From the NCBI RefSeq assembly GCF_038446665.1, contig NZ_CP151802.1:1550001-1614000 (forward strand): a DNA stretch of 64,000 nucleotides, read 5' to 3'. Numbering within the stretch: the stretch's first letter is position 1; each line of letters begins with the position of its first letter. Positions 1 to 64,000 of the stretch are shown here, one piece after another. Both the position numbers and the translations under genes were made by a program. Source of the stretch: Lysobacter sp. FW306-1B-D06B. GTDB taxonomy: Bacteria; Pseudomonadota; Gammaproteobacteria; Xanthomonadales; Xanthomonadaceae. Below the pieces are notes generated by a model that saw only the letters and a list, made by a program, of their open reading frames with translations, was not told where the DNA came from and ran no database searches.

Positions 1-1
1 G

Positions 2-421
2 GGCCGCATCGAACCGATCGTGGCGCACCTGCACGCGGACGGCTTCGACTGGCGCGGCGCACTGATCGCACTGGGCGTGGGCAACGGACGCCAGGCCGGC
101 GGCGGGCAGGTCCTGTGCCCGGACGCGCGCATCGACGACGGCCTGCTCGACCTGACGGTGATTCCCGAACTCTCCGGCGAGCTGGCCACCACCGTCGGCA
201 CGCTCGTGCGCGAAGGGCGCGGCGCGGCACTGGAGCGCGTGGGCGAGCGCGCCCGCATGCGCGCGCTCGTCATCGAAGCCGAAACGCCGATGGCCCTCAA
301 CCTCGACGGCGAGCCCGTGCAGGCACGGCGTTTCGAGATCGCCTGCGTGCCGGCGCGGCTGCGCATGCATCTGCCCGAACACTGTCCGCTGCTGGCGACG
401 GCTCGCCTGCCGCTGCGCTGA
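2..421 (+). CDS. YegS-like diacylglycerol/lipid kinase, C-terminal part
   Basis: This is the C-terminal end of a gene that begins before the window; about 139 residues are present. The order of motifs is that of the C-terminal domain of YegS/diacylglycerol-kinase-like lipid kinases: a [10 protein letters not shown] stretch, then a segment on [11 protein letters not shown], and near the end LNLDGEPV followed by a beta-strand-rich tail. The family phosphorylates lipid head groups with ATP at the inner membrane face. The N-terminal catalytic motifs lie outside the window, so activity cannot be judged. The stop lies only 5 bases before the TACAGT box in front of the trpE leader. Confidence 0.8.
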
Positions 422-426
422 GCCGG

Positions 427-432
427 TACAGT
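427..432 (+). promoter_or_regulatory. -10 box (TACAGT) for the trpE leader transcript
   Basis: TACAGT ends 7 bases before the ATG of the Trp leader ORF, which would put transcription start at or next to that ATG. The same hexamer stands at the same place before the trpG leader (5569-5574). No good -35 box is visible in either case. Confidence 0.55.
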
Positions 433-439
433 ACGGGTG

Positions 440-589
440 ATGAGCCGCGAGCCCGCACCCTCCAGGACGATCCCGCATTTCCGCGCCGGCGCGGGTTGGC
501 GATGGCGACTGCCCGCCATTGCCCACCTCTCGTCGACTTCCAAGGAAATGCTGCGTGTCCAACGATCCCTTCCAGCCGCAGACCGCTGA
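440..589 (+). CDS. trpL: Trp-codon leader peptide upstream of trpE
   Basis: A 49-codon ORF reads [14 protein letters not shown] and then carries two Trp codons separated by one Arg (GWRWR, Trp20 and Trp22). It closely matches the leader ORF before trpG in the order F-R...GWRW and in the bases around the Trp codons. Its ATG has no room for a Shine-Dalgarno sequence because a TACAGT box ends 7 bases upstream, so it would be read from a leaderless mRNA. The ORF runs past the GTG start of trpE and overlaps it by 35 bases in another frame. The expected role is sensing charged tRNA-Trp by ribosome stalling; this is inferred from position and codons. Confidence 0.65.
498..523 (+). promoter_or_regulatory. 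RNA hairpin covering the Trp codons of the trpE leader
   Basis: The arm GGCGATGGCG (498-507) pairs with CGCCATTGCC (514-523): ten pairs with one G-U, and a 6-base loop. The 5' arm contains the second Trp codon and part of the first, so a ribosome stalled there would melt it. A matching hairpin occurs in the trpG leader. No poly-U terminator follows. Confidence 0.5.
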
Positions 590-2042
590 CGGCCACACCC
601 TCGTTCCCGTCGTGCGCGAGGTCCTGAGCGACCTCGACACGCCGCTGTCGGTCTACCTCAAGCTTGCCGACGGCCCGCACACCTATCTGTTCGAGTCGGT
701 CGAAGGCGGCGAGCGCTTCGGCCGCTATTCGATCATCGGCCTGCCGGCGCGGCGCGTGTACGCGTTCGCCGGGCACACGCTGTTCGTGACCGAGGACGGC
801 GAGCTGATCGAAAGCCGCCTCGTCGACGATCCCTTCGCCGAAGTCGAACGCCTGCGCGCCATGCACAGCGTGCCCAACATCCCGGGGCTGCCGGGCTTCA
901 CCGGCGGGCTGGTGGGCTGGTTCGGCTTCGAGTGCATCCAGTACATCGAGCCCCGGCTTGCCGGCAGCGACAAGCCCGACGAACTCGGCACGCCCGACAT
1001 CCTGCTGATGCAGAGCGATGAGCTGGCGGTGTTCGACAACCTCAAGGGCCGGCTGTACCTGATCGTCCACGCCGACCCGTCGGAGCCGCGGTCGATGGCG
1101 CGCGCGAACCGCCGCCTGGACGAACTCGTGCACCGACTGCGCCAGGGCGGGCCGGGCTATCCGGAAACGCTGGAAGGCCGCCTGCTGGACGAGGGCGATT
1201 TCGTGTCCGGCTTCACCCGCGAGGGCTTCATCGACGCGGTGGAGAAATCGAAGGAATACATCCGCGCCGGCGACATCTTCCAGGTCGTGTTGAGCCAGCG
1301 CCTGTCGGTGCCTTTCAAGGCGCGTCCGGTGGATGTCTACCGCGCGCTGCGTGCGCTGAATCCGTCGCCGTACATGTACTACCTCGATGTCGGCGGCACG
1401 CAGGTGGTGGGCTCTTCGCCGGAGATCCTGGTACGCCTGCAGGACGGCCATGTCACCGTGCGCCCCATCGCCGGCACCCGCCCGCGCGGCGAAACGCCCG
1501 AGCAGGACGCCGCGCTGGAAGCCGAGCTGCTGGCCGATCCGAAGGAACGCGCCGAGCACCTGATGCTGATCGACCTGGGCCGCAACGACGTCGGTCGTGT
1601 GTCCGAGGCCGGCACGGTGGAAGTGGGCGAGCAGTTCGTGATCGAACGCTACAGCCACGTCATGCACATCGTCAGCGAGGTCACCGGCACGTTGAAGCCG
1701 GGCCTGAGTTACGCCGACGTGCTGCGCGCGACGTTCCCGGCCGGCACCGTCAGCGGTGCGCCGAAGATCCGCGCGCTGGAAGTGATCCGCGAACTGGAGC
1801 CCATCAAGCGCAACGTCTACGCCGGTTCCATCGGTTACCTCGGCTGGGGCGAGCCCGGCCGCAGCGGCGATGCCGACACCGCCATCGCGATCCGCACCGC
1901 CGTCATCCAGGACGGGCGCCTGTACGTGCAGGCCGGCGCGGGCATCGTCTACGACTCCGATCCGGCGATGGAGTGGGAAGAAACGATGAACAAGGGCCGG
2001 GCCCTGTTTCGCGCGGTGGCGCAGGCCGCACGCGGACTGTGA
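555..2042 (+). CDS. trpE: Anthranilate synthase component I
   Basis: TrpE (495 aa) makes anthranilate from chorismate with ammonia supplied by TrpG, the first committed step of tryptophan synthesis. The GTG at 555 is chosen because AAGGAAA stands about 7 bases upstream and the length fits the family; an in-frame start at 519 would add 12 atypical residues. The chorismate-binding domain is intact: PSPYMYYL, the GSSPEILVR region, [21 protein letters not shown] and [12 protein letters not shown]. The N-terminal LFES at residues 45-48, followed by [10 protein letters not shown], corresponds to the LLES tryptophan feedback site. trpG lies 3.8 kb downstream with its own leader, so the two subunits are separate transcription units under matching control. 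Confidence 0.97.
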
Positions 2043-2188
2043 CGAGGATCGCGTAAAGCCGCCTCCACGCCGCCTTCATCTCGCACGCGCGTGACCGCAT
2101 GCGCGCCGCCACAACGTTTTATTCACAAACGGCGGTATTCACTGCGGACTACGGCGGCGATGCAGCGCCGCGGGAAGAGGAGGCGGCC

Positions 2189-2890
2189 ATGCAACTGGTC
2201 CACGATGCTCTCGTCCAGTCCCGTTTCTCGAACACCTTCCCTCGCACGGTCGAGATGCTCTGCCCCCATTGCCTCAAAGAGGCGGTGTTCGAGGCGAGCA
2301 CCTGGCAGGAACACGGCCGGCAAGTGGCGGCGAGCGAGCTGGAATGTGCGCGTTGCGAACGCGAGGTGCTCTTCATCCAGCTGCTGGAGAGCGACGGCAC
2401 CCGCAAGGACGCCGGCCTGTTCTGCCATCCCGGCCCGGGCGGGCGGGAGGCGATGGCGGGGGTGGATCATCTGCAGTCGCTGGCGGCGCCGCTGGCGCGC
2501 AGTTACGAGTCGGCGCTGAAGCTCTACAACCGCGCCGAGTGGGGCGCCAGTTCGCTGGTCGTGCGCCACCTGCTGGGCGGACTGGCCGCGCGCATGCTCG
2601 CCGAAGACAAGGGCGACCTGTCGCTCTCGCGCAAGCTCGAAGCGCTGCAGCAGGACGTGGACCTGTCGCGTCCGCTGCAGGACGTCGCGCAACTGCTCGC
2701 GCCGGGCGGGACGTTCGGGCGACAGTTCGAGGACGAGGCGACGATCGACAAGGCCACCGCGGAACTGCTGCTGGAACTGGCCGAGCAGTTGATCACCTAC
2801 CTGGTGGTGCTGCCCGGCACGATGAGCGATCTGAAGGCGCGCATCGCCACGGCGCCGGTGCCGTTGCGTCGGGGCAGCGGGGCAGCGTGA
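2189..2890 (+). CDS. Zinc-ribbon protein with a DUF4145-like domain
   Basis: A predicted 233-aa cytoplasmic protein of unknown function. The start at 2189 follows a strong GAAGAGGAGG ribosome-binding site; an in-frame start at 2099 would add 30 residues without one. Residues 25-28 (CPHC) and 53-56 (CARC) form a two-knuckle zinc ribbon. The C-terminal half is helical and contains a Y-(S/N)RAEWGASSLVVRHLLGG segment like those of DUF4145 proteins, which often occur near restriction or defence genes. No such genes are nearby, and here it follows trpE by 146 bases. The fold assignment is by pattern only. Confidence 0.65.
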   Translation: MQLVHDALVQSRFSNTFPRTVEMLCPHCLKEAVFEASTWQEHGRQVAASELECARCEREVLFIQLLESDGTRKDAGLFCHPGPGGREAMAGVDHLQSLAAPLARSYESALKLYNRAEWGASSLVVRHLLGGLAARMLAEDKGDLSLSRKLEALQQDVDLSRPLQDVAQLLAPGGTFGRQFEDEATIDKATAELLLELAEQLITYLVVLPGTMSDLKARIATAPVPLRRGSGAA

Positions 2891-2918
2891 GAGTGTCGCC
2901 AGACTCCGCGTTTGAAGC

Positions 2919-3019
2919 CGTCATCCCCGCGAAGGCGGGGATCCAACGCCCCGACCTTCTTCGCTCTCCGGAAGGCGTGGTGCACTGACGGTTGGATTCC
3001 CGCCTTCGCGGGAATGACG
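2919..3019. repeat. 101-bp intergenic inverted-repeat element
   Basis: The outer arms are near-perfect inverted copies, CGTCATCCCCGCGAAGGCGG... and its complement at 2991-3019. Each arm carries its own short palindrome (CCCGCGAAGGCGGG). The centre (about 2948-2990) is unrelated sequence. This is the form of a REP/MITE-like dispersed repeat known in many proteobacteria. It fills most of the 334-base gap between the zinc-ribbon gene and the small exported peptide. Confidence 0.8.
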
Positions 3020-3224
3020 CCTGCGTGTTCGAAGGGCGCCTGCGTGTGCGAAGCACGCCAACGCCGCCCTCCAAAACCGCTCCCGAACATTACCGATAGT
3101 TAATCCGCCGGAAATCCTGCGGAGAACCCTGCGCGCGCAATCTGTTCCTGCGGTCGGGAAGCGAGTCCCCGCCCGAGTTGAAATCCTCGTCCAAGTCATC
3201 CCCGTCTTATCCAAGGAGTCACCC

Positions 3225-3404
3225 ATGAACCTGCGCAAGTCCCTGTTCGCCGTTGCCCTGACCGCGCTGGCCGGTTCCGCGCTGGCCGCTTCGCCGGCCA
3301 CTGCGCCGGCCGCGCCGGCCAAGACCACGGTCTCCAAGCACAAGCATGCCAAGAAGGCCGAGGCTGCCCCGGCTTCCACCAAGAGCGACGCCAAGAAGAG
3401 CTGA
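3225..3404 (+). CDS. Small exported Lys/Ala-rich protein
   Basis: A 59-residue protein preceded by a good ribosome-binding site (CCAAGGAGT, 7 bases before the ATG). Residues 1-21 are a clear signal peptide: basic MNLRK, a hydrophobic core, and an ALA cleavage site before ASPA. The mature part is only about 38 residues, rich in Ala, Pro, Lys and Ser, with a KHKHAKK cluster and no cysteine. It has its own strong terminator and sits just before a two-component system. It resembles other small basic periplasmic proteins of xanthomonads, but no function can be assigned. Confidence 0.75.
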   Translation: MNLRKSLFAVALTALAGSALAASPATAPAAPAKTTVSKHKHAKKAEAAPASTKSDAKKS

Positions 3405-3439
3405 GCGCTGACGATCCCCGGAGCCCGCGCAACGCGGGC

Positions 3440-3478
3440 GGATACCCCGTCGGTGCGCACCGGCGGGGTATCCTTTTT
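3440..3478 (+). terminator. Rho-independent terminator
   Basis: GGATACCCCG pairs with CGGGGTATCC around an inner GGTGCGCACC palindrome, followed by TTTTT. It closes the transcript of the small exported peptide and separates it from the response-regulator gene. Confidence 0.85.
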
Positions 3479-3496
3479 CAGCCGTCCGGAGTTGCC

Positions 3497-4174
3497 ATGC
3501 GCGTCCTGCTGATCGAAGACGATCCCCACACCGCCGCCTTCATCGGCAAGGGCCTGCGCGAGGACGGGCACACCGTCGACCATGCCGGCGACGGCAAGCA
3601 GGGCCTGTTCCTGGCGACCACCGAGACCTTCGACGCGATCGTCCTGGACCGCATGCTGCCGGGACTGGACGGCCTGGTCCTGCTGCAGACGCTGCGCGGC
3701 GCAGGCAATCGCACGCCGCTGCTGCTGCTCACCGCGCTGGGTGAAGTCGATCACCGCGTCGAGGGATTGCGTGCCGGCGCCGACGATTACCTCGTCAAAC
3801 CGTTCGCGTATTCCGAACTGAGCGCGCGCGTGGACAGCATCGTGCGTCGTCATCGCGACGATGCGCAGCGCGAGCCGACGCGGTTGCAGGTGAACGATCT
3901 GGAGCTGGACCTGCTCGCCCGCGATGCGCGCCGCAACGGCAAGCGCATCGAATTGCAGCCCCGCGAGTTTCGCCTGCTCGAATACCTGATGCGCCAGGCC
4001 GGCCGCGTGGTCACGCGCACGATGCTGCTGGAAGCGGTGTGGGACTACCATTTCGATCCGCAGACCAACGTCATCGACGTGCACATCAGCCGGCTGCGGC
4101 AGAAGATCGACCACGGATTCGAACGCCCGCTGCTGCACACGGTGCGCGGCGCCGGCTACCGGCTGGGCGAATGA
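3497..4174 (+). CDS. OmpR/PhoB-family response regulator
   Basis: A 225-aa regulator with an N-terminal receiver domain (acidic pair E7-D8-D9, phospho-acceptor Asp51 in VLDRMLPGLDG, and a conserved Lys near residue 101 in LVKPF). The C-terminal winged-helix DNA-binding domain includes LQPREFRLLEYLMR and ends in VRGAGYRLGE. It is the QseB/PhoP-like type. Its stop overlaps the ATG of the histidine kinase gene (ATGA), so the two are translationally coupled partners. The signal and targets are not evident. Confidence 0.93.
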   Translation: MRVLLIEDDPHTAAFIGKGLREDGHTVDHAGDGKQGLFLATTETFDAIVLDRMLPGLDGLVLLQTLRGAGNRTPLLLLTALGEVDHRVEGLRAGADDYLVKPFAYSELSARVDSIVRRHRDDAQREPTRLQVNDLELDLLARDARRNGKRIELQPREFRLLEYLMRQAGRVVTRTMLLEAVWDYHFDPQTNVIDVHISRLRQKIDHGFERPLLHTVRGAGYRLGE

Positions 4175-5535
4175 GCCGCCCGCTGCGTTCCACCAGCACG
4201 CGGCTCGCCCTGGCGGTGGCGGGTTCGTTCCTGCTGGCGTTCGTGCTGCTGGGCGCAGGCGTGTATGTGGCGGTATCGACGCTGCTGCTGCAGGACGCGC
4301 GCGAGCTGGTGCGTACCGACGCCGCCGGGTTGATGCAGCTGTATCGCGATGGCGGACGCGCGGCGCTGACGCAGGAACTGCGCGACCGGCTCGATGCGCC
4401 GGACGATCCGGATGCGGTGTACGCGTTGATCGCGGCCAACGGCAAGGCCGAGATCGGCGACGTGTCCGCGATGAGCGCCACGAAAGGCGCACGCTGGACG
4501 ACATTCGAACATGCGGATCCGGACGCACCGGGCGATGGCGCGCATTCGATGCGCGTGCTGGCGCAACTGCAACCGCTGCCGGGAGGCGAGACGCTGCTCA
4601 CGGGGCTGCGCCTGCAATCGCAGGACCGTTTCCTGCATCTGATGCTGCGCACGGCGCTGGTGGCGCTGGCGGTGGCCGCGTCGCTGGGCGTGCTCGTGGG
4701 TTGGTTCACTTCGCGCTGGGTATCGCGACGCCTGAGCAGCCTGGACCTCACCGCCGCGCGCGTGGGCGGCGGCGAGCTCGGGCTGCGCGTGCCGCTGGAC
4801 GGCAGCGGCGATGCGTTCGATCGCCTCGGTCGCCGCTTCAACGCGATGCTCGACCGGATCGAGGACCTGCTCGGCGGTGTGCGCCACGCCACCGACCACA
4901 TCGCACACGACCTGCGCACGCCGCTCACGCGATTGCGCAATCGCCTGGAGGATCTGCGCCACCGGCCCGGCGCAACGCCGCCGGAGCGCGCCGCACTCGA
5001 CGGCGCCGTGCAGGAGACCGACCAGCTGCTCACCACCTTCGGCGCGCTGCTGAGGCTTGCACGCATCGAAGCCCAGCCGCCGGCGGGCAGCGGTCCCGTG
5101 CTGGACCTGTCCGCACTGGCCGCCGATGCGGCCGAGCTGTACACGCCCATCGGCGCCGAACGCAGCGTGCGCCTGCGCACCTCGCTGGAACCGGCAAGCG
5201 TGCATGGCGACCGCGACCAGCTCTTCCAGATGCTGGTGAACCTGCTCGACAACGCGCTGAAGTACGCACCGGCCGGCAGCGAAGTCGCACTGTCGTTGCA
5301 GGCGGGGCCCGGCGGCGTGGTGTTGTGCATCGACGACGAAGGGCCGGGCATTCCCGAAGCCGACCGCGAACGGGTGTTCGACCGCTTCCAGCGCCTGGAA
5401 TCGCATCGCGGCACGCCGGGCAGCGGCCTGGGCTTGAGCCTCGTGCGGGCGATCGTGCACCGGCACGGCGGACGGATCGAACTGCTCGACCGTGCGCCCG
5501 GGCTGCGGGTGCAGGTCTGGTGGCCCGCCGCCTGA
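4171..5535 (+). CDS. Sensor histidine kinase partner of the OmpR-type regulator
   Basis: A 454-aa inner-membrane kinase. Residues about 11-38 form a first membrane span; a periplasmic sensor region of roughly 110 residues follows, then a second span near 155-178 and a HAMP segment (RLSSLDLTAARVGGGELGLRVPL). The HisKA box is IAHDLRTPLTRLRNRL with His246 as phospho-acceptor. The HATPase domain has N (NLLDNALKYAP), G1 (DDEGPGIPE), F (FDRFQR) and G2 (GSGLGLSLV) boxes, so it should be active. The start overlaps the regulator stop by 4 bases. The input signal is unknown; the periplasmic region has no recognised domain. Confidence 0.93.
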   Translation: MSRPLRSTSTRLALAVAGSFLLAFVLLGAGVYVAVSTLLLQDARELVRTDAAGLMQLYRDGGRAALTQELRDRLDAPDDPDAVYALIAANGKAEIGDVSAMSATKGARWTTFEHADPDAPGDGAHSMRVLAQLQPLPGGETLLTGLRLQSQDRFLHLMLRTALVALAVAASLGVLVGWFTSRWVSRRLSSLDLTAARVGGGELGLRVPLDGSGDAFDRLGRRFNAMLDRIEDLLGGVRHATDHIAHDLRTPLTRLRNRLEDLRHRPGATPPERAALDGAVQETDQLLTTFGALLRLARIEAQPPAGSGPVLDLSALAADAAELYTPIGAERSVRLRTSLEPASVHGDRDQLFQMLVNLLDNALKYAPAGSEVALSLQAGPGGVVLCIDDEGPGIPEADRERVFDRFQRLESHRGTPGSGLGLSLVRAIVHRHGGRIELLDRAPGLRVQVWWPAA

Positions 5536-5568
5536 GGTACGGCGGTCGCGTCGGGCGCGTGGAGCCGC

Positions 5569-5574
5569 TACAGT
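5569..5574 (+). promoter_or_regulatory. -10 box (TACAGT) for the trpG leader transcript
   Basis: TACAGT ends 6 bases before the ATG of the trpG leader ORF, identical to the box before the trpE leader. Transcription would therefore begin at the leader ATG. Confidence 0.55.
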
Positions 5575-5580
5575 AGGGCC

Positions 5581-5706
5581 ATGTCCGTGCGTTCCTTCCC
5601 GCAGTTCCGCAAAGCCGACCAGGGTTGGCGATGGTGGCCGTTGGCTACCGTCCGCCCGTCCCCGTCGTCCGAGGAACTGCCGAGTGTTTCCCGCCCCACG
5701 CACTGA
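5581..5706 (+). CDS. trpL: Trp-codon leader peptide upstream of trpG
   Basis: A 41-codon ORF with three Trp codons in GWRWWPLA (Trp16, Trp18, Trp19). Three Trp in four codons is far above chance in a 41-residue peptide. It shares the order F-R...GWRW and most of the surrounding bases (GGGTTGGCGATGG) with the leader ORF before trpE. The ATG lies 6 bases after a TACAGT box and has no ribosome-binding site, which suggests leaderless translation. It ends 129 bases before trpG. The likely job is tryptophan-responsive control of trpGDC. Confidence 0.7.
   Translation: MSVRSFPQFRKADQGWRWWPLATVRPSPSSEELPSVSRPTH
5624..5656 (+). promoter_or_regulatory. RNA hairpin covering the Trp codons of the trpG leader
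   Basis: GGC-GATGGTGGCC pairs with GGCTACCGTC-(C)-GCC across a 3-base GTT loop: about 13 pairs including G-U pairs and one bulged C. The 5' arm overlaps the tandem Trp codons, as in the trpE leader, so ribosome stalling would open it. No classical terminator with a U tract is seen before trpG. Confidence 0.45.
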
Positions 5707-5785
5707 TCCACCGCCGGCCCACGCCGCCGCGCTCCACCCCGCCGCATCTCCTTCCCGACGCTCCCGCCGGCCCGCCGCCGCGCGG

Positions 5786-5791
5786 GATAAT
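5786..5791 (+). promoter_or_regulatory. Possible internal -10 box (GATAAT) before trpG
   Basis: GGGATAATCGCG resembles a strong -10 element and would start a transcript about 40 bases before the trpG ATG, independent of the Trp leader. The same ATAATCGCG string occurs before speD. No matching -35 box is clear. Confidence 0.35.
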
Positions 5792-5835
5792 CGCGTCTTC
5801 GCCACCGTGCCCCGACGAATCCCGAGCCCGCACCG

Positions 5836-6426
5836 ATGCTGTTGATGATCGATAACTACGACAGCTTCACCTACAACCTCGTGCAGTACCTGCAGGCGCT
5901 CGGGGCAGAGGTGAAGGTGGTCCGCAACGACGAGCTGAGCGTCGCCCAGATCGAGGCGCTCGCCCCCGAGCGGATCGTCGTCTCGCCCGGCCCGTGCACG
6001 CCCAACGAGGCGGGCGTGTCGGTGGACGTGATCCGCGAGCTCGGCCCGCGCATTCCCGTGTTCGGCGTGTGCCTGGGCCACCAGAGCCTGGGCCAGGCCT
6101 ACGGCGGCGACGTCGTGCGCGCCAAGCGGATCATGCACGGCAAGACCTCGCGCATCCGCCACGAGGGCCGGGGCGTGTTCACCGGCCTGCCCGACGGCTA
6201 TGAGGCCACGCGCTACCACTCGCTGGTCGTGTCGCGGGAAACCTTGCCCGACTGCCTGGAGATCACCGCCTGGACCGAGGTCGACGGCGCCGACGGCCGG
6301 GTGGAATTCGACGAGATCATGGGCCTGCGCCACCGCGAGCACCCGGTGGAAGGCGTGCAGTTCCACCCCGAATCCATCCTCACCGAACACGGCCACGCGC
6401 TGCTGAAGAATTTCCTGGAACGGTGA
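5836..6426 (+). CDS. trpG: Anthranilate synthase component II (glutamine amidotransferase)
   Basis: TrpG (196 aa) hydrolyses glutamine and passes ammonia to TrpE. It is a class I glutamine amidotransferase: [16 protein letters not shown] at the N-terminus, the oxyanion segment [11 protein letters not shown], nucleophile Cys79 in [12 protein letters not shown], and the His177/Glu179 pair in EGVQFHPES. In many bacteria the same subunit also serves aminodeoxychorismate synthase; that cannot be read from sequence alone. It is the first gene of trpG-trpD-(ABM)-trpC and lies behind a Trp leader. Confidence 0.96.
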
Positions 6427-6535
6427 CCTGCTGCGGCCCGGAGCCGCACGAAAGAACGAAGCCACGTCCGCAGCTGATATCGTTTCGGTTTCCCCGGCAT
6501 CCGCGCCCGCCCCGACGCCCGAATCCTCCGCCCCC

Positions 6536-7582
6536 ATGCCCATCACTCCGCAAGAAGCCCTCCAGCGCACCATCGAGCACCGTGAGATCTTCCACGACGA
6601 GATGGTCGAGCTGATGCGCATGATCATGCGCGGCGAGGTGTCGCCGACGATGACCGCGGCGATCCTCACGGGCCTGCGCGTGAAGAAGGAAACCGTCGGC
6701 GAGATCGCCGGCGCGGCGACCGTGCTGCGCGAGTTCGCGCGTCCGGTCGACGTGGCCGATCGGGCGAACTTGGTCGACATCGTCGGCACCGGCGGCGACG
6801 GCGCGCACACGTTCAATATTTCCACGGCGAGCATGTTCGTGGTGGCCGCCGCGGGCGCGAAGGTCGCCAAGCATGGCAATCGCAGCGTCTCGTCCAAGTC
6901 CGGCAGCGCCGATGCGCTGGAAGCGCTGGGCGCGGCGATCGAGCTCCAGCCGGAGCAGGTGGCGCGCTGCATCGAGCGCTGCGGCATCGGCTTCATGTTC
7001 GCGCCGGTGCATCATCCGGCGATGAAGGTGGTCGCGCCGGTGCGCCGCGAGATGAGCGTGCGCACGATCTTCAACATCCTCGGCCCGCTCACCAATCCGG
7101 CCGGCGCGCCGAGCATCCTGATGGGCGTGTTCCATCCGGACCTGGTCGGCATCCAGGTGCGCGTGCTGCAGGAGCTGGGTGCGGAACGTGCGCTGGTGGT
7201 GTGGGGCCGCGACGGCATGGACGAGCTTTCGCTCGGCGCCGGCAGCCTGGTGGGTGAACTGCGCGACGGCGTGGTGCGCGAGTACGAAGTGCACCCGGAA
7301 GACTTCGGCATCGCCATGGCCGCCAGCCGCAACTTGCGCGTCAACGACGCGGCCGAATCCAAGGTCCTGCTGATGCAGGCGCTGAACAATGAAGCCGGTT
7401 TGCCGCGCGAGATCGTTGCGCTCAACGCCGGCGCGGCGATCTACGCCGCCGGCGTGGCCGACAGCATCGCCGAAGGCATCGAGCGCGCACGTGCGGCGCT
7501 GGCCTCCGGCGCGGCGAAACACAAGCTGGAGGAGTTCGTCGCCACCACGCGCGAACTGGCCGGCGAAGCGGTGGGCGCATGA
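6536..7582 (+). CDS. trpD: Anthranilate phosphoribosyltransferase
   Basis: TrpD (348 aa) joins anthranilate to PRPP. The phosphoribosyl-binding GTGGDG lies at residues 84-89, followed by FNISTAS and the [21 protein letters not shown] segment that binds anthranilate and PRPP. INDGR-type and metal-binding regions follow in normal order. The start ATG at 6536 fits the usual [10 protein letters not shown]-terminus. Its stop overlaps the next gene by 4 bases. Confidence 0.97.
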
Positions 7583-7938
7583 CGAACGATGCGTTCGCTC
7601 GCCTGCCGTCGCCGCCGTACTACGCGGTGATCTTCTCGTCGCGCCGCAATGGCGAAGACGACGCCGCTTACGGCGAGGCGGCGCAGCGCATGGTCGAACT
7701 GGCCGCATCGCAACCCGGGTATCTGGGCGTGGAATCCACGCGCGGCGCGGACGGCTTCGGTATCACCGTCTCGTACTGGGACAGCGAAGCCTCCATCGCG
7801 GCGTGGCGCCAGCACGCCGAACACGCCGCCACGCGTGCCCATGGCCGCGTGCACTGGTACGAACATTACGAACTGCGCGTGGCCAAGGTCGAACGCGCCT
7901 ACGGCAAGCCGAACACGACACCCAAGCACGACGAATGA
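7579..7938 (+). CDS. Antibiotic-biosynthesis-monooxygenase (ABM) family protein inside the trp operon
   Basis: A 119-aa protein with the ABM alpha/beta ferredoxin-like pattern: a strand [10 protein letters not shown], a helix [20 protein letters not shown], strand GFGITVSYW, and a helix [19 protein letters not shown] ending in a [14 protein letters not shown] strand. ABM proteins are small dimeric barrels that oxidise aromatics or degrade haem, or act as stress proteins; the substrate here is unknown. It overlaps trpD by 4 bases and trpC by 4 bases, so it is locked into the operon. Either it supports tryptophan metabolism or it is carried along by coupling. Confidence 0.85.
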
Positions 7939-8726
7939 GCGACATCCTCAACACCATCCTGGCCCGCAAGGCCGAGGAGATCCAGCAGCGCAGCCGCGTG
8001 CGGCCGCTGGACGACATGCGCGTGCGCGCGCTGCAGCAACCGCCCACGCGCGGCTTCGTCGAGGCGATCCGCCGCAAGCACGCCGCGAACGAAGCGGCGG
8101 TGATCGCCGAGGTGAAGAAGGCCAGCCCGTCGAAGGGCCTGATCCGCAAGGACTTCAACCCGGCGCAGATCGCGCGCAGCTACGAAGAAGGCGGCGCGGC
8201 GTGCCTGTCGGTGCTGACCGACGTGGACTTCTTCCAGGGCAGCAACCTCTACCTGGGCGAGGCGCGCGGTGCGTGCTCGCTGCCGGTGCTGCGCAAGGAC
8301 TTCACCATCGATCCGTACCAGGTGTACGAGGCGCGGGTGATCGGCGCCGACGCCATCCTGCTGATCGTCGCCGCGCTGGAAGACGGCCCGATGGTGGAGA
8401 TGGCGAATCTGGCGATGGAACTGGGCATGGACGTGCTGGTGGAAGTGCACGACATCGACGAACTCGAGCGCGCGCTGCAGACCGACTGCGAACTGATCGG
8501 CGTGAACAACCGCAACCTGCGCACGTTCGAGGTTTCGCTGGACACCACGCTCGCGCTGCGCGACGCCGTGCCGCGCGATCGCACGTTGGTGACGGAGAGC
8601 GGCATCGCCACGCAGGCGGACGTGGCGAAGATGCGTGAGGCCGGCGTGCAGACGTTCCTGGTCGGCGAATCCTTCATGCGCGAAGCCGAGCCCGGCGCCG
8701 CGCTGCAACGCCTGTTCGCCGCATGA
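7935..8726 (+). CDS. trpC: Indole-3-glycerol-phosphate synthase
   Basis: TrpC (263 aa) closes the indole ring from CdRP. The single-domain TIM barrel is complete: [12 protein letters not shown] near residues 58-68, [26 protein letters not shown], the phosphate-binding [12 protein letters not shown] and VTESGI. It is not fused to TrpF. The start ATG overlaps the stop of the ABM gene (ATGA), and its own stop overlaps the HAD gene start in the same way. Confidence 0.97.
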
Positions 8727-9523
8727 ACGCGCCGGCCGGAAACATGGGGGTCGAGGGCGCGCGGGTCGAGCACCTGCCGGGCGCGGCGGCCGTCGCGCCG
8801 GCGGGCGAGGGGAGGGGCGGCGAGCGGCCGTACGCGCCGCTGGTCGTGTTCGACTTCGATCACACGCTCTACGACGGCGATTCGGGCAGCCACCTGGTGC
8901 TGTGGCTGATCAAGCGCCACTGGGCGCGCGTGGCCGCGTCGATTGCGTTGTCGCCGCTGCTGCTGCCGATGATCGCCTGGCTCCCCACGCGCCGCAGCGC
9001 GATCTCCGTGTACCTGTGGATCGCGACCATCGGCACGCACCGCCGTCACGACATGGACCGGCTGATCGACCACTACGTGCGCACGCACGCGAAGGACATC
9101 CGCGCGCGCCTGCTGCCGATCGCGCTGAAGGTGCTGCAGAAGCACCGCGATGCCGGCGATCGCGTGATCATCGCCACCGGCGCGTCGCCGGAACTGGCGC
9201 GGGCGATCCTGGACTTCGTCGCGCACGAGGATCTGCCGGTGATCGGCAGCATCAGCGGGCCGTTCCTGGGCGGCATGGTCACCGTCGAGCACTGCCATCA
9301 CCAGAACAAGATGCGCATGATCTGGGATGCCGGCTACGACCAGATCGCGGCCGCCTACTCCGACAGCAGCGCCGACCTGCCGCTGCTCAAGGCCGCGCGC
9401 AAGCCCGTGGTGGTCAATCCCAAGCGTCGGCGCGTGGCGATGTTCCGGCGCGTGCTGCCGCCGGGCACGCCGATCCTCAACTGGGGTTGCAAGGATCGCG
9501 GCGGCGAGCCCGTGAAGGGCTGA
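8723..9523 (+). CDS. HAD-superfamily (IB) phosphatase
   Basis: A 266-aa HAD hydrolase of the SerB-like IB type. Motif I is [11 protein letters not shown] with nucleophile Asp44 and acid/base Asp46. Motif II Thr lies in [11 protein letters not shown], and motif III/IV in [11 protein letters not shown], after a helical cap that includes a hydrophobic stretch near residues 65-85. The first 38 residues are low-complexity Ala/Gly; a later start is possible, but the ATGA overlap with trpC supports this one. The substrate is unknown; family members act on small phosphoesters. Confidence 0.85.
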
Positions 9524-9535
9524 CCGCCGCGCGAC

Positions 9536-9907
9536 TCAGACGCGCTCGGGCGCGTCGAGGTTGCGGATGAACTCCATCACAGTGTGCTCGGCGCTGTCGC
9601 GCAGTTCGCCGGCATCGTAGAAGCGGCCGAAGCAGACGCCGCAGCTCTCGAACCAGATGTGCGACTGCGCGGCGTCGACCATGCGGATGAGCTGGCAGTC
9701 CGGGCAGCTGGGGCAGGTGATGCGGTCGATCTGGTTGTAGCGCTGGCCGACGACGATGTCGCCGGTGTCCACGCCGTCGGCGTGCGCGTGCAGTTCGCGT
9801 TCCTCGCCCACCGACACCCACAGCCCCTGGCATTGCGTGCAGCGCAGCGAACGCGAGGACGGAATGTCGAGTGGCTGCATCGTCGAGTCGCACTTCGGGC
9901 ATTGCAT
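9536..9907 (-). CDS. Double zinc-ribbon (TFIIB-type zinc finger) protein
   Basis: A 123-aa protein with two zinc ribbons. The first is MQCPKC...LRCTQCQGLW and the second ITCPSCPDC...CGVCFGRFYDAGEL, both with the CxxC pairs and following W/F and D-A-EL pattern of zf-TFIIB proteins. The ATG at 9907 is preferred because GGGGGGA stands 7 bases upstream; another in-frame ATG at 9913 would leave no spacing. It lies 25 bases downstream of the GNAT gene. The function is unknown, possibly nucleic-acid or protein binding. Confidence 0.8.
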   Translation of the reverse strand: MQCPKCDSTMQPLDIPSSRSLRCTQCQGLWVSVGEERELHAHADGVDTGDIVVGQRYNQIDRITCPSCPDCQLIRMVDAAQSHIWFESCGVCFGRFYDAGELRDSAEHTVMEFIRNLDAPERV

Positions 9908-9932
9908 GGTCATTCCCCCCTGGAATGGTGAG

Positions 9933-10397
9933 TCAGTCGCCGAGCGCCTTGACGAAGCGCATCGAGCCGTCGAGATAGCCGCACTGGCGGTAGAACGCAT
10001 GCGCGTCGGTGCGGCTGGCGTTGCTGGTCACTTCGATGCGGCGCACGCCGCAGCGGCGCGAGATCGCCTCGACCTCCTTCAGCAGCCGGCGGCCCACGCC
10101 GGCGCCCTGGCGTTCGGGCAACACCACCAGGCCCGTGATGCGGGCCAGTTCGCAGCCGTGGACGACCGAGTAGAGCGTGTAGAGCGAGATCAGGCCGCAG
10201 GCGTCGCCGTCGATTTCGGCGATCAGCAGATGCTGGCGCGGGTCGTGGCGGACCACGGCGATGCGTTCGGCGGCCTCGTCGCGGGTGCAGGGGTAACCCA
10301 GCACCCCGAGCAGCCGGGCGACGTCACTGGCGTCGCCCAGTTCGGCCGACCGCACCCTTGGCGTCGCGGCCTCGTCGGGTGCGGTGGCACGGCCCAC
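9933..10397 (-). CDS. GNAT-family N-acetyltransferase
   Basis: A 154-aa single-domain acetyltransferase that would use acetyl-CoA. The core is ITGLVVLPERQGAGVGRRLLKEVE, containing the V-x-P-x-x-Q/R-x-x-G-x-G/A acetyl-CoA loop, followed by IEVTSNASRTDAHAFYRQCGY with the conserved N-x-x-A/x-x-F-Y helix. The acceptor is unknown. It is adjacent to clp and reads in the same direction with a 5-base gap, so it may be the second gene of a clp transcript. Confidence 0.88.
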   Translation of the reverse strand: MGRATAPDEAATPRVRSAELGDASDVARLLGVLGYPCTRDEAAERIAVVRHDPRQHLLIAEIDGDACGLISLYTLYSVVHGCELARITGLVVLPERQGAGVGRRLLKEVEAISRRCGVRRIEVTSNASRTDAHAFYRQCGYLDGSMRFVKALGD

Positions 10398-10402
10398 GCG
10401 CG

Positions 10403-11092
10403 TCAGCGGGTGCCGTAGAGGACGACCGTTTTGCCGCGCGCGTGCAGCTTGCCGTCGGCCTGCAGCTTCTTGAGGACGCGGCCGGCCATTTCGCGCGAGC
10501 AGCCCACCAGGCGCGAGAGCTCCTGGCGCGAGACGCGGATCTGGGTGCCCTGCGGATGGCTCATGGCCTCGGGCTCTTTGGCCAGGTCGTGCAGGGCGCG
10601 GACGATGCGGTCGGTGACGTCGAGGAATGCTAGGCGGCCGGCTTTCCTACTGGTATCGAGCAAACGCCGGGAAATCTGCGCGCCGATGGCGTACAGCAGC
10701 TTGGGCGCGTCCAGCGACAGGCGGGTCAGCAGCAGGTCGTAGAGGCGCTCGTGGCCGATCTCGGCCAGCTCGCAGGTGCTGCGGGTGCGCAGGATGACTT
10801 CGCGCTGGTCGCTGGCGATGAACAGGCCCAGCTCGCCGACGAACTCGCCCGGGCCGAAGTAGCCCAGCACCAGCTCACGGCCGTCTTCCTCCTCGGTGAT
10901 TATCGAAACCGAGCCGGACACGATGTAGTACAGCGTGCTCGCCGGGTCGCCCGGGCGGAACACGTCGGTCCGCGAGGGGTAGCGGCGGCGGTGGCAGTGG
11001 GCCAGGAAGCGTTCAATGGTTGCACCGTCCGGCAGCAGCGGGCTGTTGGTGCGACGCATGACAGATGAGGTTGCAGCCGGGTTTGCGGACAT
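10403..11092 (-). CDS. clp: CRP-family global regulator Clp
   Basis: A 229-aa CRP/FNR-family regulator of the xanthomonad Clp type. The N-terminal cyclic-nucleotide-binding barrel includes DVFRPGDPASTLYYIVSGSVSI and the GYFGPGEFVGELGLF phosphate-binding cassette. A dimer helix follows, then a winged helix with recognition helix RQELSRLVGCSREMAGRVLKKL near residues 185-210. In Xanthomonas and Lysobacter, Clp controls virulence, extracellular enzymes and antibiotic synthesis, and its DNA binding is inhibited by cyclic di-GMP rather than activated by cAMP; that is family knowledge. Confidence 0.93.
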   Translation of the reverse strand: MSANPAATSSVMRRTNSPLLPDGATIERFLAHCHRRRYPSRTDVFRPGDPASTLYYIVSGSVSIITEEEDGRELVLGYFGPGEFVGELGLFIASDQREVILRTRSTCELAEIGHERLYDLLLTRLSLDAPKLLYAIGAQISRRLLDTSRKAGRLAFLDVTDRIVRALHDLAKEPEAMSHPQGTQIRVSRQELSRLVGCSREMAGRVLKKLQADGKLHARGKTVVLYGTR

Positions 11093-11274
11093 GGGCGTGA
11101 AGGTTATGTGATCGGTCGAGCTTAGGCTGAAGTAACGCGTTGGGCAAATATCCGCCCTACCGCGTCACCCTCCCTGAACTCTAACCTGTGACGGCAATCC
11201 GATTCAGCCCCTTTCTCCGGGAGCCGTCGTGCATGGCCTCGCGGGTCGGGCGCGTTCCCCCGGGGGGCTTTGTG

Positions 11275-11281
11275 CCTCATA
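11275..11281 (+). promoter_or_regulatory. Putative speD -10 region (TCATAATCGCG)
   Basis: CATAAT stands about 40 bases before the GTG start of speD and shares ATAATCGCG with the sequence before trpG. A start of transcription near 11288 would leave a 5' leader of about 30 bases. No convincing -35 box is visible. Confidence 0.4.
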
Positions 11282-11319
11282 ATCGCGGCCCTCCGCCGCC
11301 CTACCGGGATCTCACTGCC

Positions 11320-12114
11320 GTGGTCAAGCCGTTGCCTCGCCTGAGGTTGCAAGGTTTCAACAACCTCACCAAGGCCCTCTCGTTCAATATTTACGACGTC
11401 TGCTTCGCGGCGTCGGAGGACGAGCGTCGTCGCTACATCGAATACATCGACGAGGCGTACAACGCCGACCGCCTGACCCAGATCCTGACGGATGTCGCCG
11501 AGATCATCGGCGCGAACATCCTCAATATCGCCCGCCAGGACTACGACCCGCAGGGCGCGTCGGTGACGATCCTCATTTCCGAGGAGCCGGTGATCGACAA
11601 GAAGGACGCCGGCAAGGAGATCATCTCCGACGCGGTCGTCGCACACATGGACAAGTCGCACATCACGGTGCACACGTATCCGGAGACGCATCCGGACAAC
11701 GGCATCGCGACCTTCCGCGCCGACATCGACGTGGCGACCTGCGGCGTGATTTCGCCGCTGAAGGCCCTGAATTACCTGATCGAAAGCCTGGAATCCGACA
11801 TCGTCATCATGGATTACCGGGTGCGCGGCTTCACCCGCGACATCAAGGGCAAGAAGCACTACATCGACCACAAGATCAACTCGATCCAGGACTACCTGGC
11901 CAAGAACATCAAGTCGCGCTACGAGATGCTCGACGTGAACGTCTACCAGGAAAACATCTTCCACACGAAGATGCACCTGAAGGAGTTCGACCTCGACACG
12001 TACCTGTTCGAGGAGAAGGCCAAGAACCTGTCGTTCAAGGAGCGCATGAAGATCGAAGCGCGCCTGCGGCGGGAGATCGAGGAGCTCTATCACGGGCGCA
12101 ATCTGGCTGACTGA
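11320..12114 (+). CDS. speD: S-adenosylmethionine decarboxylase proenzyme
   Basis: SpeD (264 aa from the GTG at 11320) decarboxylates AdoMet to provide the aminopropyl group for spermidine. The chain is expected to cleave itself before Ser113 in [16 protein letters not shown], creating the pyruvoyl cofactor. [31 protein letters not shown] and the C-terminal [14 protein letters not shown] region match the long bacterial class. The GTG start gives [16 protein letters not shown], the usual xanthomonad N-terminus; in-frame ATGs upstream would add up to 44 residues of no resemblance. Confidence 0.95.
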
Positions 12115-12174
12115 AGCCGGGATTCGTGATTTGGGATTGGGGATTCGCACGAGCGAAGAGCCAGGAACGAAAGC

Positions 12175-12201
12175 AAAAAGGCCCGCACTGCGGGCCTTTT
12201 T
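12175..12201. terminator. Bidirectional terminator between speD and coq7
   Basis: AAAAAGGCCCGC-ACT-GCGGGCCTTTTT is a perfect hairpin with A and T tracts on both sides and serves the convergent speD and coq7 genes. Confidence 0.92.
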
Positions 12202-12231
12202 GTTGCTCCATTCCCGGACCCGAACCCCGAA

Positions 12232-12876
12232 CTACAACCTGTACGCCACCGCCTTCATCACCTTCGACGCCGCCGCCATCAGCGACGGCACCGGCGGCGG
12301 CAGGATGCGCGCGCCGGCGGCTTCGGCGTGATCGGCGTGGCGGGCCTCGTCGGCCTTCATCACTTCCAGGATCGCGCGGCTGCGTGCGTCGGCGGCGGGC
12401 AGCGAATCCAGGTGCTCGTCGATGTGCGCCTCGACCTGGCGCTCTGTTTCCACCACGAAGCCCAGGTTCCAGCCGTCGCCGCGCAGGCCGGCGAGCGCGC
12501 CGATGGCGAAGCTGCCGGTGTACCAGAGCGGATTGAGGAGGCTGGGGCGGCTGTCGAGTTCGCGCAGGCGGTCGGCGCACCAGGCCAGGTGGTCGGTTTC
12601 CTCCTGCGCCGCGGCGAGCAGGTGCGCGCGCGTCGTCTCGTCTCGCGCCACTGCGGCCTGGCCGCAATACAGCGCCTGCGCGCAGACCTCGCCGACGTGG
12701 TTGATGCGCATCAGGCCGCTGGCGTGGCGGCGCTCGTGCTCGTCGAGTTCGATCTGGGCGACGTCGCGGGCGGGGTTCGGGCGCTCCGCGCCGGGCGCGC
12801 CGAACACGGTGTCCAGCGCGCGCTGGGTGTCGGAAAGGAATCGGTCGAGCGGGGTGAGCTGGCGAGACGTGTCCAT
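12232..12876 (-). CDS. coq7: 3-demethoxyubiquinol 3-hydroxylase (COQ7)
   Basis: A 214-aa di-iron hydroxylase of ubiquinone synthesis. Metal ligands are visible in [17 protein letters not shown] (Glu63, with a preceding acidic residue in the first helix), [10 protein letters not shown] (Glu92/93, His96 region), and in the C-terminal half in [17 protein letters not shown] and [14 protein letters not shown]. The four-helix ferritin-like fold is complete. The stop lies close to a terminator shared with speD. The adjacent upstream gene on the same strand encodes an Fe-S protein. Confidence 0.95.
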
Positions 12877-12885
12877 GGCGGAAGT

Positions 12886-14082
12886 TTACGCGTCGCCGGA
12901 AGGCGGACGCGGTGAAGGGACGGTCTCCAGTCGTTCGGCCAGGAACACCAGCGGATGCTGCACCGGGATCCGCGTGCCGTTGGCGAGATGGAGCCGGCAG
13001 CCCAGGTTCGCGCTGAGCAGCCGCGTCGCGCCGCTCTCGGCGAGTTGACGCAGCAGGGGTGCGCGGAAGGACGCGGCACGCTCGGGGTCTTCGAGCATCT
13101 GCGTGCCCGATGCGCCGCAGCAGCCGAGGTTGGCGTCGAGTTCGACCACCTCCAGCTCCGGCACCGCGGACAGCAGCGCGCGCAACGAAGGCGCCGAACG
13201 CACGACGTTGCGCTGGGTGCACGGCAGGTGCAGGGCGATGCGCTCCCGGCCGGTGCGCCATTGCCAGGTGCCGGCGCGTGCGGCGAGCTGCTCGGCGAGG
13301 AACGCCACCGCATCGACGGTGCGCGTCGAAGCGGGCATCGCTTCGGCCACGGCTTCATGGCAGCCGCTGGCGAAAGTGAGGACGGTCCGGGCGGATGCGA
13401 AGGCGCGCAGGTTCTGCTGGCGGAGCGCCGCGGCCCCGGTCGCGTTGCCGGCATGCGCGTGCAGGCTGCCGCAGCAACCCTGGCCGGGCGGCGTGCTCAC
13501 CTGTATCCCCAGCTGGGCAAGGCAGCGGGACACCGCCGCGCGCACCTCGGATTCATAGGCGTCGGCGGCGCAACCGACAAAGAGAGCGGTGTCGCCGGGG
13601 AACGGGGCAGGTGCGGCTTGTCGGGACGGGCGAGGTGGCGGCGCCGGAAGCGGGCGCCAGGCCGCGGGCAGGAGCGGGTGCAGCAGGCCGTAAACGCGCA
13701 ATATCAAGGTCAGCAGGGTCGGGCGGGCCGCCAGGGCCTCGATCGCGTGCTGGCGCAGGCCCGCGGGGCGGCGCTTGCGCTGGCGGGTACGGGCTTCGAC
13801 GAGCAGGGCACCGTAGCGGACGCCGGCCGGGCAAACCGCCTCGCAGCTGCGGCAGCCCAGGCAGTGGTCCAGGTGCGCCTCGCCGGCCGGGGTCTCTTCC
13901 ACCGCCTCCAACGCCCACGCACGCGCCAGGGCGATGCGGCCGCGCGGTGATTCGGCTTCGATCCGGGCCTCGCCATACGTGGGGCAGGCCGGCAGGCACA
14001 GGCCGCACTGCACGCAACGGTCGGCCAGGGCCACCAGCGGATCAGGCACGGCGGGACGGGGCGACGGGGTGGCGGGCGGCAT
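12886..14082 (-). CDS. GlcF-like (Fe-S) heterodisulfide-reductase-type protein
   Basis: A 398-aa cytoplasmic Fe-S protein. Two 4Fe-4S clusters are predicted from C23-C26-C29-C33 ([12 protein letters not shown]) and C74-C77-C80-C84 ([12 protein letters not shown]). The C-terminal half carries two CCG domains, [12 protein letters not shown] and [12 protein letters not shown]. This is the architecture of glycolate oxidase subunit GlcF and related electron-transfer subunits. No glcD or glcE flavoprotein gene is in the window, so the electron-donating partner is unknown. The gene ends 9 bases before coq7 begins, so the two are likely cotranscribed. Confidence 0.85.
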
Positions 14083-14113
14083 CCGGCGATTCTAGCGGCC
14101 CGGGGCGGTCGAC

Positions 14114-14142
14114 TTGCGGCGGCCGGCCCGGCCGGCTATCAT
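14114..14142 (+). promoter_or_regulatory. rplM-rpsI promoter (-35 TTGCGG, -10 TATCAT)
   Basis: TTGCGG (14114-14119) and TATCAT (14137-14142) are separated by exactly 17 bases and lie about 110 bases before rplM. The spacer is the GC palindrome GGCCGGCCCGGCCGGC. Confidence 0.6.
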
Positions 14143-14253
14143 TCCGCCTCTTCGTTTTACCCCCTCGACAACGCGTGGCGAAATTCCGCCGGTCCGGCCT
14201 TGCCGGAAACCCTCACGGAATCAGCCCGACCGGAACACCATAAAAGACCAGTC

Positions 14254-14682
14254 ATGAAGACTTTTACCGCCAAGAACGAGACCGTCCAGCGTGACTGGTA
14301 CGTCGTAGACGCCGAAGGCAAGACCCTCGGCCGCCTCGCTTCCGAGCTCGCCCGCCGTCTGCGCGGCAAGCACAAGCCGGTGTTCACCCCGCACGTCGAC
14401 ACGGGCGACTACCTGGTCGTCATCAACGCCGAGAAGATCGTCGTTACCGGCAAGAAGCTGCAGGACAAGGAATACCACCGCTTCACCGGCTATATCGGCA
14501 ACCTCAAGACCGAGACCCTCGCCCAGGCGCTTGAGCGCCATCCCGAGCGCGTCATCGAGATCGCCGTGAAGGGCATGCTGCCGAAGAATCCGCTCGGCCG
14601 CGCCATGTACCGCAAGCTCAAGGTCTACAAGGGCTCCGAGCACCCGCACGCCGCCCAGCAGCCGCAGCCGCTGGACTTCTGA
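14254..14682 (+). CDS. rplM: 50S ribosomal protein L13
   Basis: A 142-aa protein identical in length to the bacterial family. Typical segments are [56 protein letters not shown] and [22 protein letters not shown]13 binds 23S rRNA early in 50S assembly. It is followed after 26 bases by rpsI, the usual pairing. The ATG at 14254 is chosen over an in-frame ATG at 14200 because it gives the family length. Confidence 0.99.
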
Positions 14683-14708
14683 TTCGGACCCCTTCTTAGA
14701 GACATCCC

Positions 14709-15101
14709 ATGGCACTCCAGCAGAACTACGGCACCGGCCGCCGCAAGTCCTCCACCGCCCGCGTTTTCCTGCGCAAGGGCGCTGGCAACATCACCGTCAA
14801 CCAGCGTCCGCTGGATGAGTTCTTCGGTCGCGAAACCGCGCGCATGATCGTGCGCCAGCCGCTCGAACTCACCCAGTCGACCGACAAGTTCGACGTCGTC
14901 GTCACCGTCGCCGGCGGCGGCATCACCGGCCAGGCCGGTGCGATCCGCCTGGGCATCGCCCGCGCGCTGGTCGAGTACGACGAAACCCTGAAGTCCGAGC
15001 TGCGCAAGGCCGGCTTCATGACCCGCGACGCGCGTGAAGTCGAGCGTAAGAAGGTCGGTCTGCACAAGGCCCGCCGCGCTACGCAGTTCTCCAAGCGCTA
15101 A
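14709..15101 (+). CDS. rpsI: 30S ribosomal protein S9
   Basis: A 130-aa protein with the S9 signature: [17 protein letters not shown] near the start, [22 protein letters not shown] in the middle, and the basic tail [18 protein letters not shown] that reaches the P-site tRNA. Full length, second gene of the rplM-rpsI operon. Confidence 0.99.
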
Positions 15102-15113
15102 TCGTTTTTGGGT

Positions 15114-15119
15114 TACAAT
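15114..15119 (+). promoter_or_regulatory. tRNA-Gln -10 box (TACAAT)
   Basis: GGTTACAATC ends 9 bases before the first base of the mature tRNA, so transcription would start a few bases upstream of it. The same TTACAAT appears before the downstream FAH gene (15380-15385). Confidence 0.55.
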
Positions 15120-15128
15120 CTGTCCCAT

Positions 15129-15203
15129 AGCCCCGTCGCCAAGCGGTAAGGCATCTGACTCTGACTCAGACATTCGGAGGTTCGAATCCTTCCGGGGCTG
15201 CCA
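15129..15203 (+). tRNA. tRNA-Gln (anticodon CTG)
   Basis: A full cloverleaf. The acceptor stem AGCCCCG pairs with CGGGGCT, with discriminator G and an encoded CCA. The D-arm is GCC-AAGCGGTAA-GGC, the anticodon stem TCTGA/TCAGA with loop CTCTGAC (anticodon CTG, reading CAG), and the T-arm GGAGG-TTCGAAT-CCTTC. The body closely resembles enterobacterial tRNA-Gln. It is a single tRNA, not in a cluster. Confidence 0.96.
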
Positions 15204-15214
15204 GACAAAACAAG

Positions 15215-15239
15215 AAACCCGCCGCAAGGCGGGTTTTTT
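15215..15239 (+). terminator. Rho-independent terminator after tRNA-Gln
   Basis: AAACCCGCC-GCAA-GGCGGGTTT followed by a run of T, starting 12 bases after the tRNA CCA. Confidence 0.93.
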
Positions 15240-15379
15240 GTTGCCTGTGAGTTCGTGTGCGATCCTGCGCGCACCGGAATCGGCCGCGCGCCGTGGGGCT
15301 GCGGCGTTCCAGAGGCGCTGTCAGAATGCGCCCTCGCTTTGCGTTCTGGTTGATGTCTCGCCACGTCGCGCGCAGTCGT

Positions 15380-15385
15380 TACAAT
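15380..15385 (+). promoter_or_regulatory. Putative -10 box (TACAAT) for the FAH-maiA unit
   Basis: GTTACAATTG lies 41 bases before the ATG of the fumarylacetoacetate hydrolase gene, in an otherwise GC-rich gap. The rest of the 222-base gap after the tRNA shows no gene. Confidence 0.5.
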
Positions 15386-15425
15386 TGAAACCATTGCGCG
15401 GCAGCGCTGGAATCCGGGAGTTTCG

Positions 15426-16415
15426 ATGAAGCTTGGTTCACTGAAGGAAGGCGGCCGCGACGGCACGCTGATCGTGGTCTCGCGCGATCTCGCGCGCGGC
15501 GTGCGCGCCGCCGGCATTGCCGACACGCTGCAGCGCGCGCTGGAAGACTGGTCGAACACCGCGCCGCGCCTCAACGCGCTGTACGAGGCGCTCAACGACG
15601 GCAACGTCGAGGGTGCGTTCGATCTCGACATGAGCGCATTGGCTGCACCGCTTCCGCGCGCCTACGAGTTCGTCGACGGCTCGGCTTACCTTCCGCATGT
15701 GGAGCGCGTGCGCCGCGCACGCGGTGCCGAAGTGCCGGAGAGCTTCTACACCGACCCGCTCATGTACCAGGCCGTGAGCGCCGGCTTCTACGGTCCGCGC
15801 GACCCGGTGCGCGTGCCGAGCGAGGAGTACGGCATCGACCTGGAGGCCGAAGTCGTCATCGTCACCGACGACGTGCCGATGGCCGCGACGCCCGAGCAGG
15901 CCGCCTCGCACATCCAACTGGTCGGGCTGGTCAACGACGTCTCGCTGCGCAATCTGATTCCGAACGAACTGGCGAAGGGGTTCGGCTTCCTGCAGTCCAA
16001 GCCGCGTTCGGCGCTGAGCCCGGTGTTCGTCACGCCGGATGAGCTCGGTGACGCGTGGAAGGGCAGCAAGGTGCACCTGGCGCTGACCACGCACATCAAC
16101 GGTGAATGGTTCGGCGCGCCGGAAGCGGGCGTGGACATGCAGTTCGACTTCGCCCAGCTCGTCGCGCACGCGGCGAAGACGCGCCCGCTGTCGGCCGGCA
16201 CCATCGTCGGCTCCGGCACCGTCGCCAACGAAGACACCTCGCTGGGCGCGTCGTGCTTCGCCGAGAAGCGCACGGTGGAGACGCTGGAGACCGGCAAGCC
16301 GATCACGCCGTTCATGAGCTTCGGCGACACGGTGCGCATCGAGATGCTGTCTCGCGATGGCCAGAGCGTGTTCGGGGCGATCGAGCAGCGAATCGAGAAG
16401 GGCGGCAACGCCTGA
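15426..16415 (+). CDS. Fumarylacetoacetate hydrolase family protein
   Basis: A 329-aa FAH-family enzyme. Metal-binding and catalytic segments appear in order: ESFYTDPLMYQAVSAGFYGP, the acidic DLEAEVVIVTDDVP (E-x-E metal ligands), LVGLVNDVSLRNLIPNELAKGFGFLQSKP, and GTIVGSGTVANEDTSLGASCF. Placed before maleylacetoacetate isomerase, it most likely splits fumarylacetoacetate to fumarate and acetoacetate, the last step of homogentisate/tyrosine degradation. It is shorter than classical mammalian FAH and lacks its separate N-terminal domain in full. Homogentisate dioxygenase is not in the window. Confidence 0.9.
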   Translation: MKLGSLKEGGRDGTLIVVSRDLARGVRAAGIADTLQRALEDWSNTAPRLNALYEALNDGNVEGAFDLDMSALAAPLPRAYEFVDGSAYLPHVERVRRARGAEVPESFYTDPLMYQAVSAGFYGPRDPVRVPSEEYGIDLEAEVVIVTDDVPMAATPEQAASHIQLVGLVNDVSLRNLIPNELAKGFGFLQSKPRSALSPVFVTPDELGDAWKGSKVHLALTTHINGEWFGAPEAGVDMQFDFAQLVAHAAKTRPLSAGTIVGSGTVANEDTSLGASCFAEKRTVETLETGKPITPFMSFGDTVRIEMLSRDGQSVFGAIEQRIEKGGNA

Positions 16416-16475
16416 ATCAGGCAACGTGCGCGGCGATCCCGCCGCGCACAGACGGACGCGCGGCGTCTGTGGGGG

Positions 16476-17150
16476 ATGGGCATGGCGGCTGAGCATCTGC
16501 GGCTGTATTCGTACTGGCGCTCCAGCGCGGCGTACCGCGTGCGCATCGGGTTGAACCTGAAATCGCTGCCGTACGAGACCGTGCCCGTGCATCTGGTCCG
16601 CGACGGCGGCGAGCAGCATTCGCCCGCGTTCCACCAGGTGAATCCGCAGGAGCTGGTGCCGGTGCTGCAACATGGCGATCGGATCATGCGGCAGTCGGTC
16701 GCGATCCTGGAATACCTGGACGAGACCTGGCCGGAACCGCCGTTGTTGCCGGCCGCGGCGCGCGATCGCCAGCGCGTGCGTGCGCTCGCACAGGTGGTGG
16801 CCTGCGACATTCATCCGCTCAACAACCTGCGCGTCCTGCAGCACTTCGATCGCGGCTGGCACGTGCCGCAGCCCGAACGCGACGCCTGGGTGCAGCATTG
16901 GATCAAGGAGGGGTTCGCCGCACTGGAGGCGATGCTGGCGGATCACCCTTCGACCGGGGCGTTCTGCGAGGGCAATTCGCCCACGCTGGCCGATTGCTGT
17001 CTGGTGCCGCAGGTGTACAACGCGCGCCGTTTCGCAGTCGATCTGTCGCTGTATCCAACGATCATGCGCATCGAGAAGGCCTGCCTCGCATTGCCGGCGT
17101 TCGACGCGGCACGGCCGGAGAAGCAGCCCGACGCGCCCGCGGTGGGTTGA
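16476..17150 (+). CDS. maiA: Maleylacetoacetate isomerase (zeta-class GST)
   Basis: A 224-aa glutathione-dependent isomerase converting maleylacetoacetate to fumarylacetoacetate. The zeta-class motif SSAAYRVRIGL holds the active Ser-Ser/Tyr region, followed by NPQELVPVLQHGDRIMRQSVAILEYLDETWP of the thioredoxin fold and the C-terminal helical domain with CDIHPLNNLRVL and SPTLADCCLVPQVYNARRF. It follows the FAH gene by 60 bases on the same strand, so the two form the lower tyrosine-degradation pathway. Confidence 0.95.
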   Translation: MGMAAEHLRLYSYWRSSAAYRVRIGLNLKSLPYETVPVHLVRDGGEQHSPAFHQVNPQELVPVLQHGDRIMRQSVAILEYLDETWPEPPLLPAAARDRQRVRALAQVVACDIHPLNNLRVLQHFDRGWHVPQPERDAWVQHWIKEGFAALEAMLADHPSTGAFCEGNSPTLADCCLVPQVYNARRFAVDLSLYPTIMRIEKACLALPAFDAARPEKQPDAPAVG

Positions 17151-17173
17151 GGGCGCGTCTTCGTTTGCCGGCC

Positions 17174-17192
17174 CCTCTCCCGCAGGGAGAGG
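17174..17192. repeat. Small GC-rich palindrome between maiA and pilU
   Basis: CCTCTCCC-GCA-GGGAGAGG lies in the short gap between the convergent genes. A very similar palindrome occurs at 60507-60529. It may serve as a transcription stop, although no T tract follows. Confidence 0.5.
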
Positions 17193-17204
17193 AGCCCAGA
17201 GCCA

Positions 17205-18317
17205 TCACTGCGTCGCGGCGTCGTAGATGTCCGCGTACGGGTCGTGCTCGCCGCTGGAGCCTTCGGAGAGGCGGAACTTGAGCGCCAGGCCTTCGCGCGA
17301 GTCGGCGGCCTTCAGGGCCTCTTCCATGTCGATCTTGCCTTCCTTGTGCAGGCGGAACAGGCACTGGTCGAAGGATTCCATGCCTTCCTCCAGCGTTTCC
17401 TCCATCGCCTGCTTGATCTCGTGCACCTGGCCGCGGCGCATGAGGTCGCGGATGTGCGGCGTGTTGATCAGCACTTCCGCGGCCGGCAGGCGGCGCCCGT
17501 CGGTGCCGATCACCAGTCGCTGACTGACCACCGCGCGCAGGTTCAGCGCCAGGTTCATCAGCACGTTCTTGTGCGCCGCTTCCGGGAAGAAGTTGAGGAT
17601 GCGCTCCAGCGTCTGGTCGGCGTTGTTGGAGTGCAGCGTCGCCAGGCACAAGTGGCCGGTTTCGGCAAACGCGATCGCCGCTTCCATCGTAGTGGCGTCG
17701 AGGATTTCGCCGATCAGGATGACGTCCGGCGCCTCGCGCATCGCATTCTTCAGCGCGTTGTGGAAGGCGTGCGTGTCCAGGCCGACTTCGCGCTGGTTCA
17801 CGATCGACTTCTTGTGCTTGTGCAGGTATTCGATCGGGTCCTCGATGGTGAGGATGTGGCCCGAGATGTTGCTGTTGCGGTAGTCGATCATCGACGCGAG
17901 CGTGGTCGACTTGCCCGAACCGGTAGAGCCGACGATCAGCACCAGGCCGCGCGGGGCCATGATGATGTCCTTCAGCACCTGCGGCAGTTGCAGTTCCTCG
18001 ATCGACGGGATCACGCTGCGGATGGCGCGGATCACCATGCCGACCTCGCCGCGCTGCTTGAACACGTTGATGCGGAAGCGGCCGGCTTCGGGCAGGGCGA
18101 GCGCCATGTTCAGTTCGAGGTCACGCTCGAACAGCGGAACTTGCCCCTCGTCCATCAACGAGTATGCGATCTTCTTGACCATGCCCGGCGGCAGGCCGGT
18201 ATTGCCCAGGGGATAGAGCTTGCCTTCGACCTTGATGTAAACCGGCGCGCCGGTGGTCAAAAACATGTCCGACGCGTTCTTTTCCGTCATCAGCTTCAGG
18301 AAATAGCCGATGTCCAT
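17205..18317 (-). CDS. pilU: Type IV pilus retraction ATPase accessory PilU
   Basis: A 370-aa hexameric ATPase of the PilT/PilU group. The N-terminal domain (MDIGYFLKLMTEKNASDMFLT) is followed by Walker A GSTGSGKST (residues 130-138), the Asp box ILTIEDPIEYLH, Walker B VILIGEI and the His box ATLHSNNADQTLERI. Walker B reads ILIGEILD rather than the ILVGEMRD common in PilT, and the acidic C-terminal tail supports PilU. It helps PilT depolymerise pili in twitching motility. pilT is not in the window. Confidence 0.93.
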   Translation of the reverse strand: MDIGYFLKLMTEKNASDMFLTTGAPVYIKVEGKLYPLGNTGLPPGMVKKIAYSLMDEGQVPLFERDLELNMALALPEAGRFRINVFKQRGEVGMVIRAIRSVIPSIEELQLPQVLKDIIMAPRGLVLIVGSTGSGKSTTLASMIDYRNSNISGHILTIEDPIEYLHKHKKSIVNQREVGLDTHAFHNALKNAMREAPDVILIGEILDATTMEAAIAFAETGHLCLATLHSNNADQTLERILNFFPEAAHKNVLMNLALNLRAVVSQRLVIGTDGRRLPAAEVLINTPHIRDLMRRGQVHEIKQAMEETLEEGMESFDQCLFRLHKEGKIDMEEALKAADSREGLALKFRLSEGSSGEHDPYADIYDAATQ

Positions 18318-18414
18318 GCAAGCAACCCCTTTTCTTACACCGTCGTGCCCGTTGCAAGCTCGGCGGCGGCTTTACGACAATGGCCGGGCGTCTACCACAG
18401 GCACGGCCTCCCCA

Positions 18415-18795
18415 ATGCGCCCAAGCTTCGCACAAATTCGAATACCTCTGCTGGCTGCAGTTCTCGCTTCCGTACTCTCCTCCTGCGCCTCCGTGCCCCC
18501 GCCGACCGGCGAGCTGTCGGCGGCCCGCCAGGCCGTGACCCGCGCCGAGGGTGCCGACGCGGACCAGTACGCGCCACAGGAGCTGGGCGTGGCCCGCAAT
18601 GGCCTGTCCCAGGCCCAGGCCGCGATGAGCTCCGGCGACGAGGACGACGCCCGCCGCCTCGCCCTGGCGGCGGCGGCCGACGCGGACCTGGCCTACGCCA
18701 GGAGCCGCGAAGCGCTGGCCACCGCCGAACTCAACCAGCGTCGCGCGGAAGTCGCCGAGTTGCGCCGCCGCCTGCAGACGGAGGGCCAGCCGTGA
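18415..18795 (+). CDS. DUF4398-type lipoprotein
   Basis: A 126-aa protein with a lipoprotein signal: basic MRPSFAQIR, hydrophobic core and lipobox VLSSC at about residues 19-23. The mature part is a long helical Ala/Arg-rich rod (SAARQAVTRAEGADADQY...ARRLALAAAADADLAYA...) typical of DUF4398 proteins. The ATG at 18415 is used because it places the signal peptide at the N-terminus. It overlaps the OmpA-like gene by 4 bases, and the pair is a common partner arrangement in the outer envelope. Confidence 0.85.
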   Translation: MRPSFAQIRIPLLAAVLASVLSSCASVPPPTGELSAARQAVTRAEGADADQYAPQELGVARNGLSQAQAAMSSGDEDDARRLALAAAADADLAYARSREALATAELNQRRAEVAELRRRLQTEGQP

Positions 18796-19676
18796 ACCTT
18801 CACCGCCTCATCCTTCCGGCCGCGCTGGCCGCGCTCGTCGCCGCCGCGCCGGCCTTCGCCGCCGACAATCCCGATGCCACGCGCCTGTCGCAGCGGCTGA
18901 CCGTGCTGGACGCCGACCCGTCCATGAACACCTTCGCCGCCTACGAGCGCCTGCAGGCACGACAGGCCGTGACGACGCTGGACCAGGCCGCCAAGCGCGA
19001 CCGCCCCGGCGCGCTCTACGTCGCCGAGCGGCGCGTGCAGATCGCCGAAGCCGCCGCGCGCAGCCAGTCGATGCAGCGCGAACTCGATCGCCTGGATCGC
19101 GAGCGCAGCGAACTGCTGGTCGAAGCCAGCCAGCAGGACGCCGCCCGCGCCCGGGCCGAGAGCGAACGCCTGCGCCTACAGGCGCAGATGCAGGCCGAGG
19201 AAGCCGAGCGCCTGCGCGTGCAGAGCGAGGCCGACGCGGCATCGCTGCAGGATGTCGAGACCGCGCTGAAGGGCGTTGCCGGCGCGCAGACCGCCCGCCT
19301 GAATGCCGCGCGCGAGCGCGAAGCCAAGCTTGCCCGCGAGGAGGCCGAACTGGTCACCGGCGGCAAGCTGCCCGCCGCAAAGCGGGACAACCGGGGCGAG
19401 GTTTTCGCCCTGGCCAAGGGCAGCTTCGGTGCCGGCAAGGCCAGCCTCAGCGACGGCGCGCAGACGACCGTGAAGACGTTGGCGGCCTATGCCGACGCGT
19501 CCTCGTCGCCGGGCGTGCGGGTCGACGTGACGGCGGTCGACGCCAAGCTCGCCCAGCGTCGTGCCGAGGCCGTCCGCGACGCGCTGGTGGCCGGTGGCTG
19601 GCCCCAGGGCAAGGTCCAGGTCAGCGGCAAGAGTGGCAAGACTGATCGCACCGAAGTCCTCGTTCAGTCCAAGTAA
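18792..19676 (+). CDS. Coiled-coil protein with degenerate OmpA-like C-terminal domain
   Basis: A 294-aa exported protein. The GTG at 18792 overlaps the lipoprotein stop (GTGA) and gives a signal peptide ending in APAFAADNP. Residues about 70-200 form a heptad-rich coiled coil (ERERSELL..., ARAESERLRLQAQMQAEEAERLRVQSE). The C-terminal 95 residues have the OmpA-like order, with GSFGAGKASLSDGAQTTVKTLAAY and an A-x-RRAEAVRDALVAGG segment, but the usual D and R peptidoglycan-binding positions are not obvious. It likely acts in the periplasm with its lipoprotein partner. Confidence 0.82.
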   Translation: MNLHRLILPAALAALVAAAPAFAADNPDATRLSQRLTVLDADPSMNTFAAYERLQARQAVTTLDQAAKRDRPGALYVAERRVQIAEAAARSQSMQRELDRLDRERSELLVEASQQDAARARAESERLRLQAQMQAEEAERLRVQSEADAASLQDVETALKGVAGAQTARLNAAREREAKLAREEAELVTGGKLPAAKRDNRGEVFALAKGSFGAGKASLSDGAQTTVKTLAAYADASSSPGVRVDVTAVDAKLAQRRAEAVRDALVAGGWPQGKVQVSGKSGKTDRTEVLVQSK

Positions 19677-20052
19677 AACAAGTAGTTACGCTGAGTCCGC
19701 GGGGGCGCGGCCACGGCCGCCTCCCGCTCGTCGCGACCTTCGGGACCGTGCTCACATCCCGCCTTCTTCTCCCTTGCCGACCGGGGGAGGGAGGAGTAGG
19801 GTCAAATACCCGAGCGGCCTGTTTTCCGCTCGGCGATGAGCACGGTCGATGACGTCAACGCCCCTCTCGCAGGACCCCGCCGCCCCACGCCAGACCGGGG
19901 CCGGTCCTTGTGAAGCCGGCGCCGGTGACCTGCTCCTCCATGACCCCGCGCAACGCCCTGGTCTGACGACCGGGGCGTTTTTGTCTGCGGGGCCTTCTGC
20001 ACGGGCTCGGACCCTGCGTCCGGGCTTCCCTACCCGCTGAAGGAGGCATTAC
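19677..20052 (+). other. 376-base intergenic region with an orphan terminator
   Basis: This stretch holds no convincing gene. An in-frame ORF at 19849-20040 has no ribosome-binding site and runs through a strong terminator. The hairpin at 19953-19983 lies 277 bases after the preceding stop codon, which is late for simple termination, so a small RNA ending there is possible. Confidence 0.5.
19953..19983 (+). terminator. Rho-independent terminator of an unassigned transcript
   Basis: CGCCCTGGTC-TGAC-GACCGGGGCG followed by TTTTT: ten pairs with one G-U. It lies 70 bases before the YdcH-like gene. Confidence 0.85.
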
Positions 20053-20271
20053 ATGTTCGAAGAACGACCGCAGCCAGAGATCGACGCGCTGATGAAGTCC
20101 AACCCGGAGTTCAAGCAGCTCTACCAGCGCCACAAGGATCTCGACAAGAAGGTGATGGACGCCGAACTGGGCGTGCTCCCCATCGACGACATCACGCTGG
20201 CGCAGATGAAGCGCGAAAAGCTGGCTGCGAAGGACCGCCTGGTCCGCATGTACGATCTGCAACACCACTGA
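20053..20271 (+). CDS. YdcH-like DUF465 protein
   Basis: A 72-aa helical hairpin protein of the YdcH/DUF465 family: ALMKSNPEFKQLYQRHKDLDKKVMDAE in the first helix, then MKREKLAAKDRLVRMY in the second. The family is widespread and its role is unknown. A good ribosome-binding site (GAAGGAGG) precedes the ATG. A 13-bp inverted repeat 66 bases downstream may end the transcript. Confidence 0.88.
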   Translation: MFEERPQPEIDALMKSNPEFKQLYQRHKDLDKKVMDAELGVLPIDDITLAQMKREKLAAKDRLVRMYDLQHH

Positions 20272-20337
20272 CGCCCACCCACTTCCTCGCCGCGGGCGGC
20301 GACTTCCTCGTCGGTCTCTCCGCCCGCGTCTCCCGGA

Positions 20338-20370
20338 ACCGGGGCGGCTGCCTCCAGCAGCCGCCCCGGT
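20338..20370 (+). terminator. Strong hairpin after the YdcH-like gene
   Basis: ACCGGGGCGGCTG pairs perfectly with CAGCCGCCCCGGT across a 7-base loop. There is no T tract, so termination is likely but may need Rho. Confidence 0.5.
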
Positions 20371-20505
20371 GCGAAGGATCCCGCCTGACTCCGCACGGCG
20401 CCCGCCCATGGGCGCCTGCCCCCGCACGTCTGCCGGCGCCGCGCAAGCACGACCGCGTCATGGGCTGATGCCTGCGGCCTATTCCCGCCATTCGCCCGGG
20501 GCTCT

Positions 20506-20511
20506 TAAACT
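20506..20511 (+). promoter_or_regulatory. -10 box (TAAACT) for a leaderless cystathionine beta-synthase mRNA
   Basis: TAAACT ends 6 bases before the ATG at 20518, the same spacing as before the Trp leaders. No Shine-Dalgarno sequence is present (only GCCCCG), so the mRNA probably begins at the start codon. Confidence 0.45.
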
Positions 20512-20517
20512 GCCCCG

Positions 20518-21893
<1,376 letters not shown>

Positions 21894-21894
<1 letters not shown>

Positions 21895-22838
21895 TGAACG
21901 CCGCGGCGTCCGCGCACTGGCTGCCGGGCGATCGCCTGCCCGACGTGCGCCTGCGCGCCGCCGACGGCTCCGGTCGAACGCTGCATGCCGAGTTCGCGGG
22001 CGCACCGCTGTGGCTGGCGACGCCCGTCGACGCGCAGGCCGCCGCGCATCTTCCGTCGCCTCCCGCGGGCGTGACGGCGCTGTGTGTCGGTGCGGAAGTG
22101 ACGCAGGGTGCGCCCGCCGGTTGGCACGCGTTTTCCGCCGATGCCCGCTGGTGCGCGGGAGTCGGCGCGGGCCTGCTCTGGCAGGCCGATGCGAACCTGC
22201 GGCTGCTGGCGTCGCATCCGTTGCCGCTCCACGCGCCGCCGCAGATCGCGAGCGAAGTCGCGCCGCTGCCGGGTGAGCGCACGCTCGCCATCGCGCCGGT
22301 CCTGCAGATTCCCGGCGTGTTCGAACCGGAGCTGTGCGCGGCATTGATCCGCCACCTGGAAGTGGACTGCGGCGGCGGTGACGTTTCGGCGGTGCTGGTG
22401 CTGCAGGACGGCCAACAGCGCTTGCAGGTCGATCCGGACATCAAGCAACGCCGCGAAGTGAATCCGCGCGACCCCCAGCTGGAGGCGCGCATGCACGAGC
22501 GCCTGCTGCGCCGCGCGCTGCCGGAGATCGCGCGCGCGTTCAACTTCGAAGTGCGCCGGCGCGATCCGTTCAAGCTGCTGGCGTATCCGGAAGACGCGGG
22601 TTACTTCCGCGCGCATCGCGACAACGAAACGCCCGACGTGGCCTATCGCCGCTTCGCCCTGTCGGTGAACCTCAACCAGGGCGAGTACGTCGGCGGCGAA
22701 TTCCGCTATCCGGAGTTCGGCCCGCACCTGTTTTCCCCACCCACCGGCGCGGCGCTGGTGTTCTCGTGTTCTTTGCTGCACGAAGTGCGGCCGGTCGAGC
22801 GCGGCACGCGTTACGCGATGACGACGTTCCTGGCCTGA
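21894..22838 (+). CDS. 2OG-Fe(II) oxygenase with an N-terminal thioredoxin-like domain
   Basis: A 314-aa two-domain protein. The C-terminal domain is a prolyl-4-hydroxylase-type 2-oxoglutarate/Fe(II) dioxygenase: FRAHRDNE gives His241 and Asp243, and SLLHEVRPVERGTRYAMTTF gives His296 and the 2OG-binding Arg. The first 130 residues (PGDRLPDVRLRAADGSGRTLHAEFAG...) resemble a peroxiredoxin/thioredoxin fold, but the expected catalytic cysteine is absent. The ATG overlaps the last base of the cystathionine beta-synthase stop, so it is coupled to it. The hydroxylation substrate is unknown. Confidence 0.82.
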
Positions 22839-23852
22839 TCAGCCGCGCGGTTGCAGTCGTGCGGCGAGGTCGGCGTGTCCGCTTTCGGCGAGCGCGGCCT
22901 GCGCCCACGCCAGGCCATCGCCGATGCCATCGGCATGTTTCTGTGCGGAAACGGCGAGTTCGCGACGTCGCGCGCTGGCGTCGAAATGCGCGCCGCCGTC
23001 CTTCGAATACCGGCTGAGCAGCTCCGACGATTTGATGCGCTGCGTCCAGTCCGCCGGCACCTGCAGACCGTAGTGGGCCGCCAGTCGAGCGACGGTCGGC
23101 GCCGGATCGAGCAGCACGTCGGCGAAATCCAGGTCGATCAGGCGGCCCGACAGCTCGGGCTCGGCGGCCAGTTGCCGCCAGCGCAGCTGCTCGACCAGCC
23201 AGGCACGGGCCAGGCGGGCGCCATCGCTCTCCGCCGCCGGCAGATCCGGTTGTCCGGCCAGGCGCAGGGGCTCGGTCGAAAGCACACCTTCGATCAACTG
23301 CGCGTCGCGGAGCATGGTCGCCAGCCAGGTCCGCAGGTCCACCCACAGCAGGCATGCGCGGCCGGTGGTGGGCAGCAGGCGATCGGCGAGGGTCGTGACC
23401 ACGCTGGTGGGTTTGACGATCACCGCGGTGCTGTCGGCGAAGCCGCGCGCCAGCGACGCCAGCACAGGCGCTTCCCAGGCGGTGACCACCGGATCCTCGC
23501 GGCCGTGGGCGAGGGTGAGCAGGGGCAGGGGTTCGCGCAAGCCGAGCACGCCGGGCACCAGGTCCAGCAGTCGGCTCACCAGCGAGGAGCCGCAGTGGCC
23601 GATGTGGAACAGCCAGTGCACGTCGCGCAGGGGCGCGGTCCGGGCCAGCGCGGCTTCCAGTTCGGCCCGGTCGACGGTCCAGCCGGAGACGTCCCTGCGG
23701 CCCAGCGAGCGGCGGTCGAGGAAGCTCGCCCGGCGGTAGTCATCTGCTTCGAAATGAAGCACCCAGGCCCGGTTTTCGGCTGGATCGAACGCGAACAGCG
23801 GATAAGCTGCACTGCGGCTGAAATCCGGGGGCAAACGCCTGGGAGGGCTCAT
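22839..23852 (-). CDS. P-loop sulfotransferase-like protein
   Basis: A 337-aa protein. Residues 83-95 (HIGHCGSSLVSRL) form a PAPS-type P-loop like those of bacterial sulfotransferase-family proteins (usual form HxGSTLLSRLL), and IVKPTSVVTTLADRLL fits the second nucleotide-binding segment. The N-terminal ~80 residues are family-specific. It converges with the 2OG oxygenase gene with no gap between their stops, and its start codon lies 53 bases from the divergent cystathionine lyase gene. Similar P-loop proteins accompany 2OG oxygenases elsewhere; the acceptor is unknown. Confidence 0.72.
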   Translation of the reverse strand: MSPPRRLPPDFSRSAAYPLFAFDPAENRAWVLHFEADDYRRASFLDRRSLGRRDVSGWTVDRAELEAALARTAPLRDVHWLFHIGHCGSSLVSRLLDLVPGVLGLREPLPLLTLAHGREDPVVTAWEAPVLASLARGFADSTAVIVKPTSVVTTLADRLLPTTGRACLLWVDLRTWLATMLRDAQLIEGVLSTEPLRLAGQPDLPAAESDGARLARAWLVEQLRWRQLAAEPELSGRLIDLDFADVLLDPAPTVARLAAHYGLQVPADWTQRIKSSELLSRYSKDGGAHFDASARRRELAVSAQKHADGIGDGLAWAQAALAESGHADLAARLQPRG

Positions 23853-23861
23853 GTGCGGTGC

Positions 23862-23867
23862 TAGAAT
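23862..23867 (+). promoter_or_regulatory. -10 box (TAGAAT) before the cystathionine gamma-lyase/synthase gene
   Basis: GCTAGAATCG lies 38 bases before the ATG at 23905 and 10 bases beyond the divergent start of the P-loop gene. Initiation near 23874 leaves a leader with a GGAAGGA ribosome-binding site. Confidence 0.5.
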
Positions 23868-23904
23868 CGTCGGCCGCCCATGCTAGCGGAATTGGAAGGA
23901 CGTA

Positions 23905-25095
23905 ATGACTGAACGACATGCCGAAGGCGGGGCGAAGAAGCCCGGTCTAGGTACCCTCGCGATTCACGCTGGACAGTCCCCGGACCCGACCACGGGCGCG
24001 GTGATGACCCCGATCTACGCCACCTCGACGTATGCCCAGAGCAGCCCGGGCGTGCATCAGGGTTTCGAGTACTCGCGCAGTCACAACCCCACCCGTTTCG
24101 CGTACGAGCGCTGCGTCGCCGGCCTGGAAGGCGGCACCCGCGGCTTCGCGTTCGCCTCCGGTCTGGCGGCGACGTCGACGATCCTGGAACTGCTGGATTC
24201 CGGCAGCCACGTCATCGCGATGGACGACGTCTATGGTGGCACCTACCGGTTGTTCGAGCGCGTCCGCCGCCGCTCCGCCGGCCTGGACTTCAGCTGGGTC
24301 GACCTGAGCGACGCAGCCGCGTTCGAAGCGGCGATCCGCCCTGAAACGAAGATGGTCTGGATCGAAACGCCGACCAATCCGCTGCTGAAGCTGGTGGACA
24401 TCGCGCAGATCGCCGCGATCGCCCGCAAGCGCGGCCTGATCGTCGTGGTCGACAACACCTTCTGTTCGCCGATCCTGCAGCGCCCGCTGGAACTGGGCGC
24501 GCACATCGTCATGCACTCGGCGACCAAGTACCTCAACGGCCACTCCGACATCGTCGGCGGCATGGCGGTGGTGGGCGGCGACGCCGAGATCGCCGATCGC
24601 ATGACCTTCCTGCAGAACGCCATCGGCGGCGTGCAGGGCCCGTTCGACAGCTTCCTCGCCCTGCGCGGCCTGAAGACGCTGCACCTGCGCATGAAGGCGC
24701 ACTGCGAGAACGCGCAGGCCCTGGCGGAATGGCTGCAGACGCATCCGGCGATCGAGAAGGTGATCTATCCGGGCCTGGCCGCGCACCCGCAGCACGAACT
24801 GGCCAAGCGTCAGATGCACGGTTTCGGCGGCATGGTGAGCATCTACGTCAAGGGCGGCGAAGCCGCTGCACGCCGCATGATGGAGCGCTGCGAGCTGTTC
24901 GCCGTGGCCGAATCCCTGGGCGGCGTTGAAAGCCTGATCAACCATCCCGCGATCATGACGCACGCCTCCGTCCCGGCCGAACGCCGCGCGGCGCTGGGCA
25001 TCACCGACAATCTGGTGCGTTTGAGTGTGGGCGTGGAGGATGAGATCGATCTGCGTAACGACATCGACCGGGCGCTGGACACAAGCGCGCGATGA
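23905..25095 (+). CDS. metB: Cystathionine gamma-lyase / gamma-synthase (PLP, MetB type)
   Basis: A 396-aa Cys/Met-metabolism PLP enzyme. Lys208 in MHSATKYLNGHSD binds PLP; YEYSRxxNPTR near the start (FEYSRSHNPTRFAYE), the SGLAATSTILELL loop, and SLGGVESLINHPAIMTHASVP are typical. Sequence does not separate gamma-lyase (cysteine from cystathionine) from gamma-synthase (methionine route); the cystathionine beta-synthase nearby favours reverse transsulfuration. In xanthomonads this gene, annotated metB, marks the left edge of the LPS locus, as here. Confidence 0.92.
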   Translation: MTERHAEGGAKKPGLGTLAIHAGQSPDPTTGAVMTPIYATSTYAQSSPGVHQGFEYSRSHNPTRFAYERCVAGLEGGTRGFAFASGLAATSTILELLDSGSHVIAMDDVYGGTYRLFERVRRRSAGLDFSWVDLSDAAAFEAAIRPETKMVWIETPTNPLLKLVDIAQIAAIARKRGLIVVVDNTFCSPILQRPLELGAHIVMHSATKYLNGHSDIVGGMAVVGGDAEIADRMTFLQNAIGGVQGPFDSFLALRGLKTLHLRMKAHCENAQALAEWLQTHPAIEKVIYPGLAAHPQHELAKRQMHGFGGMVSIYVKGGEAAARRMMERCELFAVAESLGGVESLINHPAIMTHASVPAERRAALGITDNLVRLSVGVEDEIDLRNDIDRALDTSAR

Positions 25096-25131
25096 ACCAG
25101 CCTGCTGCTTCGCAATTCGCGGGTAAGTGAC

Positions 25132-25923
25132 ATGGACATGCTGCTCGCCGCATGGCGCTATCGCTTCTTTGTCCTGTCCTCCATCCGTAACGACCTGCGC
25201 TCGCGTTTCATCCGCAGCAAGCTGGGTGGGCTGTGGATGGTCATCCACCCGCTCGCGCAGGTGCTGATCTTCGCGACGATCCTTTCCGAAGTGCTCGCCG
25301 CCAAGCTTCCCGGCATCGATAACAAGTACGCCTACGCGCTGTACCTGATGGCGGGCATGCTTTGCTGGACGCTCTTCACGGAGACGGTCACGCGTTGCCT
25401 TTCGCTGTTCATCGACAGCGGCAACCTGATGAAGAAGATGGCGTTTCCGCGCATCTGCCTTCCGCTCATCGCGGCGGGCACCATGCTCGTCACCAATGTA
25501 TTGCTGCTGGCGGCGATCCTGCTGGTGTTCGCCGTGCTCGGCCACTTCCCGGGCTACCACATCGTGTGGCTGCCCCTGCTGATCCTGATCACGCTCGCCC
25601 TTTCGATGGGGCTCGGACTGATCCTTGGCGTGATGAACGTGTTCATGCGCGACATCGGGCAGGTGGTGCCTGTAGTGCTGCAGGCGTTGTTCTGGCTGAC
25701 GCCCATCGTCTACGTGACGAATATCATGCCGCAGAAGTTCCAGTTCTGGTTCAAGCTCAACCCGCTGTATCCGCTGGTGGCCAGCTACCAGAACGTGCTG
25801 GTTTTCGGCACCGCTCCGCTGTGGAGGGAGCTGCTGTGGCTTTGCGTGGGGATCATCGCGTTGCTTGTCGTCTCGCTGGTCGTGTTCCGTCGCGCCAGCC
25901 CTGAAATCGTGGACGCGCTATGA
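25132..25923 (+). CDS. wzm: ABC-2 type polysaccharide export permease
   Basis: A 263-aa inner-membrane permease with six predicted hydrophobic spans, from KLGGLWMVIHPLAQVLIFATIL to the last span LLWLCVGIIALLVVSLVVF. GLxWxxxxPLxxxxI at the start and VFMRDIGQVVPVVLQALFWLTPIVY are hallmarks of Wzm/KpsM/TagG transporters. It moves lipid-linked polysaccharide across the inner membrane, powered by the next gene product. It overlaps that gene by 4 bases. First gene of the plus-strand polysaccharide operon. Confidence 0.93.
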   Translation: MDMLLAAWRYRFFVLSSIRNDLRSRFIRSKLGGLWMVIHPLAQVLIFATILSEVLAAKLPGIDNKYAYALYLMAGMLCWTLFTETVTRCLSLFIDSGNLMKKMAFPRICLPLIAAGTMLVTNVLLLAAILLVFAVLGHFPGYHIVWLPLLILITLALSMGLGLILGVMNVFMRDIGQVVPVVLQALFWLTPIVYVTNIMPQKFQFWFKLNPLYPLVASYQNVLVFGTAPLWRELLWLCVGIIALLVVSLVVFRRASPEIVDAL

Positions 25924-27176
25924 GCGGTGTGCTTGAAGCCCGGGGCCTGGGCAAGGCCTATCGCCGCTGGCGCAGCGAGTGGCTGCGCGCAGCTTCGTGG
26001 TTCGGCGCTCCGGTCCGGCCTGCCGAGGAGCATTGGGTCCTGCGCGGCATCGACTTCGCGGTGGAAGCCGGACAGACGGTCGGCATCGTCGGCCAGAACG
26101 GAGCGGGGAAGAGCACGCTGCTCAAGCTCATCACCGGCACGACCCGACCGACCGAGGGAAGTGTTGCCACCGGCGGTCGCATCGCCGCGATCCTCGAACT
26201 TGGCATGGGATTCAACCCGGACCTCACCGGCCGCGAGAACGCCTTCCATTCGGCCGGCCTGATGGGATACAGCCGGGCGCAGATCGCCGAAGCCATGCCG
26301 GACATCGAAGCCTTCGCCGAGATCGGCGAGTACTTCGACGAGCCCGTGCGCACCTATTCCAGCGGCATGCAGATGCGCGTGGCATTCAGCGTGGCCACGG
26401 CCTTCAAGCCGGACCTGCTGATCGTCGACGAAGCCTTGTCTGTCGGCGACAGCTACTTCCAGCACAAGAGCTTCGATCGCATCCGTTCCTATCGCGACCA
26501 GGGCGTTTCGATCCTGCTGGTGACCCACAGCATGGGCGACGTGCGCACCTTGTGCGACCGGGTGATCCTGCTCGACAAGGGACGGGTCGTGAAGGACGGT
26601 GCGCCCGACGAGGTGGTCGATTTCTACAACGCGATGATCGCCGAGAAGGAAAACGAAGCCGGCTCCATCGAACAGGTTCGCCACGAGGCGGGCTGGCTGC
26701 AGACCCGCAGCGGAACCGGCGAGGCGCGCATCGTCGATCTGCGCCTGTTCGATGCGGACACCGGCAGCGAGGTGTCGATGGCGACGGTCGGCCAGCGCCT
26801 GAACTTGCGCCTGCGCGCGGAGATCCACGGCGATGTCCCGCAGCTCGTCCTGGGGTACATGCTCCGCGACCGGCAGGGGCACGTGGTGTGGGGCACCAAC
26901 ACCTGGCACACCGGACAGGTGCGCTCTGGACTCAAGGCGGGCGACACGGTGGAGTTCGCGATGAACTTCACCTGCACGCTGGGTCCGGGCTCCTACTCCG
27001 TCTCGCCGGCGCTGGTGAGCACGGACACCCACCTGGTGAACAACTACGAGTGGGTCGACAACCTGCTCGTTTTCGACGTGATGAACGTTTCGTCGCCGAC
27101 GTTCATCGGCAGCAACTGGCTAGATGCACGCTTCGACATCGGCGGCGCCGGGTCGAGCGCGAACTCGCGCGAATGA
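25920..27176 (+). CDS. wzt: ABC exporter ATPase with C-terminal carbohydrate-binding domain
   Basis: A 418-aa protein. The N-terminal ATPase has Walker A GQNGAGKST (about 58-66), signature YSSGMQMRVAFSVA and Walker B LLIVDEALSVGD. From about residue 265 a C-terminal beta domain follows (IVDLRLFDADTGSEVSMATVGQRLNLR...GHVVWGTNTWHTG), which is the Wzt CBD fold that reads the non-reducing end of the finished glycan in systems such as E. coli O8/O9a. Its presence predicts a chain-terminated, ABC-exported O-antigen. The FkbM gene follows after 46 bases. Confidence 0.93.
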   Translation: MSGVLEARGLGKAYRRWRSEWLRAASWFGAPVRPAEEHWVLRGIDFAVEAGQTVGIVGQNGAGKSTLLKLITGTTRPTEGSVATGGRIAAILELGMGFNPDLTGRENAFHSAGLMGYSRAQIAEAMPDIEAFAEIGEYFDEPVRTYSSGMQMRVAFSVATAFKPDLLIVDEALSVGDSYFQHKSFDRIRSYRDQGVSILLVTHSMGDVRTLCDRVILLDKGRVVKDGAPDEVVDFYNAMIAEKENEAGSIEQVRHEAGWLQTRSGTGEARIVDLRLFDADTGSEVSMATVGQRLNLRLRAEIHGDVPQLVLGYMLRDRQGHVVWGTNTWHTGQVRSGLKAGDTVEFAMNFTCTLGPGSYSVSPALVSTDTHLVNNYEWVDNLLVFDVMNVSSPTFIGSNWLDARFDIGGAGSSANSRE

Positions 27177-27222
27177 GGCCGGACTTTTCCGCCCCCGCGC
27201 CCACGACTTCCACATCTCATCC

Positions 27223-28554
27223 ATGACCCGACTGATTTCCTACGCTCAGAATTTCGAAGACGTCATGCTCTGGCGGGCCCTCGGCCATGTCGAGCACGGC
27301 TCCTACATCGACATCGGCGCGCAGAGCCCCGACGAGGACTCGGTCAGCCGCATGTTCTACGAACAGGGCTGGCGGGGAATCCATGTGGACGCGGCCACCA
27401 CGTACGCGCAGCAGCTGCGCGCTGCACGTCCGGACGAAGTGGTCATCCATGCGGCCGTCTCCGACACGCCGGGCACGCTCTCGTTCTACGAGATGCCCAA
27501 GACCGGTCTGAGCACGCTGGATCCAACACTGGCCGAGCGCCACTCCAGCAAGTTCGAAGTCATCGAAACCGTCGTGCCCTCCATTACGCTCGACGAAGTG
27601 CTCGCGCGTGCCCCCGGTGACGTGCACTGGTTGAAGGTGGATGTCGAGGGCGCCGAGACCTCGGTGCTGCGCAGCTGGCGCGAATCGCCCGTGCGGCCCT
27701 GGGTCGTCGTCGTGGAGAGCACGCTGCCGATGACGAAGGTGGAAAACCACCACGAGTGGGATCCCATCCTTGTCGAGAAGGGGTACGAGTTCGTCTACTT
27801 CGACGGCCTCAACCGCTTCTACGTTTCCTCCGAGCACCCCGAACTCGTCGCGGCATTCGCAGTGCCGCCGAACGTGTTCGATGGCGTGTCGTTGAGCGGC
27901 ACGGCGACGTCCGCCTTTGGCGCGCGGTGGCGCGAGCAATGGGCCGAGCAGGAGCGCAAGTGGAGCAACGAGCTGGCCGCTTCCGAGTCGAACGTGGCGG
28001 GTCTTCGGCGTGACCTTGAAAACGTCGAAAGCGCGCGCAACCGGCTCGATGAACTGCTCAAGGAACAGCTTGCCCAGGGACAGTGGCTTGCGCGGGAGTG
28101 GAAGCAGTCACACGAAACCATCGCCAACCTGCGCGAGCAGGCGCATCGTTGGGAACTGGAAGCGCAGCAGGGTCAACATCAGGTGGCCCTGATGGCGAGC
28201 AGCTTGTCGTGGCGAGTGACGTGGCCGATCCGTTTCACTGGACGCGTGTTGCGCATGCTGTTTCGCTCGCCAGCCAAATTCGTGGGCGCGGCGAAAAGAG
28301 GGGTGAAGCGGGGCGCAAGCCCGTTCTTCGTCGCCGTCGCCGGCCCGATCAACCGTCGACCGGCACTGAGGGGTTTTATCGTGGGACTCGTCCCGAGCGC
28401 GGACGCGCGCCTCAGGGCCTGGGAGCAAACCGCGCGGATGCAGACGCTCGTCGCGGCCAGCAGCGAGCCGGTGAAGGCCGATGAAGTCCTCTCCGTCCGC
28501 GGTCAGCAGTTCTTGCATGCCTTGCGTGAGGCTTCGAGAAAGGGAGCGGCGTGA
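27223..28554 (+). CDS. FkbM-family methyltransferase with a C-terminal coiled-coil extension
   Basis: A 443-aa protein. Residues 1 to about 215 form an FkbM methyltransferase: ISYAQNFEDVMLWRAL, the SAM site YIDIGAQSPDEDSVS, and LKVDVEGAETSVLRSW. A Glu/Arg-rich coiled coil follows (about 245-325), then a basic, hydrophobic segment RVTWPIRFTGRVLRMLF that may lie on the membrane. The coiled coil recalls the molecular rulers of chain-terminating methyltransferases such as WbdD. The role as glycan cap/methyl terminator is inferred from this and from the Wzt CBD. Confidence 0.8.
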   Translation: MTRLISYAQNFEDVMLWRALGHVEHGSYIDIGAQSPDEDSVSRMFYEQGWRGIHVDAATTYAQQLRAARPDEVVIHAAVSDTPGTLSFYEMPKTGLSTLDPTLAERHSSKFEVIETVVPSITLDEVLARAPGDVHWLKVDVEGAETSVLRSWRESPVRPWVVVVESTLPMTKVENHHEWDPILVEKGYEFVYFDGLNRFYVSSEHPELVAAFAVPPNVFDGVSLSGTATSAFGARWREQWAEQERKWSNELAASESNVAGLRRDLENVESARNRLDELLKEQLAQGQWLAREWKQSHETIANLREQAHRWELEAQQGQHQVALMASSLSWRVTWPIRFTGRVLRMLFRSPAKFVGAAKRGVKRGASPFFVAVAGPINRRPALRGFIVGLVPSADARLRAWEQTARMQTLVAASSEPVKADEVLSVRGQQFLHALREASRKGAA

Positions 28555-31493
28555 TGAGGGTCGTGATCGATTTGCAGGGTGCGCAGAGTGTCAGCCGGTT
28601 CCGCGGGATCGGACGTTACTCGCTGTCACTCGCCCAGGCGATGGCCGGGCAGGCAGGCGATCACGAGATCCTCATCGCTCTCAACGGCGCGCTGGCCGAC
28701 AGCATCGAGCCGCTCCGCGAAGCATTCAGCGGCCTGCTGCCATCGGATGCGATCCGCGTGTGGCACCCTTCTGGCGGCCACCTCTCGCCCGCGCGTCGCG
28801 TGGCCGATGAGATCCTCCGGGAGTGTTTCCTGACGGGGCTCAAGCCCGACTTCGTGCATGTCACCAGCCTTTTCGAAGGCATGAGCGACGCAGCCGTCAC
28901 CAGCATCGGCCGATTCTCCGGGCGAACCCCGGTGGCCCCCACGCTGTACGACCTGATTCCGTACATCCATCGCGAGAAGTACCTGTCGGACCCGGCGTCT
29001 GCGACCTGGTACCTGTCCAAGATCGACCAGCTCAAGCGTGCCAACCTGCTGCTGGCGATTTCCGAATCCGCGCGGCAGGAGGCGGTGGAGTACCTGGAGT
29101 TTCCGTCCGACGCGGTGGTCAACATTTCCTCTGCCGCCGATGACCGGTTCCGCCGCATCGAGGTGAGCGCGGAAGCGGAGCTGGCACTTCGCAGCAAGCT
29201 TGGCTTGGTGCGTCCCTTCGTGATGTACACCGGCGGGATCGATTACCGGAAGAACATCGAGGGGCTCATTCGTGCCTTCGCGGCCCTCCCGCCCGATGTC
29301 CGCCGCGCGCACCAGTTGGCTGTCGTGTGCTCCGTGACGGACGACAGCCGGCAGACGCTGCATGCAATCGCACGCTCGGCAGGGCTGGAGGAATCCGAAC
29401 TCGTCCTGACAGGCTTCGTGTCCGACGACGAACTCGTTGCGCTCTACAACCTCAGCAAGGCGTTCGTGTTTCCCTCCATCCATGAGGGATTCGGCCTGCC
29501 GGTGCTTGAGGCGATGCATTGCGGCACGCCCGTGATCGCGGCGGATGCATCGAGCCTTCCCGAAGTAGTGGGACGGCGCGATGCGCTTTTCAATCCGCGC
29601 TCCGACCAGGCGATGACGGCCAAGATGTTCGAGGTGCTGACGAACGAAGCATTCCGCGCCGATCTCGTCGGCCATGGGTACGAACAGGCGCAGCGATTCT
29701 CCTGGCAGGAAAGCGCGCGTCGCGCCCTTGGGGCGTTCGAAGAATCCGCTCGGCGCGCTACCGCGTCGGATCAGACCGCCGTTGCCGTTCCCGCGCGGCG
29801 TCCTCGCTTGGCACTGCTTACCCCGCTGCCGCCAGAGCGGAGCGGGATCGCGAACTACAGCACGGAGCTCATCCCGGAGCTGTCGCGCTTCTACGAGATC
29901 GACGTGATCGTGGCGCAGGATGAGTTCGTCGCGCCACAGGTCAGCGCGTGCGCCGAGGTGCGCAGTGTGGAATGGTTCGTGCAACACCACGCGGACTACG
30001 AACGGATCGTCTATCAGGTCGGCAATTCGCAGTTCCATGCGCACATGTTCGATCTCATGCGGACGAACCCGGGTGTGGTCGTACTGCACGATTTCTTCCT
30101 CAGCGGCATTCGCGCGCATTTGGCGCTGAGCAGCGACAAGCCACAGCTATGGATGCAGGACCTCTTCCGCTCTCATGGGTATCCGGCGCTACTGGATAAC
30201 GCTTCGTCGACTGACATAGCGCGCATGATCTTCAAGTATCCCTGCAACTTCGATGTGCTCGGTGAGAACATTGGGCTGATCGTCCATTCGCGCTACGCGC
30301 AGCGCCTGGGCAATGCATGGTATGGCGCGGGCACCAGCGATGCGTGGGCCGAGATTCCGCATCTGCGCGCTCCGCCGACGAGGATCGATCGCGAGGAGGC
30401 TCGCCGGCAGCTCGGCATCGACCCCGATGACTTCGTAGTATGCAGTTTTGGGCATGTCGCTCCGACGAAGCTGAGCGCGCGGCTGCTCGATGCGTGGTCA
30501 GCGTCGGAGCTATCGCGCCAGGCAAAGTCGCAGTTGGTGTTCGTCGGAGAGAACTACACCGGCGACTACGGCATACGCCTGCAGCACGAAATCGACGAAA
30601 AGCGCCTCGGCGGCCAGGTCAACATCACGGGATGGGCGGATACGGAAACGTACCAAGCCTACTTGGCTGCGGCGGATGTGGCGGTCCAGTTGCGAACCCT
30701 CTCCAGAGGCGAAACGTCGGGCGCGGTCTATGACTGCATGAATTACGGCCTTGCCACCGTCGTGAACGCCAACGGGGCCATGGCCGATCTGCCTCGAGAG
30801 GCCGTGCTTGTCGTGGATGACGAGTTCGCCGATGCCGAATTGGTCGCGGCTTTGGAATCTCTCTGGCGCGATGAAGCCTTCCGCAAGGAACTGGGGCGCA
30901 ACGCGGCTCGGATCGTGGCAGAGAAGCACGCGCCTCGCGCATGCGCAGAGCAGTACCATCAGCGCATTGAGGCATTCTATGAAGCGCAGCGCGACGGCGA
31001 GCTGGCTCTGGTCAGGGAGATCGGCACCCACGCCGCGCAAGCAAGCGAGCGCGACCTTATCGCCATCGCGGAGTCGGCTGCCCTCACGTTTCCGGCACGC
31101 CTGCCGGCGCGCCAATGGCTTATTGATGTCACGGGTGCTCCCTCTGAGGGGCAGTCGGGTTGGGCGGAGTTCTCACAGGTCGTGCGGAACGCGCTTGCGG
31201 CCACTCGTCCGGGGTGGCGTACCGAACTCGTTCACATTCGTCAGGACGAGCATTGCTATCGCTATGCCCGCAAGCTGGCCATGTCGCTGCTCGAACTGCC
31301 GGCCGACGTACTCAATGACGACGTACTGGAACTTCAGCAAGGCGACGTTGTCACCTGCTGGGCGAGCGAAGCTGAACGCGGCGTGGTTCAGCGCGATCTG
31401 CTTGCCCGCCTGCGAGTTCGCGGTGCGCAGCTGGACGTGGCCAATGGCGTTGCCACGCTACGTAGCCCGAACCTCGTGGCCAACGAAGTATGA
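28554..31493 (+). CDS. Large bifunctional GT4-type glycosyltransferase
   Basis: A 979-aa protein with two GT-B domains. The first (about 1-400) begins IDLQGAQSVSRFRGIGRYS and has the E-x7-E motif in HEGFGLPVLE (Glu311, Glu319). The second (about 410-800) begins LALLTPLPPERSGIANYS and has RGETSGAVYDCM (Glu720, Asp727), where the second acidic residue is Asp. About 150 residues follow without a clear domain. Such multi-domain enzymes build repeating homopolymers. A GTG at 28551 is an alternative start; the ATG at 28554 shares its first base with the previous stop. Confidence 0.88.
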   Translation: MRVVIDLQGAQSVSRFRGIGRYSLSLAQAMAGQAGDHEILIALNGALADSIEPLREAFSGLLPSDAIRVWHPSGGHLSPARRVADEILRECFLTGLKPDFVHVTSLFEGMSDAAVTSIGRFSGRTPVAPTLYDLIPYIHREKYLSDPASATWYLSKIDQLKRANLLLAISESARQEAVEYLEFPSDAVVNISSAADDRFRRIEVSAEAELALRSKLGLVRPFVMYTGGIDYRKNIEGLIRAFAALPPDVRRAHQLAVVCSVTDDSRQTLHAIARSAGLEESELVLTGFVSDDELVALYNLSKAFVFPSIHEGFGLPVLEAMHCGTPVIAADASSLPEVVGRRDALFNPRSDQAMTAKMFEVLTNEAFRADLVGHGYEQAQRFSWQESARRALGAFEESARRATASDQTAVAVPARRPRLALLTPLPPERSGIANYSTELIPELSRFYEIDVIVAQDEFVAPQVSACAEVRSVEWFVQHHADYERIVYQVGNSQFHAHMFDLMRTNPGVVVLHDFFLSGIRAHLALSSDKPQLWMQDLFRSHGYPALLDNASSTDIARMIFKYPCNFDVLGENIGLIVHSRYAQRLGNAWYGAGTSDAWAEIPHLRAPPTRIDREEARRQLGIDPDDFVVCSFGHVAPTKLSARLLDAWSASELSRQAKSQLVFVGENYTGDYGIRLQHEIDEKRLGGQVNITGWADTETYQAYLAAADVAVQLRTLSRGETSGAVYDCMNYGLATVVNANGAMADLPREAVLVVDDEFADAELVAALESLWRDEAFRKELGRNAARIVAEKHAPRACAEQYHQRIEAFYEAQRDGELALVREIGTHAAQASERDLIAIAESAALTFPARLPARQWLIDVTGAPSEGQSGWAEFSQVVRNALAATRPGWRTELVHIRQDEHCYRYARKLAMSLLELPADVLNDDVLELQQGDVVTCWASEAERGVVQRDLLARLRVRGAQLDVANGVATLRSPNLVANEV

Positions 31494-31525
31494 TGCCGCG
31501 CTTGGTTTTTGGAAGATTTACTTAA

Positions 31526-33452
<1,927 letters not shown>

Positions 33453-33498
33453 AAGCCGGGCCGCTGCCTGCCCACAGGGCGCAATAAGGGGGATTGGA

Positions 33499-35589
33499 AT
33501 GTCGAGCGGTTGGGGATTGACCGGCGGCCAGTGGGAACGTCACCACGTTGCCGCGGCGCGCGTTGCGAAGATGGCGCTGCTGGTGGTGCTGGCGTGCAAT
33601 CTGGCGCTGATGATGGACTACGTCTTCTTCGGCTACTTCGGATACTTCCATTCTGATTCTGCGGCCAAGAATCTTCTGGCGCAGGAAATGTACGAGGCCG
33701 GTTCGTACTTCCCGCCGGACTGGACATACGTGAATGGCGACCTCATGGTCGTGTTCGGGCAGCTCTTCATCCTGCCGTTCCTTCCATTCGCGAAGAATGG
33801 TTACTTGCTGCATGCAATCGCGGGTGCAGTGACGTCGCTGCTGGTGCTCTGGGGAACCTGGCTGGCGGCCGGCATCGCGATACGGTCGGCCTGGATCCGC
33901 CTGCTCTGCGTGGCGATCGTCGCCAGCGGTCTGTCGCTACAGGTCGCCGAGAATTTTTTCGGCCAGGGGTCTTACGGCGCCGTGTTCTATCTCGCCTGTT
34001 TTCAGGTCTACCTGGCATGGCGATTCATGCAGGCCGACGGGCGCAGTAACTGGCTGTGGGGCGCTCTGCTTGCCATCGTTGTCACGCTGGCTTTCTGGAG
34101 CAATACGCAGCGCGCAGCGGCCTCGTACGCGTTGCCGCTGTTGGCGGTGATCGCGGTCGACGTCCTCTTCCGCGCGTGGAGTTCGGGCTTTCACGTGGAC
34201 CAGCGGCTGCGAAAGTCCATTGTCCTTGCCGGAATCATCCTTGGCGCAGGATTGCTTGGCGCTGTCCTTCACGCGGCGGTGCTCGCGCGAGTGGACAACA
34301 TCCAGGGGGCCGGCATGGCCCGTTGGCTGAACCCCGGCGAGATGATGCGCAATCTTGGGTTCACGCTGCAGGGCGTGCTGGAGATCTTTGGCGCGATGCC
34401 GACGGCGGGCGCCGATGTGGTCGGATTGGTGGGTGCATACCAGGCTGTGCGCTTCATCGCGGGGTTGGCACTCGTGCCGCTCATCGTCGTGGCACTCATC
34501 GCCGAAATCCGTAATCCACAACCGGGACGTCGCTTCCTGGCGGCTTTTGCGGCAGCGTCGCTGGTGCTGTTCTGCTTTCTGCAGGCGACGACCACGATTC
34601 CGGATATGTCGAATCCTGCGTTCTCCTCCCGGTATCTCGTGCCTTCGGTCGTGCTTTCGCTCCTGGTCGTGGTGGCCCATGCGTTCGATCCGAACGCGCG
34701 GCCCCTGTTCCGTGTGACCGGCGTGCTCGTTTCGCTCGTGCTGCTTGGGAGCGGCATTTCCCCCGACAATCCCATATCGCGCCCGCAGGTTCATCGGCCT
34801 GAGAACCTTCAGACGCCGGTAGTCGGATGGCTGAAGGAGCAGGGCTTGCGCTATGGCTACGGCTCGTACTGGAATGCCGGCGCACTGACGGTGATGGGCG
34901 ATTCACGCTTCAAGGTTCGGCAGATCCAGATCGTGCGCGGCTTGCCAAGGCCCATGTTCCATCTGTCTTCCGAACGCTGGTATCGCCCTGATGCGTGGCA
35001 GGGCAAGACATTCTTCGTACTGACTGACGAGGAACTTGCCGCGCTCGACATGCCGCTGCTGACTTCCCTGATTGGCGACGTGGTCCAGAGCGAAAAGTTG
35101 GGCAAGTTCACCGTGCTCGTCTTTCCGCGCAACCCGGCAGATATTCTGCCCGGCTGGGACGACGAGCTGAGGCGGCCGCTGCGGCTCACGCCCTCGCCGA
35201 TGTCGATGCACAACGTGGGCGAACTGGTCCAGCCCGCAGGTGGAGCGCCCATGCTGGTCAGCAAAGGCACGAGCGGCTATCTCCACTTCGGCCCATACGT
35301 GAAGCTCGAGGACGGCCAGTACAGTGCCACGTTCGATATTGAAGTGACGGGCACTCCGCGGCCAGGCGTCGCGCATCTGGACGTCGTGGCGAATGCGGGC
35401 GCCGATGTACGCGCTGTCGGTGCGCCTACGCGCGCCGGGCGGCAGCGCGTCACGCTCCCGTTCGATCTGCCCCGTGATGTCAGCGATCTGGAGATCCGCG
35501 TCCTCACCGACGGCTCCAGCGAACTTCGCCTGTACGGCATCCAGTTGCAGCGTCGCGGCCCGGTCGCGGGCAAGCCGCCCAAGCCTTGA
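33499..35589 (+). CDS. GT-C-like integral membrane glycosyltransferase
   Basis: A 696-aa inner-membrane protein with about 10-12 hydrophobic spans in residues 20-430 and a soluble periplasmic C-terminus. After the first span, YFHSDSAAKNLLAQEM places Asp53 in the first loop, as the catalytic Asp of GT-C (ArnT/PMT-like) enzymes. The C-terminal ~100 residues (YLHFGPYVKLEDGQYSATFDI...) look like a beta-sandwich carbohydrate-binding module. Such enzymes use polyprenyl-phosphate sugars in the periplasm. The ATG at 33499 has a GGGGGA site. The family is not recognised precisely. Confidence 0.7.
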   Translation: MSSGWGLTGGQWERHHVAAARVAKMALLVVLACNLALMMDYVFFGYFGYFHSDSAAKNLLAQEMYEAGSYFPPDWTYVNGDLMVVFGQLFILPFLPFAKNGYLLHAIAGAVTSLLVLWGTWLAAGIAIRSAWIRLLCVAIVASGLSLQVAENFFGQGSYGAVFYLACFQVYLAWRFMQADGRSNWLWGALLAIVVTLAFWSNTQRAAASYALPLLAVIAVDVLFRAWSSGFHVDQRLRKSIVLAGIILGAGLLGAVLHAAVLARVDNIQGAGMARWLNPGEMMRNLGFTLQGVLEIFGAMPTAGADVVGLVGAYQAVRFIAGLALVPLIVVALIAEIRNPQPGRRFLAAFAAASLVLFCFLQATTTIPDMSNPAFSSRYLVPSVVLSLLVVVAHAFDPNARPLFRVTGVLVSLVLLGSGISPDNPISRPQVHRPENLQTPVVGWLKEQGLRYGYGSYWNAGALTVMGDSRFKVRQIQIVRGLPRPMFHLSSERWYRPDAWQGKTFFVLTDEELAALDMPLLTSLIGDVVQSEKLGKFTVLVFPRNPADILPGWDDELRRPLRLTPSPMSMHNVGELVQPAGGAPMLVSKGTSGYLHFGPYVKLEDGQYSATFDIEVTGTPRPGVAHLDVVANAGADVRAVGAPTRAGRQRVTLPFDLPRDVSDLEIRVLTDGSSELRLYGIQLQRRGPVAGKPPKP

Positions 35590-35596
35590 GAAAAGA

Positions 35597-35623
35597 AAAG
35601 GCGGCCGTCACCGGCCGCCTTTT
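35597..35623. terminator. Bidirectional terminator between the two polysaccharide operons
   Basis: AAAAGGCGGCCG-GTCA-CGGCCGCCTTTT type hairpin with A and T tracts on both sides, between the convergent GT-C-like and WecE genes. Confidence 0.93.
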
Positions 35624-35650
35624 CTCGTCTGCCCCGAATGCCTGCGGCGA

Positions 35651-36790
35651 TCAGGCGCCGAGCATGACGCCCAGCGCTTCGTCCGCCGCTTCCAGGACGC
35701 GATCGAGCTGCGGTTCCAGTCCCACCCAAAGGGGCAGCCGCACCAGACGATCGCTGGTCGTGTCGGTCACCGGCAACTCGCCATGGGCACGGCCGCACTG
35801 AAGGCCGGTCGGTGCGCTGTGCAGCGGGATGTAGTGGAACACCGTGCCCACGCCGGACTCCTTCATCCGCGCCATGAAGCGCGTGCGGTGCTCCAGGCTC
35901 GGCATCAGCAGGTAGTACATGTGCGCGTTGTGCCCGCAATGCTCCGGAACGATCGGGCGGCGCAGCAGGCCATCGGCCTCGTGGCGTTCGGCCCAGGCGT
36001 GGTAGCGATCCCAGATGGCGATGCGGCGACGGGTGATCTCGTCGCCCTCGTCCATCTGCGCGGCCAGGAACGCGGCGATGAGTTCGCTCGGCAGGTAGGA
36101 AGAACCCTTGTCGACCCAGGTGTACTTGTCGACCTGGCCGCGGAAGAACTTGCTGCGGTTGGTGCCCTTCTCGCGGATGATCTCGGCACGCTCGGCGAAC
36201 GTCTCGTCGCGAACGATCAGCGCGCCGCCTTCGCCCGAGATGATGTTCTTCGTCTCGTGGAAGCTCATCGCGCCAAGTTCGCCGATCGCGCCCAGCGGTC
36301 GTCCCTTGTAGGTGGAGTAGATGCCCTGTGCGGCGTCTTCCACGACGTGCAGGCCATGACGACGGGCGATGTCCATGATGGCGTCCATCTCGCACGCGAC
36401 ACCGGCGTAGTGCACGACGCAAATGGCTTTCGTGCGCGGCGTGATCGCGGCTTCGATCAGGCGCTCATCGAGGTTGAGCGTGTCCGGCCGGATGTCGACG
36501 AACACCGGTATGGCGCCCCGCAACACGAAGGCGTTGGCGGTCGAAACGAACGTGAAGGACGGCATGATCACTTCGTCGCCGGGCTCCAGGTCCAGGAGCA
36601 GGGCTGCCATCTCCAGCGCCGCGGTGCACGAGTGCGTGAGCAGCGCGCGGCGGGCCCCGGTGTGCTGCTCCAGCCACTGGTTGCAGCGCTTGGTGAAGAT
36701 CCCATCGCCCGACAGATGGCCATTGGTGTGCGCCTGGGCGATGTTCGACAGCTCGCGGCCCGTCATATAGGGCTTGTTGAACGGAATCAC
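35651..36790 (-). CDS. wecE: dTDP-4-amino-4,6-dideoxygalactose transaminase (WecE/RffA)
   Basis: A 379-aa PLP aminotransferase that would convert dTDP-4-keto-6-deoxyglucose to dTDP-Fuc4N. The match with enterobacterial WecE is high along the chain: MIPFNKPYMTG, RRALLTHSCTAALEMAALLL, PSFTFVSTANAFVLRG, VHYAGVACEMD, SFHETKN with PLP Lys181, and EIIREKGTNRSKFFRGQVDKYTW. The GTG at 36790 (GGAG 7 bases upstream) gives the family N-terminus. It is the last gene of the minus operon. The donor nucleotide sugar genes rmlA/rmlB are not in the window. Confidence 0.92.
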   Translation of the reverse strand: MIPFNKPYMTGRELSNIAQAHTNGHLSGDGIFTKRCNQWLEQHTGARRALLTHSCTAALEMAALLLDLEPGDEVIMPSFTFVSTANAFVLRGAIPVFVDIRPDTLNLDERLIEAAITPRTKAICVVHYAGVACEMDAIMDIARRHGLHVVEDAAQGIYSTYKGRPLGAIGELGAMSFHETKNIISGEGGALIVRDETFAERAEIIREKGTNRSKFFRGQVDKYTWVDKGSSYLPSELIAAFLAAQMDEGDEITRRRIAIWDRYHAWAERHEADGLLRRPIVPEHCGHNAHMYYLLMPSLEHRTRFMARMKESGVGTVFHYIPLHSAPTGLQCGRAHGELPVTDTTSDRLVRLPLWVGLEPQLDRVLEAADEALGVMLGA

Positions 36791-36821
36791 TGGAAGCTCC
36801 GGGTTTCCTGGGGCGCTGCGT

Positions 36822-37445
36822 TCAGCGCGTGCATTCGAGGATGCAGTGGGTGTAAGGCACGTAGAGCATGTCATGCCGCACGGTCGTCTTCACCGAGCCG
36901 AACGCTTGCGTCGCAAGGGACGTGTACTGCCCGGGTTCGCGGATGTTCTGCCCTCGGTCCTTGAGGATGATCGTGCGTGCCATGCCGGACTGGTCCGGGA
37001 CGAGGGTGCCGTCGATGGTGATGAGTCGGCCGCCCGGGCGCAGCTTGTTCCAGGCCGTCCGCATCAGGGCGGCCGCACGATCGTCGTCGAGGTGGTGCAG
37101 CAGGCCGATGGCCAGGGCAATGTCGGCGCCGCCGTCGTGCGCAGTGTCCTGGTAGTCGGCGACGTCGATGCACTCGAAGCTGCCGCGATCACCGAAGCGC
37201 CGGCGCGCTGCGTCGATATAATCCTGCGACAGGTCGAAGCCGATGTAGCGAACGTGCTCGGGCAGGTGGCGCAGCATTTCGGCCGTGCCGCAGCCGATGT
37301 CGAACACGAGGTCGCCCTGCTCGGGCCGGATGTAATCGCGGACCAGGATGCGGCGACTGCGTTCGGCACCCAGTATCCGCTGGGTCAGATCGTAGACGAC
37401 GGCCGAGGAGAGTACCGAACGAACGCCATGGGTGATCTGTGCCAC
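36822..37445 (-). CDS. SAM-dependent class I methyltransferase
   Basis: A 207-aa methyltransferase. Motif I is DLVFDIGCGTAEML, followed by YIGFDLSQDYIDAAR and ALAIGLLHHLDDDRAAALM, and LRPGGRLITIDGT. The GTG at 37445 with AGGAA upstream is chosen because it begins just after the membrane-protein gene (2-base gap). It lies between a wecE-like gene and an SMR-like gene, so a lipid carrier or sugar is a plausible acceptor; the actual substrate is unknown. Confidence 0.85.
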   Translation of the reverse strand: MAQITHGVRSVLSSAVVYDLTQRILGAERSRRILVRDYIRPEQGDLVFDIGCGTAEMLRHLPEHVRYIGFDLSQDYIDAARRRFGDRGSFECIDVADYQDTAHDGGADIALAIGLLHHLDDDRAAALMRTAWNKLRPGGRLITIDGTLVPDQSGMARTIILKDRGQNIREPGQYTSLATQAFGSVKTTVRHDMLYVPYTHCILECTR

Positions 37446-37447
37446 GT

Positions 37448-37813
37448 CTAGATTCCTGATCGTGAAAGAACGATGACACCGGCGATCACCAGCGCAGTGC
37501 CGCCGACCTTGTGCATGTCGAAATTCTCGTGGAACAGCCAGGCGGCCAGCAGCGCCACCAGCGGGAAACTCAGGGCGGTGAAAGGATACGCCTTGCTCAG
37601 CGGCAATCGGCTGATGGCGGCCATCCAGCACAGCGATGCGCCGAACGCCGCGGCAAAGGCGCTGATGACCCATGGATTCAACAACAGCGTCAGGATCGGA
37701 CGCAGCGTCAGGTTCTCGATGGTCGCCGTCGGATTCAGGCCAACCTGCCATTTCAGGACGATCTGACCGTACACGGTCAGCAGGATCGTCAGGGCGATGA
37801 AGACATAGCTCAC
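37448..37813 (-). CDS. SMR/EamA-like four-helix membrane protein (candidate flippase subunit)
   Basis: A 121-aa inner-membrane protein with four spans: YVFIALTILLTVYGQIVLKW, ILTLLLNPWVISAFAAAFG, ALSFPLVALLAAWLF and GGTALVIAGVIVLS. It is of the small multidrug-resistance/ArnE-ArnF size class. In a sugar operon such proteins flip undecaprenyl-phosphate sugars rather than export drugs. The acidic residue typical of EmrE (Glu14) is absent from span 1, which also argues against drug efflux. Confidence 0.75.
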   Translation of the reverse strand: MSYVFIALTILLTVYGQIVLKWQVGLNPTATIENLTLRPILTLLLNPWVISAFAAAFGASLCWMAAISRLPLSKAYPFTALSFPLVALLAAWLFHENFDMHKVGGTALVIAGVIVLSRSGI

Positions 37814-37894
37814 GGTATTTCCTGGTTCTGTGGGCGGGCGGCCCCTGGGGCGGTGCCCGGCCCGGGCGATTCTGGGACCGGCGTGCGGACGGCG

Positions 37895-39256
37895 CTAGTG
37901 GCCTGCATCCGGCGTGCCGATGAGTGCCGACAGTTCGGCCGTCTGCCGCTCAAGCAGCGCGGCGTCGCCACGCGTTTCGACGTTGAGGCGCAGCAGCGGC
38001 TCGGTGTTCGAACTGCGCAGGTTGAAACGCCAATCGCCGAAGTCCGCGCTGGTGCCGTCGGTGTAGTCCAGCACGGGGTTCCTCGGCAGGTAATGGTCCA
38101 TCACCCGGGCGATGGCCTCGCGCGAATCGGCGACCCTGAAGTTGATTTCGCCGCTGCACGGGAAACGGCGCATGCGTTCCTCCACCAGATCGGCGAGCGA
38201 GGTCCCACTGGTCGAGATCAATTCGGCGATGAGCAGCCACGGGATCATTCCCGAATCCGCATAGGCGAAGTCGCGGAAGTAGTGGTGCGCGCTCATCTCG
38301 CCGCCGTACACGGCGTTCTCGGTCCGCATGCGTTCCTTGATGAAGGCATGGCCGGTCTTGCTGAGCACGGGGATGCCACCGGCTTGGTTGACCATCTCGA
38401 TCGTGTTCCAGGTCAGCCGCGGATCGTGGATCACCTTGGCGCCCGGATTGCGGCGCAGGATGGTCTGGGCCAGCAGGCCGACCAGGTAGTAACCCTCGAT
38501 GAAACGGCCGCGATGATCGAAGAAGAAGCAGCGGTCGAAGTCGCCGTCCCAGGCCAGTCCCAGGTCCGCGCCACTTGCGATCACGGCGTCCATGGTGGCC
38601 TGGCGGTTCTGCGGAAGCAGCGGATTCGGGATGCCGTTGGGGAAGCGACCGTCCGGTTCGTGGAACACCCGCACGAACTCGAACGGCAGGTGCGGCGCAA
38701 GCAGGTCCACGATCGCACCGGCGCCGCCATTGCCCGCATTCGTCACGATCTTCAGCGGACGCAGCGCGGCGGTATCGATATAGCCGAGCAGGTGCGAGAT
38801 GAACGCCGACTTCTCCGGATGCGGGAGGCGCGCGCCGGCGTCGCGGTCGGTGGGAACCGTAAGCGTCCACACCGAGTCACGGATCGCGAACAGGCCCGAG
38901 TCGCCGCTGATGGGCTTGGCCTCCTCGCGCACCAGCTTCATGCCGTTGTAGTCGATCGGGTTGTGGCTGGCGGTCACCATGACGCCGCCTGCCGCGTCCA
39001 GATGATCGGTCTGGAAATACACCTCTTCCGTGCCGCATTCCCCGATGTCGAGCACATCGCGGCCCGTGGCGCGAAGTCCGTCGATGAGCGCGGTCTGGAT
39101 CGGGACGCTGCTCAGACGCACGTCGCGGCCCACCACGATGCGACCGGGATCGAGCATTCCCGCGAGCGCCACGCCGATGCGGGTCGCCATGTCTTCGTTG
39201 AGTTCATCCGGCACGCGGCCGCGGATGTCATAGGCTTTGAAGGCAGAGAGGGTCAT
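37895..39256 (-). CDS. manB: Phosphomannomutase / phosphoglucomutase
   Basis: A 453-aa alpha-D-phosphohexomutase. N-terminal FKAYDIRGRVPDELN, the phospho-serine loop VMVTASHNPIDYNGMK, the metal loop AWDGDFDRCFFFD, the sugar loop GGEMSAHHYFRD and the C-terminal phosphate loop LRSSNTEPLLRLNVE are all present. It would make mannose-1-phosphate for XanB. Near its 5' end the LuxC-like gene ends after a 29-base gap. Confidence 0.95.
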   Translation of the reverse strand: MTLSAFKAYDIRGRVPDELNEDMATRIGVALAGMLDPGRIVVGRDVRLSSVPIQTALIDGLRATGRDVLDIGECGTEEVYFQTDHLDAAGGVMVTASHNPIDYNGMKLVREEAKPISGDSGLFAIRDSVWTLTVPTDRDAGARLPHPEKSAFISHLLGYIDTAALRPLKIVTNAGNGGAGAIVDLLAPHLPFEFVRVFHEPDGRFPNGIPNPLLPQNRQATMDAVIASGADLGLAWDGDFDRCFFFDHRGRFIEGYYLVGLLAQTILRRNPGAKVIHDPRLTWNTIEMVNQAGGIPVLSKTGHAFIKERMRTENAVYGGEMSAHHYFRDFAYADSGMIPWLLIAELISTSGTSLADLVEERMRRFPCSGEINFRVADSREAIARVMDHYLPRNPVLDYTDGTSADFGDWRFNLRSSNTEPLLRLNVETRGDAALLERQTAELSALIGTPDAGH

Positions 39257-39285
39257 GTTCGTCTCGCGTATGGGTTGCGGATGGC

Positions 39286-40509
39286 TCAGACGCTGGCGAG
39301 CGTCACCTGTCGGCGCAGGACGCTGAACAGGTCGGTGCCATCCCAGACATGATGGAAGTCGAGCGCGCGGCCGAAGGGCACGACGCGGTCGATGGCGCGG
39401 CCGCGCAGTTGCGCGAGCAGGGCGTCGATGTCGGCGGAGTCGAAGCCGAACTGCACCAGGGTCTGATCGCGATCGTCGAGCTGCGCGCCCATGTCGGCCA
39501 GCGACGGCAGTTCCACTTCCACGACCAGCCCGTTGCCGGACTGGAGCTCGCGAACATCGCCATCCGAATGTGCGGCCTGCAGACGGATCGGAAAAGACGC
39601 AAAGCCGCCGTCGATGGTCTCGGCGTGCCCCAGCGCGGCCAGCAGGTGCGCATCGGTCACGCGACTCATCAGCGCGGCGGCCTCGTCCTCGAAGCGCGCC
39701 GAATCCTCACGCACCGCGCGCCATAGGCGGGACTTGGCGCGCGCGATCGTCTCGTGATCGCCGATCCAGTACAGGCAGCGCGGCGACGAGCATGCCTGCT
39801 GGCCGAACCACAGGATGTCGTTGGCGAAACGCCGCGCGAGCGGTTGCAGATCGTCTTCGCCGACCGCGTCCAGCGCGGCCGCGGAAATCGCAGCGACGCC
39901 GAAGCGGTCCGGGAACGCCAGCTCCACTGCAAGCGGCGGCAGCGATATCGCGCGGATGGTGCGAACCGTGCTGTCCCCGCCCCAGACGATGCGTGCGTGG
40001 CAGTGCGAGGAAAGCTGCGCGGTGATCGCGGCGTCGTGCGGATAGGTGAGCAGGATCGTCCGGTCGAGGACCTCCGCGTGCAGGCCCTCCTCGCGCATCG
40101 CGCCGAGGATGCCGATCAGGGCGTCGCGCTGCGCGCTGGGCTTCTGCGACAGGCGCGCTACGTTGGCGTTGCCGGACAGCACCGACATCAGCCAGGCGTA
40201 GGCGAACAGCACGTCGACGTTGGCCGGAGCCAGATGGAACACGAGGCCGCGCGCGAGGATGCGGTTGCCTTCGACCGCGGACGCGCGCCGCTCAAGATGA
40301 GCGATACCGGCCGGGCGGAACCAGTGCGCGAGCGTCGCCAGTTCCGGGTGCGCGCGAAGCTGCGGGAGCTTGAGCACACGCCGCGAGAAATCGCCGACGA
40401 ACTCCGTGGCGGCGTGCGAGAACGGCTGCAGCGTGCCCAGCGTCCGCAGCCGCTTGAGCTGCGCCGAAAGGTCGGGGTCGGCCGAACTGGAGAACAGGAA
40501 CGTCGTCAT
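39286..40509 (-). CDS. LuxC-like acyl-CoA/acyl-protein reductase
   Basis: A 407-aa protein of the LuxC acyl-reductase family (aldehyde-dehydrogenase fold). LAPANVDVLFAYAWLMSVLSGNANVARLS is the diagnostic N-terminal stretch, IVWGGDSTVRTIR binds nucleotide, and Cys240 in WFGQQACSSPRCL is the expected acyl-cysteine. LuxC reduces acyl groups handed over by LuxE to aldehydes with NADPH. Luciferase genes luxAB are absent. The ATG at 40509 overlaps the LuxE-like gene by 4 bases. Confidence 0.87.
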   Translation of the reverse strand: MTTFLFSSSADPDLSAQLKRLRTLGTLQPFSHAATEFVGDFSRRVLKLPQLRAHPELATLAHWFRPAGIAHLERRASAVEGNRILARGLVFHLAPANVDVLFAYAWLMSVLSGNANVARLSQKPSAQRDALIGILGAMREEGLHAEVLDRTILLTYPHDAAITAQLSSHCHARIVWGGDSTVRTIRAISLPPLAVELAFPDRFGVAAISAAALDAVGEDDLQPLARRFANDILWFGQQACSSPRCLYWIGDHETIARAKSRLWRAVREDSARFEDEAAALMSRVTDAHLLAALGHAETIDGGFASFPIRLQAAHSDGDVRELQSGNGLVVEVELPSLADMGAQLDDRDQTLVQFGFDSADIDALLAQLRGRAIDRVVPFGRALDFHHVWDGTDLFSVLRRQVTLASV

Positions 40510-41600
40510 GGCGTGGGAACCGTCCGGGTATCGCTGCAACCGCGTACTTCCACGTTCTTCAGGCGGCCCAGCACGCCGAAATGCTTGCCCTTGCGTCCGC
40601 AAGGGCAATCGTCCTCGCCATGCACGACGCCCAGGTCCTCCGTCAGGAGGCTATGCCCGGGGTAGCTGCGCGGCAGCAGGCTCAGCACCTGGATCACACC
40701 AGACGTTCCATTGGGCACGGGAGTCAGGTCGTCCGTGCTGCGAACGATCACGTCCGCATAGGCCGGTGAGTGCAGGTGGCCGTGTTCGCACTCGAAGAAC
40801 ACCGAGCCGACCTGCTCGACCATGCCGTAGTAGTTGTGCACGCGCTCCAGGCCCAGGACGTCATGCAGGGCCGCCTTGAACGCGGCGTTGTCCACCTTGG
40901 CTTCCTCCATCTTCTTCCAGCCGCCGCCATGCACCAGCAGGCTGCCATGCGGAAGGCGGAAGCGGCGGCCGTCGCGTCGTGCGGCCATCACCAGCGATTG
41001 CCACACGATGTACGTGAAGCCGAACAGGAACACCGGCTGGTCGGGATGGCGCTCCAGCCAGGCCTGCAGTGCGTCCCAGTCGGGCCGGAGCTGTTCGTCG
41101 AGCAGGTACTTGTGGTCGCGACCGAAATTGGCGAAGCCGAGGATGCCGGCGGCGCGCGCGTTGAACCGCGTGCGATCGCGCAGGAAGCTGTCGTCGTCCA
41201 CGACGAGCATGGGCATGCGCTTGTTGCCGGCGAACTCGGCGAAGATCCGGGTCAGCGCGCGCGTTTGCGAGCGGGCGGTGTCGGCGTCGAGGAAGATCCG
41301 CGACACCGCGGCTCCCGTCGTGCCGCTGGATACGAGCGTACGCGAGACTTCCTCCTGCGCAACGCTCTTGAGGTCCAGCATCTTGAACAACCGGACAGGC
41401 AGCCAGGGCACGGATTCGAGGTCCTGCGCCTGGATCGAGGCCGGCCAGAGCGAATCGACCATGCGGCCGTACTCGGGGCAGTTCGCGCGATGGTGCCGCG
41501 TCAGTTCGTTGAGTCCGTCCAGCAGCCAGCGCCGTTTGGATTCCCGGTCGAGGCCGTACACGTCCGCTTCCAGCGGTGCGATCGCTTCAGTGGCGCTCAT
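40506..41600 (-). CDS. LuxE-like acyl-protein synthetase
   Basis: A 364-aa ATP-dependent acyl-activating protein of the LuxE family. RTLVSSGTTGAAVS (91-100) is the AMP-binding P-loop; WLPVRLFKMLDLKSV, YGMVEQVGSVFFECEHGHLHSPAYADV and LLTEDLGVVH follow the family order. LuxE adenylates a fatty acid and passes the acyl group to LuxC. It overlaps both neighbours by 4 bases, so it forms a fixed LuxE-LuxC pair with the preceding ligase gene. Confidence 0.88.
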   Translation of the reverse strand: MSATEAIAPLEADVYGLDRESKRRWLLDGLNELTRHHRANCPEYGRMVDSLWPASIQAQDLESVPWLPVRLFKMLDLKSVAQEEVSRTLVSSGTTGAAVSRIFLDADTARSQTRALTRIFAEFAGNKRMPMLVVDDDSFLRDRTRFNARAAGILGFANFGRDHKYLLDEQLRPDWDALQAWLERHPDQPVFLFGFTYIVWQSLVMAARRDGRRFRLPHGSLLVHGGGWKKMEEAKVDNAAFKAALHDVLGLERVHNYYGMVEQVGSVFFECEHGHLHSPAYADVIVRSTDDLTPVPNGTSGVIQVLSLLPRSYPGHSLLTEDLGVVHGEDDCPCGRKGKHFGVLGRLKNVEVRGCSDTRTVPTP

Positions 41601-43006
41601 GCTCGTACATCCTGGGCTTCGCTCATGCTGCGAAGCGCCTGATAGTCGGTCTTGCCGGTCGGCAACAGCGGCAGGGTGTCCAGCGCCACCGACCGCACAT
41701 GCCCGGGAAAGAGCTTGTAACGCTGCTGGATCAATTGCTTGATGCGCGTGGGCTCGACGGGCGACTCGCCCGGGACGAAGACGACCAGGTCATCGTCGCG
41801 GCCGGAGCACGCCACCAGGCGCTGCAGCTCGGCGGAGAGCATGGATTCCACTTCATCGAGGTTCACCCGGTTGCCCGACACCTTGATGAAGCGCTTGGCG
41901 CGCCCGGTGAGATGGAAGAACCCGTCCTCGTCGCGGCGGGCGAGGTCACCGGTGCGAAGCTCCCCGTTCGCCTGATCGCCCAGCGCCAGATCGCCGCGCG
42001 CCTCCGCGTAGCCCAGCATCACGTTCGGCCCGCGATAGATCAGTTCGCCAGTGTCCGCGTCGATGCGCAATTCGCCGCCGGGAATGGCGATGCCGATGCT
42101 GCCGACCTTCTCGCGAAGCCGCGCGGCAGGCACGTAACTGATGCGCGGGCCGGCCTCGGTCTGCCCGTACATCACGAAGAACTCAAGCCCCATGCGCCCG
42201 CACAAATCGAGGAAGGTCTCGATCATCGCGTCGCGCAGGCGGCCGCCGGCCTGCGTGAGCATGCGCAGGCGATCGAGCTGGAAGCGCTCAAGCCCCACGC
42301 GCCGCAGCATTTCGAAGGTCGCGGGCACGCCCGAGAGCGACGTGACGCCATGAGTGCGGGCAAGATCCCAGAAGCCGCGACCGACCAGGCTCTCCTCGGT
42401 GAGGATGATGGACCCGCCGACTTCCAGATGGCTGTTGAGGATCGACATGCCGAACGAGTAGGCCAGCGGCAGCGTCGTGATCGCGCGGTCGTCCTCGCGC
42501 AGGGCGAGGTACTGCGCGATCGCGCGCGCGTTGGAGGCGAGGCCTTCGTACGACAGGCGCACCAGCTTGGACGAGCCGGTGCTGCCGGACGTGCTCAGCA
42601 GCAGGGCAAGGTCCGGATGCGGTGCCTGCGCGTGCACCGGTTCGTCGCGGACGAGGACGACCAGGCCACCGCCGCGATGCGCCACGGCGTAGCCGGCCAT
42701 TTCGCTGCCGTCCGGAAGGGCGAGCCAGTCGGGACGGTAATGCGCCACCAGCGCGGCAAGCAGCGTCGCATCGACATCCGGCTGTACGAGCAGCGGAACA
42801 TGCCGCCGCGAACGCAGCGCGCCCAGGTACAGCGCAACCGCGTCGACGGTGCTGGGCATGCACAGAAAACCGACCGTTCGGCCCGGTCCCAGCACGGCCG
42901 CGGCACTGTCGGACAGGCGCGCCAGTTCGCCGTACGTCCACGAGCGCTGCGCATCGACAAGCGCGATCGCGTCGGCGCGTTGCCGCTCCAGTTCCCAGAA
43001 GGCCAT
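41597..43006 (-). CDS. AMP-dependent acyl ligase (ANL family)
   Basis: A 469-aa ligase. The P-loop STSGSTGSSK lies at 138-147, the A5-type motif is MYGQTEAGPRISYVP, and ELRTGDLARRDEDGFFHLTGRAKRFIKVSGNRVNLDEVES is the hinge region. Near the C-terminus LLPTGKTDYQAL holds the catalytic Lys. It would adenylate a carboxylic acid and load it on CoA or, more likely here, on the adjacent acyl carrier protein. It lies 3 bases downstream of the SDR gene. Confidence 0.9.
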   Translation of the reverse strand: MAFWELERQRADAIALVDAQRSWTYGELARLSDSAAAVLGPGRTVGFLCMPSTVDAVALYLGALRSRRHVPLLVQPDVDATLLAALVAHYRPDWLALPDGSEMAGYAVAHRGGGLVVLVRDEPVHAQAPHPDLALLLSTSGSTGSSKLVRLSYEGLASNARAIAQYLALREDDRAITTLPLAYSFGMSILNSHLEVGGSIILTEESLVGRGFWDLARTHGVTSLSGVPATFEMLRRVGLERFQLDRLRMLTQAGGRLRDAMIETFLDLCGRMGLEFFVMYGQTEAGPRISYVPAARLREKVGSIGIAIPGGELRIDADTGELIYRGPNVMLGYAEARGDLALGDQANGELRTGDLARRDEDGFFHLTGRAKRFIKVSGNRVNLDEVESMLSAELQRLVACSGRDDDLVVFVPGESPVEPTRIKQLIQQRYKLFPGHVRSVALDTLPLLPTGKTDYQALRSMSEAQDVRA

Positions 43007-43009
43007 CGC

Positions 43010-43753
43010 TCAGACCACCATGCGGCCGTCGATGCCGACGACCTGCCCGCTGACATAGGCCGACGCATCGTCGAGCAGGAAGGCGACGAGTTGCGCGACT
43101 TCCTGAGGCGTTCCTGCGCGGCCCAGGCCGATCGACGCGACGCGTGCGGCGTGCGCGGCCTCGGGCATCTCGCGTGTCATGTCGGTGTCGATGAAGCCGG
43201 GAGAAACCGCGTTGACGCGGATGCCGCGTGGCGCGAGTTCTTTCGAGGCGGAGAGCGTCGCGCCGATCATCGCGGCCTTGCTCGCCGAGTACAGCGTCAG
43301 GCCGGCCGCGCCCTGGACGCCCATGATCGAAACCAGGTTGACGATGCTCCCGCGCTTGTTGCGCGTCATCAGGCGCGCGGCGTACTGCATCAGCATCAGC
43401 GGCGCCTTGACGTTGACCGCGAGCACGCGGTCGATGTCGTCGGGGCGGATCATGCCGAGCACGCCTTCGTGCAGGATGCCGGCGTTGTTCACCAGCCCGT
43501 CGAGCTTGCGGTAACGCGCGAACAGATCCTGGAACAGCGCCGGGATGCCGTCGTCGCGAGTCAGGTCGAGGGAAGCGCAATGCGGTTCCGGTCCGCCCGC
43601 GGCAAGGCATTCGTCCGCCACGCCTTGCAGTGCATCCGCGTCGCGCGCGACGAGGACCAGCTGCGCGCCTTGACCAGCGCAATGCAGGGCGATCGCACGG
43701 CCGATGCCGCGCGATGCGCCCGTCACCACGATGACCTGGTCCTTCAGCGACAT
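43010..43753 (-). CDS. FabG-like short-chain dehydrogenase
   Basis: A 247-aa Rossmann enzyme. TGASRGIGRAIAL binds NAD(P), LVNNAGILHEGVL follows, and the catalytic set is Ser142, Tyr155 and Lys159 (YSASKAAMIG). The C-terminus AYVSGQVVGIDGRMVV is typical of beta-ketoacyl-ACP reductases. Next to an acyl carrier protein and a ligase, a 3-oxoacyl-to-3-hydroxyacyl step is likely. It sits one base downstream of the ACP gene. Confidence 0.92.
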   Translation of the reverse strand: MSLKDQVIVVTGASRGIGRAIALHCAGQGAQLVLVARDADALQGVADECLAAGGPEPHCASLDLTRDDGIPALFQDLFARYRKLDGLVNNAGILHEGVLGMIRPDDIDRVLAVNVKAPLMLMQYAARLMTRNKRGSIVNLVSIMGVQGAAGLTLYSASKAAMIGATLSASKELAPRGIRVNAVSPGFIDTDMTREMPEAAHAARVASIGLGRAGTPQEVAQLVAFLLDDASAYVSGQVVGIDGRMVV

Positions 43754-43754
43754 G

Positions 43755-43997
43755 TCAGGCCGCGGCGCCGTACTTGGCGAGGATCTCGCGCGCCTTGCCG
43801 ACGGAGCTCATGTCGATGACGTCGTCCATGTCGATCATCACGCCGAAGGCATCTTCCAGCGCCGCGATGACGGACATGTGCGCGATCGAATCCCACTCCG
43901 GGATCGTGGCGTAGCGCAGGTCGTCGGTGATGCGATCGGCGGGAATGCCGAGCACGCTGGAGAACGCCTGGACGACGCGGTCGGTGTTGTCGTTCAT
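43755..43997 (-). CDS. Acyl carrier protein
   Basis: An 80-aa acidic carrier. Ser37 in PEWDSIAHMSVIAALEDAFG is the phosphopantetheine attachment site; the usual DSL reads DSI here. The four-helix pattern is complete. It is not the housekeeping AcpP: its sequence diverges and it is coupled to a WecD-like acyltransferase gene by a 4-base overlap. It probably holds the acyl chain used in this cluster. Confidence 0.92.
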   Translation of the reverse strand: MNDNTDRVVQAFSSVLGIPADRITDDLRYATIPEWDSIAHMSVIAALEDAFGVMIDMDDVIDMSSVGKAREILAKYGAAA

Positions 43998-44755
43998 AGG
44001 TACTTCCTGAATCCGAAAAGAGTGGTGTCGAACCGGAATCCGAGCCTGGCGTACAGGTTCACGATGCCGGTGTTGGCGGCGGAGATGAGCGTCGAGCAGT
44101 CCTGCACGCCGCGCGCGGAAAGGGACTCCAGCGCGGTAATCCACAGTGGCATTGCCATGATGGCATAGCGTCCGGTGGCGCCGGTCAGGATCAGGTCGGC
44201 ATGACGACCGTCGGCGCTGACGCGTTCGGCATGGAAGCCGATGAGCTTGCCGTTCGACGTGGCCGCATAGGCGAGGCGCTGGCGGACGAGGTCTCCGATC
44301 CAGTTCGCGGTGCGTGCCGCCGCGAGGGCGGGGTCGATGGCGGGATCTTCCAGGAAGCGGCCGTGATTGAAGTCGTCGCGCGCGATGCGTTCGAGTTCGC
44401 CGATGTCGGCCTCTTCCGCCGGACGCAACGCGGGCCGCATGCGCGCGGGCACCGGCGGCAGTCCGGCGAAGCCGGCGCGGGACAGTGCGATCGAACATTC
44501 CACGATCGCGAAGCCGGCATCGAGCACGGCCTTCTTCGCCGATGGCGCTGCCGCGTCCACGCGGCCGAACAGGTAACGGACACCGTTCTCACGGCCCCAG
44601 CGCTCAACCTCTTCGATGAGCGGGCGCCCGGCCGGATCGTCCGAAACCTCCAGACGTACGATCTCGGCGGTCCGCATGCCCAGCGCGCGTTCGTCCCAGG
44701 GCGTCAGGCGCACTTCGGCGCGGCCACCGGCATGTTCGATGACGGTGGCGCTCAT
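43994..44755 (-). CDS. WecD-like GNAT N-acyltransferase
   Basis: A 253-aa two-part GNAT protein resembling TDP-Fuc4N acetyltransferase WecD: the N-terminal half has the VRLTPWDERALGMRTAEIVRL and NGVRYLFGRVDA... pattern, and the C-terminal half holds the GNAT core (LILTGATGRYAIMAMPLWITALE...ANTGIVNLYARLGFRF). With WecE in the same operon it would acylate the 4-amino group of dTDP-Fuc4N. The adjacent ACP suggests an acyl-ACP donor in place of acetyl-CoA; this is an inference. The ATG at 44755 overlaps the GT2 gene by 4 bases. Confidence 0.78.
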   Translation of the reverse strand: MSATVIEHAGGRAEVRLTPWDERALGMRTAEIVRLEVSDDPAGRPLIEEVERWGRENGVRYLFGRVDAAAPSAKKAVLDAGFAIVECSIALSRAGFAGLPPVPARMRPALRPAEEADIGELERIARDDFNHGRFLEDPAIDPALAAARTANWIGDLVRQRLAYAATSNGKLIGFHAERVSADGRHADLILTGATGRYAIMAMPLWITALESLSARGVQDCSTLISAANTGIVNLYARLGFRFDTTLFGFRKYL

Positions 44756-45708
44756 CGACGGGTGTCCTCGGCGAGGATGTAGTACGGGCGCCCCTGCACG
44801 TTGCGGAACACCTGGCCCACGTACAGGCCCACCACGCCCAGGCTGAAGAGCAGCATGCCCCCGACGAGCCAGATCGATGCGATCACCGAGGTGTAGCCGG
44901 CCACGGCCATGTCGCCGTCGATCCAGCGTGCCACCGCCAGTGCCACCATGAAGAACGACACCAGCGAGCACAGGATGCCGGCGAAGGCGACCAGCTTCAG
45001 CGGCTTTTCCGAATAGCCCAGGGTGATGTTGGTCGCCAGGCGCAGCAGTTTGCGCAGGGTGTACGTGCTGCGTCCTTCGGCACGCGGTGCGTGCTCGACC
45101 GGAAGCAGCCCGTGGCGGAAGCCGGCCCACTTCACCATGAGCGGGAAGGAGCGGTCCCGTTCCGGCATGCGGCACACCGCGTCGATCACCGGGCGGCGGA
45201 AGATGCCGAAGTTCGCGGTGCTTGCGTCCTGCTGCGAGCCGGTCAGCCAGGTCAGCAGCCGGAAGAAGCCCCACGACGACAGGCGCTTGCTCCAGCTGTC
45301 CTTGCGGTTCTGACGCTGCACGAAGACGACGTCGAAATTCTCGGAGGTCGCCTTGCGGTACAGGTCCGGAATCGCCGCGGGTGGATCCTGCAGATCGCAG
45401 TCCATCACCACGACCCACTCGCCCGTCGCGTGCTCGATGCCCGCGGAGATCGCCGAATGCTGACCGAAATTGCGGGCCAGGCGCAGGCCTCGCAGCCACG
45501 GGCGCGTCGTCGCGAGTTCCTGGATGCGCGACCATGCCTGGTCCGGGCTGGCGTCGTCGACGAGGATCACCTCGAAATCGTCGACGGTACCGCGCAGTTG
45601 CGCGGCCACCGAATCGACCAGCTCTTCCAGGCACCCGCGGCAGCCGTACACCGGCGAAACCACGGAAACGGTGGGCGTTGGGTTACCGGCGAGGGAAGGC
45701 GATTGCAT
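44752..45708 (-). CDS. GT2 polyprenyl-phosphate glycosyltransferase (ArnC/GtrB-like)
   Basis: A 318-aa GT-A enzyme: [46 protein letters not shown] (DxD-type metal site), followed by two C-terminal membrane spans ([24 protein letters not shown] and [25 protein letters not shown]). This is the DPM1/GtrB/ArnC layout that puts one sugar on undecaprenyl phosphate at the cytoplasmic face. The ATG at 45708 is selected so the protein starts just before the catalytic domain. It is the first gene of the minus operon, 40 bases after etfA. Confidence 0.92.
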
Positions 45709-45748
45709 GCGTCCTGCAATGGTCGAACGTTGAAGGGGTGGCGCGGGC

Positions 45749-46690
45749 TCAGCCCAGTGCCTTCTCGAAGTCCGGCAGAAGGGCGAACAGATCGCCCACC
45801 AGCCCGATGTCGGCGATCTCGAAGATCGGCGCATCGCCGTCCTTGTTGATCGCGACGATGGTGCCGGCGTCCTTGATGCCGGTCAGGTGCTGGATCGCGC
45901 CGCTGATGCCGACGGCGATGTACAGCTCCGGCGCGATGATCTTGCCGGTCTGGCCGACCTGCAGTTCGTTGGGCACGTAGCCGGCATCGACCGCGGCGCG
46001 CGAGGCGCCGACAGCGGCGCCGAGCTTGTCGGCCAACGCGTAGATCACCTTGAAATTGTCGGCCGAACCGACGCCGCGGCCGCCGGAGACGACGCGCTTG
46101 GCGCTCTGCAGGTCCGGACGGTCGGACTTGCCGGCGGCCAGGCCGACGTAGCGGGTGTGCGTGGGCAGCGTGGCGTCGACGGAGACGGCTTCGACGGCGG
46201 CGCTGCCGCCCTTGGCCGCTTCCGGCCAGGAGGCCGTGCGCACGGTGGCGACCACGGTGTGATCCGACGGTGCCTCGACGGTGATGATCGCGTTGCCGGC
46301 GTAGATCGGGCGCTTGAAGACGTGGCTGCCTTCCACGGCCATCACGTCCGACACCTGCGCCACGCCCAGCAGGGCGGCGACGCACGGCATCAGGTCCTTG
46401 CCGAAGGTGGTGCTGGGGCCGAAGACGTGGCTGTAGCCGGAGGCGACCTTCGCCACCTGCGGCGCCAGCACCTGCGCGATGGCGTTCGCGTTGGCGGCGT
46501 TGGCGACGGTGAGCACCTTGCCGACGCCGGCGATCTGCGCGGCATTGCTGGCGACGGCGGCCGGATCGGCGGCCAGCACCAGGATGTCGATGGAGTCGGG
46601 CTTCAGTGCCTGGGCGGCGGAGACGCACTTGGCGGTGGAGGCATTGAGCTTGCCGTCCAGGTGTTCGGCGACGATCAGAACCTTGCTCAT
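45749..46690 (-). CDS. etfA: Electron-transfer flavoprotein alpha subunit
   Basis: A 313-aa FAD-binding subunit: [16 protein letters not shown] at the N-terminus and [39 protein letters not shown]...[15 protein letters not shown] for FAD binding. With EtfB it carries electrons from acyl-CoA dehydrogenases to ETF-QO, encoded at 52.6 kb. It overlaps etfB by one base. In xanthomonads etfA marks the right edge of the LPS locus. Confidence 0.97.
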
Positions 46691-47436
46691 TACAGGAGCC
46701 CCTTCTGCTTGAGTGCGGCGACCAGTTCGGCCGCGTCCTTCACCATCACGCCCTTGCTGCGCTTGGCCGGCGCGGCGTAGTGGGTGGTCTTGAGGGTGTC
46801 GCCGGTGTCCACGCCGAGGTCGGCGAACGGGATGCTCTCCAGCGGCTTGCTCTTGGCCTTCATGATGTCGGGCAGCTTGATGAAGCGCGGCTCGTTCAGG
46901 CGCAGGTCGGTGGTGACCACGGCCGGCAGGTCGACTTCCAGCGTTTCCAGGCCGGCGTCGACTTCGCGCGTCACCGTGGCCTTGCCGCTGGCGATCTCGA
47001 GCTTGGAAGCGAACGTCGCCTGCGGTCGGCCCCACAGCGTGGCCAGCATCTGGCCGGTCTGGTTGGCGTCGTCGTCGATGGCCTGCTTGCCCAGGATCAC
47101 CAGGTCCGGCTGCTCTTTCTCGATCAGCTTGAGCAGGGCGCGGGCGGCGGTCAGCGACTGGATCGGGCCGTCGGCGACCACGTGGATGGCGCGGTTGGCG
47201 CCCATGGCCAGGCCGTTGCGCAGGTGGGCCTGGGCGTCGGCGGGAGCGATCGTGGCGACCACGACCTCGGTCGCGATGCCCTTGTCGCGCAGGCGCAGGG
47301 CCTCTTCCAGGGCGATTTCATCGAACGGGTTGGCCGACAGCTTGACGCCGTCGGTGACCACGCCGGAGCCGTCCGGCTTGACCTGGATGCGGACATTGAA
47401 GTCCACCACGCGCTTGTAGCCGACGAGAATCTTCAT
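46690..47436 (-). CDS. etfB: Electron-transfer flavoprotein beta subunit
   Basis: A 248-aa subunit: KILVGYKRVVDFNVRIQVK, NPFDEIALEEALRLRDKG, VILGKQAIDDDANQTGQML and VDLPAVVTTDLRLNEPRFIKLPDIMKAKSKPL, the ETF beta signature. It binds AMP and pairs with EtfA. It is transcribed away from xanB, with about 200 bases between their starts. Confidence 0.97.
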   Translation of the reverse strand: MKILVGYKRVVDFNVRIQVKPDGSGVVTDGVKLSANPFDEIALEEALRLRDKGIATEVVVATIAPADAQAHLRNGLAMGANRAIHVVADGPIQSLTAARALLKLIEKEQPDLVILGKQAIDDDANQTGQMLATLWGRPQATFASKLEIASGKATVTREVDAGLETLEVDLPAVVTTDLRLNEPRFIKLPDIMKAKSKPLESIPFADLGVDTGDTLKTTHYAAPAKRSKGVMVKDAAELVAALKQKGLL

Positions 47437-47637
47437 CGTGCGGGGGTTCCTATGGTTGCGCGGCCGATGGGCGGCCGAGAACCGCCGATTCTAGCCCAGC
47501 GAGGGTTCCCTACGCAGGCGGATGGTGGGGCCTGACCCCGGGGCGGCCCGGACTTGCCGGGGCTTCCCGGTTCAGCCGCGATGGATGCGCTCCGGTATTC
47601 TTGGCGTCCCGTTTAACTAGAAGTTCCCGGAGCCAGG

Positions 47638-49050
47638 ATGCTTCACCCCGTAGTTCTCAGTGGCGGAAGCGGTTCTCGCCTTTGGCCACTCTCGCGTCAG
47701 AACCAGCCCAAGCAGTTCCTCCGGTTGATCGGCGACCACTCGCTGTACCAGGAGACCGTGATCCGTGCCAGCAAGCTGCCGGACGCGCAGCCGCCGGTCA
47801 CCGTGTGCAGCGAAGACCATCGCTTCATGATCGGTGAGCAGTTGCAGGAGGTGGCGATCCCCAGTGGCGGCATCCTGCTCGAGCCCGTGGCGCGCAACAC
47901 CGCCCCGGCGATCGCGTTGGCCGCGCTGCACGTGCTGTCGACCGATCCGGACGGCGCGCTGCTGGTGATGCCGGCCGATCACCTGATCGAGGACGAGAAC
48001 GCGTTCCGCACCGCCGTCGCGGCGGCGACCGGTCTGGCCTCGGAAGGTTGGCTGGTGACCTTCGGCATCACGCCCGACTATGCCGAGACCGGCTACGGCT
48101 ACATCCTGCGCGGCGATTCGCTGAGCGCGGACGGTTACCGCGTGCAGCGCTTCGTCGAAAAGCCCGACCAGGCCACCGCCGAACGCTACGTCGCCGAAGG
48201 CACCTATGCCTGGAACTCCGGCATGTTCCTGTTCAAGGCCAGCGCCTACCTGGACGAACTGGCGCGCCATGCGCCGGCGGTACTGGAGGCGACCCGCACC
48301 GCTTACGCCTCGGCCGCACAGGACCTGGATTTCATCCGCGTCGGCAAGGACGCGTTCGCGTCCAACCCCAACGACTCCATCGACTACGCGGTGATGGAGA
48401 AGACCGAGCGCGCCGCGGTCGTGCCGGTGAGCTGCGGCTGGAGCGACATCGGTTCGTGGTCGTCGCTGTGGGCGGTCGCCCAGCGCGACGACGACGACAA
48501 CCGCCATGAAGGCGATGTCATCTCCGTCGACACCAAGGGCAGCCTCGTGCGCGCTTCCGAGCGCCGCATGATCGCGACCATCGGCGTGGAAGACCTGGTG
48601 ATCATCGACACGCCCGACGCGACGCTCGTCGCGCGCAAGGACCGGGTGCAGGACGTCAAGACGGTGGTCGATCACCTGAAGGCGGCCGGTCGCCAGGAGC
48701 ACCTGTTCCACCGCAAGGTCTACCGCCCGTGGGGCAGCTACGACTCCATCGACATGGGCGAGCGCTTCCAGGTCAAGCGCATCGTCGTGAAGCCGGGTGC
48801 GGCGCTGAGCCTGCAGAAGCACCACAAGCGCGCCGAGCACTGGATCGTCGTGTCCGGCGTGGCCGAGGTCACGTGCGATGACCGCGTGTTCGACCTGCAC
48901 GAAAACGAGAGCACCTACATCCCGCTGGGCAGCGTGCACCGCCTGCGCAACCGCGGCACGGAGCCGGTGGAACTCATCGAAGTGCAGTCGGGCAGTTACC
49001 TGGGCGAGGACGACATCGTCCGCCTGGAAGACGTGTACGGGCGCTCCTGA
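47638..49050 (+). CDS. xanB: Mannose-1-phosphate guanylyltransferase / mannose-6-phosphate isomerase
   Basis: A 470-aa bifunctional enzyme of the XanB/AlgA type. The N-terminal nucleotidyltransferase has SGGSGSRLWPLSRQNQPKQF (8-27) and FVEKPD; the C-terminal cupin isomerase has PWGSYDSIDMG and KHHKRAEHWIVVSG with the metal His and Glu ligands. It supplies GDP-mannose, feeding the Gmd-Rmd pair of the polysaccharide locus. A good AGCCAGG site precedes the ATG. It is the nearest polysaccharide gene outside the metB-etf interval. Confidence 0.95.
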   Translation: MLHPVVLSGGSGSRLWPLSRQNQPKQFLRLIGDHSLYQETVIRASKLPDAQPPVTVCSEDHRFMIGEQLQEVAIPSGGILLEPVARNTAPAIALAALHVLSTDPDGALLVMPADHLIEDENAFRTAVAAATGLASEGWLVTFGITPDYAETGYGYILRGDSLSADGYRVQRFVEKPDQATAERYVAEGTYAWNSGMFLFKASAYLDELARHAPAVLEATRTAYASAAQDLDFIRVGKDAFASNPNDSIDYAVMEKTERAAVVPVSCGWSDIGSWSSLWAVAQRDDDDNRHEGDVISVDTKGSLVRASERRMIATIGVEDLVIIDTPDATLVARKDRVQDVKTVVDHLKAAGRQEHLFHRKVYRPWGSYDSIDMGERFQVKRIVVKPGAALSLQKHHKRAEHWIVVSGVAEVTCDDRVFDLHENESTYIPLGSVHRLRNRGTEPVELIEVQSGSYLGEDDIVRLEDVYGRS

Positions 49051-49077
49051 CCGGACCGTCCTTCGCGCGCGCCGTGC

Positions 49078-49998
49078 TCAGGCCGGCGCGCGTTCCAGTG
49101 TCTTCGCCAGCAGCGCCGCGAACCGATCCGCGCTGCCCGCCGCATGGGCGAAGAACAGCGACGGCTCGCACAGCTCCAGTTCGAGCAGGCACGGCCGGCC
49201 GTCGCGATCACCGATTAGGTCCACACGCGCGTAGAGCGGTGCCTCGTGCAGCTGCAGTGCATCGCGGGCGGCGGCGAGCACGTGTCCGGCCAGTGACATC
49301 TCCTCCTGCGACGGCGTGCGTGGCGTGATCGCTTCGGCGGCGAAAAGATGCGGCGTCGGGCCCTCGTCGGCCCGCAGCAACGGCCCCTTGCGGATGGCGT
49401 GGCTGAACTCGCCGGCGAAGTAGATCAGCGCGGTCTCGCCGTGTTCGTCCACCGCGTCCAGATAGGGCTGCAGCATCGCACTGCGTTCGGCATCGAGCAG
49501 CCGCGCGAGGTGATTGGCCGCGGCGAACTCTTGCGTGCGCGCATAGCGCTGCGCATCCTTCGAGCCCGCACCCACGCTCGGCTTCACGACAAATTCCTGC
49601 GTATCGGAATGCGCTGCGAGGAACGCCTGCAATGCGGGCAGCGGCTCCGTCTCCGGTTCGACGAACACGGTCGGCACCACCGGCACGCCACGCGCGGCGA
49701 GCTCGGCCAGGTAGTGCTTGTCGGTGTTCCACTTCACCACCGGCAACGGATTGAGCAGTCGCGTGCGCGAGGAGGCGTGCTCGCACCAGTCGAGAAACTC
49801 TCCCAGCCGCGTCATGTAATCCCAGGGCGAACGCAGGATCGCCGCGTCGAAGCGACCCCAGCCGACGGTAGGGTCGTCCCAGGCGCGTACCTGCGTGGCC
49901 AGGCCGGCGCGCGCGCAGGCGTCCAGCAGCGGCGCCAGGTCGTCGTCGAGGCCGGCGGCGGCGATGGCGGTCACGAGGGCGATTCGGGTCATGGCCAT
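49078..49998 (-). CDS. ATP-grasp domain protein
   Basis: A 306-aa ATP-grasp ligase-like protein: the N-terminal pre-ATP domain starts [10 protein letters not shown], then [17 protein letters not shown] (ATP loop), the [21 protein letters not shown] segment, and [29 protein letters not shown] with the acidic metal ligands. It resembles the DcsG/RimK-like group that join carboxylates to amines. The substrate is not known. It is convergent with xanB. An ATG at 49992 is an equally possible start; no clear ribosome-binding site exists. Confidence 0.8.
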
Positions 49999-50135
49999 GG
50001 AGTCTAGACGCTGCCGCGGCCTGCGGTCGCGACCCGCCGCACAGGCCGGCTGGCATGCCCGAACGTACGGTGGGGGAGGTGGCCGTCGCCACGGTAAACT
50101 CCGGCCCATTGCGCAGATCCCGAATGGAGCCCGTC

Positions 50136-50855
50136 ATGGCCGCGACGCAAAACGGCAAGAACAAGGTTTTCCCCAGTGCGAAGGCGGCGCTCGACGGCAT
50201 CGTCGCCGACGGCCAGACCCTCGCGGTCGGCGGCTTCGGCCTGTGCGGCATTCCCGAGGCGTTGATCGCCGCGCTGCGCGACAGCGGCGCCAAGGGGCTC
50301 ACCGCCATCTCCAACAACGCCGGCGTGGATGGCTTCGGCCTGGGCCTGCTGTTGGAGACCCGGCAGATCAAGAAGATGATTTCGTCCTACGTCGGCGAGA
50401 ACAAGGAATTCGAGCGCCAGTTCCTCTCCGGCGAACTCGAACTCGAATTCAATCCGCAAGGCACACTGGCCGAACGCCTGCGCGCAGGCGGCGCGGGGAT
50501 TCCCGCCTTCTTCACCCGCACCGGCTACGGTACGGTGGTGGCCGAGGGCAAGGAAACGCGCGAGTTCGACGGCCACCATTACGTGATGGAAACCGCGCTC
50601 AAGGCCGACGTCTCGCTGGTCAAGGCGTGGAAGGCCGACAAGGCCGGCAACCTGGTGTTCCGCAAGACCGCGCGCAACTTCAATCCCGCCTGTGCGATGG
50701 CCGGCGCGATCTGCGTGGCCGAGGTGGAGGAACTGGTGGAGATCGGCGACATCGATCCCGACCACGTCCACCTGCCGGGCATCTACGTCGACCGCATCGT
50801 CGTCAACGCCTCGCCCGAGAAGCGCATCGAACAGCGCACCGTGCGCGCCGCCTGA
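50136..50855 (+). CDS. scoA: Succinyl-CoA:3-ketoacid CoA-transferase subunit A
   Basis: A 239-aa subunit: [41 protein letters not shown] is the CoA-transferase signature, followed by [34 protein letters not shown]. With ScoB it moves CoA from succinyl-CoA to acetoacetate. It may use the acetoacetate released in tyrosine degradation. The ATG at 50136 (GGAGC upstream) is preferred over an ATG at 50124. Confidence 0.95.
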
Positions 50856-50880
50856 CCCCATCGAATACAGGAAGAACGAC

Positions 50881-51519
<639 letters not shown>

Positions 51520-51525
51520 GCCTCG

Positions 51526-52500
51526 ATGAAGGTTCTGGTGTGTGGCGGCGCGGGCTACATCGGCTCGCACATGGTGCGCCGCCTGTCGCGCGACGGTATC
51601 GAGCCGGTCGTCTTCGACAATCTCTCCACGGGCCATCGTGAGGCCGTCGGCGATGCGCCCTTCGTCCAGGGCGATCTGCTGGAACGCGACGACCTGCGCG
51701 CGTTGTTCGCGCAGTACCGCTTCGATGCCGTCATGCACTTCTGCGCGCGCTCGCTGGTGGGCGAGTCCATGACGCAGCCGTACGCGTACTACGAGAACAA
51801 CGTCGCCGGCACGCTCAATCTGTTGCAGGCGATGCACGAAGCCGGCGTCGGCAAGCTGGTGTTCTCGTCCACGGCCGCCGTGTTCGGCGTTCCCGAATCC
51901 GATCTGATCGACGAATCGCATCCCCGGCAGCCCATCAATCCGTATGGCGCGAGCAAGCTCATGGTGGAACGCATCCTGGAAGACGCCGGACGCGCCTACG
52001 GCCTGCGTTCGGTGGCGCTGCGCTATTTCAATGCCGCCGGTGCATCACCGCAGGGCGACATCGGTGAATCGCATGAGCCCGAAACGCACCTGATCCCGAA
52101 CATGCTGCGTGCCGCAACAGGGAAGGGGCCGTCGCTCAAGGTTTTCGGCAACGACTATGCGACGCCCGACGGAACGTGCGTGCGCGACTACGTGCATGTC
52201 GACGACCTGGCCGACGCGCATTCGCGAGCGCTGGCGTTCATGGCGACCCACGAAGGCGCACATGCCTTCAACCTCGGCAACGGCAGCGGGTTCAGCGTGC
52301 TGGAGATGATCCGCGCGGCGTCGGACGTGGTCGGAAGCGAGATTCCCTACGACCTGGCGCCGCGTCGTGCGGGCGACCCCGACCGCCTGGTGGCCAGCAG
52401 CGCGAAAGCGCAGCGCGAACTCGGATGGGCGCCGCGTTATACCGACGTGGCGGAGATCGTCGAGACCGCCTGGCGCTGGCACCGGCAGCCGCGTTACTGA
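51526..52500 (+). CDS. galE: UDP-glucose 4-epimerase
   Basis: A 324-aa SDR epimerase interconverting UDP-glucose and UDP-galactose. VCGGAGYIGSHMVRRL binds NAD, the STAAVFG and YGASKLMVER segments hold Ser/Tyr/Lys, and RYFNAAGA with DYVHVDDLADAH follow the GalE order. It can also supply sugars for surface polysaccharide, although it is physically linked to scoAB. Confidence 0.95.
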   Translation: MKVLVCGGAGYIGSHMVRRLSRDGIEPVVFDNLSTGHREAVGDAPFVQGDLLERDDLRALFAQYRFDAVMHFCARSLVGESMTQPYAYYENNVAGTLNLLQAMHEAGVGKLVFSSTAAVFGVPESDLIDESHPRQPINPYGASKLMVERILEDAGRAYGLRSVALRYFNAAGASPQGDIGESHEPETHLIPNMLRAATGKGPSLKVFGNDYATPDGTCVRDYVHVDDLADAHSRALAFMATHEGAHAFNLGNGSGFSVLEMIRAASDVVGSEIPYDLAPRRAGDPDRLVASSAKAQRELGWAPRYTDVAEIVETAWRWHRQPRY

Positions 52501-52563
52501 CCGCACCGGATTGGCGGGGCAACCAAGCGCCGGACGCCTCGGCATCCGGCGCAAACGCAACAC

Positions 52564-54186
52564 TCAGAGGTTCTGGTAGTTCGGCCCCGAGCCGCCTTCC
52601 GGCGTCACCCAGTCGATGATCTCGTAGGGATCCTTGATGTCGCACGTCTTGCAGTGCACGCAGTTGGCCGCGTTGATCTGCAGGCGCTTGCCGGCCTCGT
52701 CCTGCACGATCTCGTACACGCCGGCCGGGCAGAAGCGCGTGCAGGGGTTGTCGTACTCCTCGGCGCAGCGCGTCACGCAGATGGACGTGTCGCGAACCTT
52801 CAGGTGCACCGGCTGGTCCTCGTCGTGCTCGGTGGCGGCGTAGTACACGCCCTGCAGGCGATCGCGCGGGGCGAGCTTGCGGTCGATGTAGTCGCGCCTG
52901 GGCGTTTCGTGGTCGCCGATCTTGTCGAGCGAGTTCCAGTCGGCCTTGTTCTTCAGCGTCCACGGCGACAGGCCCATCGTCATCGTTTCCCACGCCGAGT
53001 TGAGGATGCCGAACCACAGGCCGCGCTTGAAGCCCGGCTTGATGTTGCGCACCTTCTTCAGTTCGGCCATCGCCTCCGAACCGCGCAGCTTCGCGTCGAA
53101 GCCCTGCGGCGACAGCTGCGAAGCGGCCAGGTGCTCGGCGGCGAGCATGCCGGAGCGGATCGCCTGGTGCGTGCCCTTGATCTTGGGCACGTTGAGCAGG
53201 CCGGCGGTGTCGCCGATCAGCAGCGCGCCGGGCATCTCGCAGTTGGGCAGCGACTGCCAGCCGCCGGTGACGATCGCGCGCGCGCCGGCGGAGAGGATGC
53301 TGCCGCCTTCCAGCAGCGGCTCGAACAGCGGGTGGTTCTTCCATTGCTGGAAGGCTTCCCACGGCTTGTATTCCGGATCCTTGTAGTCGAGGCCGCTGAC
53401 ATAACCCAGCGCGATGCGGCCCTTGTCCAGGTGGTACAGGAAACCGCCGCCGTAGATCTGGTTGTCCGCCGGCCAGCCGAAGCTGTGCACGATCTTGCCC
53501 GGCGTCACGCGGTCTTCCGGCACCTGCCACAGTTCCTTGATGCCGATGGAGTAGCCCTGCGGCTCCTTGCCTTCGTCGAGCTTGAACTGCTTGATCAGGC
53601 GCTTGGTGAGATGGCCGCGTGCGCCTTCGGCCAGCACGGTGACCTTGGCGCGGATGTCGATGCCGGCGGTGTAGCCCGGCTTGTGCGAACCGTCCTTCGC
53701 CACGCCCATGTCGCCGATGCGCACGCCGACGACGGCGCCGTTGTCATCGTGCAGCGTTTCGGCGGCGGCGAAGCCGGGGTAGATCTCCACGCCCAGCGCT
53801 TCGGCCTGCGGCGCCAGCCAGGCGCACATCGCGCCCAGGCTGACGATGAAATTGCCGTGGTTGTGCATGCCCGGTGGGATCGGCAGGCGGTGGTGACCCT
53901 TGTGCGTGAGCAGCCAGAACTCGTCGTGCTTGGCGGGAACGCAGATCGGCGGCGGATTGTCGCGCCAGCCGGGGAGCAGGGCGTCCAGCGGCGCCGGTTC
54001 GATGACGGCGCCGGAGAGGATCTGCGCGCCGATGGTCGAGGCCTTCTCGATCACGCACACCGAGATGTCGGGATTGAGCTGCTTGAGGCGGATCGCGAAC
54101 GACAGACCGGCGGGACCTGCGCCCACGGTGACGACGTCGTACTCCATCACGTCGCGTTCGACGGCGGACTGATCAGGTTGGCTCAT
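52564..54186 (-). CDS. Electron-transfer flavoprotein-ubiquinone oxidoreductase
   Basis: A 540-aa inner-membrane-associated flavoprotein. VVTVGAGPAGLSFAIRLKQL binds FAD; GIGIKELWQV-type and GHL-TKRLI segments follow; the C-terminal Fe-S domain has CVTRCAEEYDNPCTRFCPAGVYE and NAANCVHCKTCDIKDPYEIIDWVTPEGGSGPNYQNL. It moves electrons from EtfAB into the ubiquinone pool. The ATG at 54186 has GGAGTG upstream. It is convergent with galE. Confidence 0.96.
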   Translation of the reverse strand: MSQPDQSAVERDVMEYDVVTVGAGPAGLSFAIRLKQLNPDISVCVIEKASTIGAQILSGAVIEPAPLDALLPGWRDNPPPICVPAKHDEFWLLTHKGHHRLPIPPGMHNHGNFIVSLGAMCAWLAPQAEALGVEIYPGFAAAETLHDDNGAVVGVRIGDMGVAKDGSHKPGYTAGIDIRAKVTVLAEGARGHLTKRLIKQFKLDEGKEPQGYSIGIKELWQVPEDRVTPGKIVHSFGWPADNQIYGGGFLYHLDKGRIALGYVSGLDYKDPEYKPWEAFQQWKNHPLFEPLLEGGSILSAGARAIVTGGWQSLPNCEMPGALLIGDTAGLLNVPKIKGTHQAIRSGMLAAEHLAASQLSPQGFDAKLRGSEAMAELKKVRNIKPGFKRGLWFGILNSAWETMTMGLSPWTLKNKADWNSLDKIGDHETPRRDYIDRKLAPRDRLQGVYYAATEHDEDQPVHLKVRDTSICVTRCAEEYDNPCTRFCPAGVYEIVQDEAGKRLQINAANCVHCKTCDIKDPYEIIDWVTPEGGSGPNYQNL

Positions 54187-54308
54187 GCGGGGGCACTCCG
54201 GGACGGGCTGGCGTACAGCGGCTGGCTGAATTCGACATGGATTGTCGCGGGTTTGCGGGGTCGGCGCCAAATCAGCCGCCGACGGGATACGCCGTGTTAG
54301 CTTGCCGT

Positions 54309-54899
54309 ATGGTCCTGTCTGCGTTCCCCCTGCCCGATGGGGAGGTCCGCCTGGATTCCCACTGGATGAGTCCCGCCGACGCGGACGCGCTGCTGGCCGC
54401 GCTGATGCGACAGGTGCCGTGGGAGGTCCACCGCATCCGCCTGTTCGGCCGGGAGGTCGATTCGCCGCGGCGGAGCTGCTGGATCGGCGACCCCCAGGCG
54501 CGCTACCGCTATTCGGGCACCTTGTTCGAGCCACGCCCGTGGCCCGATGCGCTGCGCCCTGTGCGCGAGCGTCTGCAACACGACCTGGGCACGCCCTTCA
54601 ACAGCGTGCTGGCGAACCTGTACCGCAACGGCGACGACGCCATGGGATGGCACAGCGACAGCGAGCCCGAACTCGGGCCCACGCCTGTGATCGCCTCGGT
54701 CAGCCTGGGCGCGACACGCCGGTTCTCGCTGAAGCATCGCGACGATCCGTCGCGCAAACTGGCGATCGACCTGCCGCACGGCAGCCTGCTGGTGATGTCG
54801 GGAACGACTCAGCGCCATTACCGGCACGCGCTGCCGCGCACGGCGCGACCCATCGGGCCGCGCGTCAACCTGACGTTCCGGCGAATCTTTCCCGCGTGA
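54309..54899 (+). CDS. alkB: AlkB-like 2OG-Fe(II) dioxygenase
   Basis: A 196-aa oxidative demethylase of the AlkB family, which repairs alkylated bases. MGWHSDSEPELGP holds the His-x-Asp metal pair, SVSLGATRRFSLKHR follows, and HYRHALPRTARPIGPRVNLTFR contains the distal His and the 2OG-binding Arg. It starts 123 bases from the divergent ETF-QO gene. Confidence 0.92.
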   Translation: MVLSAFPLPDGEVRLDSHWMSPADADALLAALMRQVPWEVHRIRLFGREVDSPRRSCWIGDPQARYRYSGTLFEPRPWPDALRPVRERLQHDLGTPFNSVLANLYRNGDDAMGWHSDSEPELGPTPVIASVSLGATRRFSLKHRDDPSRKLAIDLPHGSLLVMSGTTQRHYRHALPRTARPIGPRVNLTFRRIFPA

Positions 54900-54900
54900 C

Positions 54901-55587
54901 TCAACCCTTCGCGGGCGGTGGCAGCGTGCGGCGGTAGGCTTCGCCGCTCACCAGCGTCCAGCCGGCGATGTCGTGGCCGACGGTCGACAGCGCCTGTTCG
55001 AACGCCTGCGCGACATCGGCCACGCCCGTGCTCGCCGCTGGCGTGGCCTGCACGAACACCTTCGAAGCGGCGACCTTCTGTTCGCGCACGTGCAGCAGCT
55101 TGGCGCTGACCTCGATCGTCGCCGACGGCACCGCGCCCTGCGCGTAATCGGACTCGAAACGGCGTACTTCGAACAGCAGCTTGAAGTCGGACGCCACGCC
55201 GGCACCCTGGCGCGCGACGCCTTGGATGCGGCCGGAGTCCTCCAGCGCGCGCAGCACCGTGTCCACCAGCATGTCCGACGGCGGGCGCGCCCACTGTGCG
55301 CCCCGGTAGACCTGCAGCTCGCCCGGCGTGGGTCGAACCGCCATGCGCAGGCTGTCGACGATGCGCGCCGCGATGGGCGGGGCGATCACCAGCTGCCAGT
55401 CCACCTTCGGCCAGGCCGGATCGGCCTGCACCTTGGGTTCGGGTGCGTAGATGGTGCTGGTGCTCTTGGGCTTGTCGCTCAGGATCGAGCAGCCGGCGAG
55501 CGTCAGCAGCAGGGTCGCGGCCAGCAGGACGCGGGAGTGGCGTCGGGACGTGCGTTCGTTCGTCGTCATTTCGGCGCGCGGAATCAT
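54901..55587 (-). CDS. ABC-transport auxiliary lipoprotein (PqiC-like)
   Basis: A 228-aa outer-membrane-type lipoprotein with signal and lipobox LTLAGC (about residue 30-35). The mature part (VDWQLVIAPPIAARIVDSLRMAVRPTPGELQVYRGAQWARPPSDMLVDTVLRALEDSGRI) is typical of the auxiliary component of MCE-type phospholipid transporters. The ATG at 55587 overlaps the MlaD stop (ATGA); a later ATG at 55569 is possible. It is the last gene of the four-gene transporter operon. Confidence 0.9.
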   Translation of the reverse strand: MIPRAEMTTNERTSRRHSRVLLAATLLLTLAGCSILSDKPKSTSTIYAPEPKVQADPAWPKVDWQLVIAPPIAARIVDSLRMAVRPTPGELQVYRGAQWARPPSDMLVDTVLRALEDSGRIQGVARQGAGVASDFKLLFEVRRFESDYAQGAVPSATIEVSAKLLHVREQKVAASKVFVQATPAASTGVADVAQAFEQALSTVGHDIAGWTLVSGEAYRRTLPPPAKG

Positions 55588-56510
55588 TCGGGTTCGAATT
55601 CCTTGGGGCCGTCGCGACCGAGCAGGTAGCGCGTCGGGTTGCCGTCGAGGCGGTCGCTGATCCGGCGCAGGTCGCGCACCAGCGAGCGCAGTTCGGCCAG
55701 CGTCGGGCCGAGCTGCGCCAGGCCTTCGTTGGCGAAGCTGTTGATGGCGGCGCGGTTGTCGGTGAGCACGCCGTTGGCGTTGCCGGCCGCCGAATCCAGT
55801 CGCGTAAGCGTGCTGTCGAGCTTGGCGATCAGCCCCGGCAGCTTGGCGACGAGTTCGCGATCCACGCTTTGCACCGCGCGGTTGGTGTTGTCGAGCGTGG
55901 CCGACAGCTGCTCGCTGGACTTGCGCGCGTTGACGATGAGCGCGCGCAGGTCCTCGCGCTGGCCGGCGATGGAGGCCGTCATCGATTCCACGTTCGCCAG
56001 CGTGTTGGACACGCGTTTTACGTTCTCGTCGCTGAGCACCTGATCGAGTCGGGCGACCAGGCGGTTGGCGGTGTCGGCGATGTTCTGCAGCGCCGAGGCT
56101 TCGGTCTGGATCACCGGCACTTCGCGGCGGTCCGAATCGGCCAGCAACGGATTGCCCGGGCTGCCGCCGGTGAGCTGGATGAAGGGGCTGCCGGTGATGC
56201 CCTGGATCGACAGCTTGGCGCGCGTGTCGGTCTTGACCGGCGCATTGGCCTGCAGGCGCAGCAGCGCGATCACCCGGCGCGGGTCGTCGGGCGCCAGGCT
56301 CAGCTTCTGCACCGTGCCCACGGAGATGCCGTTGTATTGAACCGAGCTGCCTTCGGTCAGGCCCGTCACCGGTTCGTTGAACAGCACGGCATAGGTGCGC
56401 CATTCCTTTTCCGAGGAGTACTTCGCCGCCCACAGCGCGAACAGCAGCAGGAGCAGCGTGACCAGGATGGTGAAGGCGCCGATGAGGACGTAATTGGCCC
56501 GGGTTTCCAT
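55584..56510 (-). CDS. mlaD: MlaD-type MCE-domain protein
   Basis: A 308-aa periplasmic protein anchored by one N-terminal span (VLIGAFTILVTLLLLLFALW). The MCE domain starts YAVLFNEPVTGLTEGSSVQYNGISVGTV, followed by GSPFIQLTGG. A long helical tail (about residues 150-300) is longer than in E. coli MlaD and resembles PqiB/Mce tails that form hydrophobic tunnels. It carries phospholipids between membranes. It lies 4 bases downstream of the ATPase gene. Confidence 0.9.
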   Translation of the reverse strand: METRANYVLIGAFTILVTLLLLLFALWAAKYSSEKEWRTYAVLFNEPVTGLTEGSSVQYNGISVGTVQKLSLAPDDPRRVIALLRLQANAPVKTDTRAKLSIQGITGSPFIQLTGGSPGNPLLADSDRREVPVIQTEASALQNIADTANRLVARLDQVLSDENVKRVSNTLANVESMTASIAGQREDLRALIVNARKSSEQLSATLDNTNRAVQSVDRELVAKLPGLIAKLDSTLTRLDSAAGNANGVLTDNRAAINSFANEGLAQLGPTLAELRSLVRDLRRISDRLDGNPTRYLLGRDGPKEFEPE

Positions 56511-56514
56511 GACT

Positions 56515-57330
56515 TCAGCTCGTCGCTTCGCGGGTGGTGCGTGCAGCTCGTGCACGCGGACCGTGGAAATACTCCTGCACCCACGGGTGGTCGAAACGTT
56601 CGACCTCGTCGATGGGCGCGCAGACGATCACCTTGCGGTCGGCCAGCACAGCGACGCGGTCACAGATAGCGTAAAGGGTGTCGAGATCGTGTGTGATCAG
56701 GAACACCGTCAGCCCCAGCGCCTGCTGCAGGGTGCGGATCAGGCGGTCGAACGCCGCCGCGCCGATGGGGTCCAGGCCGGCGGTGGGCTCGTCCAGGAAC
56801 AGCAGCGGCGGATCCAGCGCCAGCGCACGCGCCAGTCCGGCGCGCTTGCGCATGCCGCCGGAGAGCTGCGAGGGCAGCTTGTTCAGCGCATCGGCAGGTA
56901 ACCCGGCCAGCTTCACCTTCAGCAGGGCCAGTTCGTAACGCAGCGAATCGGGCAGGTCGCCGTGGTATTCCTTCAGCGGTACCTGCACGTTCTCGCCGAC
57001 GGTGAGCGAGGAGAACAGCGCGCCGTCCTGGAACAGCACGCCGGTATTGCGTTCGATCGCGCGGCGCTGGTCGGCATCGTCGCTCAGTGCGTTCAGTCCG
57101 AGCACTTCGATCTCGCCCGCCTGCGGTTCGCGCAGGCCGAGGATCGCGCGCATCAACACCGACTTGCCCGTGCCCGAGCCGCCGACGACGCCCAGGATCT
57201 CGCCGGGCCTTACGTCCAGGTCCACGCCGTCGTGCACGATCTGTTCGCCGAAGCGGTTCACCAGGCCGCGCACGCGCACGATCGGCTGCTCCTCGTCGCG
57301 CTTGGGGCAGCGGGGATGCAGCGCGTTCAA
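56515..57330 (-). CDS. mlaF: MlaF-type ABC ATPase
   Basis: A 271-aa ATPase: Walker A GGSGTGKSV (about 50-58), signature LSGGMRKRAGLARAL, Walker B LLFLDEPTAGLDPIG. The start is a TTG that overlaps the permease stop by 4 bases (TTGA), taken because no in-frame ATG or GTG lies near. The MlaFEDCB-like transporter uses it to drive lipid movement. Confidence 0.9.
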   Translation of the reverse strand: MNALHPRCPKRDEEQPIVRVRGLVNRFGEQIVHDGVDLDVRPGEILGVVGGSGTGKSVLMRAILGLREPQAGEIEVLGLNALSDDADQRRAIERNTGVLFQDGALFSSLTVGENVQVPLKEYHGDLPDSLRYELALLKVKLAGLPADALNKLPSQLSGGMRKRAGLARALALDPPLLFLDEPTAGLDPIGAAAFDRLIRTLQQALGLTVFLITHDLDTLYAICDRVAVLADRKVIVCAPIDEVERFDHPWVQEYFHGPRARAARTTREATS

Positions 57331-58445
57331 ACGTTCATCTCCATGAACCAGATCGCGAAGAAGGCGTCGAGGATGATCACCATCGAGATCGACTGCACCA
57401 CGCTGGAGGTCGTGCGTTCGCCGACCGACTGCGCGGTGCCTTCCACCTGCAAACCTTCCAGGCAACCGATCAGGCTGATCAGCAGCGCGAACACCGGCGC
57501 CTTCGCCAGCCCGACGAGGAAGTGCCGAAGTTCCATCGTCTCGTGCATGCGCGCCAGGTACTGCTGCGGCGGGATATCGAGGCTGTACGCACCAACGGTG
57601 AGTCCGCCGAGCAGTCCGAACACCATCGCGATGAACGTCAGCAGCGGCAACATCACCAGCAGTGCGAGCATGCGCGGAATGACCAGCAGGTCGATCGGGT
57701 CCATGCCCAGCGTGCGGATCGCGTCCACTTCCTCGCGGCTGACCATCGCACCGATCTGCGCGGTGAACGCGCTTGCGGTGCGGCCGGCCAGCACGATGGC
57801 GGTAAGCAGCACCGCGAACTCGCGCAGGAACGAAATGCTCACCAGCTCGACGACGAAGATCTCCGCGCCGAAGTCGCGCAGGATGTTCGCGCCCAGGAAC
57901 GCCACCACCGCGCCCACCAGGAAACACAGCAGCGCGACCAGCGGCACGGCATCCAGGCCGACCTGCTCCATGTGGAAGACGGTCGCGGTGGGGCGGAAGC
58001 GACCGGGTTCCTTGAACATGCGCAGCAGCTTGACCTGCGTCTCGCCGAGGAACCCGATCAGCGCCAGCGCTTCCTTCCAGTTGTTGTGCACCGCGCGGCC
58101 CAGGCGCGCGAGCGCGGCGCTCACGCCGTATTCGCGTTTCTTGCGCGGGCGGTCGTCGGCCACGTCCTCGATCGCCGACACCAGCGCCTGGTGGGACTCG
58201 TGGAAGGTGAGCACGTCGAAGTCCAGATCGTTGCGCCGGGCGAAGCGCAGCAACTGCAGCACGCCGACCGAGTCCAGCCGCTCCACGCCGGTGGCGTCGA
58301 TCGCATCGATCCCGGCAGGAACCGACTTCAGCGCGGCACCGATGTCCCCGGCGAAGTCCAGCGTCCACGAGCCGGACAGCCGCAACCGCGACGGCGCCCG
58401 GCCATCGGCGTCGATCTGCGGCGGGTGCGCGGTCGTTTCCGTCAT
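57327..58445 (-). CDS. mlaE: MlaE-type permease with fused N-terminal STAS domain
   Basis: A 372-aa permease. Residues 1 to about 105 form a STAS domain (RLRLSGSWTLDFAGDIG...IDATGVERLDSVGVLQLL), the function given by a separate MlaB in E. coli. The rest is the MlaE fold: VALLCFLVGAVVAFLGA, VELVSISFLREFAVLLTAIVLAGRTASAFTAQIGAM, then EEVDAIRTLGMDPIDLLVIPR, and the C-terminal spans. Fusion of the STAS part to the permease means no separate mlaB is needed. Confidence 0.93.
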   Translation of the reverse strand: MTETTAHPPQIDADGRAPSRLRLSGSWTLDFAGDIGAALKSVPAGIDAIDATGVERLDSVGVLQLLRFARRNDLDFDVLTFHESHQALVSAIEDVADDRPRKKREYGVSAALARLGRAVHNNWKEALALIGFLGETQVKLLRMFKEPGRFRPTATVFHMEQVGLDAVPLVALLCFLVGAVVAFLGANILRDFGAEIFVVELVSISFLREFAVLLTAIVLAGRTASAFTAQIGAMVSREEVDAIRTLGMDPIDLLVIPRMLALLVMLPLLTFIAMVFGLLGGLTVGAYSLDIPPQQYLARMHETMELRHFLVGLAKAPVFALLISLIGCLEGLQVEGTAQSVGERTTSSVVQSISMVIILDAFFAIWFMEMNV

Positions 58446-58561
58446 CAGCGGGCCCTGGAAGCTGCGGCGAGGATAACAGCCTCCGTATCGCGACCGCTGC
58501 GAAAGCCACGCGAAGGCGCCGCCCGCTGCCAAGCGGCGCGGCCGCATGCGATGCTTCGCGC

Positions 58562-59812
58562 ATGTCGAATCCGCCGCCCCTGAGCGCCGCCAGCTACGCC
58601 GCACGCATCAACTTCGTGATCGAGCTGGCCGAGCGCCTGCACGCCTACGGCACCACCGCGCAGCGCCTGGAGGGCGCGATCAGCGCGGTCGCGCAGCGCC
58701 TGCGGCTGGAGTGCGAACCCTGGTCGAACCCGACCGGCCTGATCCTCACCTTCGCCGATCCGCAACGTCCTCCGGGCGAGAGCGACACCACGCGCGTGAT
58801 CCGTCTGCCGCCCGGCGAGAACGACCTGTACCGGCTGGCCGAAACCGATCGCATCGCCGAAGACGTGATGGCCGGCCGGCTGGGCCTTGCCGAGGCGCAT
58901 GCGCAGATGAGCGCGCTCGACAGACCGCCGACGCGACGTTTCCGCGCCATGCAGGTGGCGGCCTACGGGCTGGCGGCGACCGGCATTGCCGGCCTGTTGC
59001 GACTGCCCTGGCTCGACATCGGCGTGGCCGGCGTCAACGGATTGCTGATCGGCGTGCTGGTGCAATGGTCGGAGACGCATCCGCGCTTCAAGGAAGCGCT
59101 GGAAGCGGTGACGGCGATGTTCGCCGCGACCGTGACCTTGCTGGTGGCTTCGTTCGTGGCACCGTTGAACCAGAACACGGTGATCATCGCCTCGCTGATC
59201 GTGCTGCTGCCCGGCATGGCGCTGACGAATGCGGTGAACGAACTCACCAGCCAGCACCTGGTGTCGGGCACGGCGCGATTCGCCGGTGCGTTGACGACGG
59301 TGCTCAAGCTCGCCATCGGCACGGTGATCGCGCTGTATCTGGCGGACCTGATCGGCCTGCATGCGCAGGTGCGCGCTTCGCGCCCGCAGCCGGAATGGGT
59401 GGAGTGGGGCGCGCTGGTACTGGCGGCGTTCGCCTTCGCGGTGCTGTTCCGCGCGCACCGGCGCGACTATCCCAAGGTGATGGCCGCCGCCGCCAGCGGA
59501 TACCTCATCTCGCGTTACGGCGGGCAGGCGTTCGGCAATCCGGCGGGCATCTTCCTCGCGGCGCTGGTGCTGACGGCCGCCGGCAACGCCTACGCGCGCT
59601 GGTGGAACCGGCCCGGCGCGATCCTGCGCGTGCCCGGCATCATCATGCTGGTGCCCGGCAGCGTGAGCCTGCGCGGCTTGCTGACGCTGATCCAGCAGCA
59701 GGACATCGACGCCGGCCAGGCGGCATTGCTGGCTGTGCTTAACATCCTGCTGGCGCTCATCGCCGGCCTGCTGTTCGGCAACCTGCTGCTGCCGTCGCGG
59801 CGGAACCTCTGA
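58562..59812 (+). CDS. ThrE-like threonine/serine exporter family membrane protein
   Basis: A 416-aa protein with a soluble N-terminal part (LAERLHAYGTTAQRLEGAISAVAQRL...) like the DUF1212 domain, followed by about ten spans from residue 130 on, including PLNQNTVIIASLIVLLPGMALTNAVNELTSQHLVSG and VPGSVSLRGLL of the ThrE/DUF3815 halves. Both halves are in one chain, as in Corynebacterium ThrE. The transported amino acid is not proven. It diverges from the Mla operon with 116 bases between starts. Confidence 0.88.
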   Translation: MSNPPPLSAASYAARINFVIELAERLHAYGTTAQRLEGAISAVAQRLRLECEPWSNPTGLILTFADPQRPPGESDTTRVIRLPPGENDLYRLAETDRIAEDVMAGRLGLAEAHAQMSALDRPPTRRFRAMQVAAYGLAATGIAGLLRLPWLDIGVAGVNGLLIGVLVQWSETHPRFKEALEAVTAMFAATVTLLVASFVAPLNQNTVIIASLIVLLPGMALTNAVNELTSQHLVSGTARFAGALTTVLKLAIGTVIALYLADLIGLHAQVRASRPQPEWVEWGALVLAAFAFAVLFRAHRRDYPKVMAAAASGYLISRYGGQAFGNPAGIFLAALVLTAAGNAYARWWNRPGAILRVPGIIMLVPGSVSLRGLLTLIQQQDIDAGQAALLAVLNILLALIAGLLFGNLLLPSRRNL

Positions 59813-59840
59813 GGGGTTTGGCCGCTTTCGCGTGACCATG

Positions 59841-59866
59841 AAAAAACCCCGGTCGCCCGGGGTTTT
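59841..59866. terminator. Bidirectional terminator
   Basis: AAAAAACCCCGG-TCGC-CCGGGGTTTT hairpin between the convergent ThrE-like and H-NS-like genes. Confidence 0.92.
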
Positions 59867-59889
59867 CGGTTTCGAACCGGATCCTGCGA

Positions 59890-60261
59890 TCAGCGGATCA
59901 GGAAATCCTCGATTTTCTTCCCCGCGCTGATCTGCGCCGCCATCCAGCGCGGCGGTTTGCCGCGGCCAGCCCAGGTTTCGGACGGATTGGCGGGATTGCG
60001 ATACTTCGGCGCGACCTTGCCGGTGCTCTTGCCGGCCTTGCGCGACGGCGCCTTGGCGGCCTTGGCCGGCTTGCGTTCGGCCGGTGCCGAGCCACCGAAC
60101 AACTCGGCGATGGAATAGCCTTCGGCCTTGGCCAGCTGCGTGAGCTTCTTGCGAACCACCGCGATCGGCTTGCGCTTGCTCAGCGTGGTCTTGCGCTTCT
60201 TGGCCTGGTTGATGAGCGCGTCGAGTTCCTTCGCCGACAGGGATTCGAGGTTGATCGACAT
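59890..60261 (-). CDS. H-NS-family nucleoid protein (XrvA-like)
   Basis: A 123-aa DNA-binding protein. The N-terminal 60 residues (LESLSAKELDALINQAKKRKTTLSKRKPIAVVRKKL) form the dimerising helices, a Lys/Ala/Ser-rich linker follows, and the C-terminal YRNPANPSETWAGRGKPPRWMAAQI holds the H-NS-type AT-hook-like core. It silences AT-rich and horizontally acquired genes. The promoter region contains a palindrome cluster that may serve autoregulation. Confidence 0.92.
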   Translation of the reverse strand: MSINLESLSAKELDALINQAKKRKTTLSKRKPIAVVRKKLTQLAKAEGYSIAELFGGSAPAERKPAKAAKAPSRKAGKSTGKVAPKYRNPANPSETWAGRGKPPRWMAAQISAGKKIEDFLIR

Positions 60262-60292
60262 GAGGCCTCCGGGGTGGCGGGGATTTTCGGCG

Positions 60293-60343
60293 GATTATCG
60301 GGAGGATTATCGAAGTCGATAATCGGCGGGTTTTCCCGATGAT
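60293..60343 (-). promoter_or_regulatory. Nested palindromes before the H-NS-like gene
   Basis: GATTATCGA-AG-TCGATAATC (60305-60324) is a perfect palindrome. Outer half-sites GATTATCGGGA (60293) and TCCCGATGAT (about 60335) form a second inverted pair. On the minus strand, GATAAT occurs twice 12 bases apart, so the site overlaps one or two -10 elements of the gene that starts at 60261. Confidence 0.5.
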
Positions 60344-60345
60344 AG

Positions 60346-60551
60346 TCGCCGGACTCGCGCGGCGTAAATGCGGGGCGTGTCGTGTCCCTTTCCCGTTGCG
60401 GCGACCGAAGGGAGTGCACAGAGCTGAGAGGGGCTGGCGCCAAGCGCCAAAAAGGGCGGCCGCTGCGCGAAAAGCCGTCCCCTCTCCCTCGCCGCTGCGC
60501 GGCTTTCCCTCTCCCGCAAGGGGAGAGGGGTTTGAGTATCGCGGGCGGCGA
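60346..60551. other. Intergenic region between proS and the H-NS-like gene
   Basis: About 200 bases with no gene. It contains a GGCGCCAAGCGCC-type inverted repeat near 60435 and the CCCTCTCCC palindrome at 60507-60529. Confidence 0.6.
60507..60529. repeat. CCCTCTCCC-GCAA-GGGGAGAGGG palindrome
   Basis: A near-perfect 9-pair inverted repeat with a GCAA loop, resembling the palindrome at 17174-17192. It lies 23 bases beyond the proS stop and may act as its transcript end. Confidence 0.55.
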
Positions 60552-62264
60552 TTACTTCCCGAACTTCGCGAACACGCCCGCGCGGTCGAGGTTTTCCGCC
60601 TCGGTGGCGAGGCGGTGGCGGTATTCGAACGTGCCCGCCGCCAGACCGCGTTCGGAAACCACGACGCGGTGCGGGATGCCGATCAATTCCATGTCGGCGA
60701 ACATCGCGCCCGGGCGCAGGCCGCGGTCGTCCAGCGCGGTCTCGATGCCGGCGGCATTGAGGTCGCGATAGAGCGCCTGCGCGGCCTCGGCCACGGCCGC
60801 GTCGTTCTTCGGGTTGATCACGCACACCACCGCCTGCCAGGGCGCCATCGCCTCCGGCCAGACGATGCCGTTCTCGTCGTGGTTCTGCTCGATCGCCGCT
60901 GCCACTATCCGCGACACGCCGATGCCGTAGCAGCCCATCACCGGCGTGGTGGCCTTGCCGTTGGAATCGAGCACGGTGAGCTTGAGTGCTTCGGCGTACT
61001 TGCTGCCGAGCTGGAACACGTGGCCCACCTCGATGCCGCGCGCGATCGCCAGCGTGCCGCGGCCGTCGGGCGAGGGATCGCCTTCCAGGACATTGCGGAT
61101 GTCGGCCACGACGTCGGCTTCGGGCAGGTCGCGGCCCCAGTTCACGCCGGCCAGGTGGAAGCCCTTTTCGTTCGCGCCGACGACGAAGTCGGCCATCGCC
61201 GCGACGCTGCGGTCGGCGATGATGCGGATGGCCTTCTTCGGCTGCACCGGGCCGAGGAAACCGGGCTCGCTGCCGAGGTGTTCGAGGATCTCGGCTTCCG
61301 ACGCCAGGCGATAACCGGCCAGGCCTTCGATCTTGCCCAGCTTGACCTCGTTGACCGCGTGGTCGCCGCGCACCAGCGCCAGCACGAACTGCGCGGTGCC
61401 TTCGGCGTCGGAGCCCATGACGGCCACCGACTTGACCGTGCGATCGAGCGTGATGCCCATCAGCGCGGCGACGTCCTCGCAGGTCTTCTGGTGCGGCGTG
61501 TCGACCTTGCGCATCGCTTCGCCCGCCGCGGCGCGCGGGCCGGGCGAGATTGCTTCGGCCAGCTCGACGTTGGCGGCGTAGTCGGAACCGTCGGAGAAGA
61601 AGATCGCGTCCTCGCCCGAATCGGCGAGCACCTGGAACTCGTGCGACACCGCGCCGCCGATCGCGCCGCTGTCGGCCGATACCGCGCGGAACTTCAGCCC
61701 CAGGCGCGTGAAGATGCGGCCGTAGGTGTCGTACATGTTCTTGTACTCGCGGCCCAGGTCCTCGTCGCTGACGTGGAAGGAGTACGAGTCCTTCATCAGG
61801 AACTCGCGTGCGCGCATCACGCCGAAGCGCGGGCGGATCTCGTCGCGGAACTTGGTCTGGATCTGGTAGAAGTTGACCGGCAGCTGCTTGTAGCTGGACA
61901 GCTCGTTGCGCGCGAAGTCGGTGATGACTTCCTCGTGCGTGGGGCCGTAGCAGTACCAGGCTTCCTTGCGGTCCTGCATCTTCAAAAGCTGGCCGCCGAA
62001 CTTCTCCCAGCGGCCGGTTTCTTCCCACAGTTCCTTGGGCTGCACCGCCGGCATCAGCACCTCGATCGCGCCCGCGGCGTTCATTTCCTCGCGCACGGCG
62101 CGTTCGACCTTGCGCAGCACGCGCAGGCCCAGCGGCGACCAGGTGTACAGGCCGGCGGCGAGCTTGCGGATCATGCCGGCCTTGAGCATCAGCTTGTGGC
62201 TGACGATTTCGGCCTCGGCGGGGGTTTCCTTGCTGGTGTGGAGGTGGAACTGCGACAGGCGCAT
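60552..62264 (-). CDS. proS: Prolyl-tRNA synthetase
   Basis: A 570-aa class II synthetase of the bacterial type. Motif 1 region [35 protein letters not shown], motif 2 [32 protein letters not shown], then the YbaK-like editing insertion ([12 protein letters not shown]...[19 protein letters not shown]), and motif 3 [17 protein letters not shown]. The ATG at 62264 gives the usual MRLSQFHL start; an ATG at 62300 would add 12 residues. Confidence 0.97.
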
Positions 62265-62342
62265 CGGCGTGGGGCTTTCGAACGTGAGGGAAGCGGCCAT
62301 TCTGCCATGCATGGCCGGCCCCGCCGGAGGCCCGGAAACGAC

Positions 62343-62370
62343 GAAGCCGGCCCGCGAGGGGGCCGGCTTC
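62343..62370 (-). terminator. Hairpin after the DUF4124 gene
   Basis: GAAGCCGGCCC-GCGAG-GGGCCGGCTTC is an 11-pair stem located 19 bases past the stop on the minus strand. No T tract is present. Confidence 0.4.
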
Positions 62371-62388
62371 GACGGTATGCGCTGCGGA

Positions 62389-62802
62389 TCAGCTGCCGCT
62401 GGAGACGGCCGTGCTCTCGCAATAGGTCTTGATCTGGGCTTCGGCCAGCGCGGTGCGGTTGGCGCGTTCGCTGTCGTTGAGGCTGCGGTCGGGCTTGCCG
62501 TCCTTGTCCTCGTCGATGCCGACCTGGCCACCGCCCTGGAGCACCGACAGGTTGCTGCGGGCGTTGGTGCAGTTGGCATTGGCGGCCACCGGCTTGGCTG
62601 CCGGCTGAGCGGCCGGCGCGGTGCCGTCCTTGGTGGCGAGGTTGCGACCCTTGATGTCCTGGCCCGGCGGCGGTGCGTCGGAGTAGTGGGTGACGCCCTT
62701 CTCGTCCTTCCACTGATAGACCTTGGCAGCGAAGGCCGGGGTGGCGAGGAGCAGGCTCAGGCCGGCCACGAGGCCGGGCAACAGGCGGAACGTCTTGGAC
62801 AT
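62389..62802 (-). CDS. DUF4124-domain exported protein
   Basis: A 137-aa protein with a signal peptide ([25 protein letters not shown]) and the DUF4124 segment [22 protein letters not shown], followed by a low-complexity Ala/Pro stretch and a C-terminal part with two Cys (C-TNARSNL and TYCES). The function is unknown; DUF4124 proteins are common in gammaproteobacterial periplasms. It diverges from pssA. Confidence 0.88.
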
Positions 62803-62967
62803 GCGGGGCTCCGGGCTCGGTCGGGCGGGGGAATGGCGCGATTGCAGCACCGCGCCGGGCCCCAGGCAAGCGCCCGCCTCCGGGAGTGTACGCATATGTG
62901 GAGGCGGTCTCGTTGTGTTCCGGCACCCGTCGCCGCATGAAGGTGCCGGTCGAAGGGCCGATCGTCT

Positions 62968-62973
62968 TACACT
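62968..62973 (+). promoter_or_regulatory. Putative pssA -10 box (TACACT)
   Basis: GTCTTACACTTTCC lies about 65 bases before the chosen pssA start in a GC-rich stretch. No clear -35 box. Confidence 0.35.
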
Positions 62974-63035
62974 TTCCTGTCGCGGTCCGCCGCGAGAGCC
63001 CCCTCGCCCCATCCGAGATGCCGACAGCCCCCCAC

Positions 63036-63809
63036 ATGGACGACACGCAACAGCCCCCGCGACCGCGCGGCCGCGGGATCTACCTGCTGCCCAACCTGTT
63101 CACCACCGGCGGCCTGTTCGCCGGCTTCTACGCGATCATCGCCGCGACCCAGGGGCGGTTCGACGACGCCTGCATCGCGGTGTTCGTGGCGGGCATCCTC
63201 GACGGGCTGGACGGACGCGTGGCGCGCCTGACCAACACGCAGAGCGAGTTCGGCGTGCAGTACGACTCGCTGGCCGACCTGGTCAGCTTCGGCCTCGCCC
63301 CGGCGCTGGTGATGTACCACTGGGCCTTGCAGGAGATGCGGCTGGACGGCGCGATCCCCGGCAAGATCGGCTGGGTGGCGGCATTCCTCTACGCCGCGTG
63401 CGCCGCATTGCGGCTGGCGCGCTTCAACTCGCAGGTGGGGCAGGTCGACAAGCGCTGGTTCATCGGCCTGGCCAGTCCAGCCGCGGCGGGCCTGGTCGCC
63501 AGCTTCGTATGGACGTGCCACGACCTGGGCTACAGCGGCGAACAACTGCGCTACCTCGCGCTCGGCGTGACCATCACCGCCGGCCTGCTGATGGTCAGTC
63601 GCCTGCGTTACTTCAGCTTCAAGGGTGGCGGTCCGCGCCACGATCGCGTGCCGTTCCTCGCCATCGTCGTGGTGCTGGCGGTGGTCGTCGGCATCGCGAT
63701 CGATCCGCCACGCGTGCTGCTGGCGATCGGTGCGCTGTATGCGTTGTCCGGGCCGGGTTATGCGATCTTCCGACGCATCCGCCGACCGGCCGTCGAGGCG
63801 GCGCCATGA
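63036..63809 (+). CDS. pssA: CDP-diacylglycerol-serine O-phosphatidyltransferase
   Basis: A 257-aa multi-span enzyme making phosphatidylserine, the precursor of phosphatidylethanolamine. The CDP-alcohol phosphotransferase motif D-x2-DG-x2-AR-x8-G-x3-D-x3-D is present as DGLDGRVARLTNTQSEFGVQYDSLADL. LPNLFTTGGLFAGFYAI and at least five other spans follow. Starts at 63018 or further upstream are possible; no strong ribosome-binding site decides. The next gene overlaps by 4 bases. Confidence 0.92.
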   Translation: MDDTQQPPRPRGRGIYLLPNLFTTGGLFAGFYAIIAATQGRFDDACIAVFVAGILDGLDGRVARLTNTQSEFGVQYDSLADLVSFGLAPALVMYHWALQEMRLDGAIPGKIGWVAAFLYAACAALRLARFNSQVGQVDKRWFIGLASPAAAGLVASFVWTCHDLGYSGEQLRYLALGVTITAGLLMVSRLRYFSFKGGGPRHDRVPFLAIVVVLAVVVGIAIDPPRVLLAIGALYALSGPGYAIFRRIRRPAVEAAP

Positions 63810-64000
63810 GCGAGCTGTGGACCGCCGAGCAACGCGAATGGCTGCACGCCATGGGCCATGCCGTGTGGTCCGTCGCCTCACCCGAGGCGCGTGCGGCGGA
63901 ATCGCGGCCCGAAGAACCTTTGGCCGATTCTCCGCGCGGTGGCGGTGCCATGCGCGAAGCGGCGGCGCTGCTCGCGCGCGAGGAACGCCCGGCGTCGCGT
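63806..64000 (+). CDS. Unknown protein, N-terminal part
   Basis: The gene begins at an ATG that overlaps the pssA stop (ATGA) and runs off the window end after 65 residues. The visible part, MSELWTAEQREWLHAMGHAVW..., is followed by an Ala/Pro/Glu-rich linker. In related genomes a gene of this kind precedes rimI and may be a psi-subunit-like protein, but that is not supported by the visible sequence. Confidence 0.6.
   Translation, partial: MSELWTAEQREWLHAMGHAVWSVASPEARAAESRPEEPLADSPRGGGAMREAAALLAREERPASR

What the first reader, a model, noticed from the sequence alone, without database searches (positions are those of the whole stretch)
39286..44755. An acyl-activation and reduction cassette embedded in the O-antigen operon
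Six genes overlap or nearly touch: WecD-like N-acyltransferase, ACP, FabG-like SDR, AMP ligase, LuxE-like and LuxC-like. With WecE in the same operon, the natural reading is that an unusual acyl group, such as a hydroxyacyl chain, is built on ACP and moved to the 4-amino group of dTDP-Fuc4N. LuxE/LuxC, usually known from luminescence, would add an acyl-to-aldehyde step whose use in a glycan is unclear. Comparable acyl cassettes occur in some flagellin or LPS glycosylation islands of pseudomonads, but this exact combination is not one I recognise. It is the best candidate for an undescribed system in the window.
Basis: inference. Interest (0 to 1): 0.8.

Follow-up and report, generated by a model that had tools for sequence, protein, structure and literature searches.

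The report
O-antigen acyl cassette with LuxE/LuxC
A tight set of genes in a Lysobacter-type bacterium most likely builds a small hydroxylated acid on a carrier protein and attaches it to an amino sugar of the cell-surface polysaccharide, in the manner of a cholera O-antigen pathway but with swapped enzymes, and the same five kinds of gene turn up together in flagellar sugar islands of other bacteria.

Summary
Confirmed: six minus-strand genes at 39286-44755 overlap by 4 nt or lie 1-3 nt apart: WecD-fold GNAT, ACP, SDR, AMP ligase, LuxE, LuxC. They belong to a longer unit (ArnC-like GT2, ArnE/F-like flippase, WecE) in the same order in 11 of 11 Xanthomonadaceae loci examined, two redundant. All five core genes were found in 43 of 52 named loci; the core is already described in Aeromonas and enterobacterial flagellar islands. 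The closest pathway is Vibrio cholerae O1 tetronate (2,4-dihydroxybutanoate) synthesis: carrier protein, RfbL ligase, iron alcohol dehydrogenase, LuxE/LuxC-type RfbN, acyltransferase. Here LuxE and LuxC are separate, an SDR replaces the dehydrogenase and a GNAT the acyltransferase: it works like that module but is not a member. Best explanation: LuxE/LuxC and SDR reduce one carboxylate of a C4 diacid (malate); the ligase loads the dihydroxy acid on ACP; the GNAT puts it on dTDP-Fuc4N for side-chain assembly. Hint: Aeromonas flagellin, made beside such a cassette, carries unexplained 376.14-Da pseudaminic-acid and 102-Da units, fitting dihydroxybutanoyl (calculated 376.148, 102.032). The acid is inferred, not shown. 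New variant of a known kind.

The parts
44752..45708 (-). GT2 polyprenyl-phosphate glycosyltransferase (ArnC/PgfS-like), two C-terminal TM segments; overlaps the GNAT by 4 nt
   Evidence: PF00535 108.8 bits; PgfS and ArnC-type NCBIfam models below cut-off; hydropathy and junction; syntenic in 11 of 11 Xanthomonadaceae loci examined
43994..44755 (-). WecD-fold GNAT, predicted acyl-ACP : dTDP-Fuc4N N-acyltransferase
43755..43997 (-). acyl carrier protein, 80 aa, serine in DSI at residues 36-38
   Evidence: PF00550 36 bits; motif
43010..43753 (-). FabG-like SDR, predicted semialdehyde reductase
   Evidence: PF13561 201 bits; TIGR01830 225 bits, below its cut-off 297.75; TGASRGIG, NNAG and YSASK
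41597..43006 (-). AMP-forming acyl ligase, 469 aa, predicted to load the acid on the ACP (RfbL-like role)
   Evidence: PF00501 150 bits; the 25 best NCBIfam hits shown, some of them acyl-ACP ligase types, are all below cut-off; motifs
40506..41600 (-). LuxE-type acyl-protein synthetase, 364 aa, C-terminal acceptor cysteine kept
   Evidence: PF04443 182 bits; Cys aligned with 7xc6_E; nearest to the fused RfbN-type LuxE among the forms compared
39286..40509 (-). LuxC-type acyl-thioester reductase, 407 aa, catalytic Cys240 kept
   Evidence: PF05893 93.7 bits; QQACSSP invariant in 14 of 14 sequences aligned; aligned with 7xc6_A QQAC
37895..39256 (-). phosphomannomutase CpsG-like, in the same run of genes; probably for the GDP-sugar backbone, not the cassette
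   Evidence: Pfam PGM_PMM domains; NF011943 613 of 801 bits; matched only in the own-species locus
37448..37813 (-). ArnE/ArnF-like small flippase, 121 aa
   Evidence: PF00892, ArnF model 56 bits, below cut-off 99; syntenic
36822..37436 (-). SAM-dependent methyltransferase (start not fixed)
   Evidence: PF08242 60 bits
35651..36874 (-). WecE, dTDP-4-amino-4,6-dideoxygalactose transaminase (ORF start; the true start may lie near 36790)
   Evidence: NF008687 602 bits, cut-off 375; TIGR02379 (ECA_wecE) 595, cut-off 434.85
33376..35589 (+). ORF of a membrane protein with ten hydrophobic segments converging on WecE, candidate periplasmic (GT-C-type) transferase; start probably too long
   Evidence: hydropathy; no Pfam family

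Best explanation
The cassette makes a short hydroxylated acyl group on a dedicated ACP and attaches it by an amide to the 4-amino group of dTDP-Fuc4N, for a side branch of the O antigen. Inferred steps: (1) LuxE adenylates one carboxylate of a C4 diacid, most likely malate, and takes it onto its C-terminal cysteine; (2) LuxC reduces the thioester to the semialdehyde with NAD(P)H; (3) the SDR reduces the aldehyde to the alcohol, giving 2,4-dihydroxybutanoate (3-deoxytetronate); (4) the AMP ligase loads it on the ACP; (5) the WecD-type GNAT transfers it to the WecE product; (6) the GT2 moves the sugar to undecaprenyl phosphate, the ArnE/F-like protein flips it and a membrane glycosyltransferase attaches it in the periplasm. 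Shown here: the gene content, intact catalytic residues, WecD fold, WecE family scores, conserved gene neighbours. Inferred from families: the reaction types. Inferred by analogy with V. cholerae O1 and Aeromonas masses: the identity of the acid.
For: WecE over two cut-offs; WecD top fold by a clear margin; rmlA, rmlB in the genome and rmlB beside etfB in 7 of 11 Xanthomonadaceae loci. In other loci the gene before the ACP matches an amino-sugar N-acyltransferase model at E 1e-5: 19 of 28 PseH, 5 of 28 NeuD/PglB/VioB (28 of the 34 rows scanned). V. [quoted passage not shown] its antigen is perosamine acylated with tetronate (PMC3441752); RfbL is described as acting on 2,4-dihydroxybutanoic acid, with carrier protein RfbK (PMC12208996). 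LuxE here matches five RfbN-type fused proteins at 227-249 bits but the LuxE of PDB 7xc6 at 50.7; tree. The alcohol-forming slot is swapped: within 9.5 kb on the same strand an SDR in 60 of 67 split loci, an Fe-ADH (50 bits or more) in 0 of 67; Fe-ADH in 3 of 3 fused loci with DNA upstream, SDR in 0 of 5. No ketosynthase among the operon genes. Aeromonas AH-3, with the cassette behind pseH, has a 376.14-Da Pse derivative and an unknown 102-Da unit (PMC7874193); Pse5Ac7-dihydroxybutanoyl calculates to 376.148, the acyl to 102.032.
Against: No structure or enzyme assay for this cassette was found; the acid is unproven. The V. cholerae module uses other proteins at two of the five steps, and its pathway is itself titled putative. 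No ACP match was detected in any of the five fused loci, and the ligase in only 3 of 5. The mass match rests on one strain, and C4H6O3 also fits O-methylglyceroyl. The SDR is closest to FabG models, which invites a 3-oxoacyl reading. Loci L029-L032, L036 and L059 differ in layout, and in L030 ketosynthase-III, TPP-enzyme and NeuB genes stand before LuxE/LuxC, so LuxE/LuxC do not always mean the same product. The fused loci examined come from one genus. TIGR02379 describes its product as the D-gluco sugar, so Qui4N is not excluded.
Confidence: 0.5

Rival explanations
1. Same logic, another acid: LuxE/LuxC and the SDR reduce a different diacid (for example succinate or 2-hydroxyglutarate), and the GNAT transfers another omega-hydroxyacyl group.
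For: Nothing in the sequence fixes the acid; the ligase is far below the cut-offs of the 25 best NCBIfam models shown.
Against: Of the acyl groups calculated only C4H6O3 (dihydroxybutanoyl and isomers) fits the Aeromonas 376.14/102 masses; 4-hydroxybutanoyl would give 360.153. RfbL is tied to 2,4-dihydroxybutanoate.
Confidence: 0.2
2. A fatty-acid-type 3-hydroxyacyl group (such as 3-hydroxybutanoyl) is made on the ACP by the FabG-like SDR and put on Fuc4N; LuxE/LuxC serve a side role.
For: The SDR is nearest to FabG (TIGR01830 225 bits); N-4 3-hydroxybutanoyl bacillosamine is reported in several bacterial polysaccharides (PMC8074265, passages).
Against: No ketosynthase in the operon; SDR below the TIGR01830 cut-off 297.75; LuxE in 66 and the ligase in 65 of 67 split loci would be unexplained; in the fused relatives an Fe-ADH replaces the SDR.
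Confidence: 0.15
3. The LuxC aldehyde itself is the product used, for a carbon-carbon bond or a reductive amination, rather than being reduced to an alcohol.
For: In L030 LuxE/LuxC lie beside TPP-enzyme and NeuB-family genes, which act on aldehydes (the link is inference).
Against: No aldolase, TPP or NeuB-type gene among the genes of this operon.
Confidence: 0.08
4. LuxC runs in the oxidising direction, turning an aldehyde into an acyl thioester that is handed to the ACP.
For: LuxC belongs to the aldehyde dehydrogenase fold family (recalled).
Against: An AMP ligase and a LuxE, both of adenylating families, are present, which points to activation of free acids.
Confidence: 0.04

Closest known systems
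Vibrio cholerae O1 tetronate module (rfbKLMNO, wbe region; gene set partly recalled)
   Same: carrier protein (RfbK), ligase (RfbL/WbeL, 471 aa; here 469), LuxE- and LuxC-type activities (RfbN), N-acylation of a 4-amino-4,6-dideoxy sugar in an O antigen
   Different: LuxE and LuxC separate, SDR instead of iron alcohol dehydrogenase, WecD-type GNAT instead of the VC0252 acetyltransferase, dTDP-Fuc4N instead of perosamine; no V. cholerae sequence was compared
Aeromonas flagellar glycosylation island group II, orf1-orf3, luxE, luxC
   Same: the same five genes, listed in the same order, downstream of pseH, a GNAT-type gene (PMC7874193)
   Different: partner is PseH and pseudaminic acid on flagellin; here WecD-type GNAT and WecE in an O-antigen locus; sequences of Aeromonas were not compared
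Enterobacteriaceae flagellin islands with Acp, LuxE, LuxC, CaiC, FabG
   Same: same protein families, in islands of about 70-80 strains (PMC4875605)
   Different: flagellin context; read by those authors as fatty acid synthesis
Enterobacterial common antigen WecE/WecD
   Same: WecE family member; WecD fold
   Different: ECA uses acetyl-CoA (recalled); here a dedicated ACP and acyl genes lie beside it
Bioluminescence luxC/luxE
   Same: Pfam families and both catalytic cysteines
   Different: 70 of 550 and 29 of 750 bits against the lux equivalogs; no luciferase gene in the operon
Flavobacterium psychrophilum 3,5-dihydroxyhexanoyl genes wfpC-wfpG
   Same: O-antigen-specific ACP and acyltransferase to a 4-amino sugar (PMC6519341)
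   Different: uses ketosynthases; luxE does not occur in that paper's main text

Membership tests
V. cholerae O1-type tetronate module | dedicated ACP and AMP ligase | tested here: met
V. cholerae O1-type tetronate module | LuxE- and LuxC-type acyl reductase | tested here: met
   families and cysteines; separate genes, not the RfbN fusion
V. cholerae O1-type tetronate module | iron-containing alcohol dehydrogenase | tested here: not met
   SDR in its place; no Fe-ADH match in 67 of 67 split loci
V. cholerae O1-type tetronate module | acyltransferase of the hexapeptide type (type recalled; listed as acetyltransferase VC0252) | tested here: not met
   WecD-type GNAT fold
V. cholerae O1-type tetronate module | product 2,4-dihydroxybutanoyl amide on a 4-amino sugar | not testable with these tools
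   needs glycan chemistry
Aeromonas-type FGI acyl cassette | ACP, SDR, ligase, LuxE, LuxC together after a GNAT | tested here: met
   against PMC7874193; by annotation, not by sequence comparison
Aeromonas-type FGI acyl cassette | downstream of pseH among pse genes | tested here: not met
   the GNAT matches no NCBIfam model at E 0.001, PseH included; neighbours are etfA, GT2 and WecE
WecE (dTDP-Fuc4N transaminase) | score over curated cut-off | tested here: met
   602.4/375 and 594.9/434.85
WecD | match to an NCBIfam model | tested here: not met
   no NCBIfam family at E 0.001
WecD | WecD fold over the full length | tested here: met
Bioluminescence LuxC and LuxE | equivalog cut-offs | tested here: not met
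   28.9/750 and 69.7/550
FabG 3-oxoacyl-ACP reductase | TIGR01830 cut-off | tested here: not met
   225.3 of 297.75
Three-component (Arn/Gtr-like) periplasmic sugar addition | GT2, small flippase and membrane transferase | tested here: inconclusive
   GT2 and ArnE/F-like below specific cut-offs; membrane protein with ten hydrophobic segments, no Pfam family

The most novel reading that the evidence does not exclude
One mobile five-gene core (ACP, SDR, ligase, LuxE, LuxC) is a general 'make a dihydroxybutanoyl-ACP' device, plugged into whichever 4-amino-sugar N-acyltransferase stands beside it: WecD type in Xanthomonadaceae O antigens, PseH in flagellar pseudaminic acid, PglD/NeuD type elsewhere. 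It would be a separate evolutionary build of the cholera tetronate pathway and would explain the unidentified 376-Da sugar and 102-Da unit on Aeromonas flagellin.
Probability: 0.42. Interest if true: 0.72.

Novelty: new variant of a known kind. Interest (0 to 1): 0.56.

Why it matters
It gives LuxE/LuxC pairs outside luminescence a concrete job, ties an unassigned flagellar-island cassette to a known O-antigen acid, and predicts N-acyl groups from genome sequence. It also makes two open mass-spectrometry puzzles in Aeromonas testable by one gene deletion, and predicts that PseH- and WecD-type enzymes beside such cassettes use acyl-ACP rather than acetyl-CoA.

Tried and rejected
Luminescence: rejected by the equivalog scores. 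FabG-type chain building: kept as a rival, weakened by the missing ketosynthase. A scan of viral contigs found no relative of LuxE. Shewanella sfmABCDE was read as a possible published example (sections 5, 8, 10 part 1 and 13 of PMC3765264; outline): its operon is NeuB, TPP enzyme, SDR, methyltransferase and ATP-grasp, without LuxE or LuxC, so it does not bear on this cassette. I looked for a homologue of the window's membrane protein (33376-35589) among ORFs called in 72 loci: only the own-species locus L010 matched, so it is a candidate part only. My gene caller mixed shadow ORFs into GC-rich loci, so the tallies use tblastn instead. Duplicates inside the 67 split loci were not removed: L016/L148, L035/L138 and L060/L141 look the same, L010 is the own species, and L151 is not of the cassette type (no LuxE, ligase or ACP match, yet counted among the 60 with an SDR). 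Of the 34 rows, 28 went; dropped were L019 (129 nt away), L029 (105-aa overlapping ORF), L138 and L141 (duplicates), L142 (SDR) and L150 (window-type GNAT). Literature searches for an existing function of the cassette or a description in Lysobacter or Stenotrophomonas gave none in the rows listed; the library is open-access only, and searches found more papers than they listed.

Own limits: no V. cholerae or Aeromonas sequence was compared; their gene content comes from passages of papers. Bioluminescent LuxE was not in the tree. The Fe-ADH queries came from two Magnetococcales proteins, so a distant Fe-ADH could be missed.
Full report
Observation. The six genes exist as described, all on the minus strand, with junctions of -4, +1, +3, -4 and -4 nt. 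The genome is one 4.24-Mb contig in which the window is 1550001-1614000. The nearest named record, 100% identical in LuxC, is Lysobacter sp. MMG2. The genome has a single LuxC match and eight carrier-domain matches, one of them this ACP.

The unit is larger. In 11 of 11 Xanthomonadaceae loci examined the order is etfB, etfA, GT2, GNAT, ACP, SDR, ligase, LuxE, LuxC, ArnE/F-like, WecE; the loci were picked by their LuxC and two are redundant (own species L010; L016 and L148 from contigs of one length). RmlB stands beside etfB in 7 of the 11. Three Roseateles-group loci keep ACP, SDR, ligase, LuxE, LuxC, GNAT and WecE, two of them with GT2 and flippase. The GT2, flippase and a membrane protein (ten hydrophobic segments, no Pfam family) suggest undecaprenyl-linked, periplasmic addition to a polymer exported by the Wzm/Wzt-type transporter at 25132-27176. 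The cassette is patchy: LuxC in 7 of 296 genomes of the family (own and one of the same species included), in 6 of 46 genera, and in none of the ten further same-genus genomes listed. It is not GC-deviant (0.676 for 39286-45708 against 0.671 for the window).

The core is wide. A scan of one-genome-per-species contigs gave 52 loci encoding LuxC relatives; all five core genes were found in 43 of these 52. Of 397 genomes drawn from the phylum 23 match at E 0.001, 15 of them below E 1e-50 and 8 weakly, among the latter five with the fused form. Of 67 split loci (duplicates kept, one unrelated row L151), 66 have LuxE, 65 the ligase, 60 the ACP, 60 an SDR and none an Fe-ADH on the same strand within 9.5 kb. 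Directly before the ACP, 19 of 28 genes scanned match the PseH model and 5 of 28 the NeuD/PglB/VioB model at E 1e-5. The tally does not say how many pass the curated cut-offs (the one shown, L033, does not: 132 of 160.8) and does not give per-member overlap, but the folds differ. The Alteromonadaceae loci that dominate this set are related, so these are not 28 independent cases. Annotated plasmid records show the core in Ponticoccus and, rearranged, in Rhizobium anhuiense.

What it works like. V. cholerae O1 carries N-tetronyl perosamine (PMC3441752, passages). [quoted passage not shown] The original 1995 paper was not read; what I know of it beyond these lines is recalled. Fused LuxE-LuxC proteins of about 825 aa are frequent: all 120 listed of 682 matches carry both Pfam domains, and one is named RfbN. 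In five genomes of one genus (Magnetococcales by the protein names) the fused gene has an Fe-ADH directly upstream in 3 of 3 cases with DNA there, and the ligase downstream in 3 of 5; no ACP and no SDR match was found in any of the five. In a LuxE tree of 73 rows (47 split, 17 fused, 9 other) the fused type forms one side of a branch (SH-aLRT 96). Two of the nine others fell among the split rows on a very long branch; a tree holding split and fused types together is not rejected (p-AU 0.718) and is 8.07 log units better than the free quick tree. So the two forms look like sister builds with a different enzyme for the alcohol-forming step. That swap is the main reason to read the SDR as an aldehyde reductase.

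The acid. Malate to 2,4-dihydroxybutanoate needs exactly one carboxylate activation and reduction (LuxE, LuxC), one aldehyde reduction (SDR or ADH) and a second activation to ACP (ligase); this accounts for two adenylating enzymes in one cassette (inference). Aeromonas group II islands, with the core downstream of pseH (PMC7874193, passages), include strain AH-3, whose linking sugar is a 376.14-Da Pse derivative and whose glycan ends in an unknown 102-Da unit; a mutant in the glycosyltransferase fgi-1 keeps 376. Replacing one acetyl of Pse5Ac7Ac by C4H6O3 calculates to 376.148, and C4H6O3 is 102.032; C5H10O2 gives 376.185, 3-hydroxybutanoyl 360.153. This is one strain. Strain AH-1, described as lacking glycosyltransferase genes between its pse genes, has 403 Da (PMC4691044, passages), which this idea does not explain; the passages seen do not say whether it has the cassette. 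O-methylglyceroyl has the same formula as dihydroxybutanoyl. The authors read the genes as fatty acid synthesis and a possible liposugar.

Weak points. The acid, the direction of LuxC and the target polymer are inferred. Loci L029-L032, L036 and L059 differ in layout, and L030 has ketosynthase-III, TPP-enzyme and NeuB genes before LuxE/LuxC (L029 looks alike by its ORFs), so LuxE/LuxC alone do not fix a product. Seven of 67 split loci lack a detected SDR: four at contig or locus ends (L020, L026, L030, L034), three not (L050, L143, L144).

Verdict. An intact, conserved acylation module of an O-antigen locus: a new variant of the tetronate-type pathway, and a likely key to a known but unassigned flagellar-island cassette. 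Not a member of the V. cholerae module, because two defining enzymes differ.

Noticed in passing
L030 (Herbaspirillum) and, by its ORFs, L029 (Sphingomonadales); similar spacing in L031, L032, L036, L059: A variant cluster: ketosynthase-III, ligase, ACP, TPP-enzyme and NeuB genes before LuxE/LuxC (Pfam in L030), with dehydratase- and hydrolase-like ORFs by eye. It recalls Shewanella sfmABCDE (NeuB, TPP enzyme, SDR) and may build a nitrogen-free chain from an aldehyde.
   Followed up: partly
L055-L057, L144 between ligase and LuxE: An ORF of 1162-1205 aa is inserted between ligase and LuxE in these loci; its family was not scanned.
   Followed up: no
L164:6450-9972: In Ponticoccus alexandrii plasmid p-SCP1, LuxC lies on the opposite strand, set apart from ACP-SDR-ligase-LuxE by two ORFs, as after an insertion or inversion.
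   Followed up: no
L165: A large Rhizobium anhuiense bv. trifolii plasmid carries an acyltransferase annotated as LpxA-type, a carrier-sized ORF, AMP ligase, DegT aminotransferase, LuxE, LuxC and SDR, beside two transketolase genes; ten Rhizobium plasmid records match LuxE.
   Followed up: partly
P0053: A LuxC 63% identical to this one is labelled Isoptericola jiangsuensis, an actinobacterium, with a 4.6-Mb longest contig, amid Xanthomonadaceae hits: transfer or mislabelled assembly.
   Followed up: no
window 33376-35589: Plus-strand ORF for a membrane protein with ten hydrophobic segments and no Pfam family, converging on WecE; only the own-species locus has a homologue in the set compared.
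   Followed up: partly
G000:C1:2366214-2377372: Open frames of 2461 and 2881 aa with five carrier-domain matches in all: a large NRPS/PKS-type locus elsewhere in the genome (type inferred).
   Followed up: no
G000:C1:3808376-3810289: rmlBA lie about 2.2 Mb from the O-antigen locus here, whereas rmlB is next to etfB in 7 of 11 Xanthomonadaceae loci examined.
   Followed up: yes
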